Source of the DNA: Thiotrichaceae bacterium
GTDB lineage: Bacteria; Pseudomonadota; Gammaproteobacteria; Beggiatoales; Beggiatoaceae
NCBI GenBank assembly: GCA_028688145.1
Contig: JAQTYU010000007.1
Coordinates: forward strand, 62,001-126,000
Length of the DNA: 64,000 bases
Direction of reading: 5' to 3'
Below the pieces are notes generated by a model that was not told where the DNA came from, made no database searches, and saw only the letters and a program-made list of their open reading frames with translations. Position 1 is the first letter of the stretch, and each line of letters opens with the position of its first letter. The translations under genes were made by a program, and so were the position numbers. This document shows, in pieces, positions 1 through 64,000 of this stretch.

Positions 1-1
1 T

Positions 2-61
2 GCTCGAGAAGATGCAAACGGCTATCACGTCGAGTCAGAAATTGAGTTAGATAAGATTTAG
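2..61 (+). CDS. C-terminal fragment of an unidentified protein
   Basis: An open frame enters from the left edge and runs 19 codons to a TAG at 59-61; the visible residues end in ESEIELDKI. A hairpin terminator follows 15 bases after the stop, which supports this being the end of a real gene. The fragment is too short to name the family. Confidence 0.5.
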   Translation, partial: AREDANGYHVESEIELDKI

Positions 62-75
62 GTATAATCTCACGA

Positions 76-107
76 AAATCGGGGCTTGCCGTTAAATGCC
101 CCGATTT
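76..107 (+). terminator. Hairpin terminator after the left-edge gene
   Basis: Perfect 10-bp arms (aaatcggggc at 76-85 and gccccgattt at 98-107) enclose a 12-base loop, with A-rich sequence before and T-rich sequence after. It could work in either direction. It follows the partial gene ending at 61. Confidence 0.75.
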
Positions 108-654
108 CCAGATTATTTTCCTAATCCTGCTCGAGACTTATTCATGGACAAACTTTCTCAAATTTATGTGCACATTGGACAGCTTTGGGAACAAAACTGC
201 TGGTTAATAAAGCAAAAATTATTCAATTGAATTTATAAGCAGTTCGTAGGGTGTATAAGGCGTAGCCGCCATACACCACCTTTGACCGCATAAAGTTTCA
301 TAAACACGACTGTTCCCGAAAAATACTTGCCTGCCAGTTGCTTTCGTGAACAAGCACCGTAAATCCTAAAATATACCAAGCTCGCACAAATTTAATTACC
401 CTGAAAAGTCCTTTTAAAGGTATAAAGAACGTGATTTAAAAATAGCGCGATGCTAAAAGCATTGAAAACAATCTCGCTCCCCAATGAAAAAATGATCATA
501 AACAGTAGACAAACTCGCTCAAATTGGTTAATCATAAAATAAGGAAGCAGAACTGCTGTCTCCCACACTGTTAAAAATCCTCAGAATTTAACCGAGAACG
601 GTGAATTCTTGAGCGTGCTCACTCCCTAAAATCCTAAAATGAAGTCATCCTATT
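108..654. other. Long gene-free leader upstream of topA
   Basis: About 550 bases without a convincing gene. It contains one arm of a palindromic repeat at 245-277 and otherwise AT-rich sequence with short imperfect inverted repeats. No RNA gene, riboswitch fold or clear promoter could be recognised by eye. A 28-codon ATG frame at 144-230 has no ribosome binding site and was not called. Confidence 0.5.
245..277 (+). repeat. Half copy of the long palindromic repeat found intact at 56279-56372
   Basis: The 33 bases are identical to one arm of the perfect palindrome at 56279-56372. The bases that follow (to about 300) resemble the reverse complement of that element's loop, so this copy has lost the second arm and kept part of the loop. 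Confidence 0.8.
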
Positions 655-2988
655 GTGCGTAAACATCTAGTCATCGTTGAATCTCCTGCGAAAGCCAAAA
701 CCATAAAAAAATATTTGGGCAAAGATTTTGAAGTCTTGGCTTCTTACGGTCACGTCCGCGATTTGCTGCCAAAAGAAGGCGCAGTGGATACCGAAAATGA
801 TTTTGCTATGCGTTACCAAATTATTGAAAAAAATCATAAGCATGTAGAAGCAATTAGCCATGCGATGCAGTCTGCCGATAGTTTATATTTGGCAACTGAC
901 CCTGACCGCGAAGGCGAGGCGATTTCATGGCATCTGTATGAAATTTTGAATGAAAATAATGCCCTTGCTCATAAAGCCGTGCATCGCATTGAGTTTCACG
1001 AAATCACGGAACAGGCGATTCAACACGCGATTCAGCACCCCCGCGATTTAGCAATGGATTTAGTGGCAGCACAACAAGCACGCCGCGCCTTGGATTATTT
1101 AGTGGGCTTTAATTTATCGCCCCTGCTGTGGAAAAAAATTCGTTACGGTTTATCCGCAGGTCGGGTGCAAAGTCCCGCCTTGCGCCTGATTGTCGAGCGT
1201 GAAATTGAAATCGAGAATTTCAAACCGCGTGAATATTGGTCGATTGAAGCCGACAGTGAAAAAGAAAAATTGCCATTCACCGCAAAACTCACGGTGTTTG
1301 AAACCAAGAAATTAACCCAGTTCAGCGTGCACAATACTGAACAAGCGCAGCACATTCGCGAAACCTTGCTAAAAGCCTCCGATGGCAAATTGCAAGTGAA
1401 AAGCATTGAACGCAAACAGCGTAAACGCCTGCCTTCCGCACCGTTCACCACCTCAACCCTGCAACAAGAAGCGGCACGTAAATTGGGCTTCACCGCCAAG
1501 CGCACCATGCAAATCGCCCAACAGCTTTATGAAGGGATTGATATCGGCGGCGGTGATGGCACGGTGGGTTTAATCAGCTATATGCGTACGGATTCGGTGA
1601 ATCTTGCCAATGAAGCTTTGGAAGAAATCCGTGAAGTGATTAAAACCCGCTACGGACAGGATAATTTACCGAAGCATGTCCAGACCTATAAAACCAAGTC
1701 GAAAAACGCACAGGAAGCGCATGAAGCAATCCGTCCGACTTCTGCACAGCGTTTCCCCGAGGCTTTAAATCGCGCCCTGAGTGCTGACCAGCTCAAGCTG
1801 TATTCCTTGATTTGGAAACGTACCGTGGCGTGTCAGATGATTCACGCAACGCTAGACACGGTGGCGATTGATTTCACCTGTGGCGGTGACGGCAATATTT
1901 TCCGCACCACGGGTTCAACGCTGGTGCACGCGGGCTTTATGGCGGTGTATCAAGAAGATGTCGATGATAAAAAACTCGACGACAGCGAAGGCAAAATTCT
2001 GCCCAATTTTGAAGAAGGCGAATGGGTTAAATTAAAGCAATTACGCGCCGAGCAACATTTCACCGAGCCGCCTCCCCGTTATTCTGAAGCAAGTTTAGTG
2101 AAAGCTTTGGAAGAGTTTGGTATTGGTCGCCCGTCAACCTACGCGACGATTATTTCTACGCTGCAACAACGCGGCTATGCTTTATTAGATAAAAAACGCT
2201 TTATCCCGACGGATGTGGGGCGGATTGTTAATAAATTCCTCACTGAACATTTTACCCGTTATGTGGATTATGATTTCACCGCGAAATTGGAAGATGAACT
2301 CGATGCGGTTTCCCGTGGCGAGAAAAAGTCTAATCCGCTGCTGGCAGAGTTTTGGAAAGAATTTAAAAGCTTGGTGGATGAAAAAACCGTCAGCGTGCAA
2401 AAAAGCGATGTGACTCACGAAGCTTTAGATGAAGCCTGTCCTAAATGTAGCAAGCCTTTGTCAATTCGTTTGGGCAAATTTGGGCGTTTTATCAGTTGCT
2501 CGGGTTATCCTGAATGCGATTATGCGCGTAATTTGGAAAACAGCGAAAATCCCAATCAGCCACCTGCTGCGCCGCCCGAAGTGGTGGAAGGGCGTACTTG
2601 TCCGCTGTGTGATTCTGCACTGCATATTAAAACAAGTCGCTACGGCACCAAGTTTATTGGCTGTAGCAAGTACCCAAAATGCAAGCACATTGAGTCTTTG
2701 GAAAACAATGACACGGGCGTACCTTGTCCGAGTTGTGGCGAAGGTTCGATGGTGAAAAAGAAATCGCGCTACGGCACGTTTTTCTATTCCTGTTCCAGCT
2801 ATCCGAAATGTAAATATGCGATTCCCAATGAACCGCTGGCAGAACCTTGTCCGCAATGTGGCTGGAAAATTCTGACTTTGAAAGTCACCAAGCGTTGGGG
2901 CACGGAAAAAGTTTGTCCGCAAAAAGAATGCGATTATCGGATTACGATTATTCCGCCTGAACCTGCGGCGGCAAAAGTGAAGTCGTAA
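655..2988 (+). CDS. topA: DNA topoisomerase I (type IA)
   Basis: Relaxes negatively supercoiled DNA by single-strand passage in the cytoplasm. The N-terminal TOPRIM domain opens with VIVESPAKAKTI (residues 6-17) and has the acidic triad in TDPDREGE (81-88). The catalytic tyrosine lies in SYMRTDS (Tyr309). The C-terminal third carries four Cys zinc ribbons (CPKC/CSGYPEC, CPLC/CSKYPKC, CPSC/CSSYPKC, CPQC with a last CPQKEC), as in gammaproteobacterial enzymes; 777 residues is slightly short of the E. coli length. The start is GTG at 655, supported by immediate entry into the conserved TOPRIM motif; no strong ribosome binding site is visible. It stands alone, preceded by a long gene-free stretch and followed by a palindromic repeat. 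Confidence 0.97.
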   Translation: MRKHLVIVESPAKAKTIKKYLGKDFEVLASYGHVRDLLPKEGAVDTENDFAMRYQIIEKNHKHVEAISHAMQSADSLYLATDPDREGEAISWHLYEILNENNALAHKAVHRIEFHEITEQAIQHAIQHPRDLAMDLVAAQQARRALDYLVGFNLSPLLWKKIRYGLSAGRVQSPALRLIVEREIEIENFKPREYWSIEADSEKEKLPFTAKLTVFETKKLTQFSVHNTEQAQHIRETLLKASDGKLQVKSIERKQRKRLPSAPFTTSTLQQEAARKLGFTAKRTMQIAQQLYEGIDIGGGDGTVGLISYMRTDSVNLANEALEEIREVIKTRYGQDNLPKHVQTYKTKSKNAQEAHEAIRPTSAQRFPEALNRALSADQLKLYSLIWKRTVACQMIHATLDTVAIDFTCGGDGNIFRTTGSTLVHAGFMAVYQEDVDDKKLDDSEGKILPNFEEGEWVKLKQLRAEQHFTEPPPRYSEASLVKALEEFGIGRPSTYATIISTLQQRGYALLDKKRFIPTDVGRIVNKFLTEHFTRYVDYDFTAKLEDELDAVSRGEKKSNPLLAEFWKEFKSLVDEKTVSVQKSDVTHEALDEACPKCSKPLSIRLGKFGRFISCSGYPECDYARNLENSENPNQPPAAPPEVVEGRTCPLCDSALHIKTSRYGTKFIGCSKYPKCKHIESLENNDTGVPCPSCGEGSMVKKKSRYGTFFYSCSSYPKCKYAIPNEPLAEPCPQCGWKILTLKVTKRWGTEKVCPQKECDYRITIIPPEPAAAKVKS

Positions 2989-3002
2989 TTATTAAAAATT
3001 GA

Positions 3003-3113
3003 CTGCGCCCCCAACCCCCTGAAGGGGACTAAAAATTTAAACAAGCCCCTAAAAGGGACTTTAAAACAAATAATTGTTTATGTTTAGCCCCCTTCAGGGG
3101 GTTGGGGGCGCAG
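3003..3113. repeat. C/G-rich palindromic repeat, family 1
   Basis: Ends are inverted copies built on ctgcgcccccaacccc and its complement, each followed by a second C-run/G-run hairpin arm (cccctgaagggg type) around an AT-rich centre. Other copies lie at 10707, 11844, 15943, 25585, 26836, 33924, 41551 and 56447, with a half copy near 21203. It sits directly after topA and between convergent genes, where it could act as a two-way transcription stop. Confidence 0.85.
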
Positions 3114-3126
3114 TTAAGTTTTAAAT

Positions 3127-3159
3127 CCCCCGCATTCCGCTACGCTGCATACGGGCTAC
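3127..3159. repeat. Single arm of a palindromic repeat (family 4)
   Basis: The segment ends in tgcatacgggctac and matches the right arm of the inverted repeat at 24095-24187; a third, more diverged copy lies at 44814-44893. Only one arm is present here. Confidence 0.65.
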
Positions 3160-3167
3160 AGCTCATT

Positions 3168-3914
3168 CTAAATCCTATCCGCATCCAAACGCTGAATACT
3201 CAAAATCAAAAATAAGCTGATGAGCAATAAGTAATAAAACGCATCTGAACTGCTCAATAAGCCTTTCAAAAACATCTGATAATGATTGGTTAAAGATAAA
3301 TAGCCCAACAGCCCCGATTGTTCCTCACTGCCGCCCGCCCAGTCAATCATCCACAACAGCAACAAACTCCCAAAGGTGCTGATTGCCGCTACCGTTGGAT
3401 GCGCGGTCAAAGTCGAAATATACAAACCAATCGCCACAAATGCCGCCGTGAGCAACAACAAGCCTAAAAAGCCTGAAAACAATTGCCCCATGTCCAACGC
3501 GCCGCCCACCAACAGCGACAAGGGCATCAAACTAATTAAACTCGCCATTATTCCAAAAAAAATCAGCAAGGCTAAATACTTGCCTAAAATAATTTGTGTC
3601 ATCGAAACAGGCGCGGAAATTAACAAAGCCAAGGTTTTATTGCGGCGTTCTTCGCTAACCACGCGCATTGTGAGCAAGGGCGTGACTAACATAAACACAA
3701 TGCTTGCCCACACATACACATGTCCCGCAATCAGGCTGGTGATGCCGGGCGGATTTGCCACTTGGGAAAGTTGTGCCTGAAAATCAGGTTCTAAAAACAT
3801 ACTCACCCGCACCGCAAATACTAAGCCCAGAATAACTTGCACCACCGCCAAAATACTCCATGCCAAGGGCGACAAAAATAACGCCTGTAATTCTCGTTTG
3901 GCAATGCTCCACAT
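3168..3914 (-). CDS. ABC-2 type transporter permease (GldF/NosY-like)
   Basis: 248-residue integral membrane protein with about six hydrophobic segments. Features typical of ABC-2 permeases of the Gld/Nos type are the N-terminal IAKRELQALFLSPLAW, a large extracytoplasmic loop after the first membrane segment, and the cytoplasmic RVVSEERRNKTLALLIS (residues about 84-100). Its start codon shares one base with the stop of the upstream ATPase gene, so the two are translationally coupled and form one exporter. The substrate cannot be told from sequence; relatives are linked to gliding or to copper and gliding-like export. Third gene of a small operon with 3914-4867 and 4864-5127. Confidence 0.85.
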   Translation of the reverse strand: MWSIAKRELQALFLSPLAWSILAVVQVILGLVFAVRVSMFLEPDFQAQLSQVANPPGITSLIAGHVYVWASIVFMLVTPLLTMRVVSEERRNKTLALLISAPVSMTQIILGKYLALLIFFGIMASLISLMPLSLLVGGALDMGQLFSGFLGLLLLTAAFVAIGLYISTLTAHPTVAAISTFGSLLLLWMIDWAGGSEEQSGLLGYLSLTNHYQMFLKGLLSSSDAFYYLLLISLFLILSIQRLDADRI

Positions 3915-4867
3915 CAGGCAATTTCCTCCACTTCTTCAGGTTCGGTGCAGGTCAAATCCACAAATATTTGCTCTAAACTGCGTTGTTCGGGGCGCAATTC
4001 AAATAAACCTAAACCCTGCGTCACTGCGTATTCGGCAATCGCTTCGGCGGGATTAATGGCTGCACTGTGCCCAATGCGTAAATGTTGCGCGTCAATCATT
4101 TCCACGCTTTCCACCCCCAGCAATTGTGCGAAACCTTGTAAATCGGTGGGCAGACGGCGCAGCCCAATTTGTAAACTGTTGCTTTGCATTTGCGCAAGCA
4201 AGCCGTCGATGGTGTCATTTAGCACCAACGCGCCATTTTTAATAATTTGGACGTGATTACACAATGCTTGCACTTCGGGCAAAATATGCGTTGATAAAAT
4301 CACGCTGTGATCTTCGCCCAACTCACGGATTAAATTGCGAATTTCACGAATTTGAATCGGGTCTAGCCCCACGGTGGGTTCGTCTAAAATCACCACCGCA
4401 GGATTATGAATAATTGCTTGGGCAATGCCCACCCGTTGCTGATAACCTTTGGATAAATTACCAATTAAACGGGAAAAAACTTCTCCCAAGCCGCAACGTC
4501 CTGCCGCATAATTCACTGCTTTGTGAATTTCAGCACGCGGCACTTGGTGCAATTCTGCACAAAAACGTAAATATTCGGAAACCAGCATGTCGCGATATAA
4601 AGGCGGTTGCTCGGGCAAATAACCTAAAGCGGCTTTGGCTTGCAGTGGCTGTTCGAGTAAATCATAGCCTGCCACCGTGATTTCCCCAGAGCTGGGGGCA
4701 AGCGTACCGGTGATTAATTGCATGGTGGTGGTTTTACCCGCGCCGTTGGGGCCTAAAAACCCCAAGACTTGACCACGTTTGACTTCAAAACTGACCTCGC
4801 GCAAGGCGCAAAATTTGCCGTAATACCGCGAGAGGTTTTTGACCGCAATCAGGGTTTCTGAACTCAT
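3914..4867 (-). CDS. ABC transporter ATP-binding protein (GldA-like)
   Basis: 317-residue nucleotide-binding subunit. Walker A is GPNGAGKTTT (about 39-48), the signature is LSKGYQQRVGIAQA (about 138), Walker B is VVILDEPTVGLD, and the H-loop is STHIL. A C-terminal extension of about 90 residues is usual in the drug or Gld-type exporter group. Overlaps the following permease by one base and the preceding small secreted protein by four (ATGA), so the three are one transcription and translation unit. Substrate unknown. Confidence 0.9.
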   Translation of the reverse strand: MSSETLIAVKNLSRYYGKFCALREVSFEVKRGQVLGFLGPNGAGKTTTMQLITGTLAPSSGEITVAGYDLLEQPLQAKAALGYLPEQPPLYRDMLVSEYLRFCAELHQVPRAEIHKAVNYAAGRCGLGEVFSRLIGNLSKGYQQRVGIAQAIIHNPAVVILDEPTVGLDPIQIREIRNLIRELGEDHSVILSTHILPEVQALCNHVQIIKNGALVLNDTIDGLLAQMQSNSLQIGLRRLPTDLQGFAQLLGVESVEMIDAQHLRIGHSAAINPAEAIAEYAVTQGLGLFELRPEQRSLEQIFVDLTCTEPEEVEEIA

Positions 4868-5127
4868 CGTTTACTCAGTGCTCCTTCATTAATCACCACG
4901 CGCTCTTTAGTTTGGGCGGTAATTTCGTCAATGCCCATCACATTGATAGTGCACGCTTTATCACAGACATCTTTTAAAAAAGCGTGCGGTTTTATCGAAA
5001 AACGTTGCGCCACTTTGGAAGCTTTACTGGTGATTTTAACATCATAAGTTTCATCGGTTTCATTCATCAAATCGACCGCCCACGCAGGGGTGCTTAACAA
5101 TAATAACGCAAGATAAAATAGGCGCAT
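4864..5127 (-). CDS. Small secreted protein coupled to an ABC exporter
   Basis: Not recognised. From the ATG at 5127 the protein has 87 residues and begins with a clear signal peptide (MRLFYLALLLLSTPAWA), so it is probably periplasmic. The mature part has two cysteines in CDKACTI that could pair. A TTG 18 bases further upstream is possible but would spoil the signal peptide. The gene ends inside the start of the ABC ATPase gene (ATGA overlap), implying joint expression and perhaps a role as an exporter accessory. Confidence 0.7.
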   Translation of the reverse strand: MRLFYLALLLLSTPAWAVDLMNETDETYDVKITSKASKVAQRFSIKPHAFLKDVCDKACTINVMGIDEITAQTKERVVINEGALSKR

Positions 5128-5324
5128 AATTGAGTCTCTAATCAATAACTGGTTGAAATTAAAGATAGGCGATCCAAATGAAGATTTCGTCCTACCAATG
5201 TTTATTGTTTCAGTAATCGCATTAACACCCTAATTTTTCAATGAGTTGGTCGCATGAAATTACAAAAACGAGTCGAGCTGATTATAAGCGGCATTCAAAC
5301 ATAAGCGACTGTTTAAATCTGAAC

Positions 5325-5357
5325 ACGCCCCGCCTTGGTAATTTTAGCGAGGCGTGC
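5325..5357 (-). terminator. Possible hairpin terminator after the DsrE-like gene
   Basis: Short inverted arms cacgcc (5325-5330) and ggcgtg (5352-5357) with further G/C pairing inside lie 15 bases beyond the end of the DsrE-like gene. No clear T-run follows, so the call is weak. Confidence 0.3.
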
Positions 5358-5371
5358 CAAATTATGTCCGA

Positions 5372-5809
5372 TTAGGGACGCATGTAAATATAACCATGTT
5401 GTTGCAAGTGAGCAATTTCGGCAGAGCCACTGGGCACGATGTCTTCTGCTTTGGCATCAAACAGGTCGGATTGATAATCAATTTTGCGGGCGGTCAGGGT
5501 ATTTTTGCAAATATCGAATTTAACCTTATGTTCTTTCAAACCTAAAATACGGGCTTGCAAGTCCATATCTTTCTGGGCGCGTTTTAACAAATCGACCCCA
5601 TCGCCAAACAACACCACGATCACTTCAATTTTGTCCACACCGACTGCATTCATGTGGTTTTGAATATTACGCAGGGCGGCATCTTGTTGTTTCACATCGC
5701 CATTGTTGATTTGATACACCACTTTTTGCGGTGAATAGCGTTCGCCCACGTCAGCAAAACTCAAAGGGCTGACACAAAGCGCACATAAGAAAATAAGCCA
5801 AGATTTCAT
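5372..5809 (-). CDS. Secreted DsrE-family-like protein
   Basis: 145 residues with an N-terminal signal peptide (cleavage likely after SFA, residue 19). The body has the DsrE/DsrF-like alternating pattern: KVVYQINNGD, an amphipathic helix, IEVIVVLFGDGVDLL, a conserved FDICKNTL with a single cysteine, and the C-terminal GSAEIAHLQQHGYIYMRP found in exported DsrE-like proteins. Cytoplasmic DsrE proteins carry sulfur in sulfur oxidation; the role of exported relatives is not established. Monocistronic between AT-rich spacers. The family call rests on pattern recognition, not on a search. Confidence 0.7.
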   Translation of the reverse strand: MKSWLIFLCALCVSPLSFADVGERYSPQKVVYQINNGDVKQQDAALRNIQNHMNAVGVDKIEVIVVLFGDGVDLLKRAQKDMDLQARILGLKEHKVKFDICKNTLTARKIDYQSDLFDAKAEDIVPSGSAEIAHLQQHGYIYMRP

Positions 5810-5979
5810 GATATTAAACTCTCCAGAATGGGTGGGAATAAAAGCTTATTATAAATAAGATTTGCTTGTCCTGTGTTCCTAAATGTCTTAAAGCGGATAA
5901 CTGCGATTTAAAATCGCATCTCATTGATGTCACTGATTTAAGAAAGGCACAGCGCAATAAGCTTTCAGTATAGATGCAA

Positions 5980-6006
5980 AAAACCGAGCGGATCAGGCTC
6001 GGTTTT
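5980..6006 (-). terminator. Rho-independent terminator of purA
   Basis: Perfect 10-bp arms aaaaccgagc (5980-5989) and gctcggtttt (5997-6006) with a 7-base loop, running into a T-run on the minus strand, 24 bases after the purA stop. Confidence 0.9.
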
Positions 6007-6029
6007 GCAGACTTTAACGAAAATCAGGC

Positions 6030-7400
<1,371 letters not shown>

Positions 7401-7481
7401 TTATAGAGACCTGTGCTTTTTGAAAAAGTCGTTATTATTTAAAAAATGAAAGTAGCACTTTTAAATTCAACTGCATACTTC

Positions 7482-7573
7482 TCCCCCTTTGAAAAAGGGG
7501 GCTGGGGGGATTTAAAAATCTCAACAGTTGCAACGATCTTAAATCCCCCTCAATCCCCCTTTTTCAAAGGGGG
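7482..7573. repeat. Inverted repeat, family 2
   Basis: Arms made of ccctttgaaaaaggggg and its complement, each itself a small hairpin, flank a centre with tcttaaatccccctcaat. A very similar element sits inside the MITE at 35833-36031. The stretch 7323-7714 between purA and accD holds nothing else apart from the hairpin at 7667. Confidence 0.8.
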
Positions 7574-7666
7574 AAGCTTCACTACATAATGATTAAAATC
7601 ATCGAATACCGTGCATTTTGACATATTTTACAAGGCAAGGAGAGGGATTATTGCGTTCGCAGTTTC

Positions 7667-7699
7667 AGGACAGGCAGTCCTTTAAGGGATGCCCGTCCT
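7667..7699 (-). terminator. Hairpin after accD
   Basis: Arms aggacaggcagtcc and gggatgcccgtcct pair at 11 of 14 positions and lie 16 bases beyond the accD stop. A related hairpin (aggactggcagt arms) follows arsC at 48649-48681, so this may be a small repeat family used as a terminator. Confidence 0.5.
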
Positions 7700-7714
7700 A
7701 AATTTAACGCGGAA

Positions 7715-8617
7715 TTAAGCCGCTTTCGGCTTATCAGGAATAATATTATTCAGAATGGGCGCGGGTTGATGGGTCAACATGCTCAATAAAATTGCAATTT
7801 TTTCCCGCATATCACGGCGATCCACAATCATATCAATCACGCCGTGTTTTAATAAAAACTCGCTGCGTTGAAAGCCTTCTGGCAAAGTTTCACGCACCGT
7901 TTGCTCAATCACACGCGGCCCTGCAAAACCAATCAAAGCATTGGGTTCTGCAATATTAATGTCGCCCAACATCGCCAAACTTGCAGAAACTCCGCCCATC
8001 GTGGGATCGGTCAAAACCGCAATATACGGTACTTGTTGTTGACTGAGACGGCGTAAAATCGCGCTAGTTTTTGCCATTTGCATTAATGAAAATAAAGCTT
8101 CCTGCATCCGTGCGCCGCCGCTGGAAGTGAAGCACACGAAAGGAATGCGTTGTTCTAAGGCTAATTTCGCCCCACGCACGAAACGCTCGCCGACCACGCC
8201 GCCCATCGATCCGCCCATGAATTCAAATTCAAAAGCGCACGCCACCAACGGTAAACCCAAGACTTTGCCTTGCATTGCAATTAACGCATCTTTTTCAGAA
8301 GTGGCTTTTTGCGCTTGGGTTAAACGGTCTTTATATTTTTTGCTGTCGCGGAATTTCAAACGGTCAGAGGGCACTAAATCCGCTCCGATTTCTTCACGCC
8401 CTTCGGGGTCAAGAAAATGTTCTAAACGTTGTCGTGCGCCAGTGCGTAAATGATGGCTGCACTTGGGGCAAACGTTGACATTGCGTTCTAATTCAGCACG
8501 ATATAATACGGACTGACACACGGGACATTTAATCCACAGTCCTTCGGGCACAGTATGATTACTTTTTTTGCCTTCGGTGCGAATCCGAGAGGGCAATAAT
8601 TTTTCAAACCAACTCAT
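7715..8617 (-). CDS. accD: Acetyl-CoA carboxylase carboxyltransferase subunit beta
   Basis: Transfers carboxyl from biotin carrier protein to acetyl-CoA together with AccA, making malonyl-CoA for fatty acid synthesis. The N-terminal zinc ribbon is Cys31-x2-Cys34 and Cys50-x2-Cys53 (CPVC, CPKC). The crotonase-like carboxyltransferase core follows, with [19 protein letters not shown] and [10 protein letters not shown]. 300 residues, normal length, starting at an ATG directly before SWFEKLLPS, the usual family start. Monocistronic here; the usual neighbour folC is absent. Confidence 0.97.
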
Positions 8618-8718
8618 AATTTTTCACGATAGGTAGCTTAGAGTGAATGAAATTAGACGGCGACCCGCGTTAAAAATTATGGCGGAAAATCACCGTCTAA
8701 CGGAAGTTCATAGCAGTT

Positions 8719-9858
8719 TTATTGCGGCACTGCTTCAGTCAACACGAATTGAGACTCACCCGTTGCCGTGCTGCTTTGTTGCAGGCTGACTTTGTAATTG
8801 ATGTTATCAACCATGACGCTCGGCAAAGTTACTTTTCCCGTTTGGAAATTAAAAGCCGCATGGGCAATTAAGCCGCTGTTTGCAGCAATCCCATGACTTT
8901 CCAACAAGGTAAATTTCAGCGGTGAGCTATTCGGAATAACGCGCATTTTAGCATTGAACGTGCGGCTTGTGCCGTCGCTGAGCAATACATCCACCGCAGG
9001 CAGTTGTAATTCGCCCTTGCTTGAACTGTAGCTTGCGCCCGTGAGCAAGTTATACACATATTCCGCTATGTATTTATGCCCTGCGGTAGTGGGGTGCAAG
9101 GAGTCCCAAAATAAATATTGATCGGGATTACTGCACGCGGTGTTATCCACCAAACAAACATTAGTGACATCGCTAAAACCATATTGGCTGGGTTGGGCGA
9201 CCACGCTTTGCAACAGGCTTTCAATATCCACATAGCCCACGTTCAAACTGAGCTGCTTAAGGCGGGCGATTAAAGTTTGATTAAACGCGCTGCTGAGTTG
9301 GCTAGCACTGGCGACGGCTTGCAAACTAATGGCTTTCGGGGTTTGCCCTAAATTAGGCAGCCCCAAAATTAAAAAATTGGTCGCGCCCGATTTTGCCAGC
9401 CGATCAATGCCTGTCATCACGTTATCAACTGCAAACGCAACAGCGGTATTTGCATCGCTCACACCATTGGTAAAATCATTTGAACCCACCCAAATAATAT
9501 ATAAAGCCTGCGTGTCAGCTTTGGGATTGGCTTTCAAATAACTGTCTAATTCTGAATTAAATCCCGGTAAAAACGCGACTTCGTTACCGCTGCTCATTGC
9601 GCCCGCCCAAGCATAATTATTGTTGGCGTTGTATGGAATCGCCAAACTTTCGGATAAATATTCAATCCATAATTTGCCATTCGATAAACGCCCTTGATAA
9701 TACGGCGCTTTGGGTTGTCCCGCCAAGGCAAATAAACGTCCTGTGTCGCTTAAACTGTCGCCAAACACATAAAGCTGGCTATACAACGCGGCGTGGCTAA
9801 CTGCTGGAAAAGTAACGATAAATAATAAACAGAGACTGCGTAAAAACCTTGTGAACAT
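8719..9858 (-). CDS. Secreted GDSL-family (SGNH) lipase/esterase
   Basis: 379 residues with a signal peptide ending near AVSHA. Block I is FGDSLSDTGR (Ser of GDSL, about residue 34), block III is WVGSNDF, and block V is DSLHPTTAGH with the catalytic Asp and His. The catalytic domain spans about 27-275. A C-terminal segment of about 100 beta-rich residues has no autotransporter barrel and is unassigned. Likely hydrolyses ester bonds of lipids or glycan acetyl groups in the periplasm or outside. Lies just after the ParA-like gene, 32 bases apart, same strand. Confidence 0.88.
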   Translation of the reverse strand: MFTRFLRSLCLLFIVTFPAVSHAALYSQLYVFGDSLSDTGRLFALAGQPKAPYYQGRLSNGKLWIEYLSESLAIPYNANNNYAWAGAMSSGNEVAFLPGFNSELDSYLKANPKADTQALYIIWVGSNDFTNGVSDANTAVAFAVDNVMTGIDRLAKSGATNFLILGLPNLGQTPKAISLQAVASASQLSSAFNQTLIARLKQLSLNVGYVDIESLLQSVVAQPSQYGFSDVTNVCLVDNTACSNPDQYLFWDSLHPTTAGHKYIAEYVYNLLTGASYSSSKGELQLPAVDVLLSDGTSRTFNAKMRVIPNSSPLKFTLLESHGIAANSGLIAHAAFNFQTGKVTLPSVMVDNINYKVSLQQSSTATGESQFVLTEAVPQ

Positions 9859-9890
9859 GCAAGACTCCTGTTAAGAATCAGCGTGATAAC

Positions 9891-10667
9891 TTAAGCACCT
9901 GCCTCGGAAAGTTCCATATAAAGCTGCTCAAATTCCGCCGTGATTTTATGATCTTTGGCAAAAAATACCAAAGGCGTGGACAGTTGATGAGATTCTCGGA
10001 TTTTAACGGAACTGGAAATATAACTTTTTAACACAGGTAAACCTTCAGCAATTAGCTCATCAACCAATTGCGTGGGTAATTTGGCGCGGGGCTGAAACTG
10101 ATTAACCACAATGCCTTCAATTTGCAATTCTGAATTATGATCTTGTTGAATTTCACGCACATTGGCTTGCAAGCTATACAAAGCTTTGCGTGAAAAATCA
10201 TCGCAATCAAAAGGAATTAAACAACGATTTGAGGCAATTAATGCCGATTGGGTGTAAAAATTCAAAGCGGGCGGCGTATCAATATAAATCTCATCAAATT
10301 GCTGGCTCAATTCCTTGAGTGCATCGCGTAATTTATAGATTTTGTAACGGGATTCTAATTTGCCTTGCAAACTGCTTAACTCTTCTGAAGACGGCATAAT
10401 ACTGAGATTTACAAACGGCGTGGCATGGACAAAGTTTTCTATTTTTTCAGGATACAACTTAAAATTCAGCATTTGGTCAAAAAATGCCCCAACATTCAAT
10501 TTAATCTCTTCAGCGGCATTGCCCAATAAGTAATGTGAAGAATTGCATTGTGCGTCTAAATCAATGACGAGCGTTTTTTTGCCACGCGCCGCACTGATGG
10601 CTGCTAAATTACAAGTGATGGTGGATTTTCCCACGCCCCCTTTTTGATTAAACACGACACGCCGCAT
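9891..10667 (-). CDS. ParA/Soj-like partitioning ATPase
   Basis: 258-residue deviant Walker ATPase: KGGVGKST at residues 9-16 with the signature lysine, DLDAQCNSS (Walker A'), and YIDTPPALNF (Walker B, about 108-118). It lacks a helix-turn-helix region before the Walker motif and has no ParB next to it, so it resembles orphan ParA proteins that place cellular cargo as much as chromosome Soj. The start codon lies two codons before the conserved core, with agga-type sequence upstream. Confidence 0.85.
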   Translation of the reverse strand: MRRVVFNQKGGVGKSTITCNLAAISAARGKKTLVIDLDAQCNSSHYLLGNAAEEIKLNVGAFFDQMLNFKLYPEKIENFVHATPFVNLSIMPSSEELSSLQGKLESRYKIYKLRDALKELSQQFDEIYIDTPPALNFYTQSALIASNRCLIPFDCDDFSRKALYSLQANVREIQQDHNSELQIEGIVVNQFQPRAKLPTQLVDELIAEGLPVLKSYISSSVKIRESHQLSTPLVFFAKDHKITAEFEQLYMELSEAGA

Positions 10668-10706
10668 AGTCTTCTCCTAATTATTGTTGGTGAACTTCTT
10701 TTCTAA

Positions 10707-10809
10707 CTGCGCCCCCAACCCCCTAAAGGGGGCTAAAGATAAACAGCTTGTTTTTAAGTCCCCTTTAGGGGCTGTCTGTTTCGCCCCCTTTAGAAGGTTG
10801 GGGACGCAG
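10707..10809. repeat. C/G-rich palindromic repeat, family 1
   Basis: Left end ctgcgcccccaaccccc and right end ggttggggacgcag are inverted; two inner C-run/G-run pairs surround a T-rich centre. Located between the FKBP gene and the ParA-like gene. Confidence 0.85.
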
Positions 10810-10920
10810 CATTTTCTAATTTTAAACCAGATAACATCTAAAAACGCCAAAATTTGACAAGAAAAAGGGAGATATAAAAAATATCTCCCCTTTATTTCCT
10901 ACATCAGGAAACTTTAAAGC

Positions 10921-11742
10921 TTACTTGTGATCAGCAGGCTTAGCAGCTTCTGCGGGCTTAGCCGTTTCAGCAGGTTTTGCAGCTTCAGCAGGCTTCACTT
11001 GTTCGAGCTTGATTTCAGGCTTGGCATCAGCTTTAGCAGCTTCTTCCTTCACGCTGATCAGTTCAACTTCAAACTTCAAAGTAGCGTTTGCAGGAATGTC
11101 ACGACCCGCACCACGTTCACCGTAGGCTAATTTAGCGGGGATGAATAATTCGTACTTAGAACCTTCAGACATCAATTGTAAAGCTTCCGTCCAACCAGGA
11201 ATAACCCCATTTAAAGGGAAGGTTGCAGGTTCTTTGCGCTTGTAGGAGCTGTCGAATTCCGTGCCGTTTAATAAAGTACCACGGTAATGCGTGGTGACGG
11301 TGTCGGTAGCTTTAGGCTTTTTGCCCTTGCCTTCGGTAATAATTTTGTATTGCAAACCGCTAGGCAGGGTTACAACCCCTTCTTTTTTCTTGTTTTCTTC
11401 TAAGAAAGCTTCGCCTTCTTTCAGATTTTTCTCGCCTTGGACTTTCTGGGTTTCTTGTTGCTTAGCCATTCTTTCTTTTTGGAAAGTGGTTAAGGTTTGG
11501 GCAATTTCTTCGTCGGTTAAAGCAGATTTTTCGCCAGCCAGCGCGTCTTTAATCCCTTTGTACAATACATCAAGATTCACTTCGGTATCTTGTTGCTTGA
11601 TGCTGTTACCGATTTTGTTCCCAAAGCTGTAGCTCAGCTTGTCTTTAGGCGTAGATAATGCGGTTGCAGGCGCATCAGCAGCAAAACTGGAAGTGCTTAA
11701 TAAGCTTACGGTTAATAACGTGGTCAATGAAGCAAATTTCAT
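10921..11742 (-). CDS. Periplasmic FKBP-type peptidyl-prolyl isomerase
   Basis: 273 residues: signal peptide (1-21), an N-terminal helical dimerisation domain of the FkpA/Mip type (about 28-125, with KLSYSFGNKIGNSIKQQ), and an FKBP domain (about 125-235) with VTTHYRGTLLNGTEFDSSY, GVIPGWTEALQLM, FIPAKLAYGERG and IPANATLKFEVELI. Catalyses proline isomerisation and has chaperone activity for secreted proteins. After the FKBP fold comes a tail of four near-identical KPAEAA/KPAETA units ending in KPADHK, an unusual Pro/Ala/Lys spacer that may be expanding by slippage. Confidence 0.93.
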   Translation of the reverse strand: MKFASLTTLLTVSLLSTSSFAADAPATALSTPKDKLSYSFGNKIGNSIKQQDTEVNLDVLYKGIKDALAGEKSALTDEEIAQTLTTFQKERMAKQQETQKVQGEKNLKEGEAFLEENKKKEGVVTLPSGLQYKIITEGKGKKPKATDTVTTHYRGTLLNGTEFDSSYKRKEPATFPLNGVIPGWTEALQLMSEGSKYELFIPAKLAYGERGAGRDIPANATLKFEVELISVKEEAAKADAKPEIKLEQVKPAEAAKPAETAKPAEAAKPADHK

Positions 11743-11843
11743 TTAACATCCTCAGGTTGTTGTTAAAAATCAAAAATATCATACCGAATAATGGGAAAAT
11801 TTACCACAATTCTGTATGTTGTGAAAAAATCTGTTATTTACAG

Positions 11844-11922
11844 AAGCCCCTAAATCCCCTAAAGGGGACTTCAAATATTAAATATTGTTTGTCTTTAGCC
11901 CCCTTTAGGGGGTTGGGGGCTT
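11844..11922. repeat. C/G-rich palindromic repeat, family 1
   Basis: Left end aagcccctaaatcccc and right end ggttgggggctt are inverted with an inner pair and an AT-rich centre. It lies only 18 bases beyond the truncated PrpF-like frame, so its arrival may belong to the event that cut that gene. Confidence 0.8.
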
Positions 11923-11940
11923 GTTTAAGCTTCCCACACA

Positions 11941-12021
11941 CTACTTGGAATACACACTCAAACGGCGTGCAGTGGTGCCGCCGCGCATGTACACAGCGGG
12001 AATTTTAATTTGATTCGTCAT
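11941..12021 (-). pseudogene. N-terminal remnant resembling PrpF (aconitate isomerase family)
   Basis: A 26-codon frame starts with an ATG overlapping the moeB stop (ATGA), and its product contains IKIPAVYMRGGTTARR. The segment IKIPAxYMRGGT is the N-terminal signature of PrpF and related cis-trans isomerases, which are normally near 390 residues. After RGGT the sequence leaves the family and stops at TAG, and a palindromic repeat lies directly beyond. I infer that a prpF-like gene was translationally coupled to moeB and lost almost entirely. It could also be a chance match, since only about 15 residues support it. Confidence 0.5.
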
Positions 12022-12773
12022 AAATTAGCCGTTGCACAAACGGGACAAGCGGGGTCTTTCAGCACATTCACCGTGCGCCAGCGCAAGGCTTCGGCATCGA
12101 ACATTAATAAACGTCCGCACAAAGTTTCCCCGATTTCCGTAATAATTTTTAAAACTTCAGTGGCTTGAATGCTGCCAATCACGCCCAATAACGGCGAAAG
12201 CACGCCTGTTTGACTACAGGTTTCAGCCGCTTCGTCTTCGTCAGGATACAGGCAATGATAACAAGGACTGTCGGGGATTTTCGGATTGAATACTGAAACT
12301 TGTCCCACAAAACGCACTGCCGCGCCTGACACTAAAGGAATTTTGTAGTGTTGCGAAACTCGATTCAAAGTAAAGCGGGTTTCAAAATTGTCACTTGCAT
12401 CCACCAACACCGTGCATTGTTTTAAATAATCTTCAAACAGCGCAGGATTTTCAAAGCGTTGGGGTACAGCGGTGATTTTCACCAAGGGATTTAATGCGCT
12501 TAAACACGCACTTGCAGACTCGACTTTATCTTTGCCAATGTCGGCGGTGCTGTGCACAATTTGGCGTTGTAAATTGGAAAGTTCAACCTGATCCGCATCG
12601 ACTAAGATTAAATGTCCCACGCCTGCTGCTGCTAAATACATTGCCACGGGCGCACCCAAACCGCCCAGCCCGATAATCATCACGGTGGCGGCGGCAAGTT
12701 TGTTCTGTCCAATAATATCAATTTGGGGGAGTAAAATTTGGCGGCTGTAACGCAGCAGTTCGTGGTCTTGCAT
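12018..12773 (-). CDS. moeB: MoeB/ThiF-family sulfur-carrier adenylyltransferase
   Basis: Adenylates the C-terminal glycine of a small sulfur carrier (MoaD or ThiS type) for molybdopterin or thiazole synthesis. The nucleotide-binding loop is GLGGLGAPVAMYLA (about 35-48), followed by DADQVELSNLQRQ, DASDNFETRF and GSIQATEVLK. Two CxxC pairs (CYHC about 171, CPVC near the C-terminus) form the usual zinc site. 251 residues, normal for MoeB without a rhodanese domain; ThiF cannot be excluded. moeA lies far away at 54951. Probably last complete gene of the hisE-hinT-tatABC unit. Confidence 0.88.
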   Translation of the reverse strand: MQDHELLRYSRQILLPQIDIIGQNKLAAATVMIIGLGGLGAPVAMYLAAAGVGHLILVDADQVELSNLQRQIVHSTADIGKDKVESASACLSALNPLVKITAVPQRFENPALFEDYLKQCTVLVDASDNFETRFTLNRVSQHYKIPLVSGAAVRFVGQVSVFNPKIPDSPCYHCLYPDEDEAAETCSQTGVLSPLLGVIGSIQATEVLKIITEIGETLCGRLLMFDAEALRWRTVNVLKDPACPVCATANL

Positions 12774-12825
12774 GGTGCTCTTTAATGCTGAGTCAGTAAA
12801 TTTTTACCAACCCAGCACACGATAA

Positions 12826-13371
12826 TTAATGATCAGGATGGGGAATGATTTTGGGAACATTTGCGGTATGACTGGAATGAGAAACTTTTTCCATTACCGC
12901 AAACAATACCCCAGACACCACGAACGTTAAATGAATCCCCACCATCCACGCCACATCATTCTTATCCATGGTGTGAATACTGAAGAAAGCTTTCAATAAG
13001 TCAATTGAAGAAATCGCTACGATAGAGCCTAACACTTTAATTTTTAAGGCAGAATAATCGATTTTTCCCATCCACTCAGGACGGTCAACATGTCCTTCAA
13101 CGGTGTCAATTTTGGACACGAAATTTTCATAACCACTGAACACAATCATCAGCAGTAAATTGGCAATCAGCACCACATCTACTAAACCGAGAATTAATAA
13201 AATAAAATCGGTAGTTTCAGCATCCCAAAATTTGAAAATCATGATGGTGAATTTTTGGAAAAACTTCAACATCAAGGCAAACAGGGTAAACACTAGACCC
13301 AAATATAAAGGAGCGAGTAACCAACGGCTGGCAAAGATAGTTTTCTCAATGTCTTTCTCTAAGTGCATCAT
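12826..13371 (-). CDS. UPF0114 family membrane protein (YqhA-like)
   Basis: 181 residues with four hydrophobic segments (about 17-37, 52-77, 115-132 and 142-162). ASRWLLAPLYLGLVFTLFAL at the start and ANLLLMIVFSGYENFVSKID in the middle match the UPF0114/TIGR00645 family. Function unknown in the family. The gene begins 16 bases after tatC, which suggests co-transcription with the Tat genes. Confidence 0.85.
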   Translation of the reverse strand: MMHLEKDIEKTIFASRWLLAPLYLGLVFTLFALMLKFFQKFTIMIFKFWDAETTDFILLILGLVDVVLIANLLLMIVFSGYENFVSKIDTVEGHVDRPEWMGKIDYSALKIKVLGSIVAISSIDLLKAFFSIHTMDKNDVAWMVGIHLTFVVSGVLFAVMEKVSHSSHTANVPKIIPHPDH

Positions 13372-13387
13372 ATTTCCCTATTAGTTG

Positions 13388-14242
13388 TTAAGATTTCGGT
13401 TTATCGTCACTTTCAAAGTTTAATTGTGCGTCCATTTCTTCAGGAGTCAGTGGGCGATAATCGCTAGGCAAGGCGTGATTATCATCTGCAACGGCAGCAC
13501 GACGCTGTTTTTTCTTCAACACGAGACGCGAAAATACTAAGCCCGCTTCAAATAATAACCACATCGGTACTGCGAGCAACGTTTGTGAAATCACATCAGG
13601 CGGGGTCAAAATCATACCCACAATAAACGCCAATACAACAATGTAGGGACGCTTGTCGGCTAAAGATTCGGGTGTGACGACTTCCATCCACACCAACACA
13701 ATCGTCAGAATCGGCACTTGAAATGCCACCCCAAACGCAAACGCCACCGTGAGCACAAAGTCTAAATAGCGTCCGATGTCGGTCATCATCGCCACCCCTT
13801 GCGGCGTGGTGCTAATCATAAAACCAAACACCAAAGGAAACACTACGTAATACGCAAACAACACCCCGATATAAAATAGGGTGGTGCTGGCAATTAACAA
13901 GGGGAAAATTAATTCTTTCTCGTGGTTGTATAAACCCGGCGCGACGAATGCCCAAAGATGATACAGCACTACAGGCATCGCAACGAACACCGCTGCCACC
14001 AAAGTTAAGCGCAAAGGAATAAAGAAGGGTGAAGCAACATCAATCGCCACCATCTGCGCCCCTGCGGGCATTAATGCCATTAAAGGCTTGGACAGCACCG
14101 CGAATAATTCATTAGAAAATGGCAGCAAAATCAATAAAATTGCACACACTGCCAACACGATTTTCAGTAAGCGGCTGCGTAATTCTAATAAATGTTCAAT
14201 CAGGGACATTTCTCCTTCGGAAGGAGGAGGCGTGCTATTCAT
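13388..14242 (-). CDS. tatC: Sec-independent translocase subunit TatC
   Basis: Core receptor of the twin-arginine protein export complex in the inner membrane. 284 residues with six membrane segments; family landmarks are LIEHLLELRSRLLKI near the N-terminus, the FAYYVVFPLVFGF region and ILTPPDVISQTLLAVPMWLLFE. The C-terminal tail of about 45 charged residues is longer than in E. coli. Overlaps tatB by four bases (ATGA). Confidence 0.96.
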   Translation of the reverse strand: MNSTPPPSEGEMSLIEHLLELRSRLLKIVLAVCAILLILLPFSNELFAVLSKPLMALMPAGAQMVAIDVASPFFIPLRLTLVAAVFVAMPVVLYHLWAFVAPGLYNHEKELIFPLLIASTTLFYIGVLFAYYVVFPLVFGFMISTTPQGVAMMTDIGRYLDFVLTVAFAFGVAFQVPILTIVLVWMEVVTPESLADKRPYIVVLAFIVGMILTPPDVISQTLLAVPMWLLFEAGLVFSRLVLKKKQRRAAVADDNHALPSDYRPLTPEEMDAQLNFESDDKPKS

Positions 14243-14592
14243 ACTTTTTCCGACGGGGTTGATGCCGTGGGCGTGGGAACTGAAGGCGGAGGTGCAATGC
14301 TATTTTCAGTGGGTTTCGCAGTTTCGGGAGCAATGCTTAAACCTGCCTTCGCTTCTTGCACCACTTGTTGCAGCGGATTATTTTCAGGGCGTTGTAAACT
14401 TTGTTGCAACTCACGTAATTCCTGCAAGCGCAATTCACGGTCGAAATCTTCGCGGGCGGTATTCATTAAATGGCGAAGTCGCCCAATCCACAAACCCACA
14501 TTTCGCGCCATGCCGGGCAGGCGTTCAGGGCCAAACACCAGCAAGGCAACCACGCCCACCAAACATAATTCCCAAAAACCGACATCAAACAT
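14239..14592 (-). CDS. tatB: Sec-independent translocase subunit TatB
   Basis: 117 residues starting MFDVGFWELCLVGVVALLVF with the short N-terminal membrane helix, the hinge GPERLPGMARNVG, then an amphipathic helix and a Pro/Ser/Thr-rich tail. The FGPERLP motif separates TatB from TatA. Forms the substrate receptor with TatC. Second of the tatABC genes. Confidence 0.94.
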   Translation of the reverse strand: MFDVGFWELCLVGVVALLVFGPERLPGMARNVGLWIGRLRHLMNTAREDFDRELRLQELRELQQSLQRPENNPLQQVVQEAKAGLSIAPETAKPTENSIAPPPSVPTPTASTPSEKV

Positions 14593-14614
14593 GGTGTGTC
14601 CTTACAAAAACGCT

Positions 14615-14833
14615 TTAGGAAATTTTATCTTGAGATTTCGCAGCGTCTGAATTAACAGGCTTTGGCTCGGCCGTTTTGGAAGGGATACCTTCTTGTTCGC
14701 CTTCGTGCATGGATTTGCGGAAACTCCGAATTGCCGAGCCTAAATCGCCGCCGACATCGCGTAATTTCTTCGTGCCGAATAAGATGACTACAATCGCTAA
14801 AATTAATAATAATTCTGAAATGCCAATACCCAT
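14615..14833 (-). CDS. tatA: Sec-independent translocase subunit TatA
   Basis: 72 residues: N-terminal helix ISELLLILAIVVILFGTKKL, amphipathic helix RDVGGDLGSAIRSFRKSM, and an acidic tail. The FGTKKL hinge is diagnostic of TatA/E. Oligomerises to form the export path. Lies 22 bases upstream of tatB and 30 after hinT. Confidence 0.94.
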   Translation of the reverse strand: MGIGISELLLILAIVVILFGTKKLRDVGGDLGSAIRSFRKSMHEGEQEGIPSKTAEPKPVNSDAAKSQDKIS

Positions 14834-14863
14834 AATATCCTCTGAATGCTGACGGTGTGCGGG

Positions 14864-15199
14864 TTAAATGCCGCGAATATTGCCGCCCATTAAATGTACG
14901 TGTAGGTGAAATACCACTTGTCCGCCCGCAGGTCCTGTATTAATCACCGTTCTGAAGCCGTCTTCTAAACCTTGTTGCTTTGCCAAAGTGGGCAATAAAC
15001 GCATGATGTGCGCCATTAATGCATCGTGACGCGGTTCAAGTTCGCTAAGGCTGATAATATGTTCGCGGGGCACTACTAACAAGTGCACGGGTGAACGGGG
15101 CTGAATATCTTTGAAGACTATCACTAATTCATCGCTGTAGACCTGATCGCAAGGAATCGTGCCTGCGATAATTTTACAAAAGATACAATCTGCGTGCAT
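14864..15199 (-). CDS. hinT: HIT-family nucleotide hydrolase (HinT-like)
   Basis: 111 residues from the ATG at 15199. It contains CIFCKIIAG at the start and the histidine triad HLHVHLMGG near the end, with the FKDIQPRSPVHLLVVP strand typical of HINT proteins, which hydrolyse adenosine phosphoramidates. The open frame extends further upstream into hisE, but the ATG at 15199 has an aagg ribosome binding site and matches the family start. Sits between hisE and tatA as in many gammaproteobacteria. Confidence 0.93.
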   Translation of the reverse strand: MHADCIFCKIIAGTIPCDQVYSDELVIVFKDIQPRSPVHLLVVPREHIISLSELEPRHDALMAHIMRLLPTLAKQQGLEDGFRTVINTGPAGGQVVFHLHVHLMGGNIRGI

Positions 15200-15215
15200 A
15201 GAACACCTTTTGGAA

Positions 15216-15551
15216 TTAGGAAGAGTGACGTTGTGCTTTTTCAGTGATGCCAGACAGTCCAAAACGGCGATCTAATTCAGCGAGCACTGCATCGGGTTTT
15301 AAATCTTGTTGTGCTAAAAGCACTAAGCAGTGAAACCATAAATCCGCCATTTCATAAATCACTTGCTCGGGATCACCATTTTTGGCAGCAATCACGGTTT
15401 CGGTGGCTTCTTCACCGACTTTCTTTAAAATTGTGTCTAAACCTTTAGCATATAATTTTGACACGTAAGAAGTTTCAGGATCGGCTAGTTTACGCTGTTC
15501 TAAAATCTCAGCAAGTTTTTGGAGTATATCGTTTTCTGGGTTGGAACTCAT
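15216..15551 (-). CDS. hisE: Phosphoribosyl-ATP pyrophosphatase
   Basis: Second step of histidine synthesis, hydrolysing PR-ATP to PR-AMP. 111 residues with [24 protein letters not shown] and the metal-binding EExxE/ExxD helices ([31 protein letters not shown]). HisE is separate from HisI here. First gene of a run with hinT (16 bases) and tatABC. Confidence 0.95.
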
Positions 15552-15581
15552 GGAATTTATCGCTATTAGGACTGGTCAGAA

Positions 15582-15640
15582 ATATTTATCTCGTTCCCAT
15601 GCTCCTGCGTGGGAATGCCTACTGCGTCGCTCCAGCGGCG
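15582..15640. repeat. REP-like hairpin repeat (family 3)
   Basis: Contains the hairpin cgttcccatgctcctgcgtgggaatgc, split here as cgttcccatgctc and gcgtgggaatgc, followed by a second hairpin around gcgtcgctccagcggcgcg. The same unit is present, interrupted by a mobile element, at 35815-36080. Confidence 0.75.
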
Positions 15641-15708
15641 CGTATTTCAAAAATACTGGGGTTTAACTAAAACACGAATTTTAACACGCTACTGTTTACA
15701 TGATTATC

Positions 15709-15927
15709 TCGTTCCCAAACTCTGTTTGGGAATGCCTGGCTGCTTAAGGCGCAAGTCAAGCTCTGCTTGACGATTCGGAAAACCTGAAACATCGTTCAAT
15801 AAATGACGAGATAATACACTCAACATTCATGATTTCTCGTTTCTAATGTAAGGGCAATATAACGGTACGGTATTGTCAAGCGGAGCTTGACCGACAGGCA
15901 TTCCCAAACAGAGTTTGGGAACGAGGA
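15709..15927. repeat. Large inverted repeat made of two hairpin repeats facing each other
   Basis: The left arm (15709-15738, ctcgttcccaaactctgttt and onward) recurs inverted at 15897-15926. Each arm is itself a hairpin, and each is followed inward by a gtcaagc...gcttgac hairpin. The 150-base centre is AT-rich with no gene. Lies between the hisE and alaS genes. Confidence 0.75.
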
Positions 15928-15942
15928 AAATTTAAACCTTAA

Positions 15943-16014
15943 CTACGCCCCCAACCCCCTAAAGGGGGCTAAACACTTGTTTTTAAGTCCCATTTAGGGG
16001 ATTTAGGGGCGCAG
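15943..16014. repeat. C/G-rich palindromic repeat, family 1
   Basis: Short copy (ctacgcccccaaccccc at the left, gatttaggggcgcag at the right) ending 13 bases from the alaS stop, well placed to act as the alaS terminator. Confidence 0.8.
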
Positions 16015-16026
16015 TAACTTAATAAA

Positions 16027-18636
16027 TCATCCCAACTTCTGAGCAATCCACGCCGCCACACTTTGCAAAGCTTGGGGCAAATTATCAGGATTAGTGCCGC
16101 CTGCTTGAGCAATATCTGCCCGACCGCCGCCTTTCCCGCCGACTTGCAGGGCAACATGATTCACCAATTCGCCCGCCTTCACTTTACCCATAATATCCGC
16201 ACTCGATCCCGCCACCAGAGAAATTTTGCCCTCTTTCACCGTGGCTAACACGATGACGGAACTGCCCATTTTCTGGTTGAGTTCGACTAAAGTTTCACGC
16301 AATTGTTTGGCTTCAATATTATCTAAGCAAGCGGCTAAAACTTTAACACCTTGAATATCTTGGGCTTGTGAAATTAAATTATTGCCCTGCGCGCTGGCGA
16401 TTTGTGCCTGCAAACGACCGAGTTCTTTTTCAGCCGCCTTGTTTTGTTCAAGTAATAATTGCAAACGCTCTTCAAGGCTGTCACGCCCTGTTTTCAACAA
16501 GCTCGCAAGTTTGGCTAAAGTATTATCAGTGTGATGCACCCATGACAAAGCATTCAAGCCCGTAATCGCTTCGACGCGGCGCACGCCCGCTGCAATGCCC
16601 GTTTCTGACATGATTTTGAACAAGCCAATGTCGCCCGCGTGGTGAACGTGAATCCCGCCGCACAATTCGGTTGAAAACTCGCCAATGGATAAGACGCGCA
16701 CTTTGGCATCATATTTTTCACCGAACAACGCCATCGCCCCTGACTTAGTAGCTTCTTCCAAATCCATAATATTGGTTTGCACGGGCGAATTTAACAGCAC
16801 TTGCGCATTCACTAACTTTTCAATTTCAATTAGTTGCGCGGCAGTGATTGGTTCAAAATGAGCAAAGTCGAAACGTAAACGTTCAGGATCAACTAACGAG
16901 CCTTTTTGTTTGACATGTTCGCCCAAAATTTGGCGCAGAGCGGCATGTAATAAGTGCGTTGCTGAGTGGTTGCGTGACGTGGCTTGACGCGCTGTAATAT
17001 TGACTTCTGCTAATACGCTATCGCCCACTTTCAAACTGCCACTGCTCAGTGTTCCAATATGCACAATCGCTTTAGTTTGTTTTTGGGTGTCGGTTACGCT
17101 GAAACTTGCATTTGCCGCCGTTAATACGCCCAAATCCCCAACCTGTCCGCCTGATTCTGCATAGAATGGGGTGTTGTCTAAAACCACTTGTCCCGCTTGT
17201 CCTGCGCTCAAACTTTGCACCGCTTGACCATCGGCAAACAAGGCAATCACCGTGCTTTGTTGTTGCTGTAATTCGTAACCTGTGAATTCGCTGACGTGTT
17301 CGTTGTTGCCGCCTTTGACCCAAGTGCCTTTAAATTGACTGCTAGCACGGGCGCGGGCGCGTTGTGCTTCCATCGCGACTTCAAAGCCGTCAATGTCCAC
17401 GCTCAAATTGCGCTCGCGGGCGATGTCTGCGGTTAAATCCACGGGGAAGCCGTAAGTGTCGTACAACTTAAACACGGTTTCGCCCACAATGGTGGTGCTG
17501 CCTTTCAACTCGCCAATGCTTTGTTCTAACAAGCGCATTCCGTGGTCTAAGGTTTCTGCAAAACGTTCTTCTTCTTGCTTTAAAATCCGTTCTACCGTGG
17601 CTTGGGCGGGCGGTAATTCAGGATAAGCTTTGCCCATTTCTTGAACTAACACACTGACCAAACGGTAGAAGAAAGGCTCGGTCGTACCCAATTTATGCCC
17701 ATGACGTAAGGCACGGCGAATAATGCGACGCAATACATAACCGCGTCCTTCATTGGAAGGCACCACGCCATCAGCGATTAAAAATGAGCAGGCGCGAATA
17801 TGGTCAGCAATTACTCGCAAAGAAGTGTTGTGAATATCTTCGCAATGCGTCAGCGCGGCAACTTGTTTAATGATGGTTTGGAACAAGTCAATTTCGTAAT
17901 TGCTGTGCACATGTTGCAATACCGCCGCAAGCCGTTCTAAGCCCATGCCCGTATCGACCGAAGGTTTAGGCAGTGGAGTCAACGTGCCTTGTGCGTCGCG
18001 GTTGAACTGCATGAACACTAAATTCCAAATTTCAATATAACGGTCGCCATCGGCATCAGGACTACCGGGAGGGCCACCTGCGACGTGTTCACCGTGATCA
18101 TAGAAAATTTCAGAGCAGGGCCCACAAGGCCCAGTGTCGCCCATCATCCAGAAATTATCTTTTGCGCCACAGCGTGAAAAGCGCGTCGCATCCACTTTGA
18201 GTTCTTTTAACCAAATATCTGCGGCTTCATCATCTTCTTGATAAACCGTGATCCATAATTTTTCCTTGGGCAGTTTTAAAACGTCGGTTAAAAATTCCCA
18301 AGCAAATTGAATGGCTTCGCGTTTAAAATAATCGCCAAAGCTGAAATTTCCAAGCATTTCAAAGAAAGTGTGATGACGGGCGGTGTAACCCACATTTTCG
18401 AGGTCATTATGTTTGCCGCCAGCCCGCACACAACGTTGGCAGGTGGTCGCTCGGGAATAGGGTCGTGGTTCTAGCCCTAAGAATGTTTCTTTAAATTGCA
18501 CCATGCCTGCATTGGTAAATAATAAGGTGGGGTCATTGCCGGGAACTAAGGGGCTGCTCGCCACGATGCTATGCGCTTTGGAGGCAAAATAATCTAAGAA
18601 TGCTTGTCGAATTTCAGCTACAGTTTGAATGGTCAT
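16027..18636 (-). CDS. alaS: Alanyl-tRNA synthetase
   Basis: 869 residues, normal length. The catalytic core has [18 protein letters not shown] (His88 onward) and [15 protein letters not shown]. The editing domain has the zinc ligands in HSATHLLH and [11 protein letters not shown]. The C-terminal C-Ala domain ends in [15 protein letters not shown]. Charges tRNA-Ala and clears mischarged Ser and Gly. The start ATG precedes the family start directly ([17 protein letters not shown]). The usual downstream partner recX/recA is not adjacent. Confidence 0.97.
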
Positions 18637-18915
18637 ATTAGTTGCGAATCGTTGCTATTAAATAGTGGAGGTATTTGAGATGAGCAGATAGTAATCAATT
18701 TTAAGACGTTATGCTACTAAAAAGCGGCAGGCTAGAAATCTTGTCATCGCACTTAAAAAATAAATTTAGCTATTTCGCGAGAATAGAAAAGCTTTGTCAA
18801 GAAGATAGATTTAAATCTGAATTTGGAAAACGTAAGAAAATGCTGAGTTTTAAATGAGGTTTTGAGTCAGGAATCTGAAAATCCTTTAATTCTGTGAGCC
18901 ATGATTTTGACAACT

Positions 18916-19248
18916 TTACAAACCTTCCACCTCTGCCTGCAATTTATAAATAAAATACCCGCCTTCATACGCTTTATAAAGCTCTTTGCTGTTGCTGAGA
19001 ATGCCTTCGCTTAGGCTATGAATACGGCGTTCTTCTAATTGATTATTCATAACTTTACTTTGACTTGTAATCCAAGTTTGCACGCGGTTGATTAAGTCGC
19101 GTTTGGCTTGGAATTCTGCAAGGCGTTCGCAATGGGCGGGGTTGGGAACGTCGGCACAATAAATCTTAGCTTCGCCAATCAGGGTGATAGCAAGGCTGGG
19201 CGTGGCAAATAAGTAAAGACTGCTGAATATTAGTAATTTTAATCGCAT
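18916..19248 (-). CDS. Small secreted protein with a domain shared with 20713-21186
   Basis: 110 residues: signal peptide (1-20, ending SLA) and one domain of about 88 residues, IGEAKIYC...CERLAEFQAKRDLI...SKVMNNQLEERRIHSLSEGI...GGYFIYKLQAEVEG. The pattern (AEGKIY, Cys, Ala-rich helix, SK, LS.G, closing K.KV strand) recurs in the product of 20713-21186 and less clearly in the product of 19319-20491. The overall shape resembles LPP20/FlgT N-terminal-type domains, but that is only a pattern impression. It is divergently oriented from the cytochrome fusion gene, with about 70 bases between them. Confidence 0.75.
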   Translation of the reverse strand: MRLKLLIFSSLYLFATPSLAITLIGEAKIYCADVPNPAHCERLAEFQAKRDLINRVQTWITSQSKVMNNQLEERRIHSLSEGILSNSKELYKAYEGGYFIYKLQAEVEGL

Positions 19249-19318
19249 AAGGTTTGGAAAGGGCGGTGATTTATGGTTAAGATTAACTGATTTTTTCTGG
19301 GGCTGGAAGGATGTTTTG

Positions 19319-20491
19319 ATGCGAGCATGTTTGATTTTTATATTGTGGGGTTTGTGGGCAAACGTTTTGGCGGCGGGTTCTCTGGACAGTTTGGATTCGC
19401 AATTAGCGGAACTTAAACAAGATTATGCTGAAAAAGAGAGCACTTTGACGCAGGCGCAACGGGATTTATCGCTGGTGCAGCAGCGGGTGCGCGATGCAAC
19501 GGCTGATTTACAAACCGCGCAAACGCAATTAGTTGAGGAAGAAGAGGCGTTTAAATTGGCGCAGTCTTACGCGCTGCGTAAGAAAATGGCGATTGATGCC
19601 AAGGCTGAGGCGGAATACAAGGCGGCGGTGAATAAGAAAGAGTTGGCGGCTGACAATTTGCAACGGCGGCAACGGGCGGAATCTGAGGCAATTGCTTATG
19701 TGCAAAAGTTGCAGGCAGATGTGCAGGGTTTGAGCAGTGCGGTGAATCGCGTGGGCAATGATGTGGCGGTGGCGCGTTTTGAAGTGATGCGTGAAAAGTT
19801 TGAGAAAGAAACTGAGGTGATTGTTGAACTGCGTTTTTCCTGTGGCGAGGAAGTGACCACTAAGCAATGTCGTGAAATGGGGCGCAATGCGGCTGATGAA
19901 AAGGCGCAAAAAATCGGGGCAGTTTCTTTGCTGAAAAGTGTGACTGAGGCAGATTTAGCGCGTTTACAAGTCACGGAAAATAAGGTGAAAGAGGAATTAA
20001 TTGCCTTGGTGATGCGGAGAAAGCAGCTTGAGCCTGAAGAGTCGGTGAAAAATGGGGAATATTACGGTAAGTGGTCGATGTGGGTGAAGGGGCAAGTGCC
20101 TGAAAGTTTGCGTCCGCAAGCGGGGGCTGTTTTGGTGGGGGGAAAGATTGCTCCTGTTACGCCGATTGCTTCACCAGCAGTATCAAAATCAAATTATTCC
20201 TCATCTACTGTATTTACTCCAAAACAAGCGTTAGGCGTGATCAGAACTAAGGGTTATTTATGTATGTCTTGTCACGAAATAGAAGGAAAACTTGTGGGAC
20301 CAGGCTTCAAAACGGTTGCTGATAAATATAAATGCGATACAGCGGCTCCTGATATTTTAGCCAAAAAAGTAAAGTCAGGTGGAGTGGGTATGTGGGGGCA
20401 AATTCCTATGCCTCCAAATTCAGCCGTGTCTGAGATAGATATGGAAATTATTATTGGCGGGATATTATCCTATGCTAGTTGTAATAATTAA
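19319..20491 (+). CDS. Exported coiled-coil protein fused to a c-type cytochrome domain
   Basis: 390 residues from the ATG at 19319, which has a ggaagg ribosome binding site eight bases before it; an in-frame TTG lies one codon upstream. Signal peptide 1-19 (VLAAG), then a long coiled coil (about 25-165) rich in Gln, Glu, Ala and Lys. Next is a Cys-containing segment (FSCGEEVTTKQCREMGRNAA to MWVKGQV) that loosely matches the domain in the two neighbouring proteins, then a Ser/Pro linker. The C-terminal cytochrome c domain (about 305-390) has the heme site CMSCH (about 315-319), GPGF, and a likely axial Met in IPMPP (about 364). It should be periplasmic and bind one heme. I know no named family with this order of domains. 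Confidence 0.85.
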   Translation: MRACLIFILWGLWANVLAAGSLDSLDSQLAELKQDYAEKESTLTQAQRDLSLVQQRVRDATADLQTAQTQLVEEEEAFKLAQSYALRKKMAIDAKAEAEYKAAVNKKELAADNLQRRQRAESEAIAYVQKLQADVQGLSSAVNRVGNDVAVARFEVMREKFEKETEVIVELRFSCGEEVTTKQCREMGRNAADEKAQKIGAVSLLKSVTEADLARLQVTENKVKEELIALVMRRKQLEPEESVKNGEYYGKWSMWVKGQVPESLRPQAGAVLVGGKIAPVTPIASPAVSKSNYSSSTVFTPKQALGVIRTKGYLCMSCHEIEGKLVGPGFKTVADKYKCDTAAPDILAKKVKSGGVGMWGQIPMPPNSAVSEIDMEIIIGGILSYASCNN

Positions 20492-20495
20492 CCTA

Positions 20496-20585
20496 GCTGG
20501 TCGGGGTTTGTAACCGCGACTGGAACATTTGAGAATGTCAGAATAAGCTGAAACGTTAAGGTACAGGTTACAAACCTGCACCAGC
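20496..20585. repeat. Inverted repeat after the cytochrome fusion gene
   Basis: Arms gctggtcggggtttgtaacc (20496-20515) and ggttacaaacctgcaccagc (20566-20585) pair at 17 of 20 positions; the centre is AT-rich. Starts four bases after the stop codon, so it may also end transcription. Confidence 0.7.
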
Positions 20586-20598
20586 AAACGTTTTTTTT

Positions 20599-20691
20599 GT
20601 CTGAACCACAATTCACACAATTAACATAATTAAACTTCAAACTATTTTTAATTGTGTAAATTGGGGTAATTAAGTAAATTGTGGTTCAGAC
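20599..20691. repeat. Inverted repeat of the gtctgaaccac type
   Basis: Perfect 15-bp outer arms gtctgaaccacaatt (20599-20613) and aattgtggttcagac (20677-20691) with further pairing of the cacaattaa type inside. The second element in tandem with 20496-20585. Confidence 0.75.
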
Positions 20692-20712
20692 ACAACCCAC
20701 AGGACACTCCCC

Positions 20713-21186
20713 ATGAGCAAATCAAAACTCGCCCTCATCACCCTCATCCTCACCCTACTCGGCATCATCAAATTCAACATTATCAGCGTGCCCCTGTTCA
20801 GCAGCTTAATCAACGGCGACGTTAATATAAACATCAACACCGTCGCCGTCGCCCAAAAAACCGCCCCCACGCCACAAATCACACCGCTTGCACAACTTGA
20901 AGACAAAGGCATTATCAAAGCAGAAGGAAAAATTTACTTAAAAGATGCCAAAACCCGCACGGAATGCCACGAAATCGCCCGTATTTCTGCACAAGGGAAA
21001 TTAATAGAAAATGCGAAGATTTGGGTCATGACCCACAGCAAATTAAGCGGCACAGAACTACAGCAAACCATAGAAACCGTTTCCAAAGGCGTTGCCCAAA
21101 ACAGCGAAACATTATTTGACGGCATCGAAAATGAAGCCTGCGTTTATCGGATAAAAGCAAAAGTCGCGGTGTTGTCAGAATCTTAA
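20713..21186 (+). CDS. Membrane-anchored protein with a domain shared with 18916-19248
   Basis: 157 residues. One hydrophobic segment at 5-30 (LALITLILTLLGIIKFNIIS) probably anchors it in the inner membrane, followed by a Pro/Thr/Gln linker and, from about residue 68, the same domain as in the 110-residue protein at 18916: IIKAEGKIYLKDA, TECHEIARISAQGKLI, THSKLSGTELQQTIETVSKG, CVYRIKAKVAVL. Function unknown. Preceded by two inverted repeats, so it may be transcribed apart from the cytochrome fusion gene. Confidence 0.75.
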   Translation: MSKSKLALITLILTLLGIIKFNIISVPLFSSLINGDVNININTVAVAQKTAPTPQITPLAQLEDKGIIKAEGKIYLKDAKTRTECHEIARISAQGKLIENAKIWVMTHSKLSGTELQQTIETVSKGVAQNSETLFDGIENEACVYRIKAKVAVLSES

Positions 21187-21236
21187 TGAAACCTTTAAAA
21201 CCGTGCCCCTAATCTTCTAAAAAGGGGCTAAAGTGC

Positions 21237-23345
21237 CTACAACTCCCAAGTCAGCGGCAACAACACGCTAAACATCGCGCCATTGCCTTCGGGATTATTA
21301 CTTGCGCCGACCTGCCCGCCGTGATAACCCGCAATCAGCCGTACCAAATATAAACCTAATCCCAAATGCGGCTCTTTTTGATTACCCGTTTGTGGGCGCA
21401 ACGACACCATCGATTCAAACAAACGTTCTTGCATCACATCAGGCAAATTATTGCCGCGATTAATCACATCAATGCGTGCAAAATGCTTTTCATAACCGAC
21501 ATGCACTTTAATGATGCTGTCCTTTTCGGCAAAATCGACCGCATTAGAAATTAATTTATCCAACATTTGCGCAATTAAATCGGGCGCACCTTCCAAAATC
21601 ATTGGCACGGCCAACAAATCCGCTTGAAAACGTTGATTCGGATACGCCAAGCGATAACCCGCAATACAATTCCCCACCAGCTCGGTTAAATTGAAGACTT
21701 CGCGCTCGGCATTTTGCAGCATTTGTTCTAAACGTGTCGCCTCGCTCAAACGGGTAATAATCGTATTCAAGCGGTCAATACCTTGTTTGGCGCGTTCAAT
21801 ATAAATATGCGTGTCCGCTGGAAATGAAGCCTGTTCCTGCTCCAAATTTTCCAGCGAAGAACGCACCACCGCAATCGGAGTGCGTAATTCATGGGAAAGT
21901 CGGCTCGCCATGCCTTCCAAATAATTATTATATTGTTTGAGCTTTTCCAAAATTGTGGAAAAACTGCGCGACAAATCCCCGATTTCATCCCGCGAAGTTG
22001 AACCGATTTTGGTGGTGGTGACGCGCCCGTTTAAATCAATCGCGGTTTCCGCCTGATTACGCAAACGTCGCAGCCGCACCGAAAGCCGCGTGGCAAATAA
22101 TAATAACAACGCGGTCACCACCGAAAACACCAGCAGGGTTTTATTGAATAAATTTGCCAGGGCTTGCCGCTGCATGGTTTGAATGGTGTTACTGGTTTCT
22201 TCAACCACCACCGCCCCCAGCACTTGAGAATTCACCCAAATCGGATAGGCGGCTGAAACAATCACTGCCTGCTGATCGGAGGTGGAACGCCAGCGCGTGC
22301 GCGCCGTGCCAGCTAAAGCCTGAATAATTTCTTCGCCTTCCAAACGTGAAGCGCGCGCCTGATCGTCTTTGAAGTTTTCCGAGGCGGGCGGCAATAAAAA
22401 GCTATATAAACTGTTTAACGGATGCGTCGGTAATTCGCGGCGCAAATCGCCATTTTGTGCGAGCACACGGCGTTGTCGATCCAATACCCACACTCGCCGC
22501 CCGACGGTGTCACCAAGGGAACGTAAAATCTGTTCAATTTCGGGGGAGGGAATAAACACATTGCCCACAGTGTCAATGTTGTGAATTGCTGATGTGCCGA
22601 TTAAGGTTTTGATTTCACGGGTTTTAGTGTCGTCTACATCCGCCACGGCAAAGCCCAAGCGGTTACCGATCATGTTTAAAGGAATCCGCAGTTCTAATAC
22701 ATAGCCTTTAATAGTTTCTTTCCAAGTGCCTTGAATCCGCACTTCAGGCTGTGAAGTCAGCGGCTGCCCACGTTGTGAAACCGCATACGCCGTCACCCAA
22801 CCCTGACTGGTGGGGGTAATCATGTAGCGATGAAATTGTTGGGCGGGGTCTTGCATCACAATTTGTAAATGGTCACTGTGATCAAGGCGCAAGCTGGAGG
22901 CAGAACGATAAATTAAGCGGTCGTCATGCACGATAAACAGCGCGTATAAATAGCCGCGATGTTTGCCCAATAAATGGCGAAATGAAAGCGAATCAGGCGT
23001 ATATGTGCCCTGATTTTTTAAAATATGTTTGTCTGAATAAGTTTGGGCTTGGTCGAGATATTCGTGCCAGTCCTCAGTTGTGCCGTCGAGTTGCACCCCA
23101 TTTTTCAACGAATGCACCACTAAAACCGTATCTTCACGCACGGTTTCTGCCAAGGTGCGGCTGAATAAATCGGGGCGATCATTGAGCACACTTGCTAAAG
23201 CACGCGCCGCGCCCGTCAATGAATTTTCTAAACTGTCGCGTAAATAATCTTCAATTTCAAGCACGTATTCATAGCCCACATAAGGCACGCTGAATAAAGT
23301 CAACGAAAGCAGCAACACTTTACTGCGAATGCTCAAACTGAACAT
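21237..23345 (-). CDS. pdsS: Sensor histidine kinase, dedicated-sortase-system type (PdsS-like)
   Basis: 702 residues. An N-terminal membrane segment (about 8-28), a long extracytoplasmic sensor (about 30-400), a second membrane segment (about 402-420), a linker, HisKA with SHELRTPIAVVRSS (His485), and HATPase with LISNAVDFAE and GLGLYLVRLIAGYHGG. Length and sequence agree with the proteobacterial dedicated sortase system kinase (TIGR03785). It shares its last start/stop base with the response regulator gene upstream, so they form one pair. No sortase or sortase substrate is visible in the window. Confidence 0.85.
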   Translation of the reverse strand: MFSLSIRSKVLLLSLTLFSVPYVGYEYVLEIEDYLRDSLENSLTGAARALASVLNDRPDLFSRTLAETVREDTVLVVHSLKNGVQLDGTTEDWHEYLDQAQTYSDKHILKNQGTYTPDSLSFRHLLGKHRGYLYALFIVHDDRLIYRSASSLRLDHSDHLQIVMQDPAQQFHRYMITPTSQGWVTAYAVSQRGQPLTSQPEVRIQGTWKETIKGYVLELRIPLNMIGNRLGFAVADVDDTKTREIKTLIGTSAIHNIDTVGNVFIPSPEIEQILRSLGDTVGRRVWVLDRQRRVLAQNGDLRRELPTHPLNSLYSFLLPPASENFKDDQARASRLEGEEIIQALAGTARTRWRSTSDQQAVIVSAAYPIWVNSQVLGAVVVEETSNTIQTMQRQALANLFNKTLLVFSVVTALLLLFATRLSVRLRRLRNQAETAIDLNGRVTTTKIGSTSRDEIGDLSRSFSTILEKLKQYNNYLEGMASRLSHELRTPIAVVRSSLENLEQEQASFPADTHIYIERAKQGIDRLNTIITRLSEATRLEQMLQNAEREVFNLTELVGNCIAGYRLAYPNQRFQADLLAVPMILEGAPDLIAQMLDKLISNAVDFAEKDSIIKVHVGYEKHFARIDVINRGNNLPDVMQERLFESMVSLRPQTGNQKEPHLGLGLYLVRLIAGYHGGQVGASNNPEGNGAMFSVLLPLTWEL

Positions 23346-24043
23346 TAAGTTTCACTGCTCCAGCGATAGCCCATGCCGTGCACGGTTTCAATGCTGCTGA
23401 ATCGGGGATCAATCACTGCAAATTTTTTGCGTATGCGTTTGATATGCGAAGTAATAGTGCTGTCATCGACTTGAATATTGGATTCGTGCATTAATTGCTC
23501 ACGATTTTTGACGTGTCCCGGAAAACGTGCCAGCGAGTGCACAATCCAAAATTCGGTTAAAGTCAGTTCCACCGCCGCGCTGCGCCACGTGGTGGTTAAG
23601 CGATCACTGTCGATTAATAACGCGCCGCGCCGAATCACATTTTCTTCGGAAGGCGGCGAACGCAATGCGTCGATGCGTCGGAATAATGCGCCAATCCGCG
23701 CCAATAAATGCGGCATACTAATATCTTTGGTTAAATAATCGTCCGCGCCCAAACGTAGCCCTGACACCATATCAAATTCACTGTCGCGGGCGGTGAGAAA
23801 AATAATCGGCAAATAATGTGAAAGCGTGCGTAATTCGCGGCACAAATCAAAACCGCCTTCGACTTCTTCTTCTAAGCCGATGTCTAATAACACTAATTCG
23901 GGTAAACGTTGATGAAAAGCATCATTTGCTTCTTGACGATTGGCATACGCACAGACTTCATAGCCTTGGCGACGTAATACGGCGGCATAATTTTCACGGA
24001 TTGCAGGTTCATCTTCTACAATCGCAATGCGTCTTCTGGACAT
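23345..24043 (-). CDS. pdsR: Response regulator, dedicated-sortase-system type (PdsR-like)
   Basis: 232 residues: receiver domain (1-120) starting RRRIAIVEDEPAIRENYA, phosphorylation site Asp54 in LVLLDIGL, conserved Lys in DYLTKDIS, then an OmpR/PhoB-type winged helix DNA-binding domain ending in VHGMGYRW. The GFDLCRELRTLS and SGLRLGADDYLTKDIS segments fit TIGR03787, the regulator paired with PdsS. Cytoplasmic transcription factor; first gene of the pair. Confidence 0.87.
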   Translation of the reverse strand: MSRRRIAIVEDEPAIRENYAAVLRRQGYEVCAYANRQEANDAFHQRLPELVLLDIGLEEEVEGGFDLCRELRTLSHYLPIIFLTARDSEFDMVSGLRLGADDYLTKDISMPHLLARIGALFRRIDALRSPPSEENVIRRGALLIDSDRLTTTWRSAAVELTLTEFWIVHSLARFPGHVKNREQLMHESNIQVDDSTITSHIKRIRKKFAVIDPRFSSIETVHGMGYRWSSET

Positions 24044-24094
24044 GGTTTTCCTGTTTTAATTCTTTGGGTTATGTCTTTGATTGCTAAGTTTTTT

Positions 24095-24187
24095 GTAGCC
24101 CATGTGTAACGTAGTGAAATACGGGGAATTACCATGCTCGATACCTTAAAAGTCCCCCCGTATTCCACTGCGTTGCATACGGGCTAC
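24095..24187. repeat. Inverted repeat, family 4
   Basis: Imperfect arms, gtagccc...tgaaatacgggg at the left and ccccgtattccactgcgttg...gggctac at the right, about 25 of 31 pairs, around a short centre. Lies between pdsR and the MFS gene. Confidence 0.7.
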
Positions 24188-24230
24188 ATTCTAACTAAAA
24201 AATTTCCCTTTGAAAAAATGGGGAGTTTTT

Positions 24231-25484
24231 CTAATTCTCTTCCACCACCGCAGGCACGGGTGTTAAGGCTGCCATTGCGGCAGCGGCAATGCGTTCATGA
24301 TGCAACAAACGGTGTAGCCACCACACCGCCAAAGGAAACACTAAACTAAATCCCATCGCAATCATGCCCACCCGCTCCATGCCTATTAACGCGCCATTGG
24401 GCTGGGTTTGCAATAAAAATGTGGAAGAAATGCTTCCTAAAGTCGAACCAATACATTGCATTGCGCCGTGCATCGACATGAAACCCGCACGTTCCGCAGG
24501 CGAGGGCACTTGAGAAACGCTATTGGTCATCGCTACGGCACGCACGGCATTGCTGCCCATCAGTAAAATACTGATCATCACCACGGGCATTCCCACGGGA
24601 TAATTCACAAAATTTACATAAATCGCGATAAACATCAACGCGGTGCTCAGCGTTGCCACAGGTAAATTGCCAAAACGATCCACACTGCGCCCAGCCAGTC
24701 GCATCACGAAAAAGCTGGTAATTCCACCCGCCAAATATAAAAAACCTAAATCTTCACGCGGATAGTGCAAATTATACTGCACGTAGGCGGAAAGATTGGG
24801 CACTAATAAAAAGGCAGTAATCAAGGCGCACACAGTTAAAACGTAGGCAGTCAAGGCTTTGGGCTGTACCCATAAATGCGCTAGTTTACGAAAACTTGGG
24901 CGCACATGAGTAAGATGCGCTCGCATCGGGGGTAAAACCCATAACATAATGATTAACATCGTTAATGAAACGCTGGCAATCACGAAAAAGGGAAATTGCC
25001 AGCCGCCGATTTTTGCTAATTCCAAACCAATCGGCACGCCAAAAATTGAAGAAATTGAAAATGCACTCATCACCACCCCTAAGGCTTTGCCACGCCGTTC
25101 AAAGGGAATGCGGTCGATAATAATTGCCACGGATAAGGCTGCTAAGGGGCCTGCAAAAAATCCAGAAATCACCCGTGCGAAAATCATTGAATTTAAATCA
25201 GTGGCAAAAGTGCAGCTCAGTGTGCCCATGATAAAACCGCTAATACTGATCATTAATGCGGTGCGACGGTCAAAGCGGTCGAGAAAAAATGCCATAATAA
25301 TGGAAGCAACTGCCTCGGCTGCGGTGTAACTGCCGCTGATATAGCCGATGTGCGAAGTAGGAATGTGTAAAGCTTCTGAAAGTTCTGCGCCAAGCGGCAT
25401 CACCATCATAAATTCGACAATATTAATAAACTGAATACCCGCCATGCAGGCAATCAGCAAACGTTCCGAAGGATTTGCAGCCAT
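24231..25484 (-). CDS. Major facilitator superfamily transporter
   Basis: 417 residues with about twelve hydrophobic segments. Motif A between helices 2 and 3 is shortened to FFLDRFDRRTAL, and the second half has RLAGRSVDRFGN in the matching place. GIPIGLELA-like motif C (here FGVPIGLELAKIGGW) in helix 5 suggests a drug:H+ antiporter-type exporter of the DHA1 group. The substrate cannot be inferred. Start ATG is followed by a short cytoplasmic N-terminus. Single gene between repeats. Confidence 0.88.
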   Translation of the reverse strand: MAANPSERLLIACMAGIQFINIVEFMMVMPLGAELSEALHIPTSHIGYISGSYTAAEAVASIIMAFFLDRFDRRTALMISISGFIMGTLSCTFATDLNSMIFARVISGFFAGPLAALSVAIIIDRIPFERRGKALGVVMSAFSISSIFGVPIGLELAKIGGWQFPFFVIASVSLTMLIIMLWVLPPMRAHLTHVRPSFRKLAHLWVQPKALTAYVLTVCALITAFLLVPNLSAYVQYNLHYPREDLGFLYLAGGITSFFVMRLAGRSVDRFGNLPVATLSTALMFIAIYVNFVNYPVGMPVVMISILLMGSNAVRAVAMTNSVSQVPSPAERAGFMSMHGAMQCIGSTLGSISSTFLLQTQPNGALIGMERVGMIAMGFSLVFPLAVWWLHRLLHHERIAAAAMAALTPVPAVVEEN

Positions 25485-25584
25485 GATTTAAAATATATAC
25501 GTAAGAATGTTGCGCTAAAGTATAGCGGTTTCAGCGGAGATACTCGACGTAATGATTTTTATTCTTATTGGGATAAGATAGATA

Positions 25585-25657
25585 CTGCGCCCCTAAATCC
25601 CCTAAAGGGGACTTAAAAGATAAGAAAATATTTATGTTTAATCTTTAGCCCCCTTTA
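25585..25657. repeat. Family 1 palindromic repeat interrupted at its right end
   Basis: Begins ctgcgcccctaaatcccc and runs into tagccccctttaggg, where the insertion sequence at 25658-26838 begins, so the closing arm is missing. Confidence 0.7.
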
Positions 25658-26838
25658 GGGAGGGCTGCGTCAAAGATTTAAATCACGTTTTTAAATAAGA
25701 TGTTAAAGTAGATGTTATTGTAACTCCCTCTTATGCAAACACTTTGCTTAAGAGGGAGGACTGGCTAATCAGACCCATCAGGCTTTCAACCCCTGCCCGC
25801 ATCTTCATTATTCCCTCAGTCACCGAACTCACCCCCGCAAACCTCAATAAGTTTAACCCAATACTCCGTAAAATACCCATCACCAAGGCTGAATTCGGTT
25901 TAGAGATTGCGCAGCTATCTAACATCCTTTACCCAGTGTAAGTTGTTCTCTATGCCCCTTGTATCCACTTTCCAAACATATAAGCACTCGCCTTCTCCCT
26001 GCGAAGGTCATAGCTATCACTCTTAACCTGCTACGTAAACCTGCCCATCCTTCCAAAGCTGAGACAGTCCACACTTTCACTCTGTAGCTTTTTGTTGATA
26101 GCTATGACTGGATTGCGGCTTTCTTGCTCTAACAGACTCCAATAAGTGTTCACGGAGTTTCTTTTGATTGCCTTTTACAGGAATCACGTAACCCTGCTTA
26201 TTCTTCACTATCAACTCTACTGTTTTTGTGAAGTGCGTCTAAAGTAAATATAGCCTTCTCTACTTCAAACAAACTCAACAAAGCTTGAACTTGATGAATC
26301 TCACTCTGCTTGCTGTTTTCCAAAGTCCCAACCCGTAACACCAGATGACTTTGATGCCCAAAGAAACTTACTAAACTTGCAAAGTTCTGCTCCGAGTCAT
26401 GACAATGACTGACAGTGCTATTAATGCTTTTCCCATCAATGGCGATAAGCTCTGGCTTATAATGACTTAACATCCATTGATTAAATGCCTCACATAACTC
26501 CTGAACATCAAGACGATTACTGAGCCTTAGGAAGGTTGATGCACAGGGTGCTTTACCACGGGGTAAAGGAATCTGGTTTGCTAAGAGTGTGTTGTGGTGC
26601 TTTGCAAAACGCGCCATCGCATGGAAACTTGTATAACCACACATCATGCTCATTATCATGATAACGAGGGTAGGTGTCTGCTGATGACGAATACCTTTGG
26701 CTTTACGAGAGTCACTCAGTGTATTTAGGTATGGGATTAAACTGTTCATCTCTTATCAGGATAATCAATTAGTTAAGGATTATGTGTGTTTAACTGCATA
26801 TTGTACCTAATCTTTAGCTTCTTTGACGCAGCGCTCCC
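25658..26838 (-). mobile_element. Degenerate ISAs1-family insertion sequence
   Basis: About 1.18 kb bounded by 19-bp inverted repeats, GGGAGGGCTGCGTCAAAGA at the left (25658-25676) and GGGAGCGCTGCGTCAAAGA read inward from the right (26820-26838), one mismatch. It holds the broken transposase at 25731-26749. Both sides are family 1 repeat sequence, so a target duplication is hard to separate from the palindromic context. Confidence 0.8.
25731..26749 (-). pseudogene. Transposase of ISAs1 family, frameshifted
   Basis: The first 183 codons (26749-26198) encode the ISAs1-type N-terminal region (LNTLSDSRKAKGIRHQ) and the first catalytic part (LIAIDGKSINSTVS, IFTLDALH). After DALH the reading shifts: the next frame continues with KTVELIVKN, GYVIPVKGNQKKL, then stops at ATEtga. 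The C-terminal end reappears in another frame at 25925-25731 (ALVMGILRSIGLNLLRF). Family members have near 370-380 residues and usually DALHCQKKT, so a loss of about four bases after the His codon fits. The element cannot make an intact enzyme. Confidence 0.85.
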
Positions 26839-26900
26839 CCTAAAGGGGACTTTCAAACATAAAATAAAGTGTTTAGCCCCCTTTAGGGGATTGGGGGCTT
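26836..26900. repeat. Family 1 palindromic repeat at the other side of the IS
   Basis: ccccctaaaggggac at the left and agccccctttaggggattg followed by ggggctt at the right. The outer ctgcgcccccaac arm on the left is missing because the IS abuts it. Confidence 0.7.
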
Positions 26901-26922
26901 CTTTAAAGCCCGTATGCAGTTT

Positions 26923-28788
26923 CTAAGGCGCAGCCCATCGCCGATAACTTTGAGCAGTCACACAAGCATTAAAACCATCGAGCACCCCGCATAAAACCGC
27001 TTGTTGTGCATTCTTTTGAAATTGCGACAAATAATTGGAATGTACGATATAAATATCCTCATCGCTGAGCGTGCCATTTTCCAAAATTCGCCCTAATTGA
27101 TGACAGTAAACCGCTGTTTCTTCGGAGTTAAAACGGGCAGCGCGACCTGTGTTCAAACTCAATTTATGCTTACGCGCCAATTCTGCAAACGGCAAATAGG
27201 GCGCGGCTTCATAACCGCAAGCTGGCGGCATTAATAGCGTAATATGTTGATAATGCACCGCTGCTTGTTCCCACACCGGCGACTTTAGCATATCTTGCTG
27301 CAAGGCTTCATGCCAATGACGTTCTCGAAACGAATTCACCACCTGCGATAAATCCAAACTTTGCAAACTTAAGGCAAAAGCTAAACAGCCAATCACCATG
27401 CTTTCCCGTTGCCGCTTGATGAGTGTGAATAATGCCAATAACAGCGCGGCATAATAAGCAACCCAAAAAAACCGTCCTGAAGATTGAAATGGAGTCAGTA
27501 TTTTTATTAAGAAATTATCCAGCTCAAACAAGGTGACATCGCCCAGCGTGACTTTATTGCTCACCGCCAACAAAGTCAGAGCCAAACATCCCAGCCCTAA
27601 AGGCAATAATTGACGATAAGTGCGCCGTTGTGGAGTGTGTTGTGACAGCTCATAACTTGCCCACAACAGCAAAATCAGTACGCCCAAGCCAAAATAGGCG
27701 AAGCCTTCAAAAATTTGCCCATCGGTCACCGCAGGCAGACGACGAATAAAAATTGACCAATCCGCAGAATTAAAGGGCGCGAGCAAATTCAACGAGTAAT
27801 AGCCCAAAGGGAAGCCGTTCATATTGGCTTGTTTGATGATGAAATAACCCGCCATCCACCACGTCAGCAATAAAGCACTGCCTAAGCCGAATAAATGCAG
27901 CGCGGTTTGTTGCCAGCTCAACAAAGCTTCAATCCAAAACATTCGCAGATAAAATGCTGCCAATAAACCCAACAGCATAATCACTAAATACGGGTGAATC
28001 AGACCCGCCAGCACCAGCAGTAATAACCACGCGCCACCTGCAAGCCGCATCTTTTCGCGTTGCCACGGGGTGAAATATAGCCATAAACCCGCCAAAATCA
28101 GCCAATGCGCACACAGGGCGGCGTGCCAAATTCGATTTAATAAAATTGGGCTGAGCACAAAAAAGCTAATCCCTAAGGCTTGGATTAATAAATTGGGGGT
28201 GACTAAGCGCAATAGTTTTGCGGCAAAAATACCTTGTAATACAAAGCATAAACACAGCCACAAGCCTAAATATTGGAAATCTACGGGCAACCAACTCCGC
28301 AGCAATTTGAAGAAAAACCCGAGCAGTGGAATGGAGTCGGTGTAGCCGATGGAACTTCCCACGGGATAGAAAAAACCATTGATTTTTCCAGGCGGAAATT
28401 GCCAAGCTTCTTGGCGGAAAAACTGCCAGCCCATAAAGCTGAATTCCCAATCGCCGTGCAGTGCCCATTGAATTTGGGTGGGGTCGAGAATTTTGTAGCC
28501 GAGGGTGTAGGTGAAATAAACCAGCCCCAAACTTAAACCGAGCAGGAAAGAATAATGCAGTGATTTTAAAGGGGAAATGGCATTTAATCCCAGCAGGGCG
28601 AGGATAAAAGCACTCAGCAATTTCAGCCCTAATTCTTCTAAATAGAAATAATTGTGAGCCGTATGTGCCGTTTGTAGCGAGGGAAATAGTGTATCAAATA
28701 AAACAAAAAGCAGGATTGTGAAAAAAAACAGACTAAGTTTAGAATAAAGTATAATCTTTGCTTTAAAATCATTTTGTTGTAGGTTCAT
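26923..28788 (-). CDS. Large polytopic membrane protein (DUF6311-like)
   Basis: 621 residues from the ATG at 28788, with about eleven to twelve hydrophobic segments and a soluble C-terminal part of about 140 residues. The loop after the third helix has LHGDWEFSFMGWQFFRQEAW and PVGSSIGYTDSIPLLGFFFK, which resemble the conserved region of DUF6311 proteins and the general layout of GT-C-type enzymes that act on lipid-linked sugars. An acidic residue pair in the first loop, normal for GT-C, is not certain. A TTG seven codons upstream is possible. Context with an ABC glycan exporter and a GT2 suggests a role in surface glycan modification. Confidence 0.7.
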   Translation of the reverse strand: MNLQQNDFKAKIILYSKLSLFFFTILLFVLFDTLFPSLQTAHTAHNYFYLEELGLKLLSAFILALLGLNAISPLKSLHYSFLLGLSLGLVYFTYTLGYKILDPTQIQWALHGDWEFSFMGWQFFRQEAWQFPPGKINGFFYPVGSSIGYTDSIPLLGFFFKLLRSWLPVDFQYLGLWLCLCFVLQGIFAAKLLRLVTPNLLIQALGISFFVLSPILLNRIWHAALCAHWLILAGLWLYFTPWQREKMRLAGGAWLLLLVLAGLIHPYLVIMLLGLLAAFYLRMFWIEALLSWQQTALHLFGLGSALLLTWWMAGYFIIKQANMNGFPLGYYSLNLLAPFNSADWSIFIRRLPAVTDGQIFEGFAYFGLGVLILLLWASYELSQHTPQRRTYRQLLPLGLGCLALTLLAVSNKVTLGDVTLFELDNFLIKILTPFQSSGRFFWVAYYAALLLALFTLIKRQRESMVIGCLAFALSLQSLDLSQVVNSFRERHWHEALQQDMLKSPVWEQAAVHYQHITLLMPPACGYEAAPYLPFAELARKHKLSLNTGRAARFNSEETAVYCHQLGRILENGTLSDEDIYIVHSNYLSQFQKNAQQAVLCGVLDGFNACVTAQSYRRWAAP

Positions 28789-28859
28789 GGAAGGAATACT
28801 CAAAAACAATATTCCCTGAATAATACCATGACTTTATTGACAATAACAATTTGGAATTA

Positions 28860-28902
28860 TCAGGATATTCATTTAAGCCTGATTAGTCTTAGAATATCCT
28901 GA
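28860..28902 (-). terminator. Hairpin between the hydrolase and the large membrane protein
   Basis: Perfect 11-bp arms tcaggatattc (28860-28870) and gaatatcctga (28892-28902) with a 21-base loop, about 25 bases past the stop of the papain-like hydrolase gene. AT-rich, with no obvious T-run, so a weak terminator or a regulatory palindrome. Confidence 0.4.
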
Positions 28903-28925
28903 GTCAGTTATATTTCCAAAAGCAG

Positions 28926-29705
28926 TTACCGCCGATATTTTTCAATCATGGCTAAACCTTCTTCATGCAGACCCATTTTCCGCGCCACATCCACAGTGAC
29001 AGATTGGCTCATCCAGCGAATTTCCCAGCCGCCATTGAGGAAAGTGTCGGCAAGAATTACATTTTTGCCCCGGTGCAAATTGCGATACAAACGCAAAGCT
29101 TCTCGCTGATGCCACCAAGAGAACGAAGCCACTTCAGTACAACTAAAGCCGCGATCATAATGCTGTAACCACTGCTGCCCTTGTTGTAAATCTTTACTGG
29201 CATCCTGTTGTTGTTCGCCTTGATAATATTGCAATTCTTTCTCAATATCGAACTCGAAATAAATATCGTATTGTTCGCCCACAATTTGATTGGCTTTGAC
29301 ACAAGCCCCTTTACGATCCTCTTCAGTGACATTTTTGGGGGCAAGAATAATCACGTAATCCGACAACATCGGATAAAAAGCACTGCGCTTTAATACGCCT
29401 TCGCTGACTGCTTCGACAATCAGGGGATTGGGATCAACGGGATTATTTCGCCAATCCACCGTATGCACCCATGCGTGTTTCATAAAACCTGGGATAGCAA
29501 GATTCGATAAATAGCCTTGGTCACGATGCAAGCCCACATCACCATAACGAATCATCGGTAGGGCTTCAATCAACTCGGCAAAATCCACCAAATGCTCATG
29601 ATTTGCCCAAGTGACCCATGGAAATGCGGACAATTTACGCACATCACCCGTAAAAAACACTAGCTTACGCCAAACATGATCAGTCAAGCGGTAAATAGGC
29701 TGCAT
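28926..29705 (-). CDS. YiiX/YebB-like (permuted papain fold) cysteine hydrolase
   Basis: 259 residues without a signal peptide. The order of motifs fits a circularly permuted NlpC/P60-papain fold: a glycine/aspartate start MIRYGDVGLHRDQG, the His region PGFMKHAWVHTVDW (about 87-100), the acidic strand IVEAVSEGVL, and the Cys region GFSCTEVASFSWW (about 199-211). Such enzymes cleave or transfer peptide or lipid amide and ester bonds. The gene stands between a GT2 and a large membrane protein in a glycan export locus. Substrate unknown; the family call is by motif order only. Confidence 0.6.
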   Translation of the reverse strand: MQPIYRLTDHVWRKLVFFTGDVRKLSAFPWVTWANHEHLVDFAELIEALPMIRYGDVGLHRDQGYLSNLAIPGFMKHAWVHTVDWRNNPVDPNPLIVEAVSEGVLKRSAFYPMLSDYVIILAPKNVTEEDRKGACVKANQIVGEQYDIYFEFDIEKELQYYQGEQQQDASKDLQQGQQWLQHYDRGFSCTEVASFSWWHQREALRLYRNLHRGKNVILADTFLNGGWEIRWMSQSVTVDVARKMGLHEEGLAMIEKYRR

Positions 29706-29823
29706 AATAAGCTCCTTATCAGAAGGATAGGACGATGAGTCCTCATATATGGTGAAACTTACGGGATATGCACTCCCTGTGAAAAGGGGAGCTCACAACA
29801 AATAGTTACACATAAAACGGGTG

Positions 29824-31794
29824 TTATTCAAGCCCACGCGGCGGATATGCCAGCGAAAAATCTTCGTACTGTAAAGTTAAATTGGGATTGTAATACGGAT
29901 CACGCGCCAATTCCTTGCCCCAAGTATCAGCCATATAATTCAATTCATGGCGCAGGCGCAAATATTTACGCGGCGTATTATCTGAACCTCGGCTAATCGA
30001 TTCAAAATGATAGAGTTGCGCGTGCGGAGTCCACACAATCCGATAGCCGTGTTGGCGAATTTTCAAACATAAATCGACATCATTAAACGCGACTTTCAAA
30101 TCTTTGGCATTTAAGCCGCCCACTTCATCAAAAACTGTACGTCGCATTAACAAACACGCGCCTGTCACTGCTGTATAATTTTGAGTTAAGTGCGCTCGCC
30201 AATGATCGCCCGCAAAAGCTTTGGGCAAATGTTTAAACCCATGTCCTGCCATGCCCCCCAAGCCAACAATCACCCCCGCATGTTGCAAAGTTTCATTGGG
30301 ATATAATAACTTAGCTCCCACTGCCCCGATTTCAGGGCGCAGCGCGTGGCTGACCATTTCCGATAACCATGCTTCATGAATCACCGCCAAATCATTATTG
30401 ATTAAACCAATGATTTTGCCGCGACTTTGGGCAACTCCTAAATTATTCAGTTCAGAATAATTAAACGGTGCATCGTGCCGAATCACCCGCACCCGCGCAT
30501 CTTGCTGCACTAAGTTTGCAAAATAAGCTAAAGTTGCCGTTTCAATACTGCCATTATCCATAATAATCAATTCGATATTCGGATAATCTGTTTTATGTAG
30601 CAGCCCTTCTACCGTTTGTTCAAGTAAACTTAATTTATCACGGGTTGGAATAATTAAACTCACCAGTGGTAATTCTTCAGGCAAAGCATAATGAATGCGC
30701 GTATGTCCGCCCACTATCGTGCTAATTTGCACAGTTTGCTGTTGTCGCTGAAAATGAGCGGTCAATGCAGCACACGCGGTTTGAGGATTTAAAATCAGGG
30801 TTTGGGTTTGGTCAGCTTTGCGATGATGATATAAAACTTCGCTTAAATGCAGGGGTACTGTCGCTTTTAAATTTTCTACACAGCGCAAACTTAAGTCATA
30901 TTCCTCATTTTCGGGATAATCCTGAAAACCACCCAATTTATCTATCAATTCTCGCGAGTACGCAGTGAAAAATCGTAAATAATTTTGGGCGTGAAATAAA
31001 TCGGGATTCCAATCCGATTTAAAATAAGGATCGTAGCGTGTGCCTGTTGCGTCTAAATAATCGTGGTCACTGTAAATAAGCTGAATATTTTCATTAGCTT
31101 GAATCGCTTTTGCCAGCGCGTAAAACGCTTGTGGCGCAAATTGATCCGCCGCTTCAAAACAGATAATCCAATCGCCTGTGGTTTGTTGCAAACCTAAATT
31201 GAGTTGTTCCGCACGGTTGACGCTGTCCGTTGCAATTTTACGAATCTGTGGCGTTTCCCCAATTTTTAGCGCAGTATTGCCAATTAATAAAATTTCCCAT
31301 TCGGGATAAATTTGACGGCTGACGCTATCAATCGCTTGCTGTAAATAAATCTCATTGATTTCTAAGGGTAATGGCAATAAAACGGAGATTTTTGGATGCT
31401 GTTTCCAGCCTGCGATGGCTTGCTGCATTCGTGCCACGGCGGCATCAGAAATTATAAAATACTGTTGCAACCAAGCTTGATATTCCTGCATATCGTGGGA
31501 CGGAAAATACACAGTTTCAGACAGATTTTTGAAGTAATAGTCTTTCCAACGCGCCACATTCAAATTGAGGCGTTCAATATGATCCCGTGCCGTGGGACTG
31601 GGCGGGCGACGTAGCAATTTTAAAATAATCTTGGCGACAAAATCCCCAATATTCCACGTCACCGACTGATAAACGTCGTTAATATCACGCTGTAAACTTT
31701 GCGTCCATTGCAGCAATTGATTGATTTCTTGCTGTTGGCTACGCAATTGATGGCGCAACTTTTCGTTTTCCGCTTGTAATTCTCGTTCAGACAC
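29824..31794 (-). CDS. Two-domain family 2 glycosyltransferase with N-terminal coiled coil
   Basis: 656 residues from a GTG at 31794. Residues 1-45 form a coiled coil (ELQAENEKLRHQLRSQQQEI). A first GT2 domain begins at about 135 (ISVLLPLPLEINEIYLQQAI) with YSDHDYLD as its DxD region; a second begins at about 376 (VSLIIPTRDKLSLLEQTV) and has IMDNGS, INNDLAVI and DVDLCLKIRQHGYRIVWTP. This layout is typical of rhamnan or O-antigen glycan polymerising enzymes next to Wzm/Wzt exporters. It follows the ABC ATPase gene by 13 bases. Confidence 0.88.
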   Translation of the reverse strand: MSERELQAENEKLRHQLRSQQQEINQLLQWTQSLQRDINDVYQSVTWNIGDFVAKIILKLLRRPPSPTARDHIERLNLNVARWKDYYFKNLSETVYFPSHDMQEYQAWLQQYFIISDAAVARMQQAIAGWKQHPKISVLLPLPLEINEIYLQQAIDSVSRQIYPEWEILLIGNTALKIGETPQIRKIATDSVNRAEQLNLGLQQTTGDWIICFEAADQFAPQAFYALAKAIQANENIQLIYSDHDYLDATGTRYDPYFKSDWNPDLFHAQNYLRFFTAYSRELIDKLGGFQDYPENEEYDLSLRCVENLKATVPLHLSEVLYHHRKADQTQTLILNPQTACAALTAHFQRQQQTVQISTIVGGHTRIHYALPEELPLVSLIIPTRDKLSLLEQTVEGLLHKTDYPNIELIIMDNGSIETATLAYFANLVQQDARVRVIRHDAPFNYSELNNLGVAQSRGKIIGLINNDLAVIHEAWLSEMVSHALRPEIGAVGAKLLYPNETLQHAGVIVGLGGMAGHGFKHLPKAFAGDHWRAHLTQNYTAVTGACLLMRRTVFDEVGGLNAKDLKVAFNDVDLCLKIRQHGYRIVWTPHAQLYHFESISRGSDNTPRKYLRLRHELNYMADTWGKELARDPYYNPNLTLQYEDFSLAYPPRGLE

Positions 31795-31807
31795 GGGAAG
31801 TTCTCAG

Positions 31808-32509
31808 TTAGCCGACATGCAGGAAATGGTGATAATCGTTGAGCACGGCAGTGGTGTCGCCCTCGGCGCGGGTCACGCCCTCTTCAATCCAGACCACGCG
31901 GTCGCATAATTGCTGCACTAATACCGCGTTGTGCGACACGAACACGATGGTTTTATTGGATTTAATGCGTTCTCGCATCGCTTTCATCGATTTCTGGCTG
32001 AATTCTTCGTCGCCCACGCCTAAAATTTCATCGATTAATAAAATATCAGGTTCAGCTTGCAAGGCGATAGAAAAACCCAGCCGCGCCACCATGCCCGAGG
32101 AATAAGTTGCTATCGGGCGTTCAATAAATTCGCCAAGTTCGGAAAATTCAATAATCGCATCCATCTTTTCATAAATTTCATGACGACGTAGCCCCATCAA
32201 CATGCCGCTTAACAGGATGTTTTCCCGCCCCGTTAAATAGCCCGTGAATCCCAATTGCATCGACAGCAGCGAAACATGGTAGCCGTGATTGGTAAATTGT
32301 CCGCGATTGGGTTTGATGATGCCCGCCATTAAACGTAACAGCGTACTTTTGCCCACGCCGTTACGCCCAATTACGCCTAAAGTTTCGCCGTGGTAAAGTT
32401 TAAACGACACATCTTTCAATGCCCAAAACGCTTCCCCAAACACGCCCCGTTTGCGGCGATAACACACCCCGACATTTTCTAATTCTAATAAAGGTTGGTT
32501 ATCAATCAT
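31808..32509 (-). CDS. Polysaccharide ABC exporter ATP-binding subunit (Wzt/TagH-type)
   Basis: 233 residues. Walker A GRNGVGKSTLLR, signature ATYSSGMVARLGFSIALQ, Walker B DILLIDEILGVGDEEF, H-loop FVSHN. The YSSGM signature and the absence of a C-terminal carbohydrate-binding domain place it with KpsT/TagH-type exporters of capsule, O-antigen or teichoic acid. Start overlaps the permease stop by four bases (ATGA). Confidence 0.92.
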   Translation of the reverse strand: MIDNQPLLELENVGVCYRRKRGVFGEAFWALKDVSFKLYHGETLGVIGRNGVGKSTLLRLMAGIIKPNRGQFTNHGYHVSLLSMQLGFTGYLTGRENILLSGMLMGLRRHEIYEKMDAIIEFSELGEFIERPIATYSSGMVARLGFSIALQAEPDILLIDEILGVGDEEFSQKSMKAMRERIKSNKTIVFVSHNAVLVQQLCDRVVWIEEGVTRAEGDTTAVLNDYHHFLHVG

Positions 32510-33882
32510 GGCATCACCTTGGGATAAATATGTTCAAAACGCTTAATTAAATACGCGCCGAAGATAATCCCCAGCACGGAAATTGCCATAATCACCAGCA
32601 GTGAAGACCAGTCGGGCATTTTCGCGTACATCAACACGTTACGATAATCTTCAATCAGGTTGGTCATGGGATTCAAATAGTAATAACCGAGATATTCTTC
32701 AGGTACGATGGTGGCGGCAACGAAAATGCCCGAGACAAAAAACACCGCTTGCAGCACATTTTCCACCACAAAACGCAAATCGGGTAAAAACGGCACGACG
32801 GCGGCAAGAATAAAAGTCAAACTGGTGGTGAATAGCAGTTGTACAAAAAATAGAATCGGCAAGGCTAAATAATGAATCGTCACCGAATAACCATACAGCC
32901 ATAAAAATATGACTAATAAGCTGAAAATAAAAATAAATTTTACGGTATCGGTCAAAATTAAAATAATGGGGAAAATCACTTTAGGTAAATAAATTTGGGT
33001 GATTAAACCGTGCGCTCCCAGAATCGATTCTGAACCGTGTGAAAGACAAGATTTAAACCATTGCCAAATGGTTAAACCAACTAATAAAAACGGCACAAAA
33101 TCATCAGTTTTATGTCCCAACATCAAGCCAAACATCACATAAAACACGGACATATACATGATTGGCTCAAAAATCCACCACAAAAATCCTAAATAAGTTC
33201 TTTCAGTTTCAGCGCGTAAATCCGCATAGGTTTTATACAGAATTAATTCGCCAAACCGCGCCAGATTGTTGACGGTTAAGCCTGTGGGCGATTCGATAAA
33301 AAACACTAACATTGCACACAGCGCAGTGACAAAATATAAAAGATTTTTGGCGAAGTTATTATGTTTTGGCAGATTTTCAAAAATCTTGCTTAAATCGATT
33401 TGACTGCTTAAAAATGCGTCATTACCCGTCGCTTGCACCAATAAATGAGAACCTTCTGGGGTCATACTGGCAATGTCGTGTTCAGGCTTGAAATCGCGCA
33501 GAATGGCGGCGGCATCCCATTCATGCAAGGTGTGGCGATACAAACGCCCTTGCGATTCAATCCGAATGGATTTTAATAGAATTTTGGCGGGCTGCATTCC
33601 CAAATCAATGCGTAATTTTTTGGGAATTCCGATAGTGGGTAATTTAAACACAAGCTTGGTGAAACTTTGCGTGGTTTCCAAACGGCGGGTTTTCGATTGG
33701 GTTTCGTCGATGCCTTTGCCAAAGTCATAATAAATTTGGTAATTGTCAGGCTGCGGGGCTTGGAGTTCCACCGTGAGAATATTGGGGAGAATTTTAAAAT
33801 CCCCGATTTGTAAAATGGCAATGCCCAGTGCAAAAACCAGCAGGGCTAACGAAATTCGTCGAAATAGAAATTTATTATTCAT
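32506..33882 (-). CDS. Polysaccharide ABC exporter permease with extra N-terminal domain
   Basis: 458 residues, almost 200 longer than ordinary Wzm/KpsM permeases. The C-terminal 230 residues are a standard ABC-2 polysaccharide export permease (AETERTYLGFLWWIFEPIMY, LTIWQWFKSCLSHG, YLNPMTNLIEDYRNVLMY). The N-terminal part has its own membrane helix (10-30), an extracytoplasmic beta-rich domain (about 31-185, DNYQIYYDFGKG, FKLPTIGIPKKLRIDLG) and a second helix (about 187-205). This looks like a carbohydrate-recognition or assembly module fused to the channel. First gene of the export operon. Confidence 0.88.
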   Translation of the reverse strand: MNNKFLFRRISLALLVFALGIAILQIGDFKILPNILTVELQAPQPDNYQIYYDFGKGIDETQSKTRRLETTQSFTKLVFKLPTIGIPKKLRIDLGMQPAKILLKSIRIESQGRLYRHTLHEWDAAAILRDFKPEHDIASMTPEGSHLLVQATGNDAFLSSQIDLSKIFENLPKHNNFAKNLLYFVTALCAMLVFFIESPTGLTVNNLARFGELILYKTYADLRAETERTYLGFLWWIFEPIMYMSVFYVMFGLMLGHKTDDFVPFLLVGLTIWQWFKSCLSHGSESILGAHGLITQIYLPKVIFPIILILTDTVKFIFIFSLLVIFLWLYGYSVTIHYLALPILFFVQLLFTTSLTFILAAVVPFLPDLRFVVENVLQAVFFVSGIFVAATIVPEEYLGYYYLNPMTNLIEDYRNVLMYAKMPDWSSLLVIMAISVLGIIFGAYLIKRFEHIYPKVMP

Positions 33883-33923
33883 TATTTAGTGTGTTATTAG
33901 GTTCTTAGGTTTTTGATTTAAAA

Positions 33924-33992
33924 CTGCGCCCCTAACCCCCTAAAGGGGGCTAAACATCAAAATTAAGTCCCCTTTTAGGGGATTTAGGGGCG
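33924..33992. repeat. C/G-rich palindromic repeat, family 1
   Basis: ctgcgcccctaacccccta at the left and ggggatttaggggcg at the right, inner pair agggggct/agtcccc. Lies upstream of the glycan export operon and downstream of the nuclease-like gene. Confidence 0.8.
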
Positions 33993-34039
33993 AAGATGAT
34001 TACTGAAAAGTGTGGTTAAGTTTATTTTTAATCAGTACG

Positions 34040-34570
34040 CTACCCATGCTGATCATCGCATAATGTCCGAAGTGGTTTAATTTCCCAATCACAAATATTA
34101 ACAAGAGGGCAGTTTCTCACCTCAGCAATTTTTCTGAGGTGTTCTAATTTAATTGGATAACCAAGGGTTTGATAGCCTTTATTAGGCACTGTTTTCTCAT
34201 GTAAATTAGGCTTAATACGTTCAAACAGTCCGCGTAGTGCTTCCAATGGAATAATCAACAATTCCTGTTCAGGTAACAGATACAACAAGTAATCTGCTGT
34301 AGAAGTAAGTCCCCATCCTAAAATATCTTTTTGATTTGCGGTGCGTACTGACACTGTTTCAAAAAAAAGGTTATGGGTTCTCTTAGCCACCGCATCGGTC
34401 TTAACTTCAAGCTTGACTCCACTGGGCATCACCAAAAAATCAACGCCTGCTTTTTGATAAGTAGGTTCACAGCTTACGTCTCGAATATCATAACGAGTTT
34501 TCAGCCAATCAAGAATGACCAGTTCACCCTGTTTGCCGACCTGATTTTGTGTTCCAAAATTGAAGCTCAT
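34040..34570 (-). CDS. PD-(D/E)XK-like protein of unknown role
   Basis: 176 residues. The N-terminal half has the order expected of the restriction-nuclease fold: a helix with Glu in GKQGELVILDWLKTRY (about 12-27), Asp in AGVDFLVM (about 44), and the ExK motif in VKLEVKTDA (about 54-62). The C-terminal part is rich in basic and hydrophobic residues. No methyltransferase or other restriction partner is adjacent, so it may be a repair or housekeeping nuclease or an inactive relative. Family not named. Confidence 0.6.
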   Translation of the reverse strand: MSFNFGTQNQVGKQGELVILDWLKTRYDIRDVSCEPTYQKAGVDFLVMPSGVKLEVKTDAVAKRTHNLFFETVSVRTANQKDILGWGLTSTADYLLYLLPEQELLIIPLEALRGLFERIKPNLHEKTVPNKGYQTLGYPIKLEHLRKIAEVRNCPLVNICDWEIKPLRTLCDDQHG

Positions 34571-34604
34571 TGCACTCTCCTAAACAGGAACTGACTATCT
34601 GAAA

Positions 34605-35771
34605 TTACAAGCTGATTTTCTGCCCACAACAGAAATGCTGAATCATCGTGGTCAGCAGTTCTAAAGTAGGATTAATGCGGTCAAGGGCGATATATTCATC
34701 AGGTTGATGCGCCTGGGCAATGTCGCCAGGACCTAGCACAATCGTTTGCATTCCCAACGCATTTAAAAACGGAGCTTCGGTGCAAAATGCCACCGCTTCC
34801 GCGCTGTGTTGGGTCAACTTTTCAGCAACCCGCACAATTTCAGAAGTGGCGGGCGTTTCCACAGGCGGCACGCCATTAAACAGAGAAAACACTTCCACAT
34901 TTAAGCCTGTGTCTGTCAGCGTTTTTTGCACCCGTTGCTTTAATTCTGCATGTAAATCGCCAATTTTCATGCTGGGCAAAGGACGAATATCCAAATGTAA
35001 TTCACATTCGCCACAAATTCGATTCGGATTGTCGCCGCCGTGAATATGCCCTAAATTCAAGGTTGGAAACGGCACGGCAAATACGGGATTATGATTTTTC
35101 GCTTGTAATTCTGCCCGCCATTCTAACAGCGCGCCGACAACTTTGTGCATTCCTTCCAACGCGCTATTGCCTAAAGACGGATCGCTAGAATGTCCTGATA
35201 AACCGCGAATTCGCACCGCTTCCATAATAATGCCTTTGTGCATATTCACGGGGCGTAAACCTGTGGGTTCGCCAATGATGGCATAACGTGCTTTAGGTTT
35301 GCCTGCGGCTGCTAAGGCACGCGCGCCGCTCATACTGCATTCTTCATCGGCGGTGGCGAGTAAAATCAAAGGTTCTTGAAATTGTTCTGCACGAAATTGG
35401 GCGGCGGCAGTCAGAGCGAAGGCAAAGAAAGCTTTCATGTCGGACGTGCCCAAACCGTATAAACGATGGTCGGCTTCAGTTAATGTGAAAGGGTCGTGTT
35501 GCCAACGTCCTGCGTCATAGGGCACGGTGTCGGTGTGACCTGCGAACACTAAGCCGCCTGAACCTGTGCCCAAGGTTGCAATTAAATTATATTTTCCCAC
35601 CGTGTCGGGCACGGGCATGATTTCACAACGAAATCCGAGGGTTTCACACCATTGGGCGAGGCGTTCAATCACCGCTAAATTGCTCTGATCCCATTGCGGA
35701 TTGACGCAACTGATTGAAGGGAGTGCAATCAGTTCATGGATTAAAGTAAACAAACTTGGCAGGCTTGACAT
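34605..35771 (-). CDS. argE: Acetylornithine deacetylase
   Basis: Removes acetyl from N-acetylornithine in arginine synthesis; dinuclear zinc enzyme of the M20 family. 388 residues from the ATG at 35771. Metal and catalytic motifs: FAGHTDTVPYD, GTSDMKAFFA, ADEECSMSGA, IGEPTGLRPV and AQAHQPDEYI. The open frame runs 24 codons further upstream, but those codons lie in a repeat and are not part of the family; the ATG at 35771 has an agagag ribosome binding site. Confidence 0.93.
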   Translation of the reverse strand: MSSLPSLFTLIHELIALPSISCVNPQWDQSNLAVIERLAQWCETLGFRCEIMPVPDTVGKYNLIATLGTGSGGLVFAGHTDTVPYDAGRWQHDPFTLTEADHRLYGLGTSDMKAFFAFALTAAAQFRAEQFQEPLILLATADEECSMSGARALAAAGKPKARYAIIGEPTGLRPVNMHKGIIMEAVRIRGLSGHSSDPSLGNSALEGMHKVVGALLEWRAELQAKNHNPVFAVPFPTLNLGHIHGGDNPNRICGECELHLDIRPLPSMKIGDLHAELKQRVQKTLTDTGLNVEVFSLFNGVPPVETPATSEIVRVAEKLTQHSAEAVAFCTEAPFLNALGMQTIVLGPGDIAQAHQPDEYIALDRINPTLELLTTMIQHFCCGQKISL

Positions 35772-35832
35772 GAGACGTTCTCTCTTTAATAACTGAATTT
35801 TTAGGGTTTTACCCTCGTTCCCATGCTCTCGC

Positions 35833-36031
35833 ATCACTGCCATTAAGTTAAGCTTTAACTTGTTGTATTCTCAAGTTTCTCGCTTTTCACTCCCTTTGAA
35901 AAAGGGGGTAGGGGGATTTAAAAATCTTAACAGTTGCCACGATCTTAAATCCCCCTCAATCCCCCTTTTTCAAAGAGGGAGGCTAAACACTGTATCTAGC
36001 CTTGTTTTACGCTTAACTTAATGGCTGTGAT
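35833..36031. mobile_element. 199-bp MITE with 21-22 bp terminal inverted repeats
   Basis: Ends are atcactgccattaagttaagc (35833-35853) and its near-perfect inverse gcttaacttaatggctgtgat (36011-36031), one mismatch. Flanks are gctctcgc (35825-35832) and gctcgcgc (36032-36039), an 8-bp target duplication with one difference. It encodes no protein and carries a family 2 repeat in its centre. It sits inside a REP-like hairpin between argE and the ABC permease gene. Confidence 0.75.
35890..35981. repeat. Inverted repeat, family 2, inside the MITE
   Basis: Close copy of the element at 7482-7573, with ctccctttgaaaaaggggg at the left, cgatcttaaatccccctcaat in the middle and the inverse at the right. 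Confidence 0.8.
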
Positions 36032-36173
36032 GCTCGCGCGTGGGAATGCGTATTGCGTCGCCCCAGCGGCGCGTTTGGGGCAGAATGTGAGTCGTTGATA
36101 ATAATACCTAATTAAACGAGTTGCGGTGTTGTTTTATGAGACGTGATAATCAATCAAAAGCTTTAAAAATCAA

Positions 36174-36935
36174 TCAATTACGCAAATGATAACCAATACG
36201 TAATAACCATAAACATAACACACTCATCGCGATTAAAGACAAGCTCACCACGAAAAAGCTTAAACCAATGCTGCTGTCAGCAAGCCCGAAAAAGCCATAG
36301 CGGAAGCCGTCAATCATATAAAAAAATGGGTTGAAATGTGAAAGCTGTTGCCAGAACGGCGGCAAATTATTCACCGAATAAAATACGCCACTCAGGAAAG
36401 ATAAGGGCAAAATCACGAAGTTTTGAAAGGCAGCAACATGATCCCATTTTTCCGCCCATAAGCCTGCAATCACCCCCAACGCGCCCAAAGTCGCACTGCT
36501 CAACACGGTAAATCCTAATAAAATCCAAAAGCTGTGCATGGTGAGCGGCGCAAACCACATCGCAGCGACCAAGACCCCCAAACCGACCACAATCCCCCGA
36601 ATTACCGAGGCAGCGACAAAGGCGAGGAAAAATTCCAAGTCTGACAACGGCGCGAGCAGGGTAAACACTAAATTACCCGTCATTTTGGACTGGAACAAAC
36701 TCGAAGAGCTGTTGGCGAAGGCATTTTGAATAATAGACATCATGATTAAGCCCGGAATCAAAAAGCTCGCATAAGTCACGCCGGGATACACTTGCACATG
36801 TTCACTTAACACGGAAGCAAAGACTAACAAATACAATAACACCGTGAGCACAGGCGCGAAAATGGTTTGCGTGGTGACTTTTAAAAATCGCCACACTTCT
36901 TTAGCAAATAAGGTATAAAAGCCGCGCCAATTCAT
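36174..36935 (-). CDS. ABC-2 type transporter permease (YadH-like)
   Basis: 253 residues with six membrane segments; FYTLFAKEVWRFLKVTTQTI at the start, SEHVQVYPGVTYASFLIPGLIMMSIIQNAF in the first half and LPLSFLSGVFYSVNNLPPFW in the second are family marks of the YadH group. Overlaps the ATPase gene by four bases. Substrate of this exporter group is not established. Last gene of a run mlaC-mlaB-ATPase-permease. Confidence 0.88.
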   Translation of the reverse strand: MNWRGFYTLFAKEVWRFLKVTTQTIFAPVLTVLLYLLVFASVLSEHVQVYPGVTYASFLIPGLIMMSIIQNAFANSSSSLFQSKMTGNLVFTLLAPLSDLEFFLAFVAASVIRGIVVGLGVLVAAMWFAPLTMHSFWILLGFTVLSSATLGALGVIAGLWAEKWDHVAAFQNFVILPLSFLSGVFYSVNNLPPFWQQLSHFNPFFYMIDGFRYGFFGLADSSIGLSFFVVSLSLIAMSVLCLWLLRIGYHLRN

Positions 36936-37861
36936 GACAAAATTTCTCGATCACTGGTTAATTGCATAAATACTTCTTCCAAGCCGGGTTCTTCAGTACG
37001 CAAATCCAAAAAGGGAATATTTGCCGCCCGTAAACATTCCAAAACCCCACAAATTGGGTCTTGTTCACGGTGCAAACGCAGCACTAACTCACCCAGTTCA
37101 AAGCTTTGCACTTTGGATTGTAAAGCCTCGGGCAAAGTCGGCAAGGTAAAATCTAAAGACAGACTGAGCCGCAATAAGCGATACGGATAACGCCCCAACA
37201 AGGTTTGGGTTTTATCGAGCGCGATCAATTGCCCATGATTTAAAATCGCAATTTGTTCACACAGGGCTTCCGCTTCTTCAAGATAATGCGTGGTTAAAAC
37301 GATGGTATGCCCTTCATTATGCAAGCGTTTGGTGAATTCCCACAACATTTTCCGCAATTCCACATCCACGCCTGCTGTTGGCTCATCGAGCACAATTACA
37401 GGCGGGCGGTGCACTAAAGCTTGAGCAATCAAGGCGCGTCGTTTCATCCCGCCCGATAAATTTTGCATACTGGCATTGGCTTTGTCGGTCAGGCTCAAAA
37501 TGTCTAATAATTCATCCAGCCACGGGTAATTCTCGCGCCCATAGCCAAAATAACCCGATTGCAAACGCAACACTTCAATCACGCTGAAAAACGAGTCATA
37601 CACTAATTCTTGCGGCACCACACCCAAGGATTTACGCGCTTGTCGCCATTGGCTACGCACATCATAGCCCATGACTTCGACTGTGCCTGTGCTCGCGTAG
37701 GTTAAGCCTGCAATGGTATTGATTAAAGTGGATTTTCCCGCGCCATTGGGGCCGAGTAATCCGAAAAAGCTGCCTTGGGGAATCTGAAAATCAATGCCTG
37801 CAAGTGCGTGTAAATTGCCATAGTTTTTATGAACTTTTGCAATATTAATTGCGTGACTCAT
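36932..37861 (-). CDS. ABC transporter ATP-binding protein (YadG-like)
   Basis: 309 residues. Walker A GPNGAGKSTL, signature NLSGGMKRRALIAQALVH, Walker B VIVLDEPTAGVD, H-loop TTHYLEEAE. The C-terminal extension is normal for YadG. Overlaps mlaB upstream and the permease downstream by four bases each. Confidence 0.92.
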   Translation of the reverse strand: MSHAINIAKVHKNYGNLHALAGIDFQIPQGSFFGLLGPNGAGKSTLINTIAGLTYASTGTVEVMGYDVRSQWRQARKSLGVVPQELVYDSFFSVIEVLRLQSGYFGYGRENYPWLDELLDILSLTDKANASMQNLSGGMKRRALIAQALVHRPPVIVLDEPTAGVDVELRKMLWEFTKRLHNEGHTIVLTTHYLEEAEALCEQIAILNHGQLIALDKTQTLLGRYPYRLLRLSLSLDFTLPTLPEALQSKVQSFELGELVLRLHREQDPICGVLECLRAANIPFLDLRTEEPGLEEVFMQLTSDREILS

Positions 37862-38145
37862 ACTTGACCCACTTCGGTTAATAAGCGCACGACATTATTG
37901 ATTTCTGCCAACTTCAATAATTGTGGTGGCAAATTTAGTAAGATTATATTGGGTTGTTGGCGGCGAATTTCGATTAAAAATGCCAGACCCGCGCTGTCTA
38001 CGCGGCTCACCGCTTGTAAATCTAATTGTTGCGGACGTTGGGGATTTTTCAGAAAAGCGGTTAATAAATCACTGACGGTGGAAAAAGTAAGCTCCCCCGT
38101 CAGTTGCCAAAGATCAGAAGGCAAAGGTGAATGACTCAAAATCAA
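37858..38145 (-). CDS. mlaB: STAS-domain protein, MlaB-like
   Basis: 95 residues forming one STAS domain: WQLTGELTFSTVSDLL and LDLQAVSRVDSAGLAFLIEI, with the conserved Asp-Ser-Ala-Gly. MlaB is the cytoplasmic regulatory subunit of the MlaFEDB phospholipid transporter. It follows mlaC by five bases and overlaps the YadG-like gene, so it might instead serve that exporter. Confidence 0.8.
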   Translation of the reverse strand: MILSHSPLPSDLWQLTGELTFSTVSDLLTAFLKNPQRPQQLDLQAVSRVDSAGLAFLIEIRRQQPNIILLNLPPQLLKLAEINNVVRLLTEVGQV

Positions 38146-38150
38146 TCCTA

Positions 38151-38765
38151 TTATTTTTGCTTGTTACGTGCGGCAATTTTTGCGATTAATTTATCCATGC
38201 CGCCGTTGCTGATGTCGTTGTTGAATTCAGTGCGATAGGTGGTGACTAAACTCACGCCACCTGCGGAAATGTTATACACCTTCCACGCGCCATCCAATAA
38301 ATACATACTGTAATCCAAAGAAATTGGCTGTTTTCCTGCGGCTTTCACTTGGGTTTGCAAAGTGACTCGCTCCGCGCCCGCTTCTTCACGCACGGGCAAA
38401 TAGTTAATATCTACCGCTTGCCCTGCGGTTTCTGCCAAAGCCGTTGCATAAGTACGTACTAATAAACGGCGGAATTCTTGAACGAATTTACCTTGTTGTG
38501 CAGGCGTGGCTTGCGCCCAATTTTGCCCCAACACGAAACGTGACATGCGCTCAAAATCAAAATGTGGCAGCACAATTTTATCAACCAAGGCATAAACCCG
38601 CGCGGGATTGGATTTGATAGTGTCTTTTTCAGCGGTCAACGCGCTGAGCATGGCATCGGTCGTTTCTTTTACCAAGGTTTGTGCGTCTTCGGGTGTGGCA
38701 TCAGCCCAAGCCTGATTCACAAATAACCCGCAACACAAGGCGAGTGTGAGCACTAATTGTTTCAT
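38151..38765 (-). CDS. mlaC: Periplasmic phospholipid carrier MlaC
   Basis: 204 residues: signal peptide ending NQAWA (1-21), then the MlaC/Ttg2 fold with VDKIVLPHFDFERMSRFVLG, FVQEFRRLLVRTYATALAE, LDYSMYLLDGAWKVYNISAG and SLVTTYRTEF. Carries phospholipid between outer-membrane MlaA and inner-membrane MlaFEDB. mlaF, mlaE and mlaD are not in this window; the gene upstream is an unrelated cyclase. Confidence 0.93.
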   Translation of the reverse strand: MKQLVLTLALCCGLFVNQAWADATPEDAQTLVKETTDAMLSALTAEKDTIKSNPARVYALVDKIVLPHFDFERMSRFVLGQNWAQATPAQQGKFVQEFRRLLVRTYATALAETAGQAVDINYLPVREEAGAERVTLQTQVKAAGKQPISLDYSMYLLDGAWKVYNISAGGVSLVTTYRTEFNNDISNGGMDKLIAKIAARNKQK

Positions 38766-38892
38766 TATGACTTCCTAAATAGTTTAAAAATAGCGTATCA
38801 ATATAAGCTGTTTAACTTCCTAGCGCAAATTTCACACGAGATTTTTTAGTGATAATATTAATATTTTCAATCTATTATAAGTAGATGACTGG

Positions 38893-40014
38893 TTATTTAC
38901 TCGAAAGCTGTGCCGCATAATAGCTCGGGGTCTCAATCAAGCCTGTGACTTGATACACCGTCATTTCTTGGCTCTTGCCTTTAAATTTCATCGGTGGCAA
39001 AGGATTGGCGCGAATTTCCTGTGAGACATAGTGATAGGTATTTTCACCGATTAACACTTCACTGGGGCGAGCGTGGCTGCAAATCCGTGAAGCGACATTA
39101 ATCGCATCGCCAATTGCGGTATATTGATATTGTCCTTGCGCCCCGACATTGCCGACCACGGCTTGTCCTGTGTTAATTCCCACCCCAAAATACAAAGAGG
39201 CGGCGGGATTATCGGCGCGATTGCGTTCTTGAAAGGCTTCTTGTGCCATCGCTTGCATCCGTAAACCCGCCGTCACAGCGCGTTTAGCATGGTCAACTTG
39301 GGGATCGGGCGCGTTAAAAATCGCCATCACTGCATCGCCCATATAATTGACAATTACCCCGCCCGATTCGGTAATCGCGGTGCAGGCAATGTCTAAACAA
39401 ACATGTAAAATTTCAATGGTTTCCGCAGGCGTGAGGCGTTCGCTAATGCTGGTATAATTGCGTAAATCGGCAAATAAGGCAGTGACTTCTAAAGCTTCGC
39501 CGCCCAAACGTGGCACAATCCGATTTTCCATTAAAGCTTTACCGACTTCTCGCGGCACATAATGTTGTAAAATGTATTCGAGCCGTTTGTTGGTTTCGTC
39601 GAGCCGCTGTTTTAATAAGCCCAATTCATTGCGTTGTTGGGTTAAAGTTTGTTGAATTTGTGTGCCTACAGAAATATCCGCTAAAATCACCAGCAGTTTT
39701 GCGGGGTCGTGCGGGTGGGGACGATGCGGTAATAAAATCACATTGAGATAATGCACTTCGTCATTGCTGAGAACGCGATTTAAATTTTCCAGTTCAAAGC
39801 GCGGCAAATCGCCATTTAAGACTTCTTGTAATAAATCTTCACTGCCAATCAGTTCGGGAATAACATCCAATAAACTACAGTGTAGGGAAAATGGGGTCGC
39901 ACTTTGTAAAATCGTGAGGTCGCCGCCTTGCTCAAACAGCGTCAAATGCTCATCGACCAGTAAATAGGCTACTTTTTGTTCTTTAAACAGTACATTAGCT
40001 AAGCTTGTGTGCAT
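38893..40014 (-). CDS. Class III adenylate/guanylate cyclase with PAS-like sensor
   Basis: 373 residues from the ATG at 40014, preceded by ggtggga. The N-terminal part (about 10-140) resembles a PAS domain (LLVDEHLTLFEQGGDL), followed by a coiled-coil linker (about 130-160). The class III cyclase domain (about 180-345) has ALFADLRNYTSISERL and VNYMGDAVMAIFNAP with both metal-binding aspartates, and ASRICSHARPSEVLIGE. Makes cAMP or cGMP; substrate choice not resolved. Cytoplasmic. Standalone gene. Confidence 0.88.
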   Translation of the reverse strand: MHTSLANVLFKEQKVAYLLVDEHLTLFEQGGDLTILQSATPFSLHCSLLDVIPELIGSEDLLQEVLNGDLPRFELENLNRVLSNDEVHYLNVILLPHRPHPHDPAKLLVILADISVGTQIQQTLTQQRNELGLLKQRLDETNKRLEYILQHYVPREVGKALMENRIVPRLGGEALEVTALFADLRNYTSISERLTPAETIEILHVCLDIACTAITESGGVIVNYMGDAVMAIFNAPDPQVDHAKRAVTAGLRMQAMAQEAFQERNRADNPAASLYFGVGINTGQAVVGNVGAQGQYQYTAIGDAINVASRICSHARPSEVLIGENTYHYVSQEIRANPLPPMKFKGKSQEMTVYQVTGLIETPSYYAAQLSSK

Positions 40015-40144
40015 AATGTCCCACCAAATCAAAGACTGAATTGAATAAATTAACGACTCGCCGTTGCAGGGCGAATTCTATGTTTGCAGTATATCATGAA
40101 GTTTTTATTAGTTTTTAATTTAATCAATGAGTTAATCAAAAATT

Positions 40145-40888
40145 TTGTTGCCAGAATCTCCTATAACCGCCCCTGCGCTTCTTCAACAACTCGACCCTCG
40201 GGTCAAATTAGTGAGCGCGTTATTTTTCTCGGTGTGGGTGGTGGTGCAACATCGCTTATTTTTGCTGGGAATAGGACTGGGGATTGCGATTTTATTAACG
40301 TTGCTCGCGCGTTTACCCCCGCGTTTATTATTGACCCGTTTGCTGAGTTTAAATTTGTTTTTAGGACTATTGGGGCTATTTTTACCCTTTACCACCCCCA
40401 GCGAACACTATCTACAGTTTGCAGGTTTAAATATCAGCTTAAAAGGCTTGTATTTATGGGCAGAATTCAGCTTGAAAGCGAATAGCGTGCTGTTAGGTTT
40501 AAGCGCGTTTTTAGCAACCACCGATATTATCGTTTTAGGACATGCTTTAGAACATTTACACGTTCCTGTGAAATTAACCCGCTTATTATTATTAACTTTG
40601 CGTTATATCAATGTGTTACATGCCAGCTATCAACAATTATCACGCGCTATGCAAGCCCGAGGATTTCGCTTACGCAGTGACCGCCACAGTTACCACAGTA
40701 TCGGGAATTTATTAGGTATGTTGCTGGTGAGAAGCTTTTGTCGCGCCCAACAAATCGAGGCAGCTATGCGTTGTCGAGGTTATCGAGGACATTTTTACTT
40801 ATTACATCATTTTACCCTGACTTTTCGTGATAAAGTTTTTATTGCGATTTTTTACACTAGTTTATTGCTCTTAATGGGAATTGCATGA
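40145..40888 (+). CDS. Energy-coupling factor transporter T component (CbiQ-like)
   Basis: 247 residues with about five membrane segments. The cytoplasmic coupling helices show the two Ala-Arg-Gly motifs: AMQARGFRL (about 182-190) and AMRCRGYRG (about 218-226). Together with the ATPase next to it this makes the energising module for uptake of metal (cobalt or nickel) or a vitamin. The start is uncertain: TTG at 40145 or 40148, or ATT at 40142; no good ribosome binding site. No S component (CbiM/NikM or BioY) is adjacent. Confidence 0.85.
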   Translation: MLPESPITAPALLQQLDPRVKLVSALFFSVWVVVQHRLFLLGIGLGIAILLTLLARLPPRLLLTRLLSLNLFLGLLGLFLPFTTPSEHYLQFAGLNISLKGLYLWAEFSLKANSVLLGLSAFLATTDIIVLGHALEHLHVPVKLTRLLLLTLRYINVLHASYQQLSRAMQARGFRLRSDRHSYHSIGNLLGMLLVRSFCRAQQIEAAMRCRGYRGHFYLLHHFTLTFRDKVFIAIFYTSLLLLMGIA

Positions 40889-41541
40889 GTTCACCGCTGT
40901 TTGAATTACGTGCCTTGCACTATGCTTATGCCGCACAATCCACTGTTTTACAAAATATTAATTTTGAATTACGGGCGGGCGAGCGTGTCGGTTTGGTGGG
41001 AAATAATGGCAGCGGTAAAACCACCTTATTGCAAATTTTTGTCGGTTTATTAACGCCGCAGCAAGGCGAAATTATTGCTTTTGGAAAACCTAGAATTAAA
41101 GAAGCTGATTTTTGGGAAGTGCGCCTGAAAACAGGTTTTTTGTTCCAAGACCCCGATGATCAATTATTCTGCCCGACGGTGGCGGAAGATGTGGCGTTTG
41201 GGGTATTTAATCAGGGAAAACCGCGTGCGGAAGTGTTGCGCATTGTTGAAGAAACGCTGGCATTATTAGGCTTGAGTGCTTATGCCGAGCGAGTGACGCA
41301 TAAATTATCTTTTGGGGAAAAGCGGCTGGTGGCGTTGGCGACGATTTTGGCAATGCAGCCTGAGGTGTTGCTGTTGGACGAGCCGACGACGGGTTTAGAT
41401 GAGCAGGTTTGCGCGAGAATTACCCATATTTTGCAACAGTTGCCGCAGGCAATGCTGATTGTGTCGCATGATAAGGAGTTTTTACAGCAGTTACAGGTGC
41501 AGCCTTGGAGGTTGCGGGCGGGGCGGTTGGAGCGGGTTTGA
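40885..41541 (+). CDS. Energy-coupling factor transporter ATPase (CbiO-like)
   Basis: 218 residues. Walker A GNNGSGKTTLLQ, the Q-loop FLFQDPDDQLF typical of ECF ATPases, signature LSFGEKRLVALATILA, Walker B VLLLDEPTTGLD, H-loop VSHDKEF. Start overlaps the T-component stop by four bases (ATGA). Short compared with CbiO of 270 residues, ending soon after the core. Late codons are richer in G than those of the T-component gene. Confidence 0.9.
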   Translation: MSSPLFELRALHYAYAAQSTVLQNINFELRAGERVGLVGNNGSGKTTLLQIFVGLLTPQQGEIIAFGKPRIKEADFWEVRLKTGFLFQDPDDQLFCPTVAEDVAFGVFNQGKPRAEVLRIVEETLALLGLSAYAERVTHKLSFGEKRLVALATILAMQPEVLLLDEPTTGLDEQVCARITHILQQLPQAMLIVSHDKEFLQQLQVQPWRLRAGRLERV

Positions 41542-41550
41542 GTAATAAAC

Positions 41551-41675
41551 TGAAGCCCCCAACCCCCTAAAGGGGGCTAAAGACTAAAAACATTATTTTT
41601 TATCTTTTAAGTCCCCTTTAGGGGATTTAGGGGCTTATTTTAATGTTTAGCCCCCTTCAGGGGTTGGGGGCGCAG
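41551..41675. repeat. Compound family 1 palindromic repeat
   Basis: Three arms in series: gaagcccccaaccccctaaa, then agtcccctttaggggattta, then agcccccttcaggggttggg to gcag. It looks like one element joined to a second half copy. Lies between the convergent ATPase and gyrB genes and may end both transcripts. Confidence 0.8.
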
Positions 41676-41682
41676 TCAATCC

Positions 41683-44118
<2,436 letters not shown>

Positions 44119-44255
44119 TCATTTTATCATGTTTGCCTTGGTTTTGGGGGATGTGCAAGCTAAGGCTTTGAATAAATTAAGTTAAAATTTACGGGGATAT
44201 TTAAGCATGTTAACTGCACTCCCAAGCCTCGAAAAGAGACTTTTTGAAACTTAAA

Positions 44256-44573
44256 TCACTGTTGTTGATGTGCTCTCACAATAGTGCTATCTATCATCGC
44301 ATATTCATTGTCCGAGTCAGACTCTAATACCTTGAATACGTTCTCCCAAATCCCTCTTTTAGACCAACGAGTGAAACGGGTGTGCACTACACGAAAATCC
44401 CCAAAACGTTCAGGTAAGTCTCTCCAAGGAATACCGCTACGATAACGATACAAAACGGCTTCAATGAACAAGCGATTATCTTTAGCGGGTCTGCCTACGA
44501 GTCCTTTACGTCCTGGTAGGAGAGGTTCTAATTTAGCCCATTGCTCATCTATTAATGCGTAACGGCGACTCAT
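44256..44573 (-). pseudogene. Truncated IS5-family transposase (first frame)
   Basis: 105 codons beginning MSRRYALIDEQWAKLEPLLP and including GRPAKDNRLFIEAVLYRYRS, GIPWRDLPERFGDFRVVH and ending IDSTIVRAHQQQ then stop. This is the DUF4096-type first half of IS5/IS427-group transposases, up to the first catalytic Asp. The second half with the DE residues is missing on the far side, so the element is dead. Confidence 0.85.
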
Positions 44574-44692
44574 TCTTTGTTCCCTTGTGAGACTCTATTC
44601 CTAATAACCTTAATACTCATTTGATGACACCCCCTAGGGCTCACTTTTCTTGTTGATCTTTCCTTTGAAAGAAAAACCTGCGATGACAATAT

Positions 44693-44788
44693 TGAGGTAC
44701 ATAGAACGTTTTCTGAAAATGTACGAGAAAGAATAGCGCATCAATCGAGATTAACAATTCTCACATGAATGATGCGCTTTGTACCTCA
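44693..44788. repeat. Imperfect palindromic element
   Basis: Outer arms tgaggtac (44693-44700) and gtacctca (44781-44788) and inner arms agcgcatca and tgatgcgct surround an AT-rich centre. No gene. Could be a small MITE or the end of the neighbouring IS. The rest of 44574-44914 holds this and the next repeat only. Confidence 0.5.
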
Positions 44789-44813
44789 GCACATCCTAAT
44801 GAGTTCGTAGTGA

Positions 44814-44893
44814 GTAGCCCGATGGAGCAAAGCGGAATGCGATTCAAACTTTCCCGCTGAATTTCCCGCATTACACTACGTTTCATACGGGCG
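44814..44893. repeat. Inverted repeat, family 4, diverged copy
   Basis: gtagcccgatggagc...gcggaatgcg at the left and cccgcattacactacg...catacgggcga at the right, matching the arms of 24095-24187 with more differences. Confidence 0.6.
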
Positions 44894-44914
44894 ACTGAAA
44901 TACCTTATCTTAAA

Positions 44915-45370
44915 TTATTTCTTAACAAACAACGGTTTTAAAATTCGCAAAATTTCAATATTTCCTGCAAAATCCAATGCAGTGAAATCATCTTGATTTT
45001 TAAAATGATAATCCGCACCATGCGCTAATAACGCCTTGACCACCGCCGTTTTGCTGGCAGAAGCTGCATACATCAAGCAAGTCACGCCCGTCGTATTCTG
45101 ATGATTGATGTCAACGCCCGCTTTAATCAACGCCTCAATCATCGGAATATTGTCCCGAAAGCAAGCAAACCATAAGCAATTATTGCCATCCGAATTTTGC
45201 TGATTGACATCGAACACCTTTAAAGCCAGCAATTCATTCGCCACCGCCATTTCATCTTGCATAATTGCAGCAGCCAGCGCGTGATTGCCTTTTGCATCAA
45301 GCTGACTCCAATTATTGGAATCATAAGCATTTTTCGCCAACCATTCTAAACTTGTTGTTTGTAAACTCAT
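44915..45370 (-). CDS. Small ankyrin-repeat protein
   Basis: 151 residues without signal peptide. Three to four ankyrin repeats from about residue 27: NHALAAAIMQDEMAVANELL, DGNNCLWFACFRDNIPMIEA, TGVTCLMYAASASKTAVVKA and DDFTALDFAGNIEILRIL. A protein-binding scaffold in the cytoplasm; partner unknown. Divergent from the ars operon. Confidence 0.85.
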   Translation of the reverse strand: MSLQTTSLEWLAKNAYDSNNWSQLDAKGNHALAAAIMQDEMAVANELLALKVFDVNQQNSDGNNCLWFACFRDNIPMIEALIKAGVDINHQNTTGVTCLMYAASASKTAVVKALLAHGADYHFKNQDDFTALDFAGNIEILRILKPLFVKK

Positions 45371-45474
45371 CTTAACAATCCTATGTTAGTCTCCATGATA
45401 AGCCGCCATTTTACCCATATTCTGTACGGCTTACTCACCATTCCACACTAGTATTCTATCCAAAAATCTACTAA

Positions 45475-45494
45475 TATATGCTTATCCGTATATA
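45475..45494 (+). promoter_or_regulatory. Candidate ArsR operator and promoter region
   Basis: Imperfect palindrome tatatgc (45475-45481) and gtatata (45488-45494) with a 6-base spacer, 18 bases upstream of the arsR start. Its place fits an operator overlapping the promoter of an autoregulated ars operon. Position and symmetry are the only evidence. Confidence 0.4.
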
Positions 45495-45512
45495 AAGATA
45501 TTCAGACCAATT

Positions 45513-45863
45513 ATGTCCCCAGAAATTTTATTCCGCGCCCTGTCCGATGAAACCCGCTTACGCTGCGTGATGCTGGTGTTGCAACACGGTGAATTATGCG
45601 TGTGCAAACTCACCGAGGCTTTGAACTTATCACAGCCAAAAATTTCCCGCCACCTTGCCACGCTCAAAGCCGCCCGCGTGTTACAAGACCGTCGCGAAGG
45701 TGTGTGGGTGCATTATCGTTTACACGCACAACTTCCCGCATGGGCATTGACCGTATTACAGCAAACCCTGTGCGGCATTCAAGCCCAAGAACCGTTCCTC
45801 AGCGACAGCCTGCATTTAAAAAATGTGCCTGACAATAGTTCGCTCTGTTCTATTACTGAGTAA
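45513..45863 (+). CDS. arsR: ArsR-family metalloregulator
   Basis: 116 residues. Winged helix with the metal-sensing pair ELCVCKLTEAL (Cys-Val-Cys, about 29-31) at the start of the recognition region and LSQPKISRHLATLKAARVLQ as the DNA-binding helix. Represses the operon until arsenite or antimonite binds. First gene of arsR-permease-trx-acr3-arsC, with gaps of 5, 4, overlap and 1 base. Confidence 0.93.
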   Translation: MSPEILFRALSDETRLRCVMLVLQHGELCVCKLTEALNLSQPKISRHLATLKAARVLQDRREGVWVHYRLHAQLPAWALTVLQQTLCGIQAQEPFLSDSLHLKNVPDNSSLCSITE

Positions 45864-45868
45864 AAATC

Positions 45869-46879
45869 ATGTCTATGAAATTGTTGTTAAAACTAGGCGG
45901 CGCGTTGCTGTTGTGGATTGCAGTATATTTCAATCTGCAAACTGCCACCGACTGGCTGGTTTATGACTTACTCGGCTTGTCCAAAACCGAACATTTCAGC
46001 GCGGCATTTGCGTTTTTCATTTTTGAAACGCCTAAAGTTTTACTGTTACTTACGCTGATTATTTTCTTAATGGGCGTGATTCGCTCGTTTTTCACCCCAG
46101 AATCCACCCGCGCCGTGTTGGCAGGCAAAGCGAATTTACCCAGCCATATTCTTGCCGCCTTGCTTGGCGTAGTCACGCCGTTTTGTTCTTGCTCTGCCGT
46201 GCCTTTGTTTATTGGATTTTTAACCGCAGGCGTGCCTTTGGGGGTGACTTTTGCGTTTTTGATTTCCGCGCCAATGGTCAATGAAATCGCGCTGGGCTTA
46301 TTATTCAGTTTATTTGGTTGGAAAATCGCGGGCTTGTATTTAGCAATGGGGCTGCTCACCGCAATTATTTCAGGCTATATCTTGGGCAAGTTAGGCATGG
46401 AAAAATATGTAGAAGAATGGGTTTATAAAATCCCGCCGATGGATGACAACCCCGAAGCAGGTTTAACGGCTGTTGAGCGCGTAGATTTGGGCGTGCAAGC
46501 CGTGGTCGAAATCGTGGGTAAAGTTTGGATTTATGTATTGCTCGGGATTGCAGTCGGTGCGGGCATTCATGGTTATGTGCCTGAAAACTTTTTGGCTTCG
46601 CTACTCGGGGCGACTTGGTGGTCTGTGCCCTTGGCGGTGATTGTCGGGATTCCAATGTATTCCAACGCAGCGGGCATTATTCCCATTGTGCAAGCTTTAC
46701 TCGCCAAAGGGGCAGCTTTAGGCACGGTGCTGGCGTTTATGATGGCGGTCACTGCTTTGTCGCTGCCCGAAATGATTATTTTACGTAAAGTGCTCAAAGT
46801 GCGGCTAATCGCGACGTTTATCGGTATTGTCGCGCTGGGCATTTTGATGGTCGGCTATTTATTTAACGCAATTATGTGA
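45869..46879 (+). CDS. ArsP/DUF318-family permease
   Basis: 336 residues with eight to ten hydrophobic segments. Signature TPFCSCSAVPLFIGFLTAGV (about 106-125) with the CxC pair, and ISAPMVNEIALGLLF, as in the permease family that includes methylarsenite exporters (PF03773). Usually next to a thioredoxin-like protein, as here. May export organic or trivalent arsenic; specificity not proven. Confidence 0.85.
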   Translation: MSMKLLLKLGGALLLWIAVYFNLQTATDWLVYDLLGLSKTEHFSAAFAFFIFETPKVLLLLTLIIFLMGVIRSFFTPESTRAVLAGKANLPSHILAALLGVVTPFCSCSAVPLFIGFLTAGVPLGVTFAFLISAPMVNEIALGLLFSLFGWKIAGLYLAMGLLTAIISGYILGKLGMEKYVEEWVYKIPPMDDNPEAGLTAVERVDLGVQAVVEIVGKVWIYVLLGIAVGAGIHGYVPENFLASLLGATWWSVPLAVIVGIPMYSNAAGIIPIVQALLAKGAALGTVLAFMMAVTALSLPEMIILRKVLKVRLIATFIGIVALGILMVGYLFNAIM

Positions 46880-46883
46880 GGCT

Positions 46884-47129
46884 ATGATGTACAACGTTAT
46901 CGTTTATGGACCTGGATGTGCAAATTGTACCAACACGGAAAAGTTAATTCGCCAAGTGTTGACGGAATTAGATGTGCCGTTCACTTTGGAAAAAGTCACG
47001 GATTATCAGGCAATGGCAGAAGCAGGCATTATGTCCACGCCCACAGTGAAATTGAATGGGCAAGTGATGAGTAAAAAAGCCAAAGTGCCCACGGTCGATG
47101 AAATTAAAACCTGGCTAGGAAAAGCGTAA
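46884..47129 (+). CDS. Small thioredoxin-fold protein (redox-active disulfide type)
   Basis: 81 residues with an N-terminal active site [11 protein letters not shown] (CxxC, about 12-15) and the cis-Pro loop [11 protein letters not shown]. Matches the TM0996/MTH895 group of archaeal-type small glutaredoxin-like proteins. It may reduce the permease CxC pair or the arsenate reductase. The last base of its stop is the first base of acr3 (TAATG). Confidence 0.87.
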
Positions 47130-48196
47130 TGAGTGCGCAATGTGAAATAACTCAACAACATTTAAACGGCAATGACCCGCTGGGATTGTTTGGGCGATAT
47201 TTAAGCCTGTGGGTTTTATTGTGCATTGGCGCGGGGATTGGCTTGGGAAATCTGTTCCCCAGTTTATTCGCCTTGCTCAGCCGTTTAGAAATCAGCCATG
47301 TGAATTTAGTGGTGGCGGTGCTGATTTGGATCATGATTTACCCGATGATGGTGAATGTCGATTTCAGTTCACTGAAACACATTGGCGAACGCCCCAAAGG
47401 TTTAATCATCACTTTAACCGTAAATTGGTTAGTGAAACCCTTCACGATGGCATTGTTGGGCTTTGTATTTTTTAAACTATTCTTCTCCGCATGGATTACG
47501 CCCGAAAATGCTAAACAATACACCGCAGGCTTGATTTTATTGGGTTCTGCGCCCTGCACCGCGATGGTGTTTGTGTGGAGTCAGCTCACTAAAGGCGATC
47601 CGACATACACATTGGTGCAAGTTGCCGTCAATGATTTAATTATGATTTTTGCCTACGCGCCGCTGGTGGCATTGTTGCTGGGCATTAGCGATATTCATGT
47701 GCCGTGGGAAACTTTATTGTTGTCGGTGTTGTTATATGTGGTGATTCCCTTAGTGTTGGGCTATCTAACCCGTAAAGTTTTGTTAAGCAAGGGCGAAACC
47801 CAACAATTAACCCATTTCACCGACACACTTAAACCGTGGACGATTATCGGCTTGTTGCTGACCGTGGTTTTATTATTTGGCTTCCAAGGCAAAACCATTT
47901 TGCAACAGCCTCTTGTGATTGTGTTAATCGCAATTCCGCTGATTATTCAAAGTATTGGCGTGGCAGCATTGGCATATTTCTGGGCAGTGCGTTGGAAAGT
48001 TGCCGCGAGTATTGCCGCGCCTGCTGCCTTAATTGGCTCGTCAAATTTCTTTGAATTGGCGGTGGCAGTGGCTATCAGTTTATTTGGATTGGAATCGGGC
48101 GCGGCATTGGCGACGGTGGTCGGGGTGCTGGTCGAAGTGCCTGTGATGTTATTAATTGTGCGGTGGATTAATCGTCAACCCGTGGTAGGAAACTAA
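47129..48196 (+). CDS. acr3: Arsenite efflux transporter Acr3
   Basis: 355 residues with ten hydrophobic segments. Family marks: [16 protein letters not shown] (first half), [20 protein letters not shown] with the essential Cys, and [18 protein letters not shown], then [20 protein letters not shown]. Pumps arsenite out across the inner membrane. Translationally coupled to the thioredoxin-like gene. Confidence 0.93.
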
Positions 48197-48197
48197 A

Positions 48198-48617
48198 ATG
48201 ACGCAACGAGTATTAATTTTATGTACAGGCAATTCTGCGCGTTCACAAATGGCAGAAGCTTTATTGCGAGCCTTGGGCGGTTTTGAAGTCTTCAGTGCGG
48301 GCACTGCGCCAAAAGGTTTACATCCTTTGGCAGTGGCGGCAATGCAGATTTATCATTTAGATATTTCCAAGCAAACCAGCAAGCATTTAGACCAGTTTTT
48401 AGGGCAAGATTTTGATTTTGTCATCACCGTGTGCGACAACGCCAACGATAATTGTCCCGTATTTCTAGGCAAAACTAAACGACTGCACTGGAGTTTTCCT
48501 GACCCTGCGGCAGTTGAAGGTTCTGAAGAAGTGCGCTTAAATGCCTTTTTAGACGTGGCGGCGGCGTTGCAGAAAAAGCTTGAAAGTTGGGCGGCGAGTT
48601 TGGAAGTTAAAGTTTAG
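48198..48617 (+). CDS. arsC: Arsenate reductase, low-molecular-weight phosphatase type
   Basis: 139 residues. P-loop LCTGNSARSQMAEALLR (catalytic Cys about 10), FSAGTAPKGLHPLAV, and the redox cysteines in VCDNANDNCPVF (about 81-89), as in thioredoxin-coupled ArsC. Reduces arsenate to arsenite for export by Acr3. Last gene of the operon, followed by a hairpin. Confidence 0.93.
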   Translation: MTQRVLILCTGNSARSQMAEALLRALGGFEVFSAGTAPKGLHPLAVAAMQIYHLDISKQTSKHLDQFLGQDFDFVITVCDNANDNCPVFLGKTKRLHWSFPDPAAVEGSEEVRLNAFLDVAAALQKKLESWAASLEVKV

Positions 48618-48648
48618 AGCGGATAGATTTCAAGTAAGATCATAATTT

Positions 48649-48681
48649 AGGACTGGCAGTCATCGAAGGACTGCCAGTCCT
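48649..48681 (+). terminator. Hairpin terminator of the ars operon
   Basis: Arms aggactggcagt (48649-48660) and actgccagtcct (48670-48681) pair perfectly around a 9-base loop, followed by ttgaat. Resembles the hairpin after accD at 7667-7699. Confidence 0.7.
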
Positions 48682-48796
48682 TGAATCAGAGCAAGGCTCA
48701 CACACTTTTCTCCCCCATGATTTTTCAAACTCAGCGGTGTAAGATAGTGAGCGACACGATTTTCTGTCTTCACCACACACTGAATAAATAAAAATT

Positions 48797-51679
48797 ATGG
48801 AAGACATCACCACACTCCCCCCCAGTTTACAAATTGAAGTTCAGCGTTTTTGGCACACGTTTCTTGAAAACGCCACGCCCGAAGAACAACAAACGCTACA
48901 AAATTCACCCGAAATTTTCGCGAGCCTGCCCAAAGTTTGGGCGTGTAGCATTTTCGTCGCAAAAAACTGCGCCCAACGTCCTGCCCGACTTAGCGCATTG
49001 TGTGCCGATTTATTAAATCCGCATTGCGATTATGCCGCCAGCTTACAAAACCTATTAGCCGAGGTGAAAGACGAAGCCGAATTATCGCGAGTATTACGCA
49101 ATTATCGCTTGCATCACATGTTACGCATTGCGTGGCGCGACTTGGCAGGCTGGGCCAATTTAGAAGAAAGTCTCGCCAACTTATCCATGCTCGCCGATGT
49201 GCTGATTGACGGCGCACTGCACTGGCTTTACGCGAACTTGGCGCAACAATGGGGCACGCCTTGCGATGACAAAGGCAATCCACAGGCTTTAGTGGTGCTC
49301 GGCATGGGCAAATTGGGCGGGCAAGAACTCAATTTTTCCTCTGACATCGATTTAATTTTTGCCTATCCCGAAGCGGGCGAAACCCAAGGTAAATCGCGCT
49401 CACGCAGCAACCAAGAATTTTTCCTGCGTTTGGGGCAACAAATCATTAACAGCCTGAATTCCATCACTGCCGATGGTTTTGTGTATCGGGTTGATATGCG
49501 CTTGCGTCCGTTTGGCGACAGTGGACCTTTAGCTATCAGTTTTGACGCGATGGAAGAATACTATCAATTGCACGCCCGCGATTGGGAACGTTACGCCTTG
49601 GTCAAAGCGCGGATTGTCGCAGGAGACAAGGCGGCAGGGGAAAAATTACTGAATGATTTACGCCCCTTCATTTATCGGCGTTATTTAGATTTTAACGCCT
49701 TTGAAGCTTTACGCACCATGAAAGCCCTAATTGACCAAGAAACCCGCCGCAAAGGTTTGGCGAATAATATTAAATTAGGCGCGGGTGGGATTCGTGAAGT
49801 GGAATTCACTTGTCAAGCTTTTCAATTAATTCGCGGTGGGCGACAACCAGCGTTACAAGAACGCCATTTATTGAAAGTTTTGAAACTGCTGCAAAGCTAT
49901 GATTTATTGCCAGCCGACGCAGTGGAAAGTCTGGAAAAGGCTTATTGTTTCTTGCGGATGACGGAAAACCGTTTGCAAGCGATTGAAGACCGTCAAACCC
50001 AAACTTTGCCCGATGATGAATTAAATCGCACCCGTTTGGCGTTTAGTATGGATTTTGAAAGCTGGGAAACTTTTTTAGCGGCTTTGGAATTTCATCAAAA
50101 TGCGGTCATTGCACAATTTAAACAAGTGATTAGCCCGATTGATGAAACCCCTAGTCTGCAAAATGATGTGCCAAAAATTTGGGAAAGTTTGTGGTTAAAT
50201 CATTTGCATGAGCCTGAAATTGCGCTGCAAGTGTTACAAGAGGCAGAATTTAGCGATACTAATCTGGTATTAAGCCAATTACAAAAATTGGCACAATCAC
50301 ACAGCGTGCAAAAACTCACAGGACGCGGTCGGGAACGGATTGATAAAATCATTCCTTTGCTATTAGCCGCGATTTGTGAAGAATCCAGTGCAAAAGAACT
50401 ACTTTTAGAACGTGCGCTGAAATTTATTGAAGCCGTCGCACAGCGCAGCGTGTATTTAGCCTTATTGTTGGAACGCCCACAGGTATTGAAACAATTGGTG
50501 CATTTGTGCGGTGAAAGTGCGTGGATTGCGGAGCAACTTACCCGTTACCCCTTGTTATTAGATGAATTATTAGACCCACGGCGTTTATATGATCCGCTCA
50601 AACCCGAGCAATTAGACAATGCTTTGCAGGCGCAAATTGCCCATGTGCCCAATGATGATGTCGAACTGCAAATGGATTGTTTGCGCCAGTTCAAACGCGC
50701 TTATGTGCTGCATGTGGCGGCTTCGGAGGTGTCGGGCAATTTGATTGTCGAAGTCACCAGCGATTATTTGGCGGCGTTGGCGGATACTTTAATGCGACGC
50801 GCTTTGAGCATGGCGTGGGATTATTTAAGTCCACGTCACGGCATTCCGTATTGCCAAGACGGGGAAAATCGGCGCACGGCGGGCTTTTGCATTGTGGCGT
50901 ATGGCAAGGCGGGCGGGATTGAGTTGAGTTATAGCTCAGATTTAGACATTGTGTTTTTGCACAACAGTCGAGGCAATGAGCAGCAAACTGATGGCGAGAA
51001 AACTGTAGATAATCATGTGTTTTTTGCACGTTTGGCGCAACGCATTATTCATATTTTGACCGCAAATACTTCAGCGGGCAGTTTGTACGAAGTGGATCAG
51101 CGTTTGCGCCCCGGCGGCACTTCGGGTTTATTGGTCAGTAGTTTTGATGCCTTTTCCGATTACCAACAGCAAACCGCGTGGACTTGGGAACATCAGGCGT
51201 TGGTGCGGGCGCGGGTGGTGGCGGGCGATGAAGCCTGTATTCAAGAATTTGAAAGCATTCGGCGGGCGGTGTTAAGCCAAGTGCGTGACCCTGTCGAGTT
51301 GAAAAAAGAAGTGGTCACCATGCGCCACAAAATGCGGGATAATTTGGATAAAACCAATACTTTCCGTTTTGATTTGAAACAGGGCAAGGGTGGCATTACC
51401 GATATTGAGTTTATCGTGCAATATGGGGTGTTGCGCTGGGCGGCGACGTATCCTGATTTATTGGACACCACGGGCATGTTGCCCTTATTGCGCTTGTTTG
51501 CAAAACATCATTTGCTTGACCCTGTGGCGTGTGAACAATTGAGTGAAGCTTATCGCACGTATCGCACGGAAACGCATCGTTTGGCGTTGCAAAATCAGCC
51601 CGCGCTGGTGAATCCTGATATTTTTGTCGAACACCGCACGAATGTGAGTTTGTGGTGGGGGCAGATTATGGAAGGTTAA
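48797..51679 (+). CDS. glnE: Bifunctional glutamine synthetase adenylyltransferase/deadenylase
   Basis: 960 residues, normal length. Two nucleotidyltransferase domains: the N-terminal deadenylylating one with GMGKLGGQELNFSSDIDLIF (about 172-191) and RVDMRLRPFGDSG, and the C-terminal adenylylating one with YGKAGGIELSYSSDLDIVFL and VDQRLRPGGTSG. GlnD-like helical domains connect them. Controls glutamine synthetase activity in answer to PII. Standalone; the usual neighbour ilvE is absent. Confidence 0.96.
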   Translation: MEDITTLPPSLQIEVQRFWHTFLENATPEEQQTLQNSPEIFASLPKVWACSIFVAKNCAQRPARLSALCADLLNPHCDYAASLQNLLAEVKDEAELSRVLRNYRLHHMLRIAWRDLAGWANLEESLANLSMLADVLIDGALHWLYANLAQQWGTPCDDKGNPQALVVLGMGKLGGQELNFSSDIDLIFAYPEAGETQGKSRSRSNQEFFLRLGQQIINSLNSITADGFVYRVDMRLRPFGDSGPLAISFDAMEEYYQLHARDWERYALVKARIVAGDKAAGEKLLNDLRPFIYRRYLDFNAFEALRTMKALIDQETRRKGLANNIKLGAGGIREVEFTCQAFQLIRGGRQPALQERHLLKVLKLLQSYDLLPADAVESLEKAYCFLRMTENRLQAIEDRQTQTLPDDELNRTRLAFSMDFESWETFLAALEFHQNAVIAQFKQVISPIDETPSLQNDVPKIWESLWLNHLHEPEIALQVLQEAEFSDTNLVLSQLQKLAQSHSVQKLTGRGRERIDKIIPLLLAAICEESSAKELLLERALKFIEAVAQRSVYLALLLERPQVLKQLVHLCGESAWIAEQLTRYPLLLDELLDPRRLYDPLKPEQLDNALQAQIAHVPNDDVELQMDCLRQFKRAYVLHVAASEVSGNLIVEVTSDYLAALADTLMRRALSMAWDYLSPRHGIPYCQDGENRRTAGFCIVAYGKAGGIELSYSSDLDIVFLHNSRGNEQQTDGEKTVDNHVFFARLAQRIIHILTANTSAGSLYEVDQRLRPGGTSGLLVSSFDAFSDYQQQTAWTWEHQALVRARVVAGDEACIQEFESIRRAVLSQVRDPVELKKEVVTMRHKMRDNLDKTNTFRFDLKQGKGGITDIEFIVQYGVLRWAATYPDLLDTTGMLPLLRLFAKHHLLDPVACEQLSEAYRTYRTETHRLALQNQPALVNPDIFVEHRTNVSLWWGQIMEG

Positions 51680-51705
51680 ATTTACGGTGAAGGAGAAAAG
51701 CATTA

Positions 51706-51961
51706 TAGAACCGATTTGAAGTCTTGTGTAAGATGTAAAAGATGAGGGATAGAGAATCAAAGCGAGATAAAATGAGTCCTTATTCCAGTAGTCTGAACGA
51801 TGCAGAGTGGGCAGTCGAACGTTCCAATGCTTGGGTAGAGAGATGTAAGTCGTTAGTTAAGAACTTTGAGCGCAGTCTTGAGAACGCTAATACCAAACTG
51901 TGCTTTATCAGGCTTATCATTAAACAACTCGCTTCTCTTTAAAAATTCCAAATCGGTTCTA
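51706..51961. mobile_element. 256-bp MITE derived from a transposon by internal deletion
   Basis: Perfect 13-bp terminal inverted repeats tagaaccgatttg (51706-51718) and caaatcggttcta (51949-51961), flanked on both sides by TA (51704-51705 and 51962-51963), the target duplication typical of IS630/Tc1 and some IS5 elements. Inside is a frame joining the two ends of a transposase (51772-51942). It begins 26 bases after the glnE stop. Confidence 0.85.
51772..51942 (+). pseudogene. Transposase with its middle deleted
   Basis: 56 codons from the ATG at 51772 (a further ATG lies at 51742). YSSSLNDAEWAV is the start of IS4/IS5-type transposases (DAEW), and VERSNAWVERCKSLVKNFER to the stop is their C-terminal end. 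The catalytic core between the two is absent, and the join is in frame. Confidence 0.75.
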
Positions 51962-52039
51962 TACCGAACTCAGGTTAATTTAGCATAAACCGCCTTTACA
52001 ACAGGGCGCGGTACTATTCACCGCGCCCTGTTACCCTCA

Positions 52040-52780
52040 TTACAACTTCAAACGTTTAAAAATCGTCTCGGGCACACGAACAATAATCCCCATAATGATT
52101 TTCCAAAACCACGGCAAATAAACGATGTCTCTGCGTTTAATAATCGCCTGATTAATTCCTTCCGCAATTTGTTCAGGTTGCGCCCACAATGCACCTTTTT
52201 TCGCGATTTGTGCGGTCATTGGGGTGTCCACAAAACCCGGTTCAATCGTCAAAACCTGCACATTTGCCTTGTGCAAACGATTACGCAAGCCTTGCAAGAA
52301 TAAATTCACCGCACCCTTTGCCGTGCCGTAAACATAATTACTTTGTCGCCCACGGTCGCCCGCCACCGAAGAAATCACCGCAATGCAGCCATAACGTTGT
52401 TGTTCAAAGAAATTCGCCAAGGGCGTGAGCAAAGACACCACGCTCAGGAAATTGGTTTTCAAACAAGTTTCCGCTGTGCTGTAATCCTTTTCACAAGCTT
52501 TTTGGTCATCTAAAGTGCCGTGTGCAATCAGTACCAAATCTAAACCTTGTAAATTACTAACCGCTTGTTTAATCAAAGCTTCGTGCTGCGCAAAATCATT
52601 TAAATCTAACGCAATTTCACTGACTTGCGGTGCGCCGCGCACTTTCAAATCCGCAGCAATCTGGCTTAATTTGTCCGCATTGCGCCCGACTAAACACAGG
52701 CTATCCCCTTGGGCTGCAAACAATTTTGCAGTGGCTTGGGCAATCGCAGACGTTGCCCCAATAATTAAAACTTTACGCAT
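52040..52780 (-). CDS. SDR oxidoreductase, DprE2-like
   Basis: 246 residues. Rossmann start IIGATSAIAQATAKLFAAQG, active site Ser and Tyr-x3-Lys in SSVAGDRGRQSNYVYGTAK, and IEPGFVDTPMT. Resembles the NADH-dependent decaprenylphospho-2-keto-ribose reductase partner of DprE1. A short hydrophobic C-terminus (FWKIIMGIIVRVPETIF) could touch the membrane. Overlaps the DprE1-like gene by eight bases, so the two probably work as one epimerase for a polyprenylphosphate sugar. Confidence 0.83.
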   Translation of the reverse strand: MRKVLIIGATSAIAQATAKLFAAQGDSLCLVGRNADKLSQIAADLKVRGAPQVSEIALDLNDFAQHEALIKQAVSNLQGLDLVLIAHGTLDDQKACEKDYSTAETCLKTNFLSVVSLLTPLANFFEQQRYGCIAVISSVAGDRGRQSNYVYGTAKGAVNLFLQGLRNRLHKANVQVLTIEPGFVDTPMTAQIAKKGALWAQPEQIAEGINQAIIKRRDIVYLPWFWKIIMGIIVRVPETIFKRLKL

Positions 52781-54089
52781 AAATTTCTCTGGTTACTCGT
52801 CGCCAAAAACTGGAAGAAAACGCGGGGTCAATGTGCGCGGCAAATGCCTGCCATTGCGGATAATAGGCTTGGAAATTTTGCGGCGAAAGCCGTGCATCTT
52901 TGCAGGGATAAACCGCGCCGCCTGCATCGCGCACCCGCGCATCCAAACGATCCAACAATTCAAAAGTGCCCGCGCCTTTAATGGGAAAATCTAAAGCCAA
53001 AGTCACGCCCTTGCGAGGAAAAGACAGCATTCCGGGCGATTCAACGTCGCCAAAGGTTTTTAACACTGCCAAGAACGAACTTGAACCCATTGCCGCGATT
53101 TCTTGCAAAATTTCCCGAATCGCAACATGGTCTTGGTAAGGCACAACACATTGGTATTGTAAAAAGCCTTTTTTACCATAAAGTCGATTCCATTCTAAAA
53201 CCGCATCCAAAGGATAAAAGAAGGGTTCGTAATCGGTTAAGCCTTTAATAATTTTACGTTGTTGTTGATTATAATATAAAATATTAAAAGCCCGCACTGA
53301 TAATTTATTCAGGGCAAAACTCGGCAAATCCATCGGCATGGTTAAACGTTTGCTGGGGGCTTTCCAATGGCTAGGCACTTCATCTTTGGTAACATGATTG
53401 CCACGGAAAAAAATACCTCGTCCCAAATGTTTACCCTGAGAACTGCAATCCACCCATGACATGGTGTATTCGTATTCTTTATCAGACTGGCGGGAGAGTT
53501 CAAAAAACTCTTCTAAATCGCCAAAACGAATGGTTTCACTGCTCATCGCGCGGTGCAAAATCGGCTTCAGTCCAAATTCTGCCCATGTAATCAGACCTGT
53601 CAAACCTAAACCGCCGATGGTGGCTTTATACAATTCGATGTTTTCAGTGGGACTGCAAATCAGGCGTTCACCGTTGGAACGCACTAATTCAAAACGCCGC
53701 ACATGTTTGCCAAAAGTGCCCGCACGGTGGTGATTTTTGCCGTGCACATCGTTGCCAATTGCGCCGCCGACGGTGATAAAGCGCGTGCCGGGCGTGGTGG
53801 GTAAAAACCAGCCTCGGGGCACGGCAAAGCTTAAAATTTCGTCAAAGCTTACGCCTGCTTCACAGCATAAAATCCCTTGTTCGGGGTCAAAACTGATAAA
53901 ACGATTTAATTGGCGCGTCGCCAGTAAAGTGCCGTCGGCATTCAGGCACACGTCGCCATAACTGCGCCCCATGCCGTAAGGCAATAGACTGGTATTTTCA
54001 TGACTGGGTAAAGCGTCAGTGCGCCATCCCAGCGGATAAATTTGTTGGGAAACTTTGGGGAAACGTCCCCACGATTCGTAAGTTGCCAT
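52773..54089 (-). CDS. FAD-linked oxidoreductase, DprE1-like
   Basis: 438 residues from the ATG at 54089; the frame is open to an ATG at 54131, but similarity starts at ESWGRFP. VAO/PCMH-type FAD domain with LLPYGMGRSYGDVCLN, GVSFDEIL, TPGTRFITVGGAIGNDVHGKNHHRAGTF (read in two parts) and IGGLGLTGLI. DprE1 oxidises the 2'-hydroxyl of decaprenylphosphoribose; in Gram-negative bacteria the matching lipid sugar is not well defined. The Cys targeted in mycobacterial DprE1 cannot be placed by eye. Confidence 0.83.
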   Translation of the reverse strand: MATYESWGRFPKVSQQIYPLGWRTDALPSHENTSLLPYGMGRSYGDVCLNADGTLLATRQLNRFISFDPEQGILCCEAGVSFDEILSFAVPRGWFLPTTPGTRFITVGGAIGNDVHGKNHHRAGTFGKHVRRFELVRSNGERLICSPTENIELYKATIGGLGLTGLITWAEFGLKPILHRAMSSETIRFGDLEEFFELSRQSDKEYEYTMSWVDCSSQGKHLGRGIFFRGNHVTKDEVPSHWKAPSKRLTMPMDLPSFALNKLSVRAFNILYYNQQQRKIIKGLTDYEPFFYPLDAVLEWNRLYGKKGFLQYQCVVPYQDHVAIREILQEIAAMGSSSFLAVLKTFGDVESPGMLSFPRKGVTLALDFPIKGAGTFELLDRLDARVRDAGGAVYPCKDARLSPQNFQAYYPQWQAFAAHIDPAFSSSFWRRVTREIYA

Positions 54090-54200
54090 AAGTGATAACA
54101 ATACAATCTCAAGAGGAAGGTAATCAGCCATTGTAGGGCAATTTTTTGGGCGGGGCTATTATTTTACAGCTTATTTAAACCGCTTCTGAATTATCCTAAT

Positions 54201-54854
54201 TTATCGTGAACGTCGCCGCCGTGAGGTTTTACGGGGATGATTTAAATTGGAAAGTAAATCCAGCAGGGGCGGTAATTTTTCTTCTGCCACAGGCATGATG
54301 TTGATTTGAGAAGAAGCCGCTGTTTTCGGCGCGTTAGCAGGCTGAGGTGCGGGCACATTTGCAATAATAATTTGAGCAGGCGGGCGGACTTGGGCGGGTG
54401 GTAAATAGACCACAGCTTGAGTAGCCACTTTTTGAGGCTTAAGTGACGGCGCGGTTTTTAGCGGCTTCGTGGCATAATTCACAGGCGGCGTTTGCAATAG
54501 CCACGCAGGGCAGGCTTCGCGATATTGCGCTTGCTCGGCAAAACTGGCTTGTGGAAAATGCTTAATTTCGCGGGCGCAACGTTGTTCACGCGCAGTTTTC
54601 ACTTGCTGTACGTATGGTTGTAATCTTGCCTCGTGTTGATACAACGCAACATAATGGTTTAATGCGGTTAAATCTCCGAATTGAATTAAACGCGGCACAG
54701 TGTAGGCATAGTCAAGCTGTGCCGTTCTCGTGGGTTCAAGTTCGAGGCTGTTGGCGGTGGTTAAAGGCAGTTGATGCGTGCAGGCAGTCAAATAGAAACA
54801 GCCTAAAATCCCAAGGTGGCGCGTGTTCAAATCGGATACTCTGAAAATAACCAA
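54201..54854 (-). CDS. Putative lipoprotein with Pro/Ala-rich tail
   Basis: 217 residues if started at the TTG at 54854; a TTG at 54830 would give a better lipoprotein signal (ILGCFYLTAC). The lipobox LTAC ends at about residue 25. The middle has helical segments with two further cysteines (EQRCAREIKHF, EACPAWLL); the rest is Pro/Ala/Gln-rich and ends in KTSRRRRSR. Not recognised. Lies between moeA and the DprE1-like gene. Confidence 0.6.
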   Translation of the reverse strand: MVIFRVSDLNTRHLGILGCFYLTACTHQLPLTTANSLELEPTRTAQLDYAYTVPRLIQFGDLTALNHYVALYQHEARLQPYVQQVKTAREQRCAREIKHFPQASFAEQAQYREACPAWLLQTPPVNYATKPLKTAPSLKPQKVATQAVVYLPPAQVRPPAQIIIANVPAPQPANAPKTAASSQINIMPVAEEKLPPLLDLLSNLNHPRKTSRRRRSR

Positions 54855-54950
54855 GCTGGGATTTTACGTGATTTCTGGGGATTTTTCTCTGTGAATAAAA
54901 CCTCTGTCCCAAAACACCCGTTTGATACGCTAAACAGGCTAAATTTAAAT

Positions 54951-56210
54951 TCACACTAAACCGACAAACGCTTGCACTTCAACCCAATCCCCTTGCGCGA
55001 CATCGCCTTGTGGGCTAGGCAACACAATAAAACAATTCGCCTCACTCATCGAACGCAAAATACCAGACCCTTGTTCGCCAATGCGTTGCACTTGCCATTC
55101 ACCACTTTCCGCTTTTTCAAAACGAGCGCGAATAAATTCCGTGCGCCCCAGTTTTTTCTTAAAGGCAGATAAACTACGCGCTTTAAACAATAAATTTTCA
55201 TACGTGCCGCCCTGCATTTTACGCAAAGCAGGCTGCACAAATTGATAAAACGCCACCATGACTGCGACGGGATTGCCCGGTAAACCAAAAAAAGCCCGAC
55301 CTTGCACTGAACCAAATGCCAAGGGTCTGCCCGGTTTCATCGCAATTTTCCAGAAATGAATTTGCCCAAGTTCGCTGAGCACTTGTTTGGTGAAATCAGT
55401 TTCCCCAACTGACACTCCGCCAGAACTAATAATCACATCGGCTTGTGCGGCGGCGGTGTTTAAAACTTGTTGCAAGGCTTCGTGCTGGTCACGCACCACG
55501 CCCATATCCAAAATATCCACGGCAAGCCGTTGTAACATGCCGTATAAAGTATAACGATTGCTGTCATATACTTGTCCCGCGCCCAAAGTTTGACCGACAG
55601 AACATAATTCATCACCTGTGGAAAAAAACGCCACCCGCAAACGGCGTTTCACTTGCACTTCAGCAAACCCCAAAGATGCCAGCAAACCCAATTCCGCAGG
55701 GTTTAAATATTTGCCTGCTTCCAACACCACTTGCCCAATTGCCAAATCCTCCCCCGCTTGCCGCACATTTTGCCCTGCTTTTTCACCCGCCATGAATCGA
55801 ATTTGCGCACCTTGGACTTCGACATGTTCTTGAATAACCACTGTGTCCGTGCCTACGGGCATGACTGCGCCTGTCATGATGCGTACACATTGTCCGCGTC
55901 TGACTATATCTGTAAAACTTTTACCCGCCCACGCGCTGCCAATCACTTCCAACGTTTGCACACCTGTTGCGGGTAAATCCGCCGCCATAATTGCATAACC
56001 ATCCATTGCAGAATTCACATGGGCAGGCACATTGCGGGGTGAAATAATCGGCGCGGCTAAAACTCGCCCCAAAGCCTCATGCAAGGGAATATATTCACAG
56101 GTATCTATCACGGGTAATTGCATTTGAATGTGCTGTAAAGCCTCTTCAACACTTAAACTATCGGACTCGCTGGAGTCTGCACAACTGGCTTGGGTTTGAA
56201 TGGCATTCAT
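54951..56210 (-). CDS. moeA: Molybdopterin molybdenumtransferase
   Basis: Inserts molybdate into adenylated molybdopterin. 419 residues with SAMDGYAIMAADLP, IMTGAVMPVGTDTVV, DSNRYTLYGML, SSGGVSVGETDFTKQVL, KPGRPLAFG and FFGLPGNPVAVMVAFYQFV. Start ATG gives an N-terminus about 25 residues longer than E. coli MoeA. Not near moeB. Confidence 0.95.
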   Translation of the reverse strand: MNAIQTQASCADSSESDSLSVEEALQHIQMQLPVIDTCEYIPLHEALGRVLAAPIISPRNVPAHVNSAMDGYAIMAADLPATGVQTLEVIGSAWAGKSFTDIVRRGQCVRIMTGAVMPVGTDTVVIQEHVEVQGAQIRFMAGEKAGQNVRQAGEDLAIGQVVLEAGKYLNPAELGLLASLGFAEVQVKRRLRVAFFSTGDELCSVGQTLGAGQVYDSNRYTLYGMLQRLAVDILDMGVVRDQHEALQQVLNTAAAQADVIISSGGVSVGETDFTKQVLSELGQIHFWKIAMKPGRPLAFGSVQGRAFFGLPGNPVAVMVAFYQFVQPALRKMQGGTYENLLFKARSLSAFKKKLGRTEFIRARFEKAESGEWQVQRIGEQGSGILRSMSEANCFIVLPSPQGDVAQGDWVEVQAFVGLV

Positions 56211-56278
56211 GACGTTGTGGCTCTGGGTTAAAAAGCTTGAAGTATTTAGGGGTTACGCAGTTGAAATTGTAAGCAGTT

Positions 56279-56372
56279 CGTAGGGTGTATAAGGCGTAGC
56301 CGCCATACACCTTGCGCTTTGAGACTTTATGCGGTTAAAGGTGTATGGCGGCTACGCCTTATACACCCTACG
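56279..56372. repeat. Long perfect palindromic repeat
   Basis: Two perfect 35-base arms (56279-56313 and 56338-56372) around a 24-base centre with ttatgcggtt. One arm recurs at 245-277. Lies between moeA and the carbonic-anhydrase-like gene. Confidence 0.9.
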
Positions 56373-56446
56373 CTTAATATTAATAAATTGTTTTAAATTA
56401 ATATGTTATTAATTCAACTGCATAACTCCTAGTATTTTAAATTTTA

Positions 56447-56542
56447 CTGCGCCCCCAACCCCCTAAAGGGGGCTAAACATATAAAGATGATAGGTTTTGA
56501 GTCCCCTTCAGGAGATTTAGGGGCACAGTTTAGGGGGCGCAG
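56447..56542. repeat. C/G-rich palindromic repeat, family 1, with extra half arm
   Basis: ctgcgcccccaaccccctaa at the left, agtccccttcaggagattta and ggggcacag at the right, followed by a second taggggg-cgcag end. It abuts the end of the carbonic-anhydrase-like gene by 7 bases. Confidence 0.8.
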
Positions 56543-56549
56543 TAAAAAT

Positions 56550-57089
56550 TTAACGCACCAATTCCTGCGCATGACGCTTGGCTAATTTCACATAATTCTG
56601 TGCGGAATAGCTGAAAAACTCGATTTCTTGCTCGGTTAATGCACGCCCTTGTTGTACAGGATTGCCACGCCAAATGAAGCCGCCTGTTAATCTTTTTCCC
56701 GGAGGCACAACGCTGCCCGCCGCCAGCAAAGTGTAGGGTTCTAGCACTGCCCCATCTAAAATCACCGAACCCATGCCGATTAAACAATGGTGTTCAATCG
56801 TACAAGCATGTAAGGTTGCCTGATGCCCCACGGTGACATCTTCCCCAATATGTAATGCGCGTCCGCCTACACAGAATTTGCTGTCGTGGGTGACGTGTAA
56901 CACCGTACCATCTTGAATATTGCTACGTGCACCAATAAAAATCTGTTGAATATCGCCACGGGCGACTACCATAGGCCATAAAGAGGCATCCTCTTCAATC
57001 GTGACTGCTCCAATGACCAACGCCATCGGATCAACGTAAGCCGTTGCCGCAATCGTGGGAATATGTTGTTCAAAATTACGAATAGGCAT
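56550..57089 (-). CDS. Gamma-carbonic-anhydrase-like hexapeptide protein (YrdA-type)
   Basis: 179 residues folding as a left-handed beta helix, with hexapeptide turns such as VIGAVTIEED, IFIGARSNIQDG and CLIGMGSVILDG. Zinc-ligand histidines are present in TVLHVTHD, TVGHQATLHAC. The YrdA/PaaY branch is catalytically varied. Start ATG directly before PIRNFEQHIP. Divergent from the CheR gene. Confidence 0.9.
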   Translation of the reverse strand: MPIRNFEQHIPTIAATAYVDPMALVIGAVTIEEDASLWPMVVARGDIQQIFIGARSNIQDGTVLHVTHDSKFCVGGRALHIGEDVTVGHQATLHACTIEHHCLIGMGSVILDGAVLEPYTLLAAGSVVPPGKRLTGGFIWRGNPVQQGRALTEQEIEFFSYSAQNYVKLAKRHAQELVR

Positions 57090-57235
57090 AACTGACGCTC
57101 GCTTAAGTTAAAAATTATTATAAATAATGATGTACAACGCTGTCGAAACAGGTAAATTATATAAGTAAGTAAGTGCAATGTATTCACCAGTACGACTTAC
57201 GATAAATACTAATAACTAACATAAGGTTATTTATT

Positions 57236-58084
57236 ATGAGTACCTCCGAAGAAGTTGAAAATCAGCAGATTGAATTGCAACTGCTACTTCAAGCGATTTA
57301 CTTAAAATATGGCTACGATTTTCGGAGTTATGCGAAAGCCTCCGTAAAACGGCGTATTTTACACCGCATGACTACCGATCAGTTCCCCAATATCTCCGCA
57401 ATGCAGCATCGTCTGCTTGAGGATGTGAGTTTTTTTGAAACCTTGCTTTTAGATTTATCGATCAATGTCACCGAAATGTTTCGTGACCCGACGTTTTATC
57501 TGGCATTGCGTAAAGAAGTGATTCCCTTGTTACGGAATTATCCTTTTCTCAAAATTTGGCACGCGGGTTGTTCTTCGGGTGAAGAAGTCTATTCGATGGC
57601 AATCTTGTTAAAAGAAGAAGGTTTGTATGATCGGGCGCAAATTTACGCCACAGATATGAACCAAGTTATCCTAAAAAAGGCAAGAGATGGGATATTTTCA
57701 ATAAATCGCCTAAAAAGCTATACTATGAATTATCAGCGTGCAGGCGGACAAGAGTCTTTTTCCGATTATTATAACGCACACTACGACCATGTTGTTATGG
57801 ATAAGTCATTGAAAGAAAATATTTTATTTTCTGATCATAATCTGGCAACCGATGGGGTTTTTGGGGAAATGCACTTGATTATCTGCCGTAATGTGCTAAT
57901 TTATTTTAATCGAGAATTGCAAGATCGGGTTTTCAGATTATTTGCAGAAAGCCTTACTCTTGGTGGAATTATGTGCTTAGGCTCTAAGGAAAGTGTGAGA
58001 TTATCGAATATTTCTACTATATTTGATGATATAAGCAAGGAAGAAAAAATTTATCGAAAAAGTTTATCGCTTGATAAAATATGA
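57236..58084 (+). CDS. CheR-type protein-glutamate methyltransferase
   Basis: 282 residues. N-terminal all-helical domain (YGYDFRSYAKASVKRRILHR, about 25-44), then a SAM-binding Rossmann domain with IWHAGCSSGEEVYSMAILL (about 105-123), IYATDMNQVILKKA and LIICRNVLIYFNRELQ. Methylates chemoreceptor glutamates. No receptor, CheA or CheW gene is nearby. Its stop overlaps the CheB start (ATGA). First gene of the signalling cassette. Confidence 0.92.
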   Translation: MSTSEEVENQQIELQLLLQAIYLKYGYDFRSYAKASVKRRILHRMTTDQFPNISAMQHRLLEDVSFFETLLLDLSINVTEMFRDPTFYLALRKEVIPLLRNYPFLKIWHAGCSSGEEVYSMAILLKEEGLYDRAQIYATDMNQVILKKARDGIFSINRLKSYTMNYQRAGGQESFSDYYNAHYDHVVMDKSLKENILFSDHNLATDGVFGEMHLIICRNVLIYFNRELQDRVFRLFAESLTLGGIMCLGSKESVRLSNISTIFDDISKEEKIYRKSLSLDKI

Positions 58085-58692
58085 GCAGTGTACTTCACGA
58101 AAAGCGTTTTGAAGTGGTCGTGATTGGCGCATCTGCGGGCGGAATTCGTGCTTTGACGATGGTCTTAAGTGCCTTGCCTGAAGATTTTGCTTTACCAATC
58201 ATTATTGTACAACATGTGCATCCGCATTCTGGGGGCTATATTTCCCATATTTTAGGCGCGAAATGTGCATTAATTGTCAAACAAGCTGATGAAAAAGAGT
58301 CTGTTTTAGGCGGCACTGTGTACATTGCGCCACCCAATTATCATTTGATGTTGGAAACAGATCGCAGTTTTTCTTTATCAGTTGCAGCCCCTGTCAATTA
58401 TTCACGACCTGCAATCGATGTTTTATTTGAAACCGCGATTGATGCGTACTACGATAAAATTGTCTGTATCGTGTTAACAGGGGCAAATCATGATGGCAGT
58501 CAAGGAGCGGCTAAAATTCACCGCGCAGGAGGCTATATCATCGTACAAGACCCGACAACAGCCGAGGCAGATTCTATGCCACGCGCCACGCTGGCAGCGA
58601 CACCCGTGGATAAAGTACTTCCATTAGAACAAATCGGCGCGTATTTATTGCAATTGATAAATCGTAGCAATCAACTCTGGCATTTTCCATAA
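58081..58692 (+). CDS. CheB-type methylesterase without receiver domain
   Basis: 203 residues covering only the catalytic domain. Catalytic Ser in VVIGASAGGIRALT (about 16), His in VQHVHPHSGGY (about 44), Asp in VLTGANHDGSQGA (about 139). The N-terminal receiver that normally controls CheB is missing, so activity must be set by another route, perhaps by the receiver in the kinase next door. Translationally coupled to the CheR gene. Confidence 0.92.
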   Translation: MSSVLHEKRFEVVVIGASAGGIRALTMVLSALPEDFALPIIIVQHVHPHSGGYISHILGAKCALIVKQADEKESVLGGTVYIAPPNYHLMLETDRSFSLSVAAPVNYSRPAIDVLFETAIDAYYDKIVCIVLTGANHDGSQGAAKIHRAGGYIIVQDPTTAEADSMPRATLAATPVDKVLPLEQIGAYLLQLINRSNQLWHFP

Positions 58693-58818
58693 ATTTTAGA
58701 ATGTTATTATTCTTTTGTAAAATGATAGAAATTTTATAGTACTGTCATTATAGGGTAAACTAATGCCCTTACATTCGAGTGGCAACTTTTTTGTGGAGAG
58801 TGCATTTAGGCAATAAGC

Positions 58819-60630
58819 ATGAGCAGATCAGACTCTTTTAATATTTTAATCGTCGATGATAATAAAAATAATCTATTCACCCTCCATACGCTGATTGAAG
58901 AGCATTTGGATGATGTGGGCATTGTTGAAGCAGATTCAGGAATGCACGCTTTGGAGATTTTATTACAAGATAAAATCGATCTGATTTTATTAGACGTACA
59001 AATGCCCGAGATGGATGGTTTTGAAACCGCTCAGATGGTTCGCTCGCGCAAAAAAACCCAGCATATTCCTATCGTCTTTCTAACTGCCGCCTATAAATCG
59101 GAAGAGTTTCGCCAAAAAGGTTTTAGTATTGGTGCAGCGGATTACCTCACCAAACCGATTGATGCACCACAATTAATTAACCGTATTAAATCGTATTTGC
59201 GTTTTATCGAGCAAGAACGGCAGCATAATCAAGAGTTGGAAGAACGCGTGCAGTCGCGCACCGCTGAGTTACTCACTGCAAATTCTCAACTTCAGCAAGA
59301 AATTATTGAGCGCAAACAAATTGAAGCGCAATTGCAAGACATTCGGAATCAGTTAGAACACCGTATTCAAGAACGCACTAAAGAACTCTCTGAAACCAAT
59401 CGGCACTTGCAAGAAGAAATTAATGAGCGCAAACAAGCCGAGATCGCGCTTAAAAAACTCAGTCGGCAAACCCACTTGATTTTAGAATCTGCGGGAGAGG
59501 GCATTTGCGGCTTAGATATTGAAGGGAAAACCACCTTTATAAATCCCGCTGCAGTGGCGATGTTGGGTTATCAACCTGAAGAAATGGTTGGGAAAATTCA
59601 GCATTATGTCATGCACGACAAGCGCGAAGATGGTTCAATTTATCCTTTTGAAGAATGCCCGATTTATGCGGCTCTGCACGATGGTAGCGTGCGGCGCATT
59701 GATAACGAGGTATTTTGGCGCAAAAGCGGCACTTGTTTTCCCGTGGAATATATCACCACCCCGATTTTAGAAGAGGGCGAAGTGATTGGCGCGGTGGTCA
59801 CTTTCCGCGACATCACCGAACAAAAGGAAACTGAGCAGTTTTTAACCATTGCCAAAGAAACGGCTGAAGCCGCCAATCTTGCAAAAAGTCGTTTTCTTGC
59901 CAACATGAGCCATGAATTACGCACGCCATTAAATGCCATTATCGGCTATAGCGAGATGCTAATAGAGCAAGCAGAAGATTTGGAAGAGCCTGATTTAGTG
60001 CATGACCTGAGCAATATTCAAGTGGCAGGTAAGCATTTATTAAATCTCATCAATGACATTTTAGACTTTTCTAAAATTGAAGCAGGCAAGATGCAATTAT
60101 CCCTGCATGAGTTTGAAATTTTGCCCGCGCTGGAAATGGTGTTAATTTCTGTACGTCCACAAATGGAAAAGGCAAAAGATAATTTTGACGTGATTTTTGA
60201 TGAGTCCTTAGGTTCTATGTACAGTGATTCCGTGCGTCTACAACAAATTTTACTGAATTTATTAGGGAATGCGATTAAATTTACCCAAAGTGGCAGTATT
60301 GTGTTCACTGCCCAACGTATTGAACAAGAAAATATTCCCTATATCCGCTTTACCATCACCGACACGGGGATTGGTATCACTCAAGAACAACAGCGCAGAC
60401 TGTTTCAACCCTTCACTCAAGCGGATACTTCAGCCACTCGTAAATATGGCGGAACGGGCTTGGGGCTTTCCATCACCAAGCAATTGGTTAATATGATGGG
60501 CGGCACAATTCAATTACAAAGTGAAGTGGGGAAGGGCAGTTGTTTCACCATTTTATTGCCTGCGAATGCAAATCCGCCGCATATTTATTTCAGACATCCC
60601 AACACTCAACCTGAAGAGCATGAATTGTGA
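58819..60630 (+). CDS. Receiver-PAS hybrid histidine kinase
   Basis: 603 residues, no membrane segment. Receiver (about 8-125) with VDDN, phospho-acceptor Asp59 in LILLDVQMPEMDGFE and Lys in YLTKPID. Coiled coil of two repeats (about 128-215, ELEERVQSRTAELL and QLEHRIQERTKELS). PAS (about 218-345). HisKA with NMSHELRTPLNAIIGYSEML (His365), HATPase with NLLGNAIKFT, DTGIGIT and GGTGLGLSIT. A soluble kinase that takes input from a phosphorelay and a ligand. Its stop overlaps the first V4R gene (GTGA). Confidence 0.92.
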   Translation: MSRSDSFNILIVDDNKNNLFTLHTLIEEHLDDVGIVEADSGMHALEILLQDKIDLILLDVQMPEMDGFETAQMVRSRKKTQHIPIVFLTAAYKSEEFRQKGFSIGAADYLTKPIDAPQLINRIKSYLRFIEQERQHNQELEERVQSRTAELLTANSQLQQEIIERKQIEAQLQDIRNQLEHRIQERTKELSETNRHLQEEINERKQAEIALKKLSRQTHLILESAGEGICGLDIEGKTTFINPAAVAMLGYQPEEMVGKIQHYVMHDKREDGSIYPFEECPIYAALHDGSVRRIDNEVFWRKSGTCFPVEYITTPILEEGEVIGAVVTFRDITEQKETEQFLTIAKETAEAANLAKSRFLANMSHELRTPLNAIIGYSEMLIEQAEDLEEPDLVHDLSNIQVAGKHLLNLINDILDFSKIEAGKMQLSLHEFEILPALEMVLISVRPQMEKAKDNFDVIFDESLGSMYSDSVRLQQILLNLLGNAIKFTQSGSIVFTAQRIEQENIPYIRFTITDTGIGITQEQQRRLFQPFTQADTSATRKYGGTGLGLSITKQLVNMMGGTIQLQSEVGKGSCFTILLPANANPPHIYFRHPNTQPEEHEL

Positions 60631-61241
60631 AAGCCTGCGATCTTAATTTAAAAGACGAGCTTCAGTTTGATTTTGAACAGGGGCTTACCAGTTTTCGAGA
60701 TAGCCGTCTGGTTTTGATAGATGCCAACGCACTGGGCTTGTTGCGCCAAAATTTGATTGAAGTTTTAGGCATGGAACAAGCCCGTCATTTTTTCCTGCGT
60801 TTTGGTTATCAACAAGGTTTTTCTGATTTTATGCAGTGCCAATTGTCCTATCAATTCGAGAATGAAACCGAGTTATTTGCCGCAGGTCCTGTGCTGCATA
60901 CTTGGGAGGGCATTGTGAAAGCCAGTATCCTAGAAATAAACTATGACCGTCAACAAGGCAGTGGATATATCAAGGGGATATGGAAAAATTCCTATGAAGC
61001 AGAACAACATCTCTCTTATAATGCTTATTCAACGGATCCCGTCTGTTGGTCTTTGATGGGATATGCTTCGGGATGGTCAACGGGCTTTTTTGGCGTGCCG
61101 ATGTTAGCGATTGAAGAACAGTGTGTTGGCTGTGGTAATGCGGATTGCTGTATTGTGATACAGCCCTTGTCGTGTTGGAGCGATGCTGTTGCCCTGCCTT
61201 ATCGTGAAGCGTTTAAAGATTTTCACCCACCCATTAAATAG
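60627..61241 (+). CDS. Stand-alone XylR_N/V4R sensor protein, copy 1
   Basis: 204 residues from a GTG at 60627 that overlaps the kinase stop. XylR_N part (about 12-85): FDFEQGLTSFRDSRLVLIDA and LGMEQARHFFLRFGYQQGF. V4R part (about 90-190): GIWKNSYEAEQHL, DPVCWSLMGYASGWSTGFFG and EEQCVGCGNADCCIVIQP with a cysteine cluster. In XylR/DmpR/VnfA-type regulators these bind aromatic or other hydrophobic ligands next to an AAA+ domain; here the sensor is free and coupled to a kinase. Confidence 0.87.
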   Translation: MKACDLNLKDELQFDFEQGLTSFRDSRLVLIDANALGLLRQNLIEVLGMEQARHFFLRFGYQQGFSDFMQCQLSYQFENETELFAAGPVLHTWEGIVKASILEINYDRQQGSGYIKGIWKNSYEAEQHLSYNAYSTDPVCWSLMGYASGWSTGFFGVPMLAIEEQCVGCGNADCCIVIQPLSCWSDAVALPYREAFKDFHPPIK

Positions 61242-61357
61242 ACGATATTTCCAATATCTACAGGCTTTCTCCGAGCTTGAGAAGATTAGGAATATGTTTA
61301 AATTTAATTCTGAATTCCGCGAGATTTATTACGTAAGAATATGAAGGAGGAATACTT

Positions 61358-61549
61358 ATGGCGGAGAAATTGGTTCGCTATTACAAATATATTTATGAAA
61401 CACAAGGGCTTTCTGGTAAGACGTTGTTAGCTCAGAAAACTAAGATTCCTTCAATTAAAGCAGCATTCGAGTCAGACACGGCTGAAAATATCGCGTTGTT
61501 TAAACAAACTGTCGAATATTTAACAGGAAAGCCTGCTCCCGATTTCTAA
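61358..61549 (+). CDS. 63-residue protein of unknown family, copy 1
   Basis: Not recognised. 63 residues, soluble, likely helical: YYKYIYETQGLSGK, LAQKTKIPSIKAA, ENIALFKQTV and LTGKPAPDF at the end. A second copy at 62220-62411 is identical at 42 of 63 positions, with the blocks LAQKTKIPS, IALFK and LTGKPAPDF fully kept. A near-ideal aaggagg ribosome binding site lies 10 bases before the ATG, so it is probably made in large amounts. Always follows a V4R gene here. Confidence 0.85.
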   Translation: MAEKLVRYYKYIYETQGLSGKTLLAQKTKIPSIKAAFESDTAENIALFKQTVEYLTGKPAPDF

Positions 61550-61610
61550 CACACTGATTCTAGAGTAGTCAAGGAATGATGTATTTACCGCCGATTTTGG
61601 AGAAGCTGTG

Positions 61611-62207
61611 ATGAAAGCCTTAGATTTTGATCTATCCAAAGAAATTACCTTTGATTTTGAACAAGGTATCACCAGTTTTCGAGAAAGTCGGCTTGTGGTA
61701 CTTGATGCGAATGCCTTGGGTTTACTACGTCAAAACTTGCTTGAAAGTTTAGGGATGGAGGCCGCGCGCTCGTTTTTTCTACGCCTCGGTTATCAAAATG
61801 GATATGCAGATTTTTTGCAAATGAAACTGCGCTATCCATTCGAGAATGAATTAGAATTACTCAGCGCAGGTCCTGTGATTCATACATGGGAAGGCATTGT
61901 AAAAGCAATTCCTGATGAAATTGCTTATGATCGCAGCACGGGGCACTTTCATTTTACGGGTACTTGGCTCAATTCTTATGAAGCAGAACAGCATCTGTCT
62001 TATAATGACACATCCGCAGAGTCTGTTTGTTGGTCGCTGATGGGATATGCGTCGGGTTGGTCGAGTGGATTCTTCGGGACAAAGCTGATTGCGATAGAAA
62101 CTGCTTGTGTGGGGAAGGGGGATGCAGAGTGCCGTTTTCTGATTCAACCTGCTACAGCATGGGGCGAGCAGGCAATCCCTTATTTGAAAGCATACGAACG
62201 CTTTTAA
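61611..62207 (+). CDS. Stand-alone XylR_N/V4R sensor protein, copy 2
   Basis: 199 residues from the ATG at 61611, with ggaga seven bases before; a GTG one codon upstream is also open. Close paralogue of the product of 60627-61241: FDFEQGITSFRESRLVVLDA, LGMEAARSFFLRLGYQNGYA, GTWLNSYEAEQHLSYND, SVCWSLMGYASGWSSGFFG. In the last part only one Cys of the cluster pattern is kept the same way (ETACVGKGDAECRFLIQP): the CVGCGNADCC of copy 1 has become CVGKGDAEC, so ligand or metal binding may differ. Confidence 0.87.
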   Translation: MKALDFDLSKEITFDFEQGITSFRESRLVVLDANALGLLRQNLLESLGMEAARSFFLRLGYQNGYADFLQMKLRYPFENELELLSAGPVIHTWEGIVKAIPDEIAYDRSTGHFHFTGTWLNSYEAEQHLSYNDTSAESVCWSLMGYASGWSSGFFGTKLIAIETACVGKGDAECRFLIQPATAWGEQAIPYLKAYERF

Positions 62208-62219
62208 GGAGTATTCACC

Positions 62220-62411
62220 ATGGCAGAAAGGTTAATGCATTATTACAGCTATATTTATGATGAAAAGGGCTTAACAGGGAAAATGATGTTGGCGCAAAAA
62301 ACTAAAATTCCCTCAGTGAAAGCTGCAATTCTTGTGGACTCTCCCGAACACATCGCGCTATTTAAAAAGTTGGTGACTGAACTGACGGGAAAACCTGCCC
62401 CTGATTTCTAA
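62220..62411 (+). CDS. 63-residue protein of unknown family, copy 2
   Basis: Same length as copy 1, ending in the identical LTGKPAPDF. Begins MAERLMHYYSYIYDEKGLTG. A strong aaggag ribosome binding site stands eight bases before the ATG, and only 12 bases separate it from the V4R gene before it. No function assigned. Followed by about 500 bases with only a decayed transposase. Confidence 0.85.
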   Translation: MAERLMHYYSYIYDEKGLTGKMMLAQKTKIPSVKAAILVDSPEHIALFKKLVTELTGKPAPDF

Positions 62412-62486
62412 ACTGGTTTGACAATTTTTGGAATGCTGTCGTTTAACGAGAGTATTCCAGCCCTATAGCTTACAGGCTTCTTCTCG

Positions 62487-62690
62487 CTATTCCCTCTCAG
62501 GCAGAGGCTTGAGCAATAGCTTGCAATCATCTGTTGCTGTGAATGCGATAAATCCCATACTAATCTGAGTTCTGGCTAATCTCTACCCAAGCATTAAAAC
62601 GTTCAATAACCCTCATTGCTTAAACCTTTTTTCCCTTGGGTTAACTTGCTTGAAGGGCTTAGGTAATAGCTCAAACTGCATATTATCCAT
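62487..62690 (-). pseudogene. Decayed transposase C-terminal remnant
   Basis: Read on the minus strand, three short frames in turn give MDNMQFELLPKPFKQVNPRE, then VIERFNAWVEISQN, then MGFIAFTATDDCKLLLKPLP. The middle block (ERFNAWVE) is the C-terminal signature of IS5/IS4-type transposases. At least two frameshifts. The only recognisable content of the 62412-62928 gap, which otherwise holds a weak hairpin at about 62430-62458. Confidence 0.6.
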
Positions 62691-62928
62691 GCTTTCAGGG
62701 GAGTACTTTTCTAATTATTTCCGAGATGTAGCCCTCCCCAAAAGAGGTGAAAGATTTAAAAAAATGGTTTATTAGCTTTAAAAGTCCCCCTGAATCGATT
62801 GTGAGACTTGTTAAAATATTCACAATTCCCACGATCCCAACTGCCTGTGTCATAATACCTTCCTCATACAAAAACTTAGCGCAATAAACTAAGTTTCTTC
62901 CCCAAATTTCAAATAAGATGTTATTTCT

Positions 62929-64000
62929 ATGTCATTGATTAGCCTTGATAATACCTCGATTGCTTTTGGACACGTCGCCTTGCTCGATAAAGTCAGCTTC
63001 CGTCTTGAAAAAGGCGAGCGCGTCTGCTTAATCGGACGCAATGGCGAAGGCAAATCCACTTTTTTACAAATTCTCAGCGGCGATTTACCCGCAGACAGCG
63101 GCAAAGTTGAACGCATTCCAAGCTGTCGCATTGCACGACTCGCCCAAGAACCCTTATTTAATCCTGACGACACCGTGTTTCACGCCGTCGCCAACAGCTT
63201 GGGTGATGTCGGGCAATTGGTCGAAGCCTATCACGACCTCGTGCACCAACTCGCCCACGAATGCAACGACCAATTATTGTCGCAATTAGAAAGCGTGCAA
63301 CAACGTTTAGAAGCTCAAGATGGCTGGCGATTAGAACAGCGCGTTGAAACCGTATTATCGCGTTTAGAATTGCCCGCTGAACAAAAAATGAGCAGTTTAT
63401 CAGGCGGTTGGAAACGCCGTGTCGCCCTCGCGCAGATTTTAGTCACCGAACCCGACGTGTTGTTGCTCGACGAACCGACTAACCATTTAGACATTGAAGC
63501 CATCACTTGGCTTGAAGAAATCTTGGTCGAATTCAACGGCGGCTTAGTGTTCATCAGCCATGATCGCAATTTCATGCAACATGTCGCCACGCGGATTATT
63601 GAATTGGATCGCGGACAAATGACCAGCTATCCCAGTGATTACGCGCGTTATTTAATCACCAAGCAAGAAATGCTTGTGGTGGAAGCCGCCCACGCCGCCA
63701 AATTCGACAAGGTTTTAGCGCAGGAAGAAGTGTGGATTCGACAAGGCGTGAAAGCACGTCGCACCCGTAATGAAGGCAGAGTTCGCGCCTTGGAACGTTT
63801 ACGCAAAGAACGCTCCACCCGCCGCGAACAAGTGGGCAGTATGCGCGTGCAAGTCAACGCCAGCGAAACCAGCGGCAAAATTGTGATTGAAGCCAATGAC
63901 ATCAGCAAAGTTTACGGCGAACGCACTATTATAAAACCCTTCTCCACCGTGATTATGCGCGGCGACAAAGTCGGGTTGATTGGGGTCAACGGCGCGGGTA
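62929..64000 (+). CDS. uup: ABC-F family ATPase (Uup-like), truncated by the window edge
   Basis: 357 codons are visible; family members have about 630. First ABC domain: SIAFGHVALLDKVSF, Walker A GRNGEGKSTFLQ, signature LSGGWKRRVALAQILV, Walker B VLLLDEPTNHLDIEAI, H-loop ISHDRNF. Then the interdomain linker (EEVWIRQGVKARRTRNEGRV, typical of Uup) and the start of the second domain with the Walker A region LIGVNGAG at the edge. Soluble, acts on ribosomes or on DNA transposition in E. coli. Start ATG at 62929 is followed by the conserved core; ribosome binding site weak. Confidence 0.92.
   Translation, partial: MSLISLDNTSIAFGHVALLDKVSFRLEKGERVCLIGRNGEGKSTFLQILSGDLPADSGKVERIPSCRIARLAQEPLFNPDDTVFHAVANSLGDVGQLVEAYHDLVHQLAHECNDQLLSQLESVQQRLEAQDGWRLEQRVETVLSRLELPAEQKMSSLSGGWKRRVALAQILVTEPDVLLLDEPTNHLDIEAITWLEEILVEFNGGLVFISHDRNFMQHVATRIIELDRGQMTSYPSDYARYLITKQEMLVVEAAHAAKFDKVLAQEEVWIRQGVKARRTRNEGRVRALERLRKERSTRREQVGSMRVQVNASETSGKIVIEANDISKVYGERTIIKPFSTVIMRGDKVGLIGVNGAG

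Follow-up and report, generated by a model that had tools for sequence, protein, structure and literature searches.

What might a free-standing sensor of the XylR type and a protein of 63 residues do together, encoded twice in succession behind two chemotaxis-type enzymes and a histidine kinase, and which of these genes form a unit? The locus that raises this question lies at 57236-62411 of the window (the whole 64,000-nucleotide stretch of DNA that was analysed), in a Thiotrichaceae genome of 3.63 Mb in 31 contigs. All seven open reading frames were found on the plus strand, and the consecutive gene order and domain content proposed in the sequence-only reading were borne out by the open reading frames, Pfam and NCBIfam.

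Gene order and domain content of the locus

The first gene (57236..58084) encodes a CheR-type methyltransferase of 282 aa with CheR_N and CheR domains, and the second (58081..58692) a CheB protein of 203 aa whose single domain is CheB_methylest (residues 13-188), with no receiver. After a gap of 126 nt, the third (58819..60630) encodes a soluble histidine kinase of 603 aa with Response_reg (9-124), PAS (219-332), HisKA (355-423) and HATPase_c (470-582) domains; of its earlier description as a hybrid kinase, the N-terminal receiver stands, whereas a C-terminal receiver is absent. The remaining four genes encode the XylR_N-V4R proteins V4R-1 (60627..61241, 204 aa) and V4R-2 (61611..62207, 198 aa), each followed by a 63-residue protein, s63-1 (61358..61549) and s63-2 (62220..62411).

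The overlaps noticed between CheR and CheB and between kinase and V4R-1 amount to 4 nt each, the GTG start of V4R-1 lying within the kinase stop (GTGA). Downstream, 116 nt separate V4R-1 from s63-1, 61 nt separate s63-1 from V4R-2 and 12 nt separate V4R-2 from s63-2; by this measure (116 nt versus 12 nt) coupling is looser in the first V4R/s63 pair. An AGGAGG site precedes the start of s63-1, and an in-frame GTG at 61608 precedes the V4R-2 start at 61611. The module is duplicated, with 64% identity between the V4R copies and 67% between the s63 copies. Sigma-70-like promoter sites were not clearly commoner than in shuffled sequence (19 versus 14.3, standard deviation 3.9).

The statement that receptor, CheA and CheW genes are missing here agrees with the Pfam scan, which found no such domain among the seven proteins; the genome has seven MCP matches, none of them on this contig. 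In gene content, to which this assignment is confined, the side-by-side CheR, CheB and sensor kinase genes make the locus a Cfc-like cluster. The placement of CheR and CheB beside a sensor kinase is known from cfcABCDE of P. putida, where a chemotaxis role of CfcB/CfcC is said to be ruled out (PMC4951495).

The V4R proteins and the s63 family

Both V4R proteins consist of XylR_N (PF06505) and V4R (PF02830) with no other domain, and lack the AAA+ and DNA-binding domains of XylR/NtrC-type regulators. The XylR_N score of V4R-1 is clear at 99.6 bits, and its PF02830 score is 28.5 bits in the scan of seven proteins (cut-off 31) but 31 bits when the whole genome was searched, which passes. The zinc site (three Cys, one Glu) and the hydroxyl-anchoring His and Trp are kept in both copies. 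The pocket around them is re-lined with respect to MopR: among 74 aligned V4R proteins, Phe132 is replaced by Gly in 73, Tyr176 by Ala in 67 and Ile191 by Trp in 62. At E<=1e-10 there are 580 free V4R relatives; the 120 best-scoring ones are 198-241 aa long and 59-92% identical to V4R-2.

Six V4R matches were found in this genome, five of them free XylR_N-V4R genes and one within a 565-aa open frame. Besides the two in the window, two free genes form a tandem flanked by a lipid A acyltransferase gene and dapB, and the fifth adjoins a TPR gene. V4R genes without s63 occur in the genome, where both copies of s63 lie in the window. Two of the lone V4R copies have each lost one ligand-anchoring residue (His to Asn at L001:654-1250, Trp to Cys in the copy on L005), a loss limited to these two among the 74 aligned proteins.

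The s63 proteins have no Pfam or NCBIfam match at E<=0.1. A single-sequence search yielded five relatives, and a profile built from seven s63 sequences yielded 152 proteins at E<=0.01, three of which come from Bacteroidales, Syntrophorhabdales and Pseudomonadota assemblies. The length is exactly 63 aa in 107 of 122 aligned members. Across whole genomes s63 turns up seldom and unevenly, with one match in 398 genomes of the same phylum (this genome itself) and one in 301 of the phylum to which the second carrier, G040, belongs. s63 belongs to a widespread unnamed family and has a probable fold relation, both of which the sequence-only reading missed.

That relation is to H-NOX proteins, small sensors whose genes adjoin those of kinases such as HnoK. 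Activated H-NOX inhibits these kinases, and in some H-NOX proteins oxidation of the zinc cysteines activates the sensor even without heme (PMC7108781, PMC12329717). The V4R model has the fold of the H-NOX C-lobe. s63 is statistically similar to the H-NOX N-lobe, with modest hhalign probabilities; s63-1 resembles it by profile, and s63-2, which was modelled, by both fold and profile. On these grounds s63 is probably related to the N-terminal helical lobe of H-NOX, but stands free. In the alignment V4R His91 falls on a His that all 21 H-NOX proteins compared share and that, from its position, would be the heme ligand. The YxSxR motif, which we take to be the heme-propionate motif, is also present in all 21 and is missing from the aligned V4R stretch. 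PF07700 (HNOB) has no match in the seven proteins by Pfam scan and none in the genome, and fused H-NOX gave no signal.

The V4R and s63 pair as a proposed sensor

The pair recurs on a Chloroflexi contig (L009 of G040), where the two genes overlap and are flanked by a DinB_2 gene on one side and a pyridoxal-dependent decarboxylase gene on the other. Neither a kinase gene nor CheR or CheB lies near the pair, judging from three neighbours scanned with Pfam and from inspection by eye of what remains of the 13-kb locus. The repeated unit is the V4R and s63 pair. The sequence-only reading had named the occurrence of these genes apart from the kinase and CheR/CheB as a refuting result, and by that criterion the seven genes are not supported as a single conserved system. 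The upstream neighbour (L009:3413-4078) encodes a 221-aa protein with a weakly HicB/UPF0150-like N-terminus and a DinB_2 domain; the decarboxylase gene (L009:5033-6523) is convergent to the pair, and a link to aromatic amines is conceivable.

An indirect measure of pairing, taken from protein entries without gene context, points the same way: 19 of 120 listed s63 have a longest contig exactly equal in length to that of some V4R among the 120 listed, against 1.4 expected and a maximum of seven in 2000 trials, and 19 is a lower bound because the best 120 of 580 V4R relatives were used. On the shared contigs of 983 and 1201 nt, a V4R and an s63 gene would take up 81% and 67% of the sequence, and two s63 together with one V4R share a length of 2110, consistent with the order s63-1, V4R-2, s63-2 seen in the window. 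No correlated divergence of V4R and s63 was found in 15 pairs.

Coupling of a free XylR-type sensor to a kinase, as first suggested from the sequence, is plausible. It is supported by the overlap of the kinase and V4R-1 genes, by PcrS, the p-cresol sensor kinase of Aromatoleum, described as a V4R-PAS-kinase (PMC10715001), and by two genomes of the Chloroflexota sample in which XylR_N-V4R is fused to a LytS-type His_kinase (L019:1321-2835 and L022:1483-2826). A response-regulator gene follows each fusion, that behind the L019 fusion being of the REC-AraC type (L096). Neither genome, both being among the 301 searched, has an s63 match.

Our explanation, to which we give an even chance, is a two-gene sensor doubled behind a REC-PAS-kinase gene, in which V4R keeps the zinc and phenol-anchoring residues of MopR/DmpR, s63 is likely an H-NOX N-lobe relative, the two are predicted to dock as H-NOX-like lobes do, and the neighbouring kinase is likely switched in trans. 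We infer docking, ligand class, kinase control and the role of CheR/CheB as follows. V4R would hold zinc and, from the residues seen, use His91 and Trp119 to bind a ligand that is phenolic or otherwise aromatic. From fold and profile, s63 would rest against the V4R lobe in the position from which the N-lobe covers the pocket in H-NOX, closing the pocket or reading its state. The ligand-dependent state of V4R and s63 may then alter autophosphorylation of the REC-PAS kinase, by analogy with H-NOX acting on HnoK, and the two different pairs could provide two inputs or form a heteromer. CheR and CheB might be a separate Cfc-like accessory whose target is the kinase or something distant. Counting against this explanation are the modest hhalign probabilities, the missing signal with fused H-NOX, the lack of correlated divergence in the 15 pairs, the V4R genes that have no s63, and the pair in L009 that has no kinase nearby.

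The pair itself, as a variant of known sensor families and possibly a split H-NOX, is the finding. In a bolder and more tentative form, the two genes would be the two lobes of a split H-NOX across distant phyla, the pocket His of V4R replacing the heme-ligating His, with the two proteins clasping an aromatic metabolite, or even some tetrapyrrole, and the kinase reading the clasp.

It is unlikely, though worth weighing, that V4R and s63 target another regulator than this kinase, the module having been inserted behind an existing CheR-CheB-kinase locus with s63 as an adaptor: the pair in L009 has no kinase nearby, free V4R genes have housekeeping neighbours elsewhere in this genome and cfc is described as a CheR-CheB-kinase cluster without the pair, but the kinase/V4R-1 overlap, the two V4R-kinase fusions and PcrS argue for the kinase. 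We consider it improbable that s63 has no kinship with H-NOX and is some other small helical protein such as a reduced XRE-like DNA-binding domain, which would make V4R and s63 a split one-component regulator; s63 has no profile match to the seven XRE domains of this genome (score 11.8, at most 15.5 for single ones, without any long colinear stretch), HTH_3 is missing among its weak Pfam matches, and its match to H-NOX is stronger by both methods. Slightly less credible still is a single signalling system of all seven genes, after the joint pathway of the original proposal, in which CheR/CheB would methylate some part of the kinase/V4R pathway: shared strand, two 4-nt overlaps and no intervening unrelated gene favour it, but 126 nt part CheB from the kinase, V4R and s63 recur in L009 without the other genes, no second locus of such composition was found, and the other three free V4R genes in the genome keep other company.

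If the preferred two-gene sensor exists, it would link, through a natural two-gene form, sensor lineages commonly regarded as separate (MopR/DmpR-type phenol sensors, V4R/TRAPP proteins and H-NOX gas sensors), and would supply a first function hypothesis for a widespread unnamed 63-residue family. It would also be a small, soluble and separable system in which the role of an H-NOX-like N-lobe could be tested by adding or omitting one protein.

Comparison with known systems

The locus resembles H-NOX/HnoK in the fold similarity of the V4R lobe and, probably, of s63, in the aligned zinc site and pocket His, and in a free sensor beside a kinase gene (PMC7108781, PMC12329717); it differs in having two chains instead of one, in lacking YxSxR and a PF07700 match, and in that V4R and s63 both cover the helix-D region. 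Like cfcABCDE, it has CheB and CheR genes adjoining a sensor kinase, the Cfc pair being reportedly without a chemotaxis role (PMC4951495), but CfcA is termed a CHASE3/GAF hybrid kinase (PMC6849547), and neither V4R nor s63 is mentioned in the passages on cfc that were consulted. The L019 and L022 fusions share XylR_N-V4R as kinase input, although their kinase is LytS-type, in a single chain, in genomes with no s63 match. PcrS likewise joins V4R sensing to a PAS-type kinase, but in one chain, whereas here V4R is a separate protein accompanied by s63. With the phenol-sensing domains of MopR, DmpR (CapR) and PoxR the V4R proteins share the zinc-binding and phenol-anchoring residues; they differ in standing free of AAA+ and DNA-binding domains, in their re-lined pocket and in being paired with s63.
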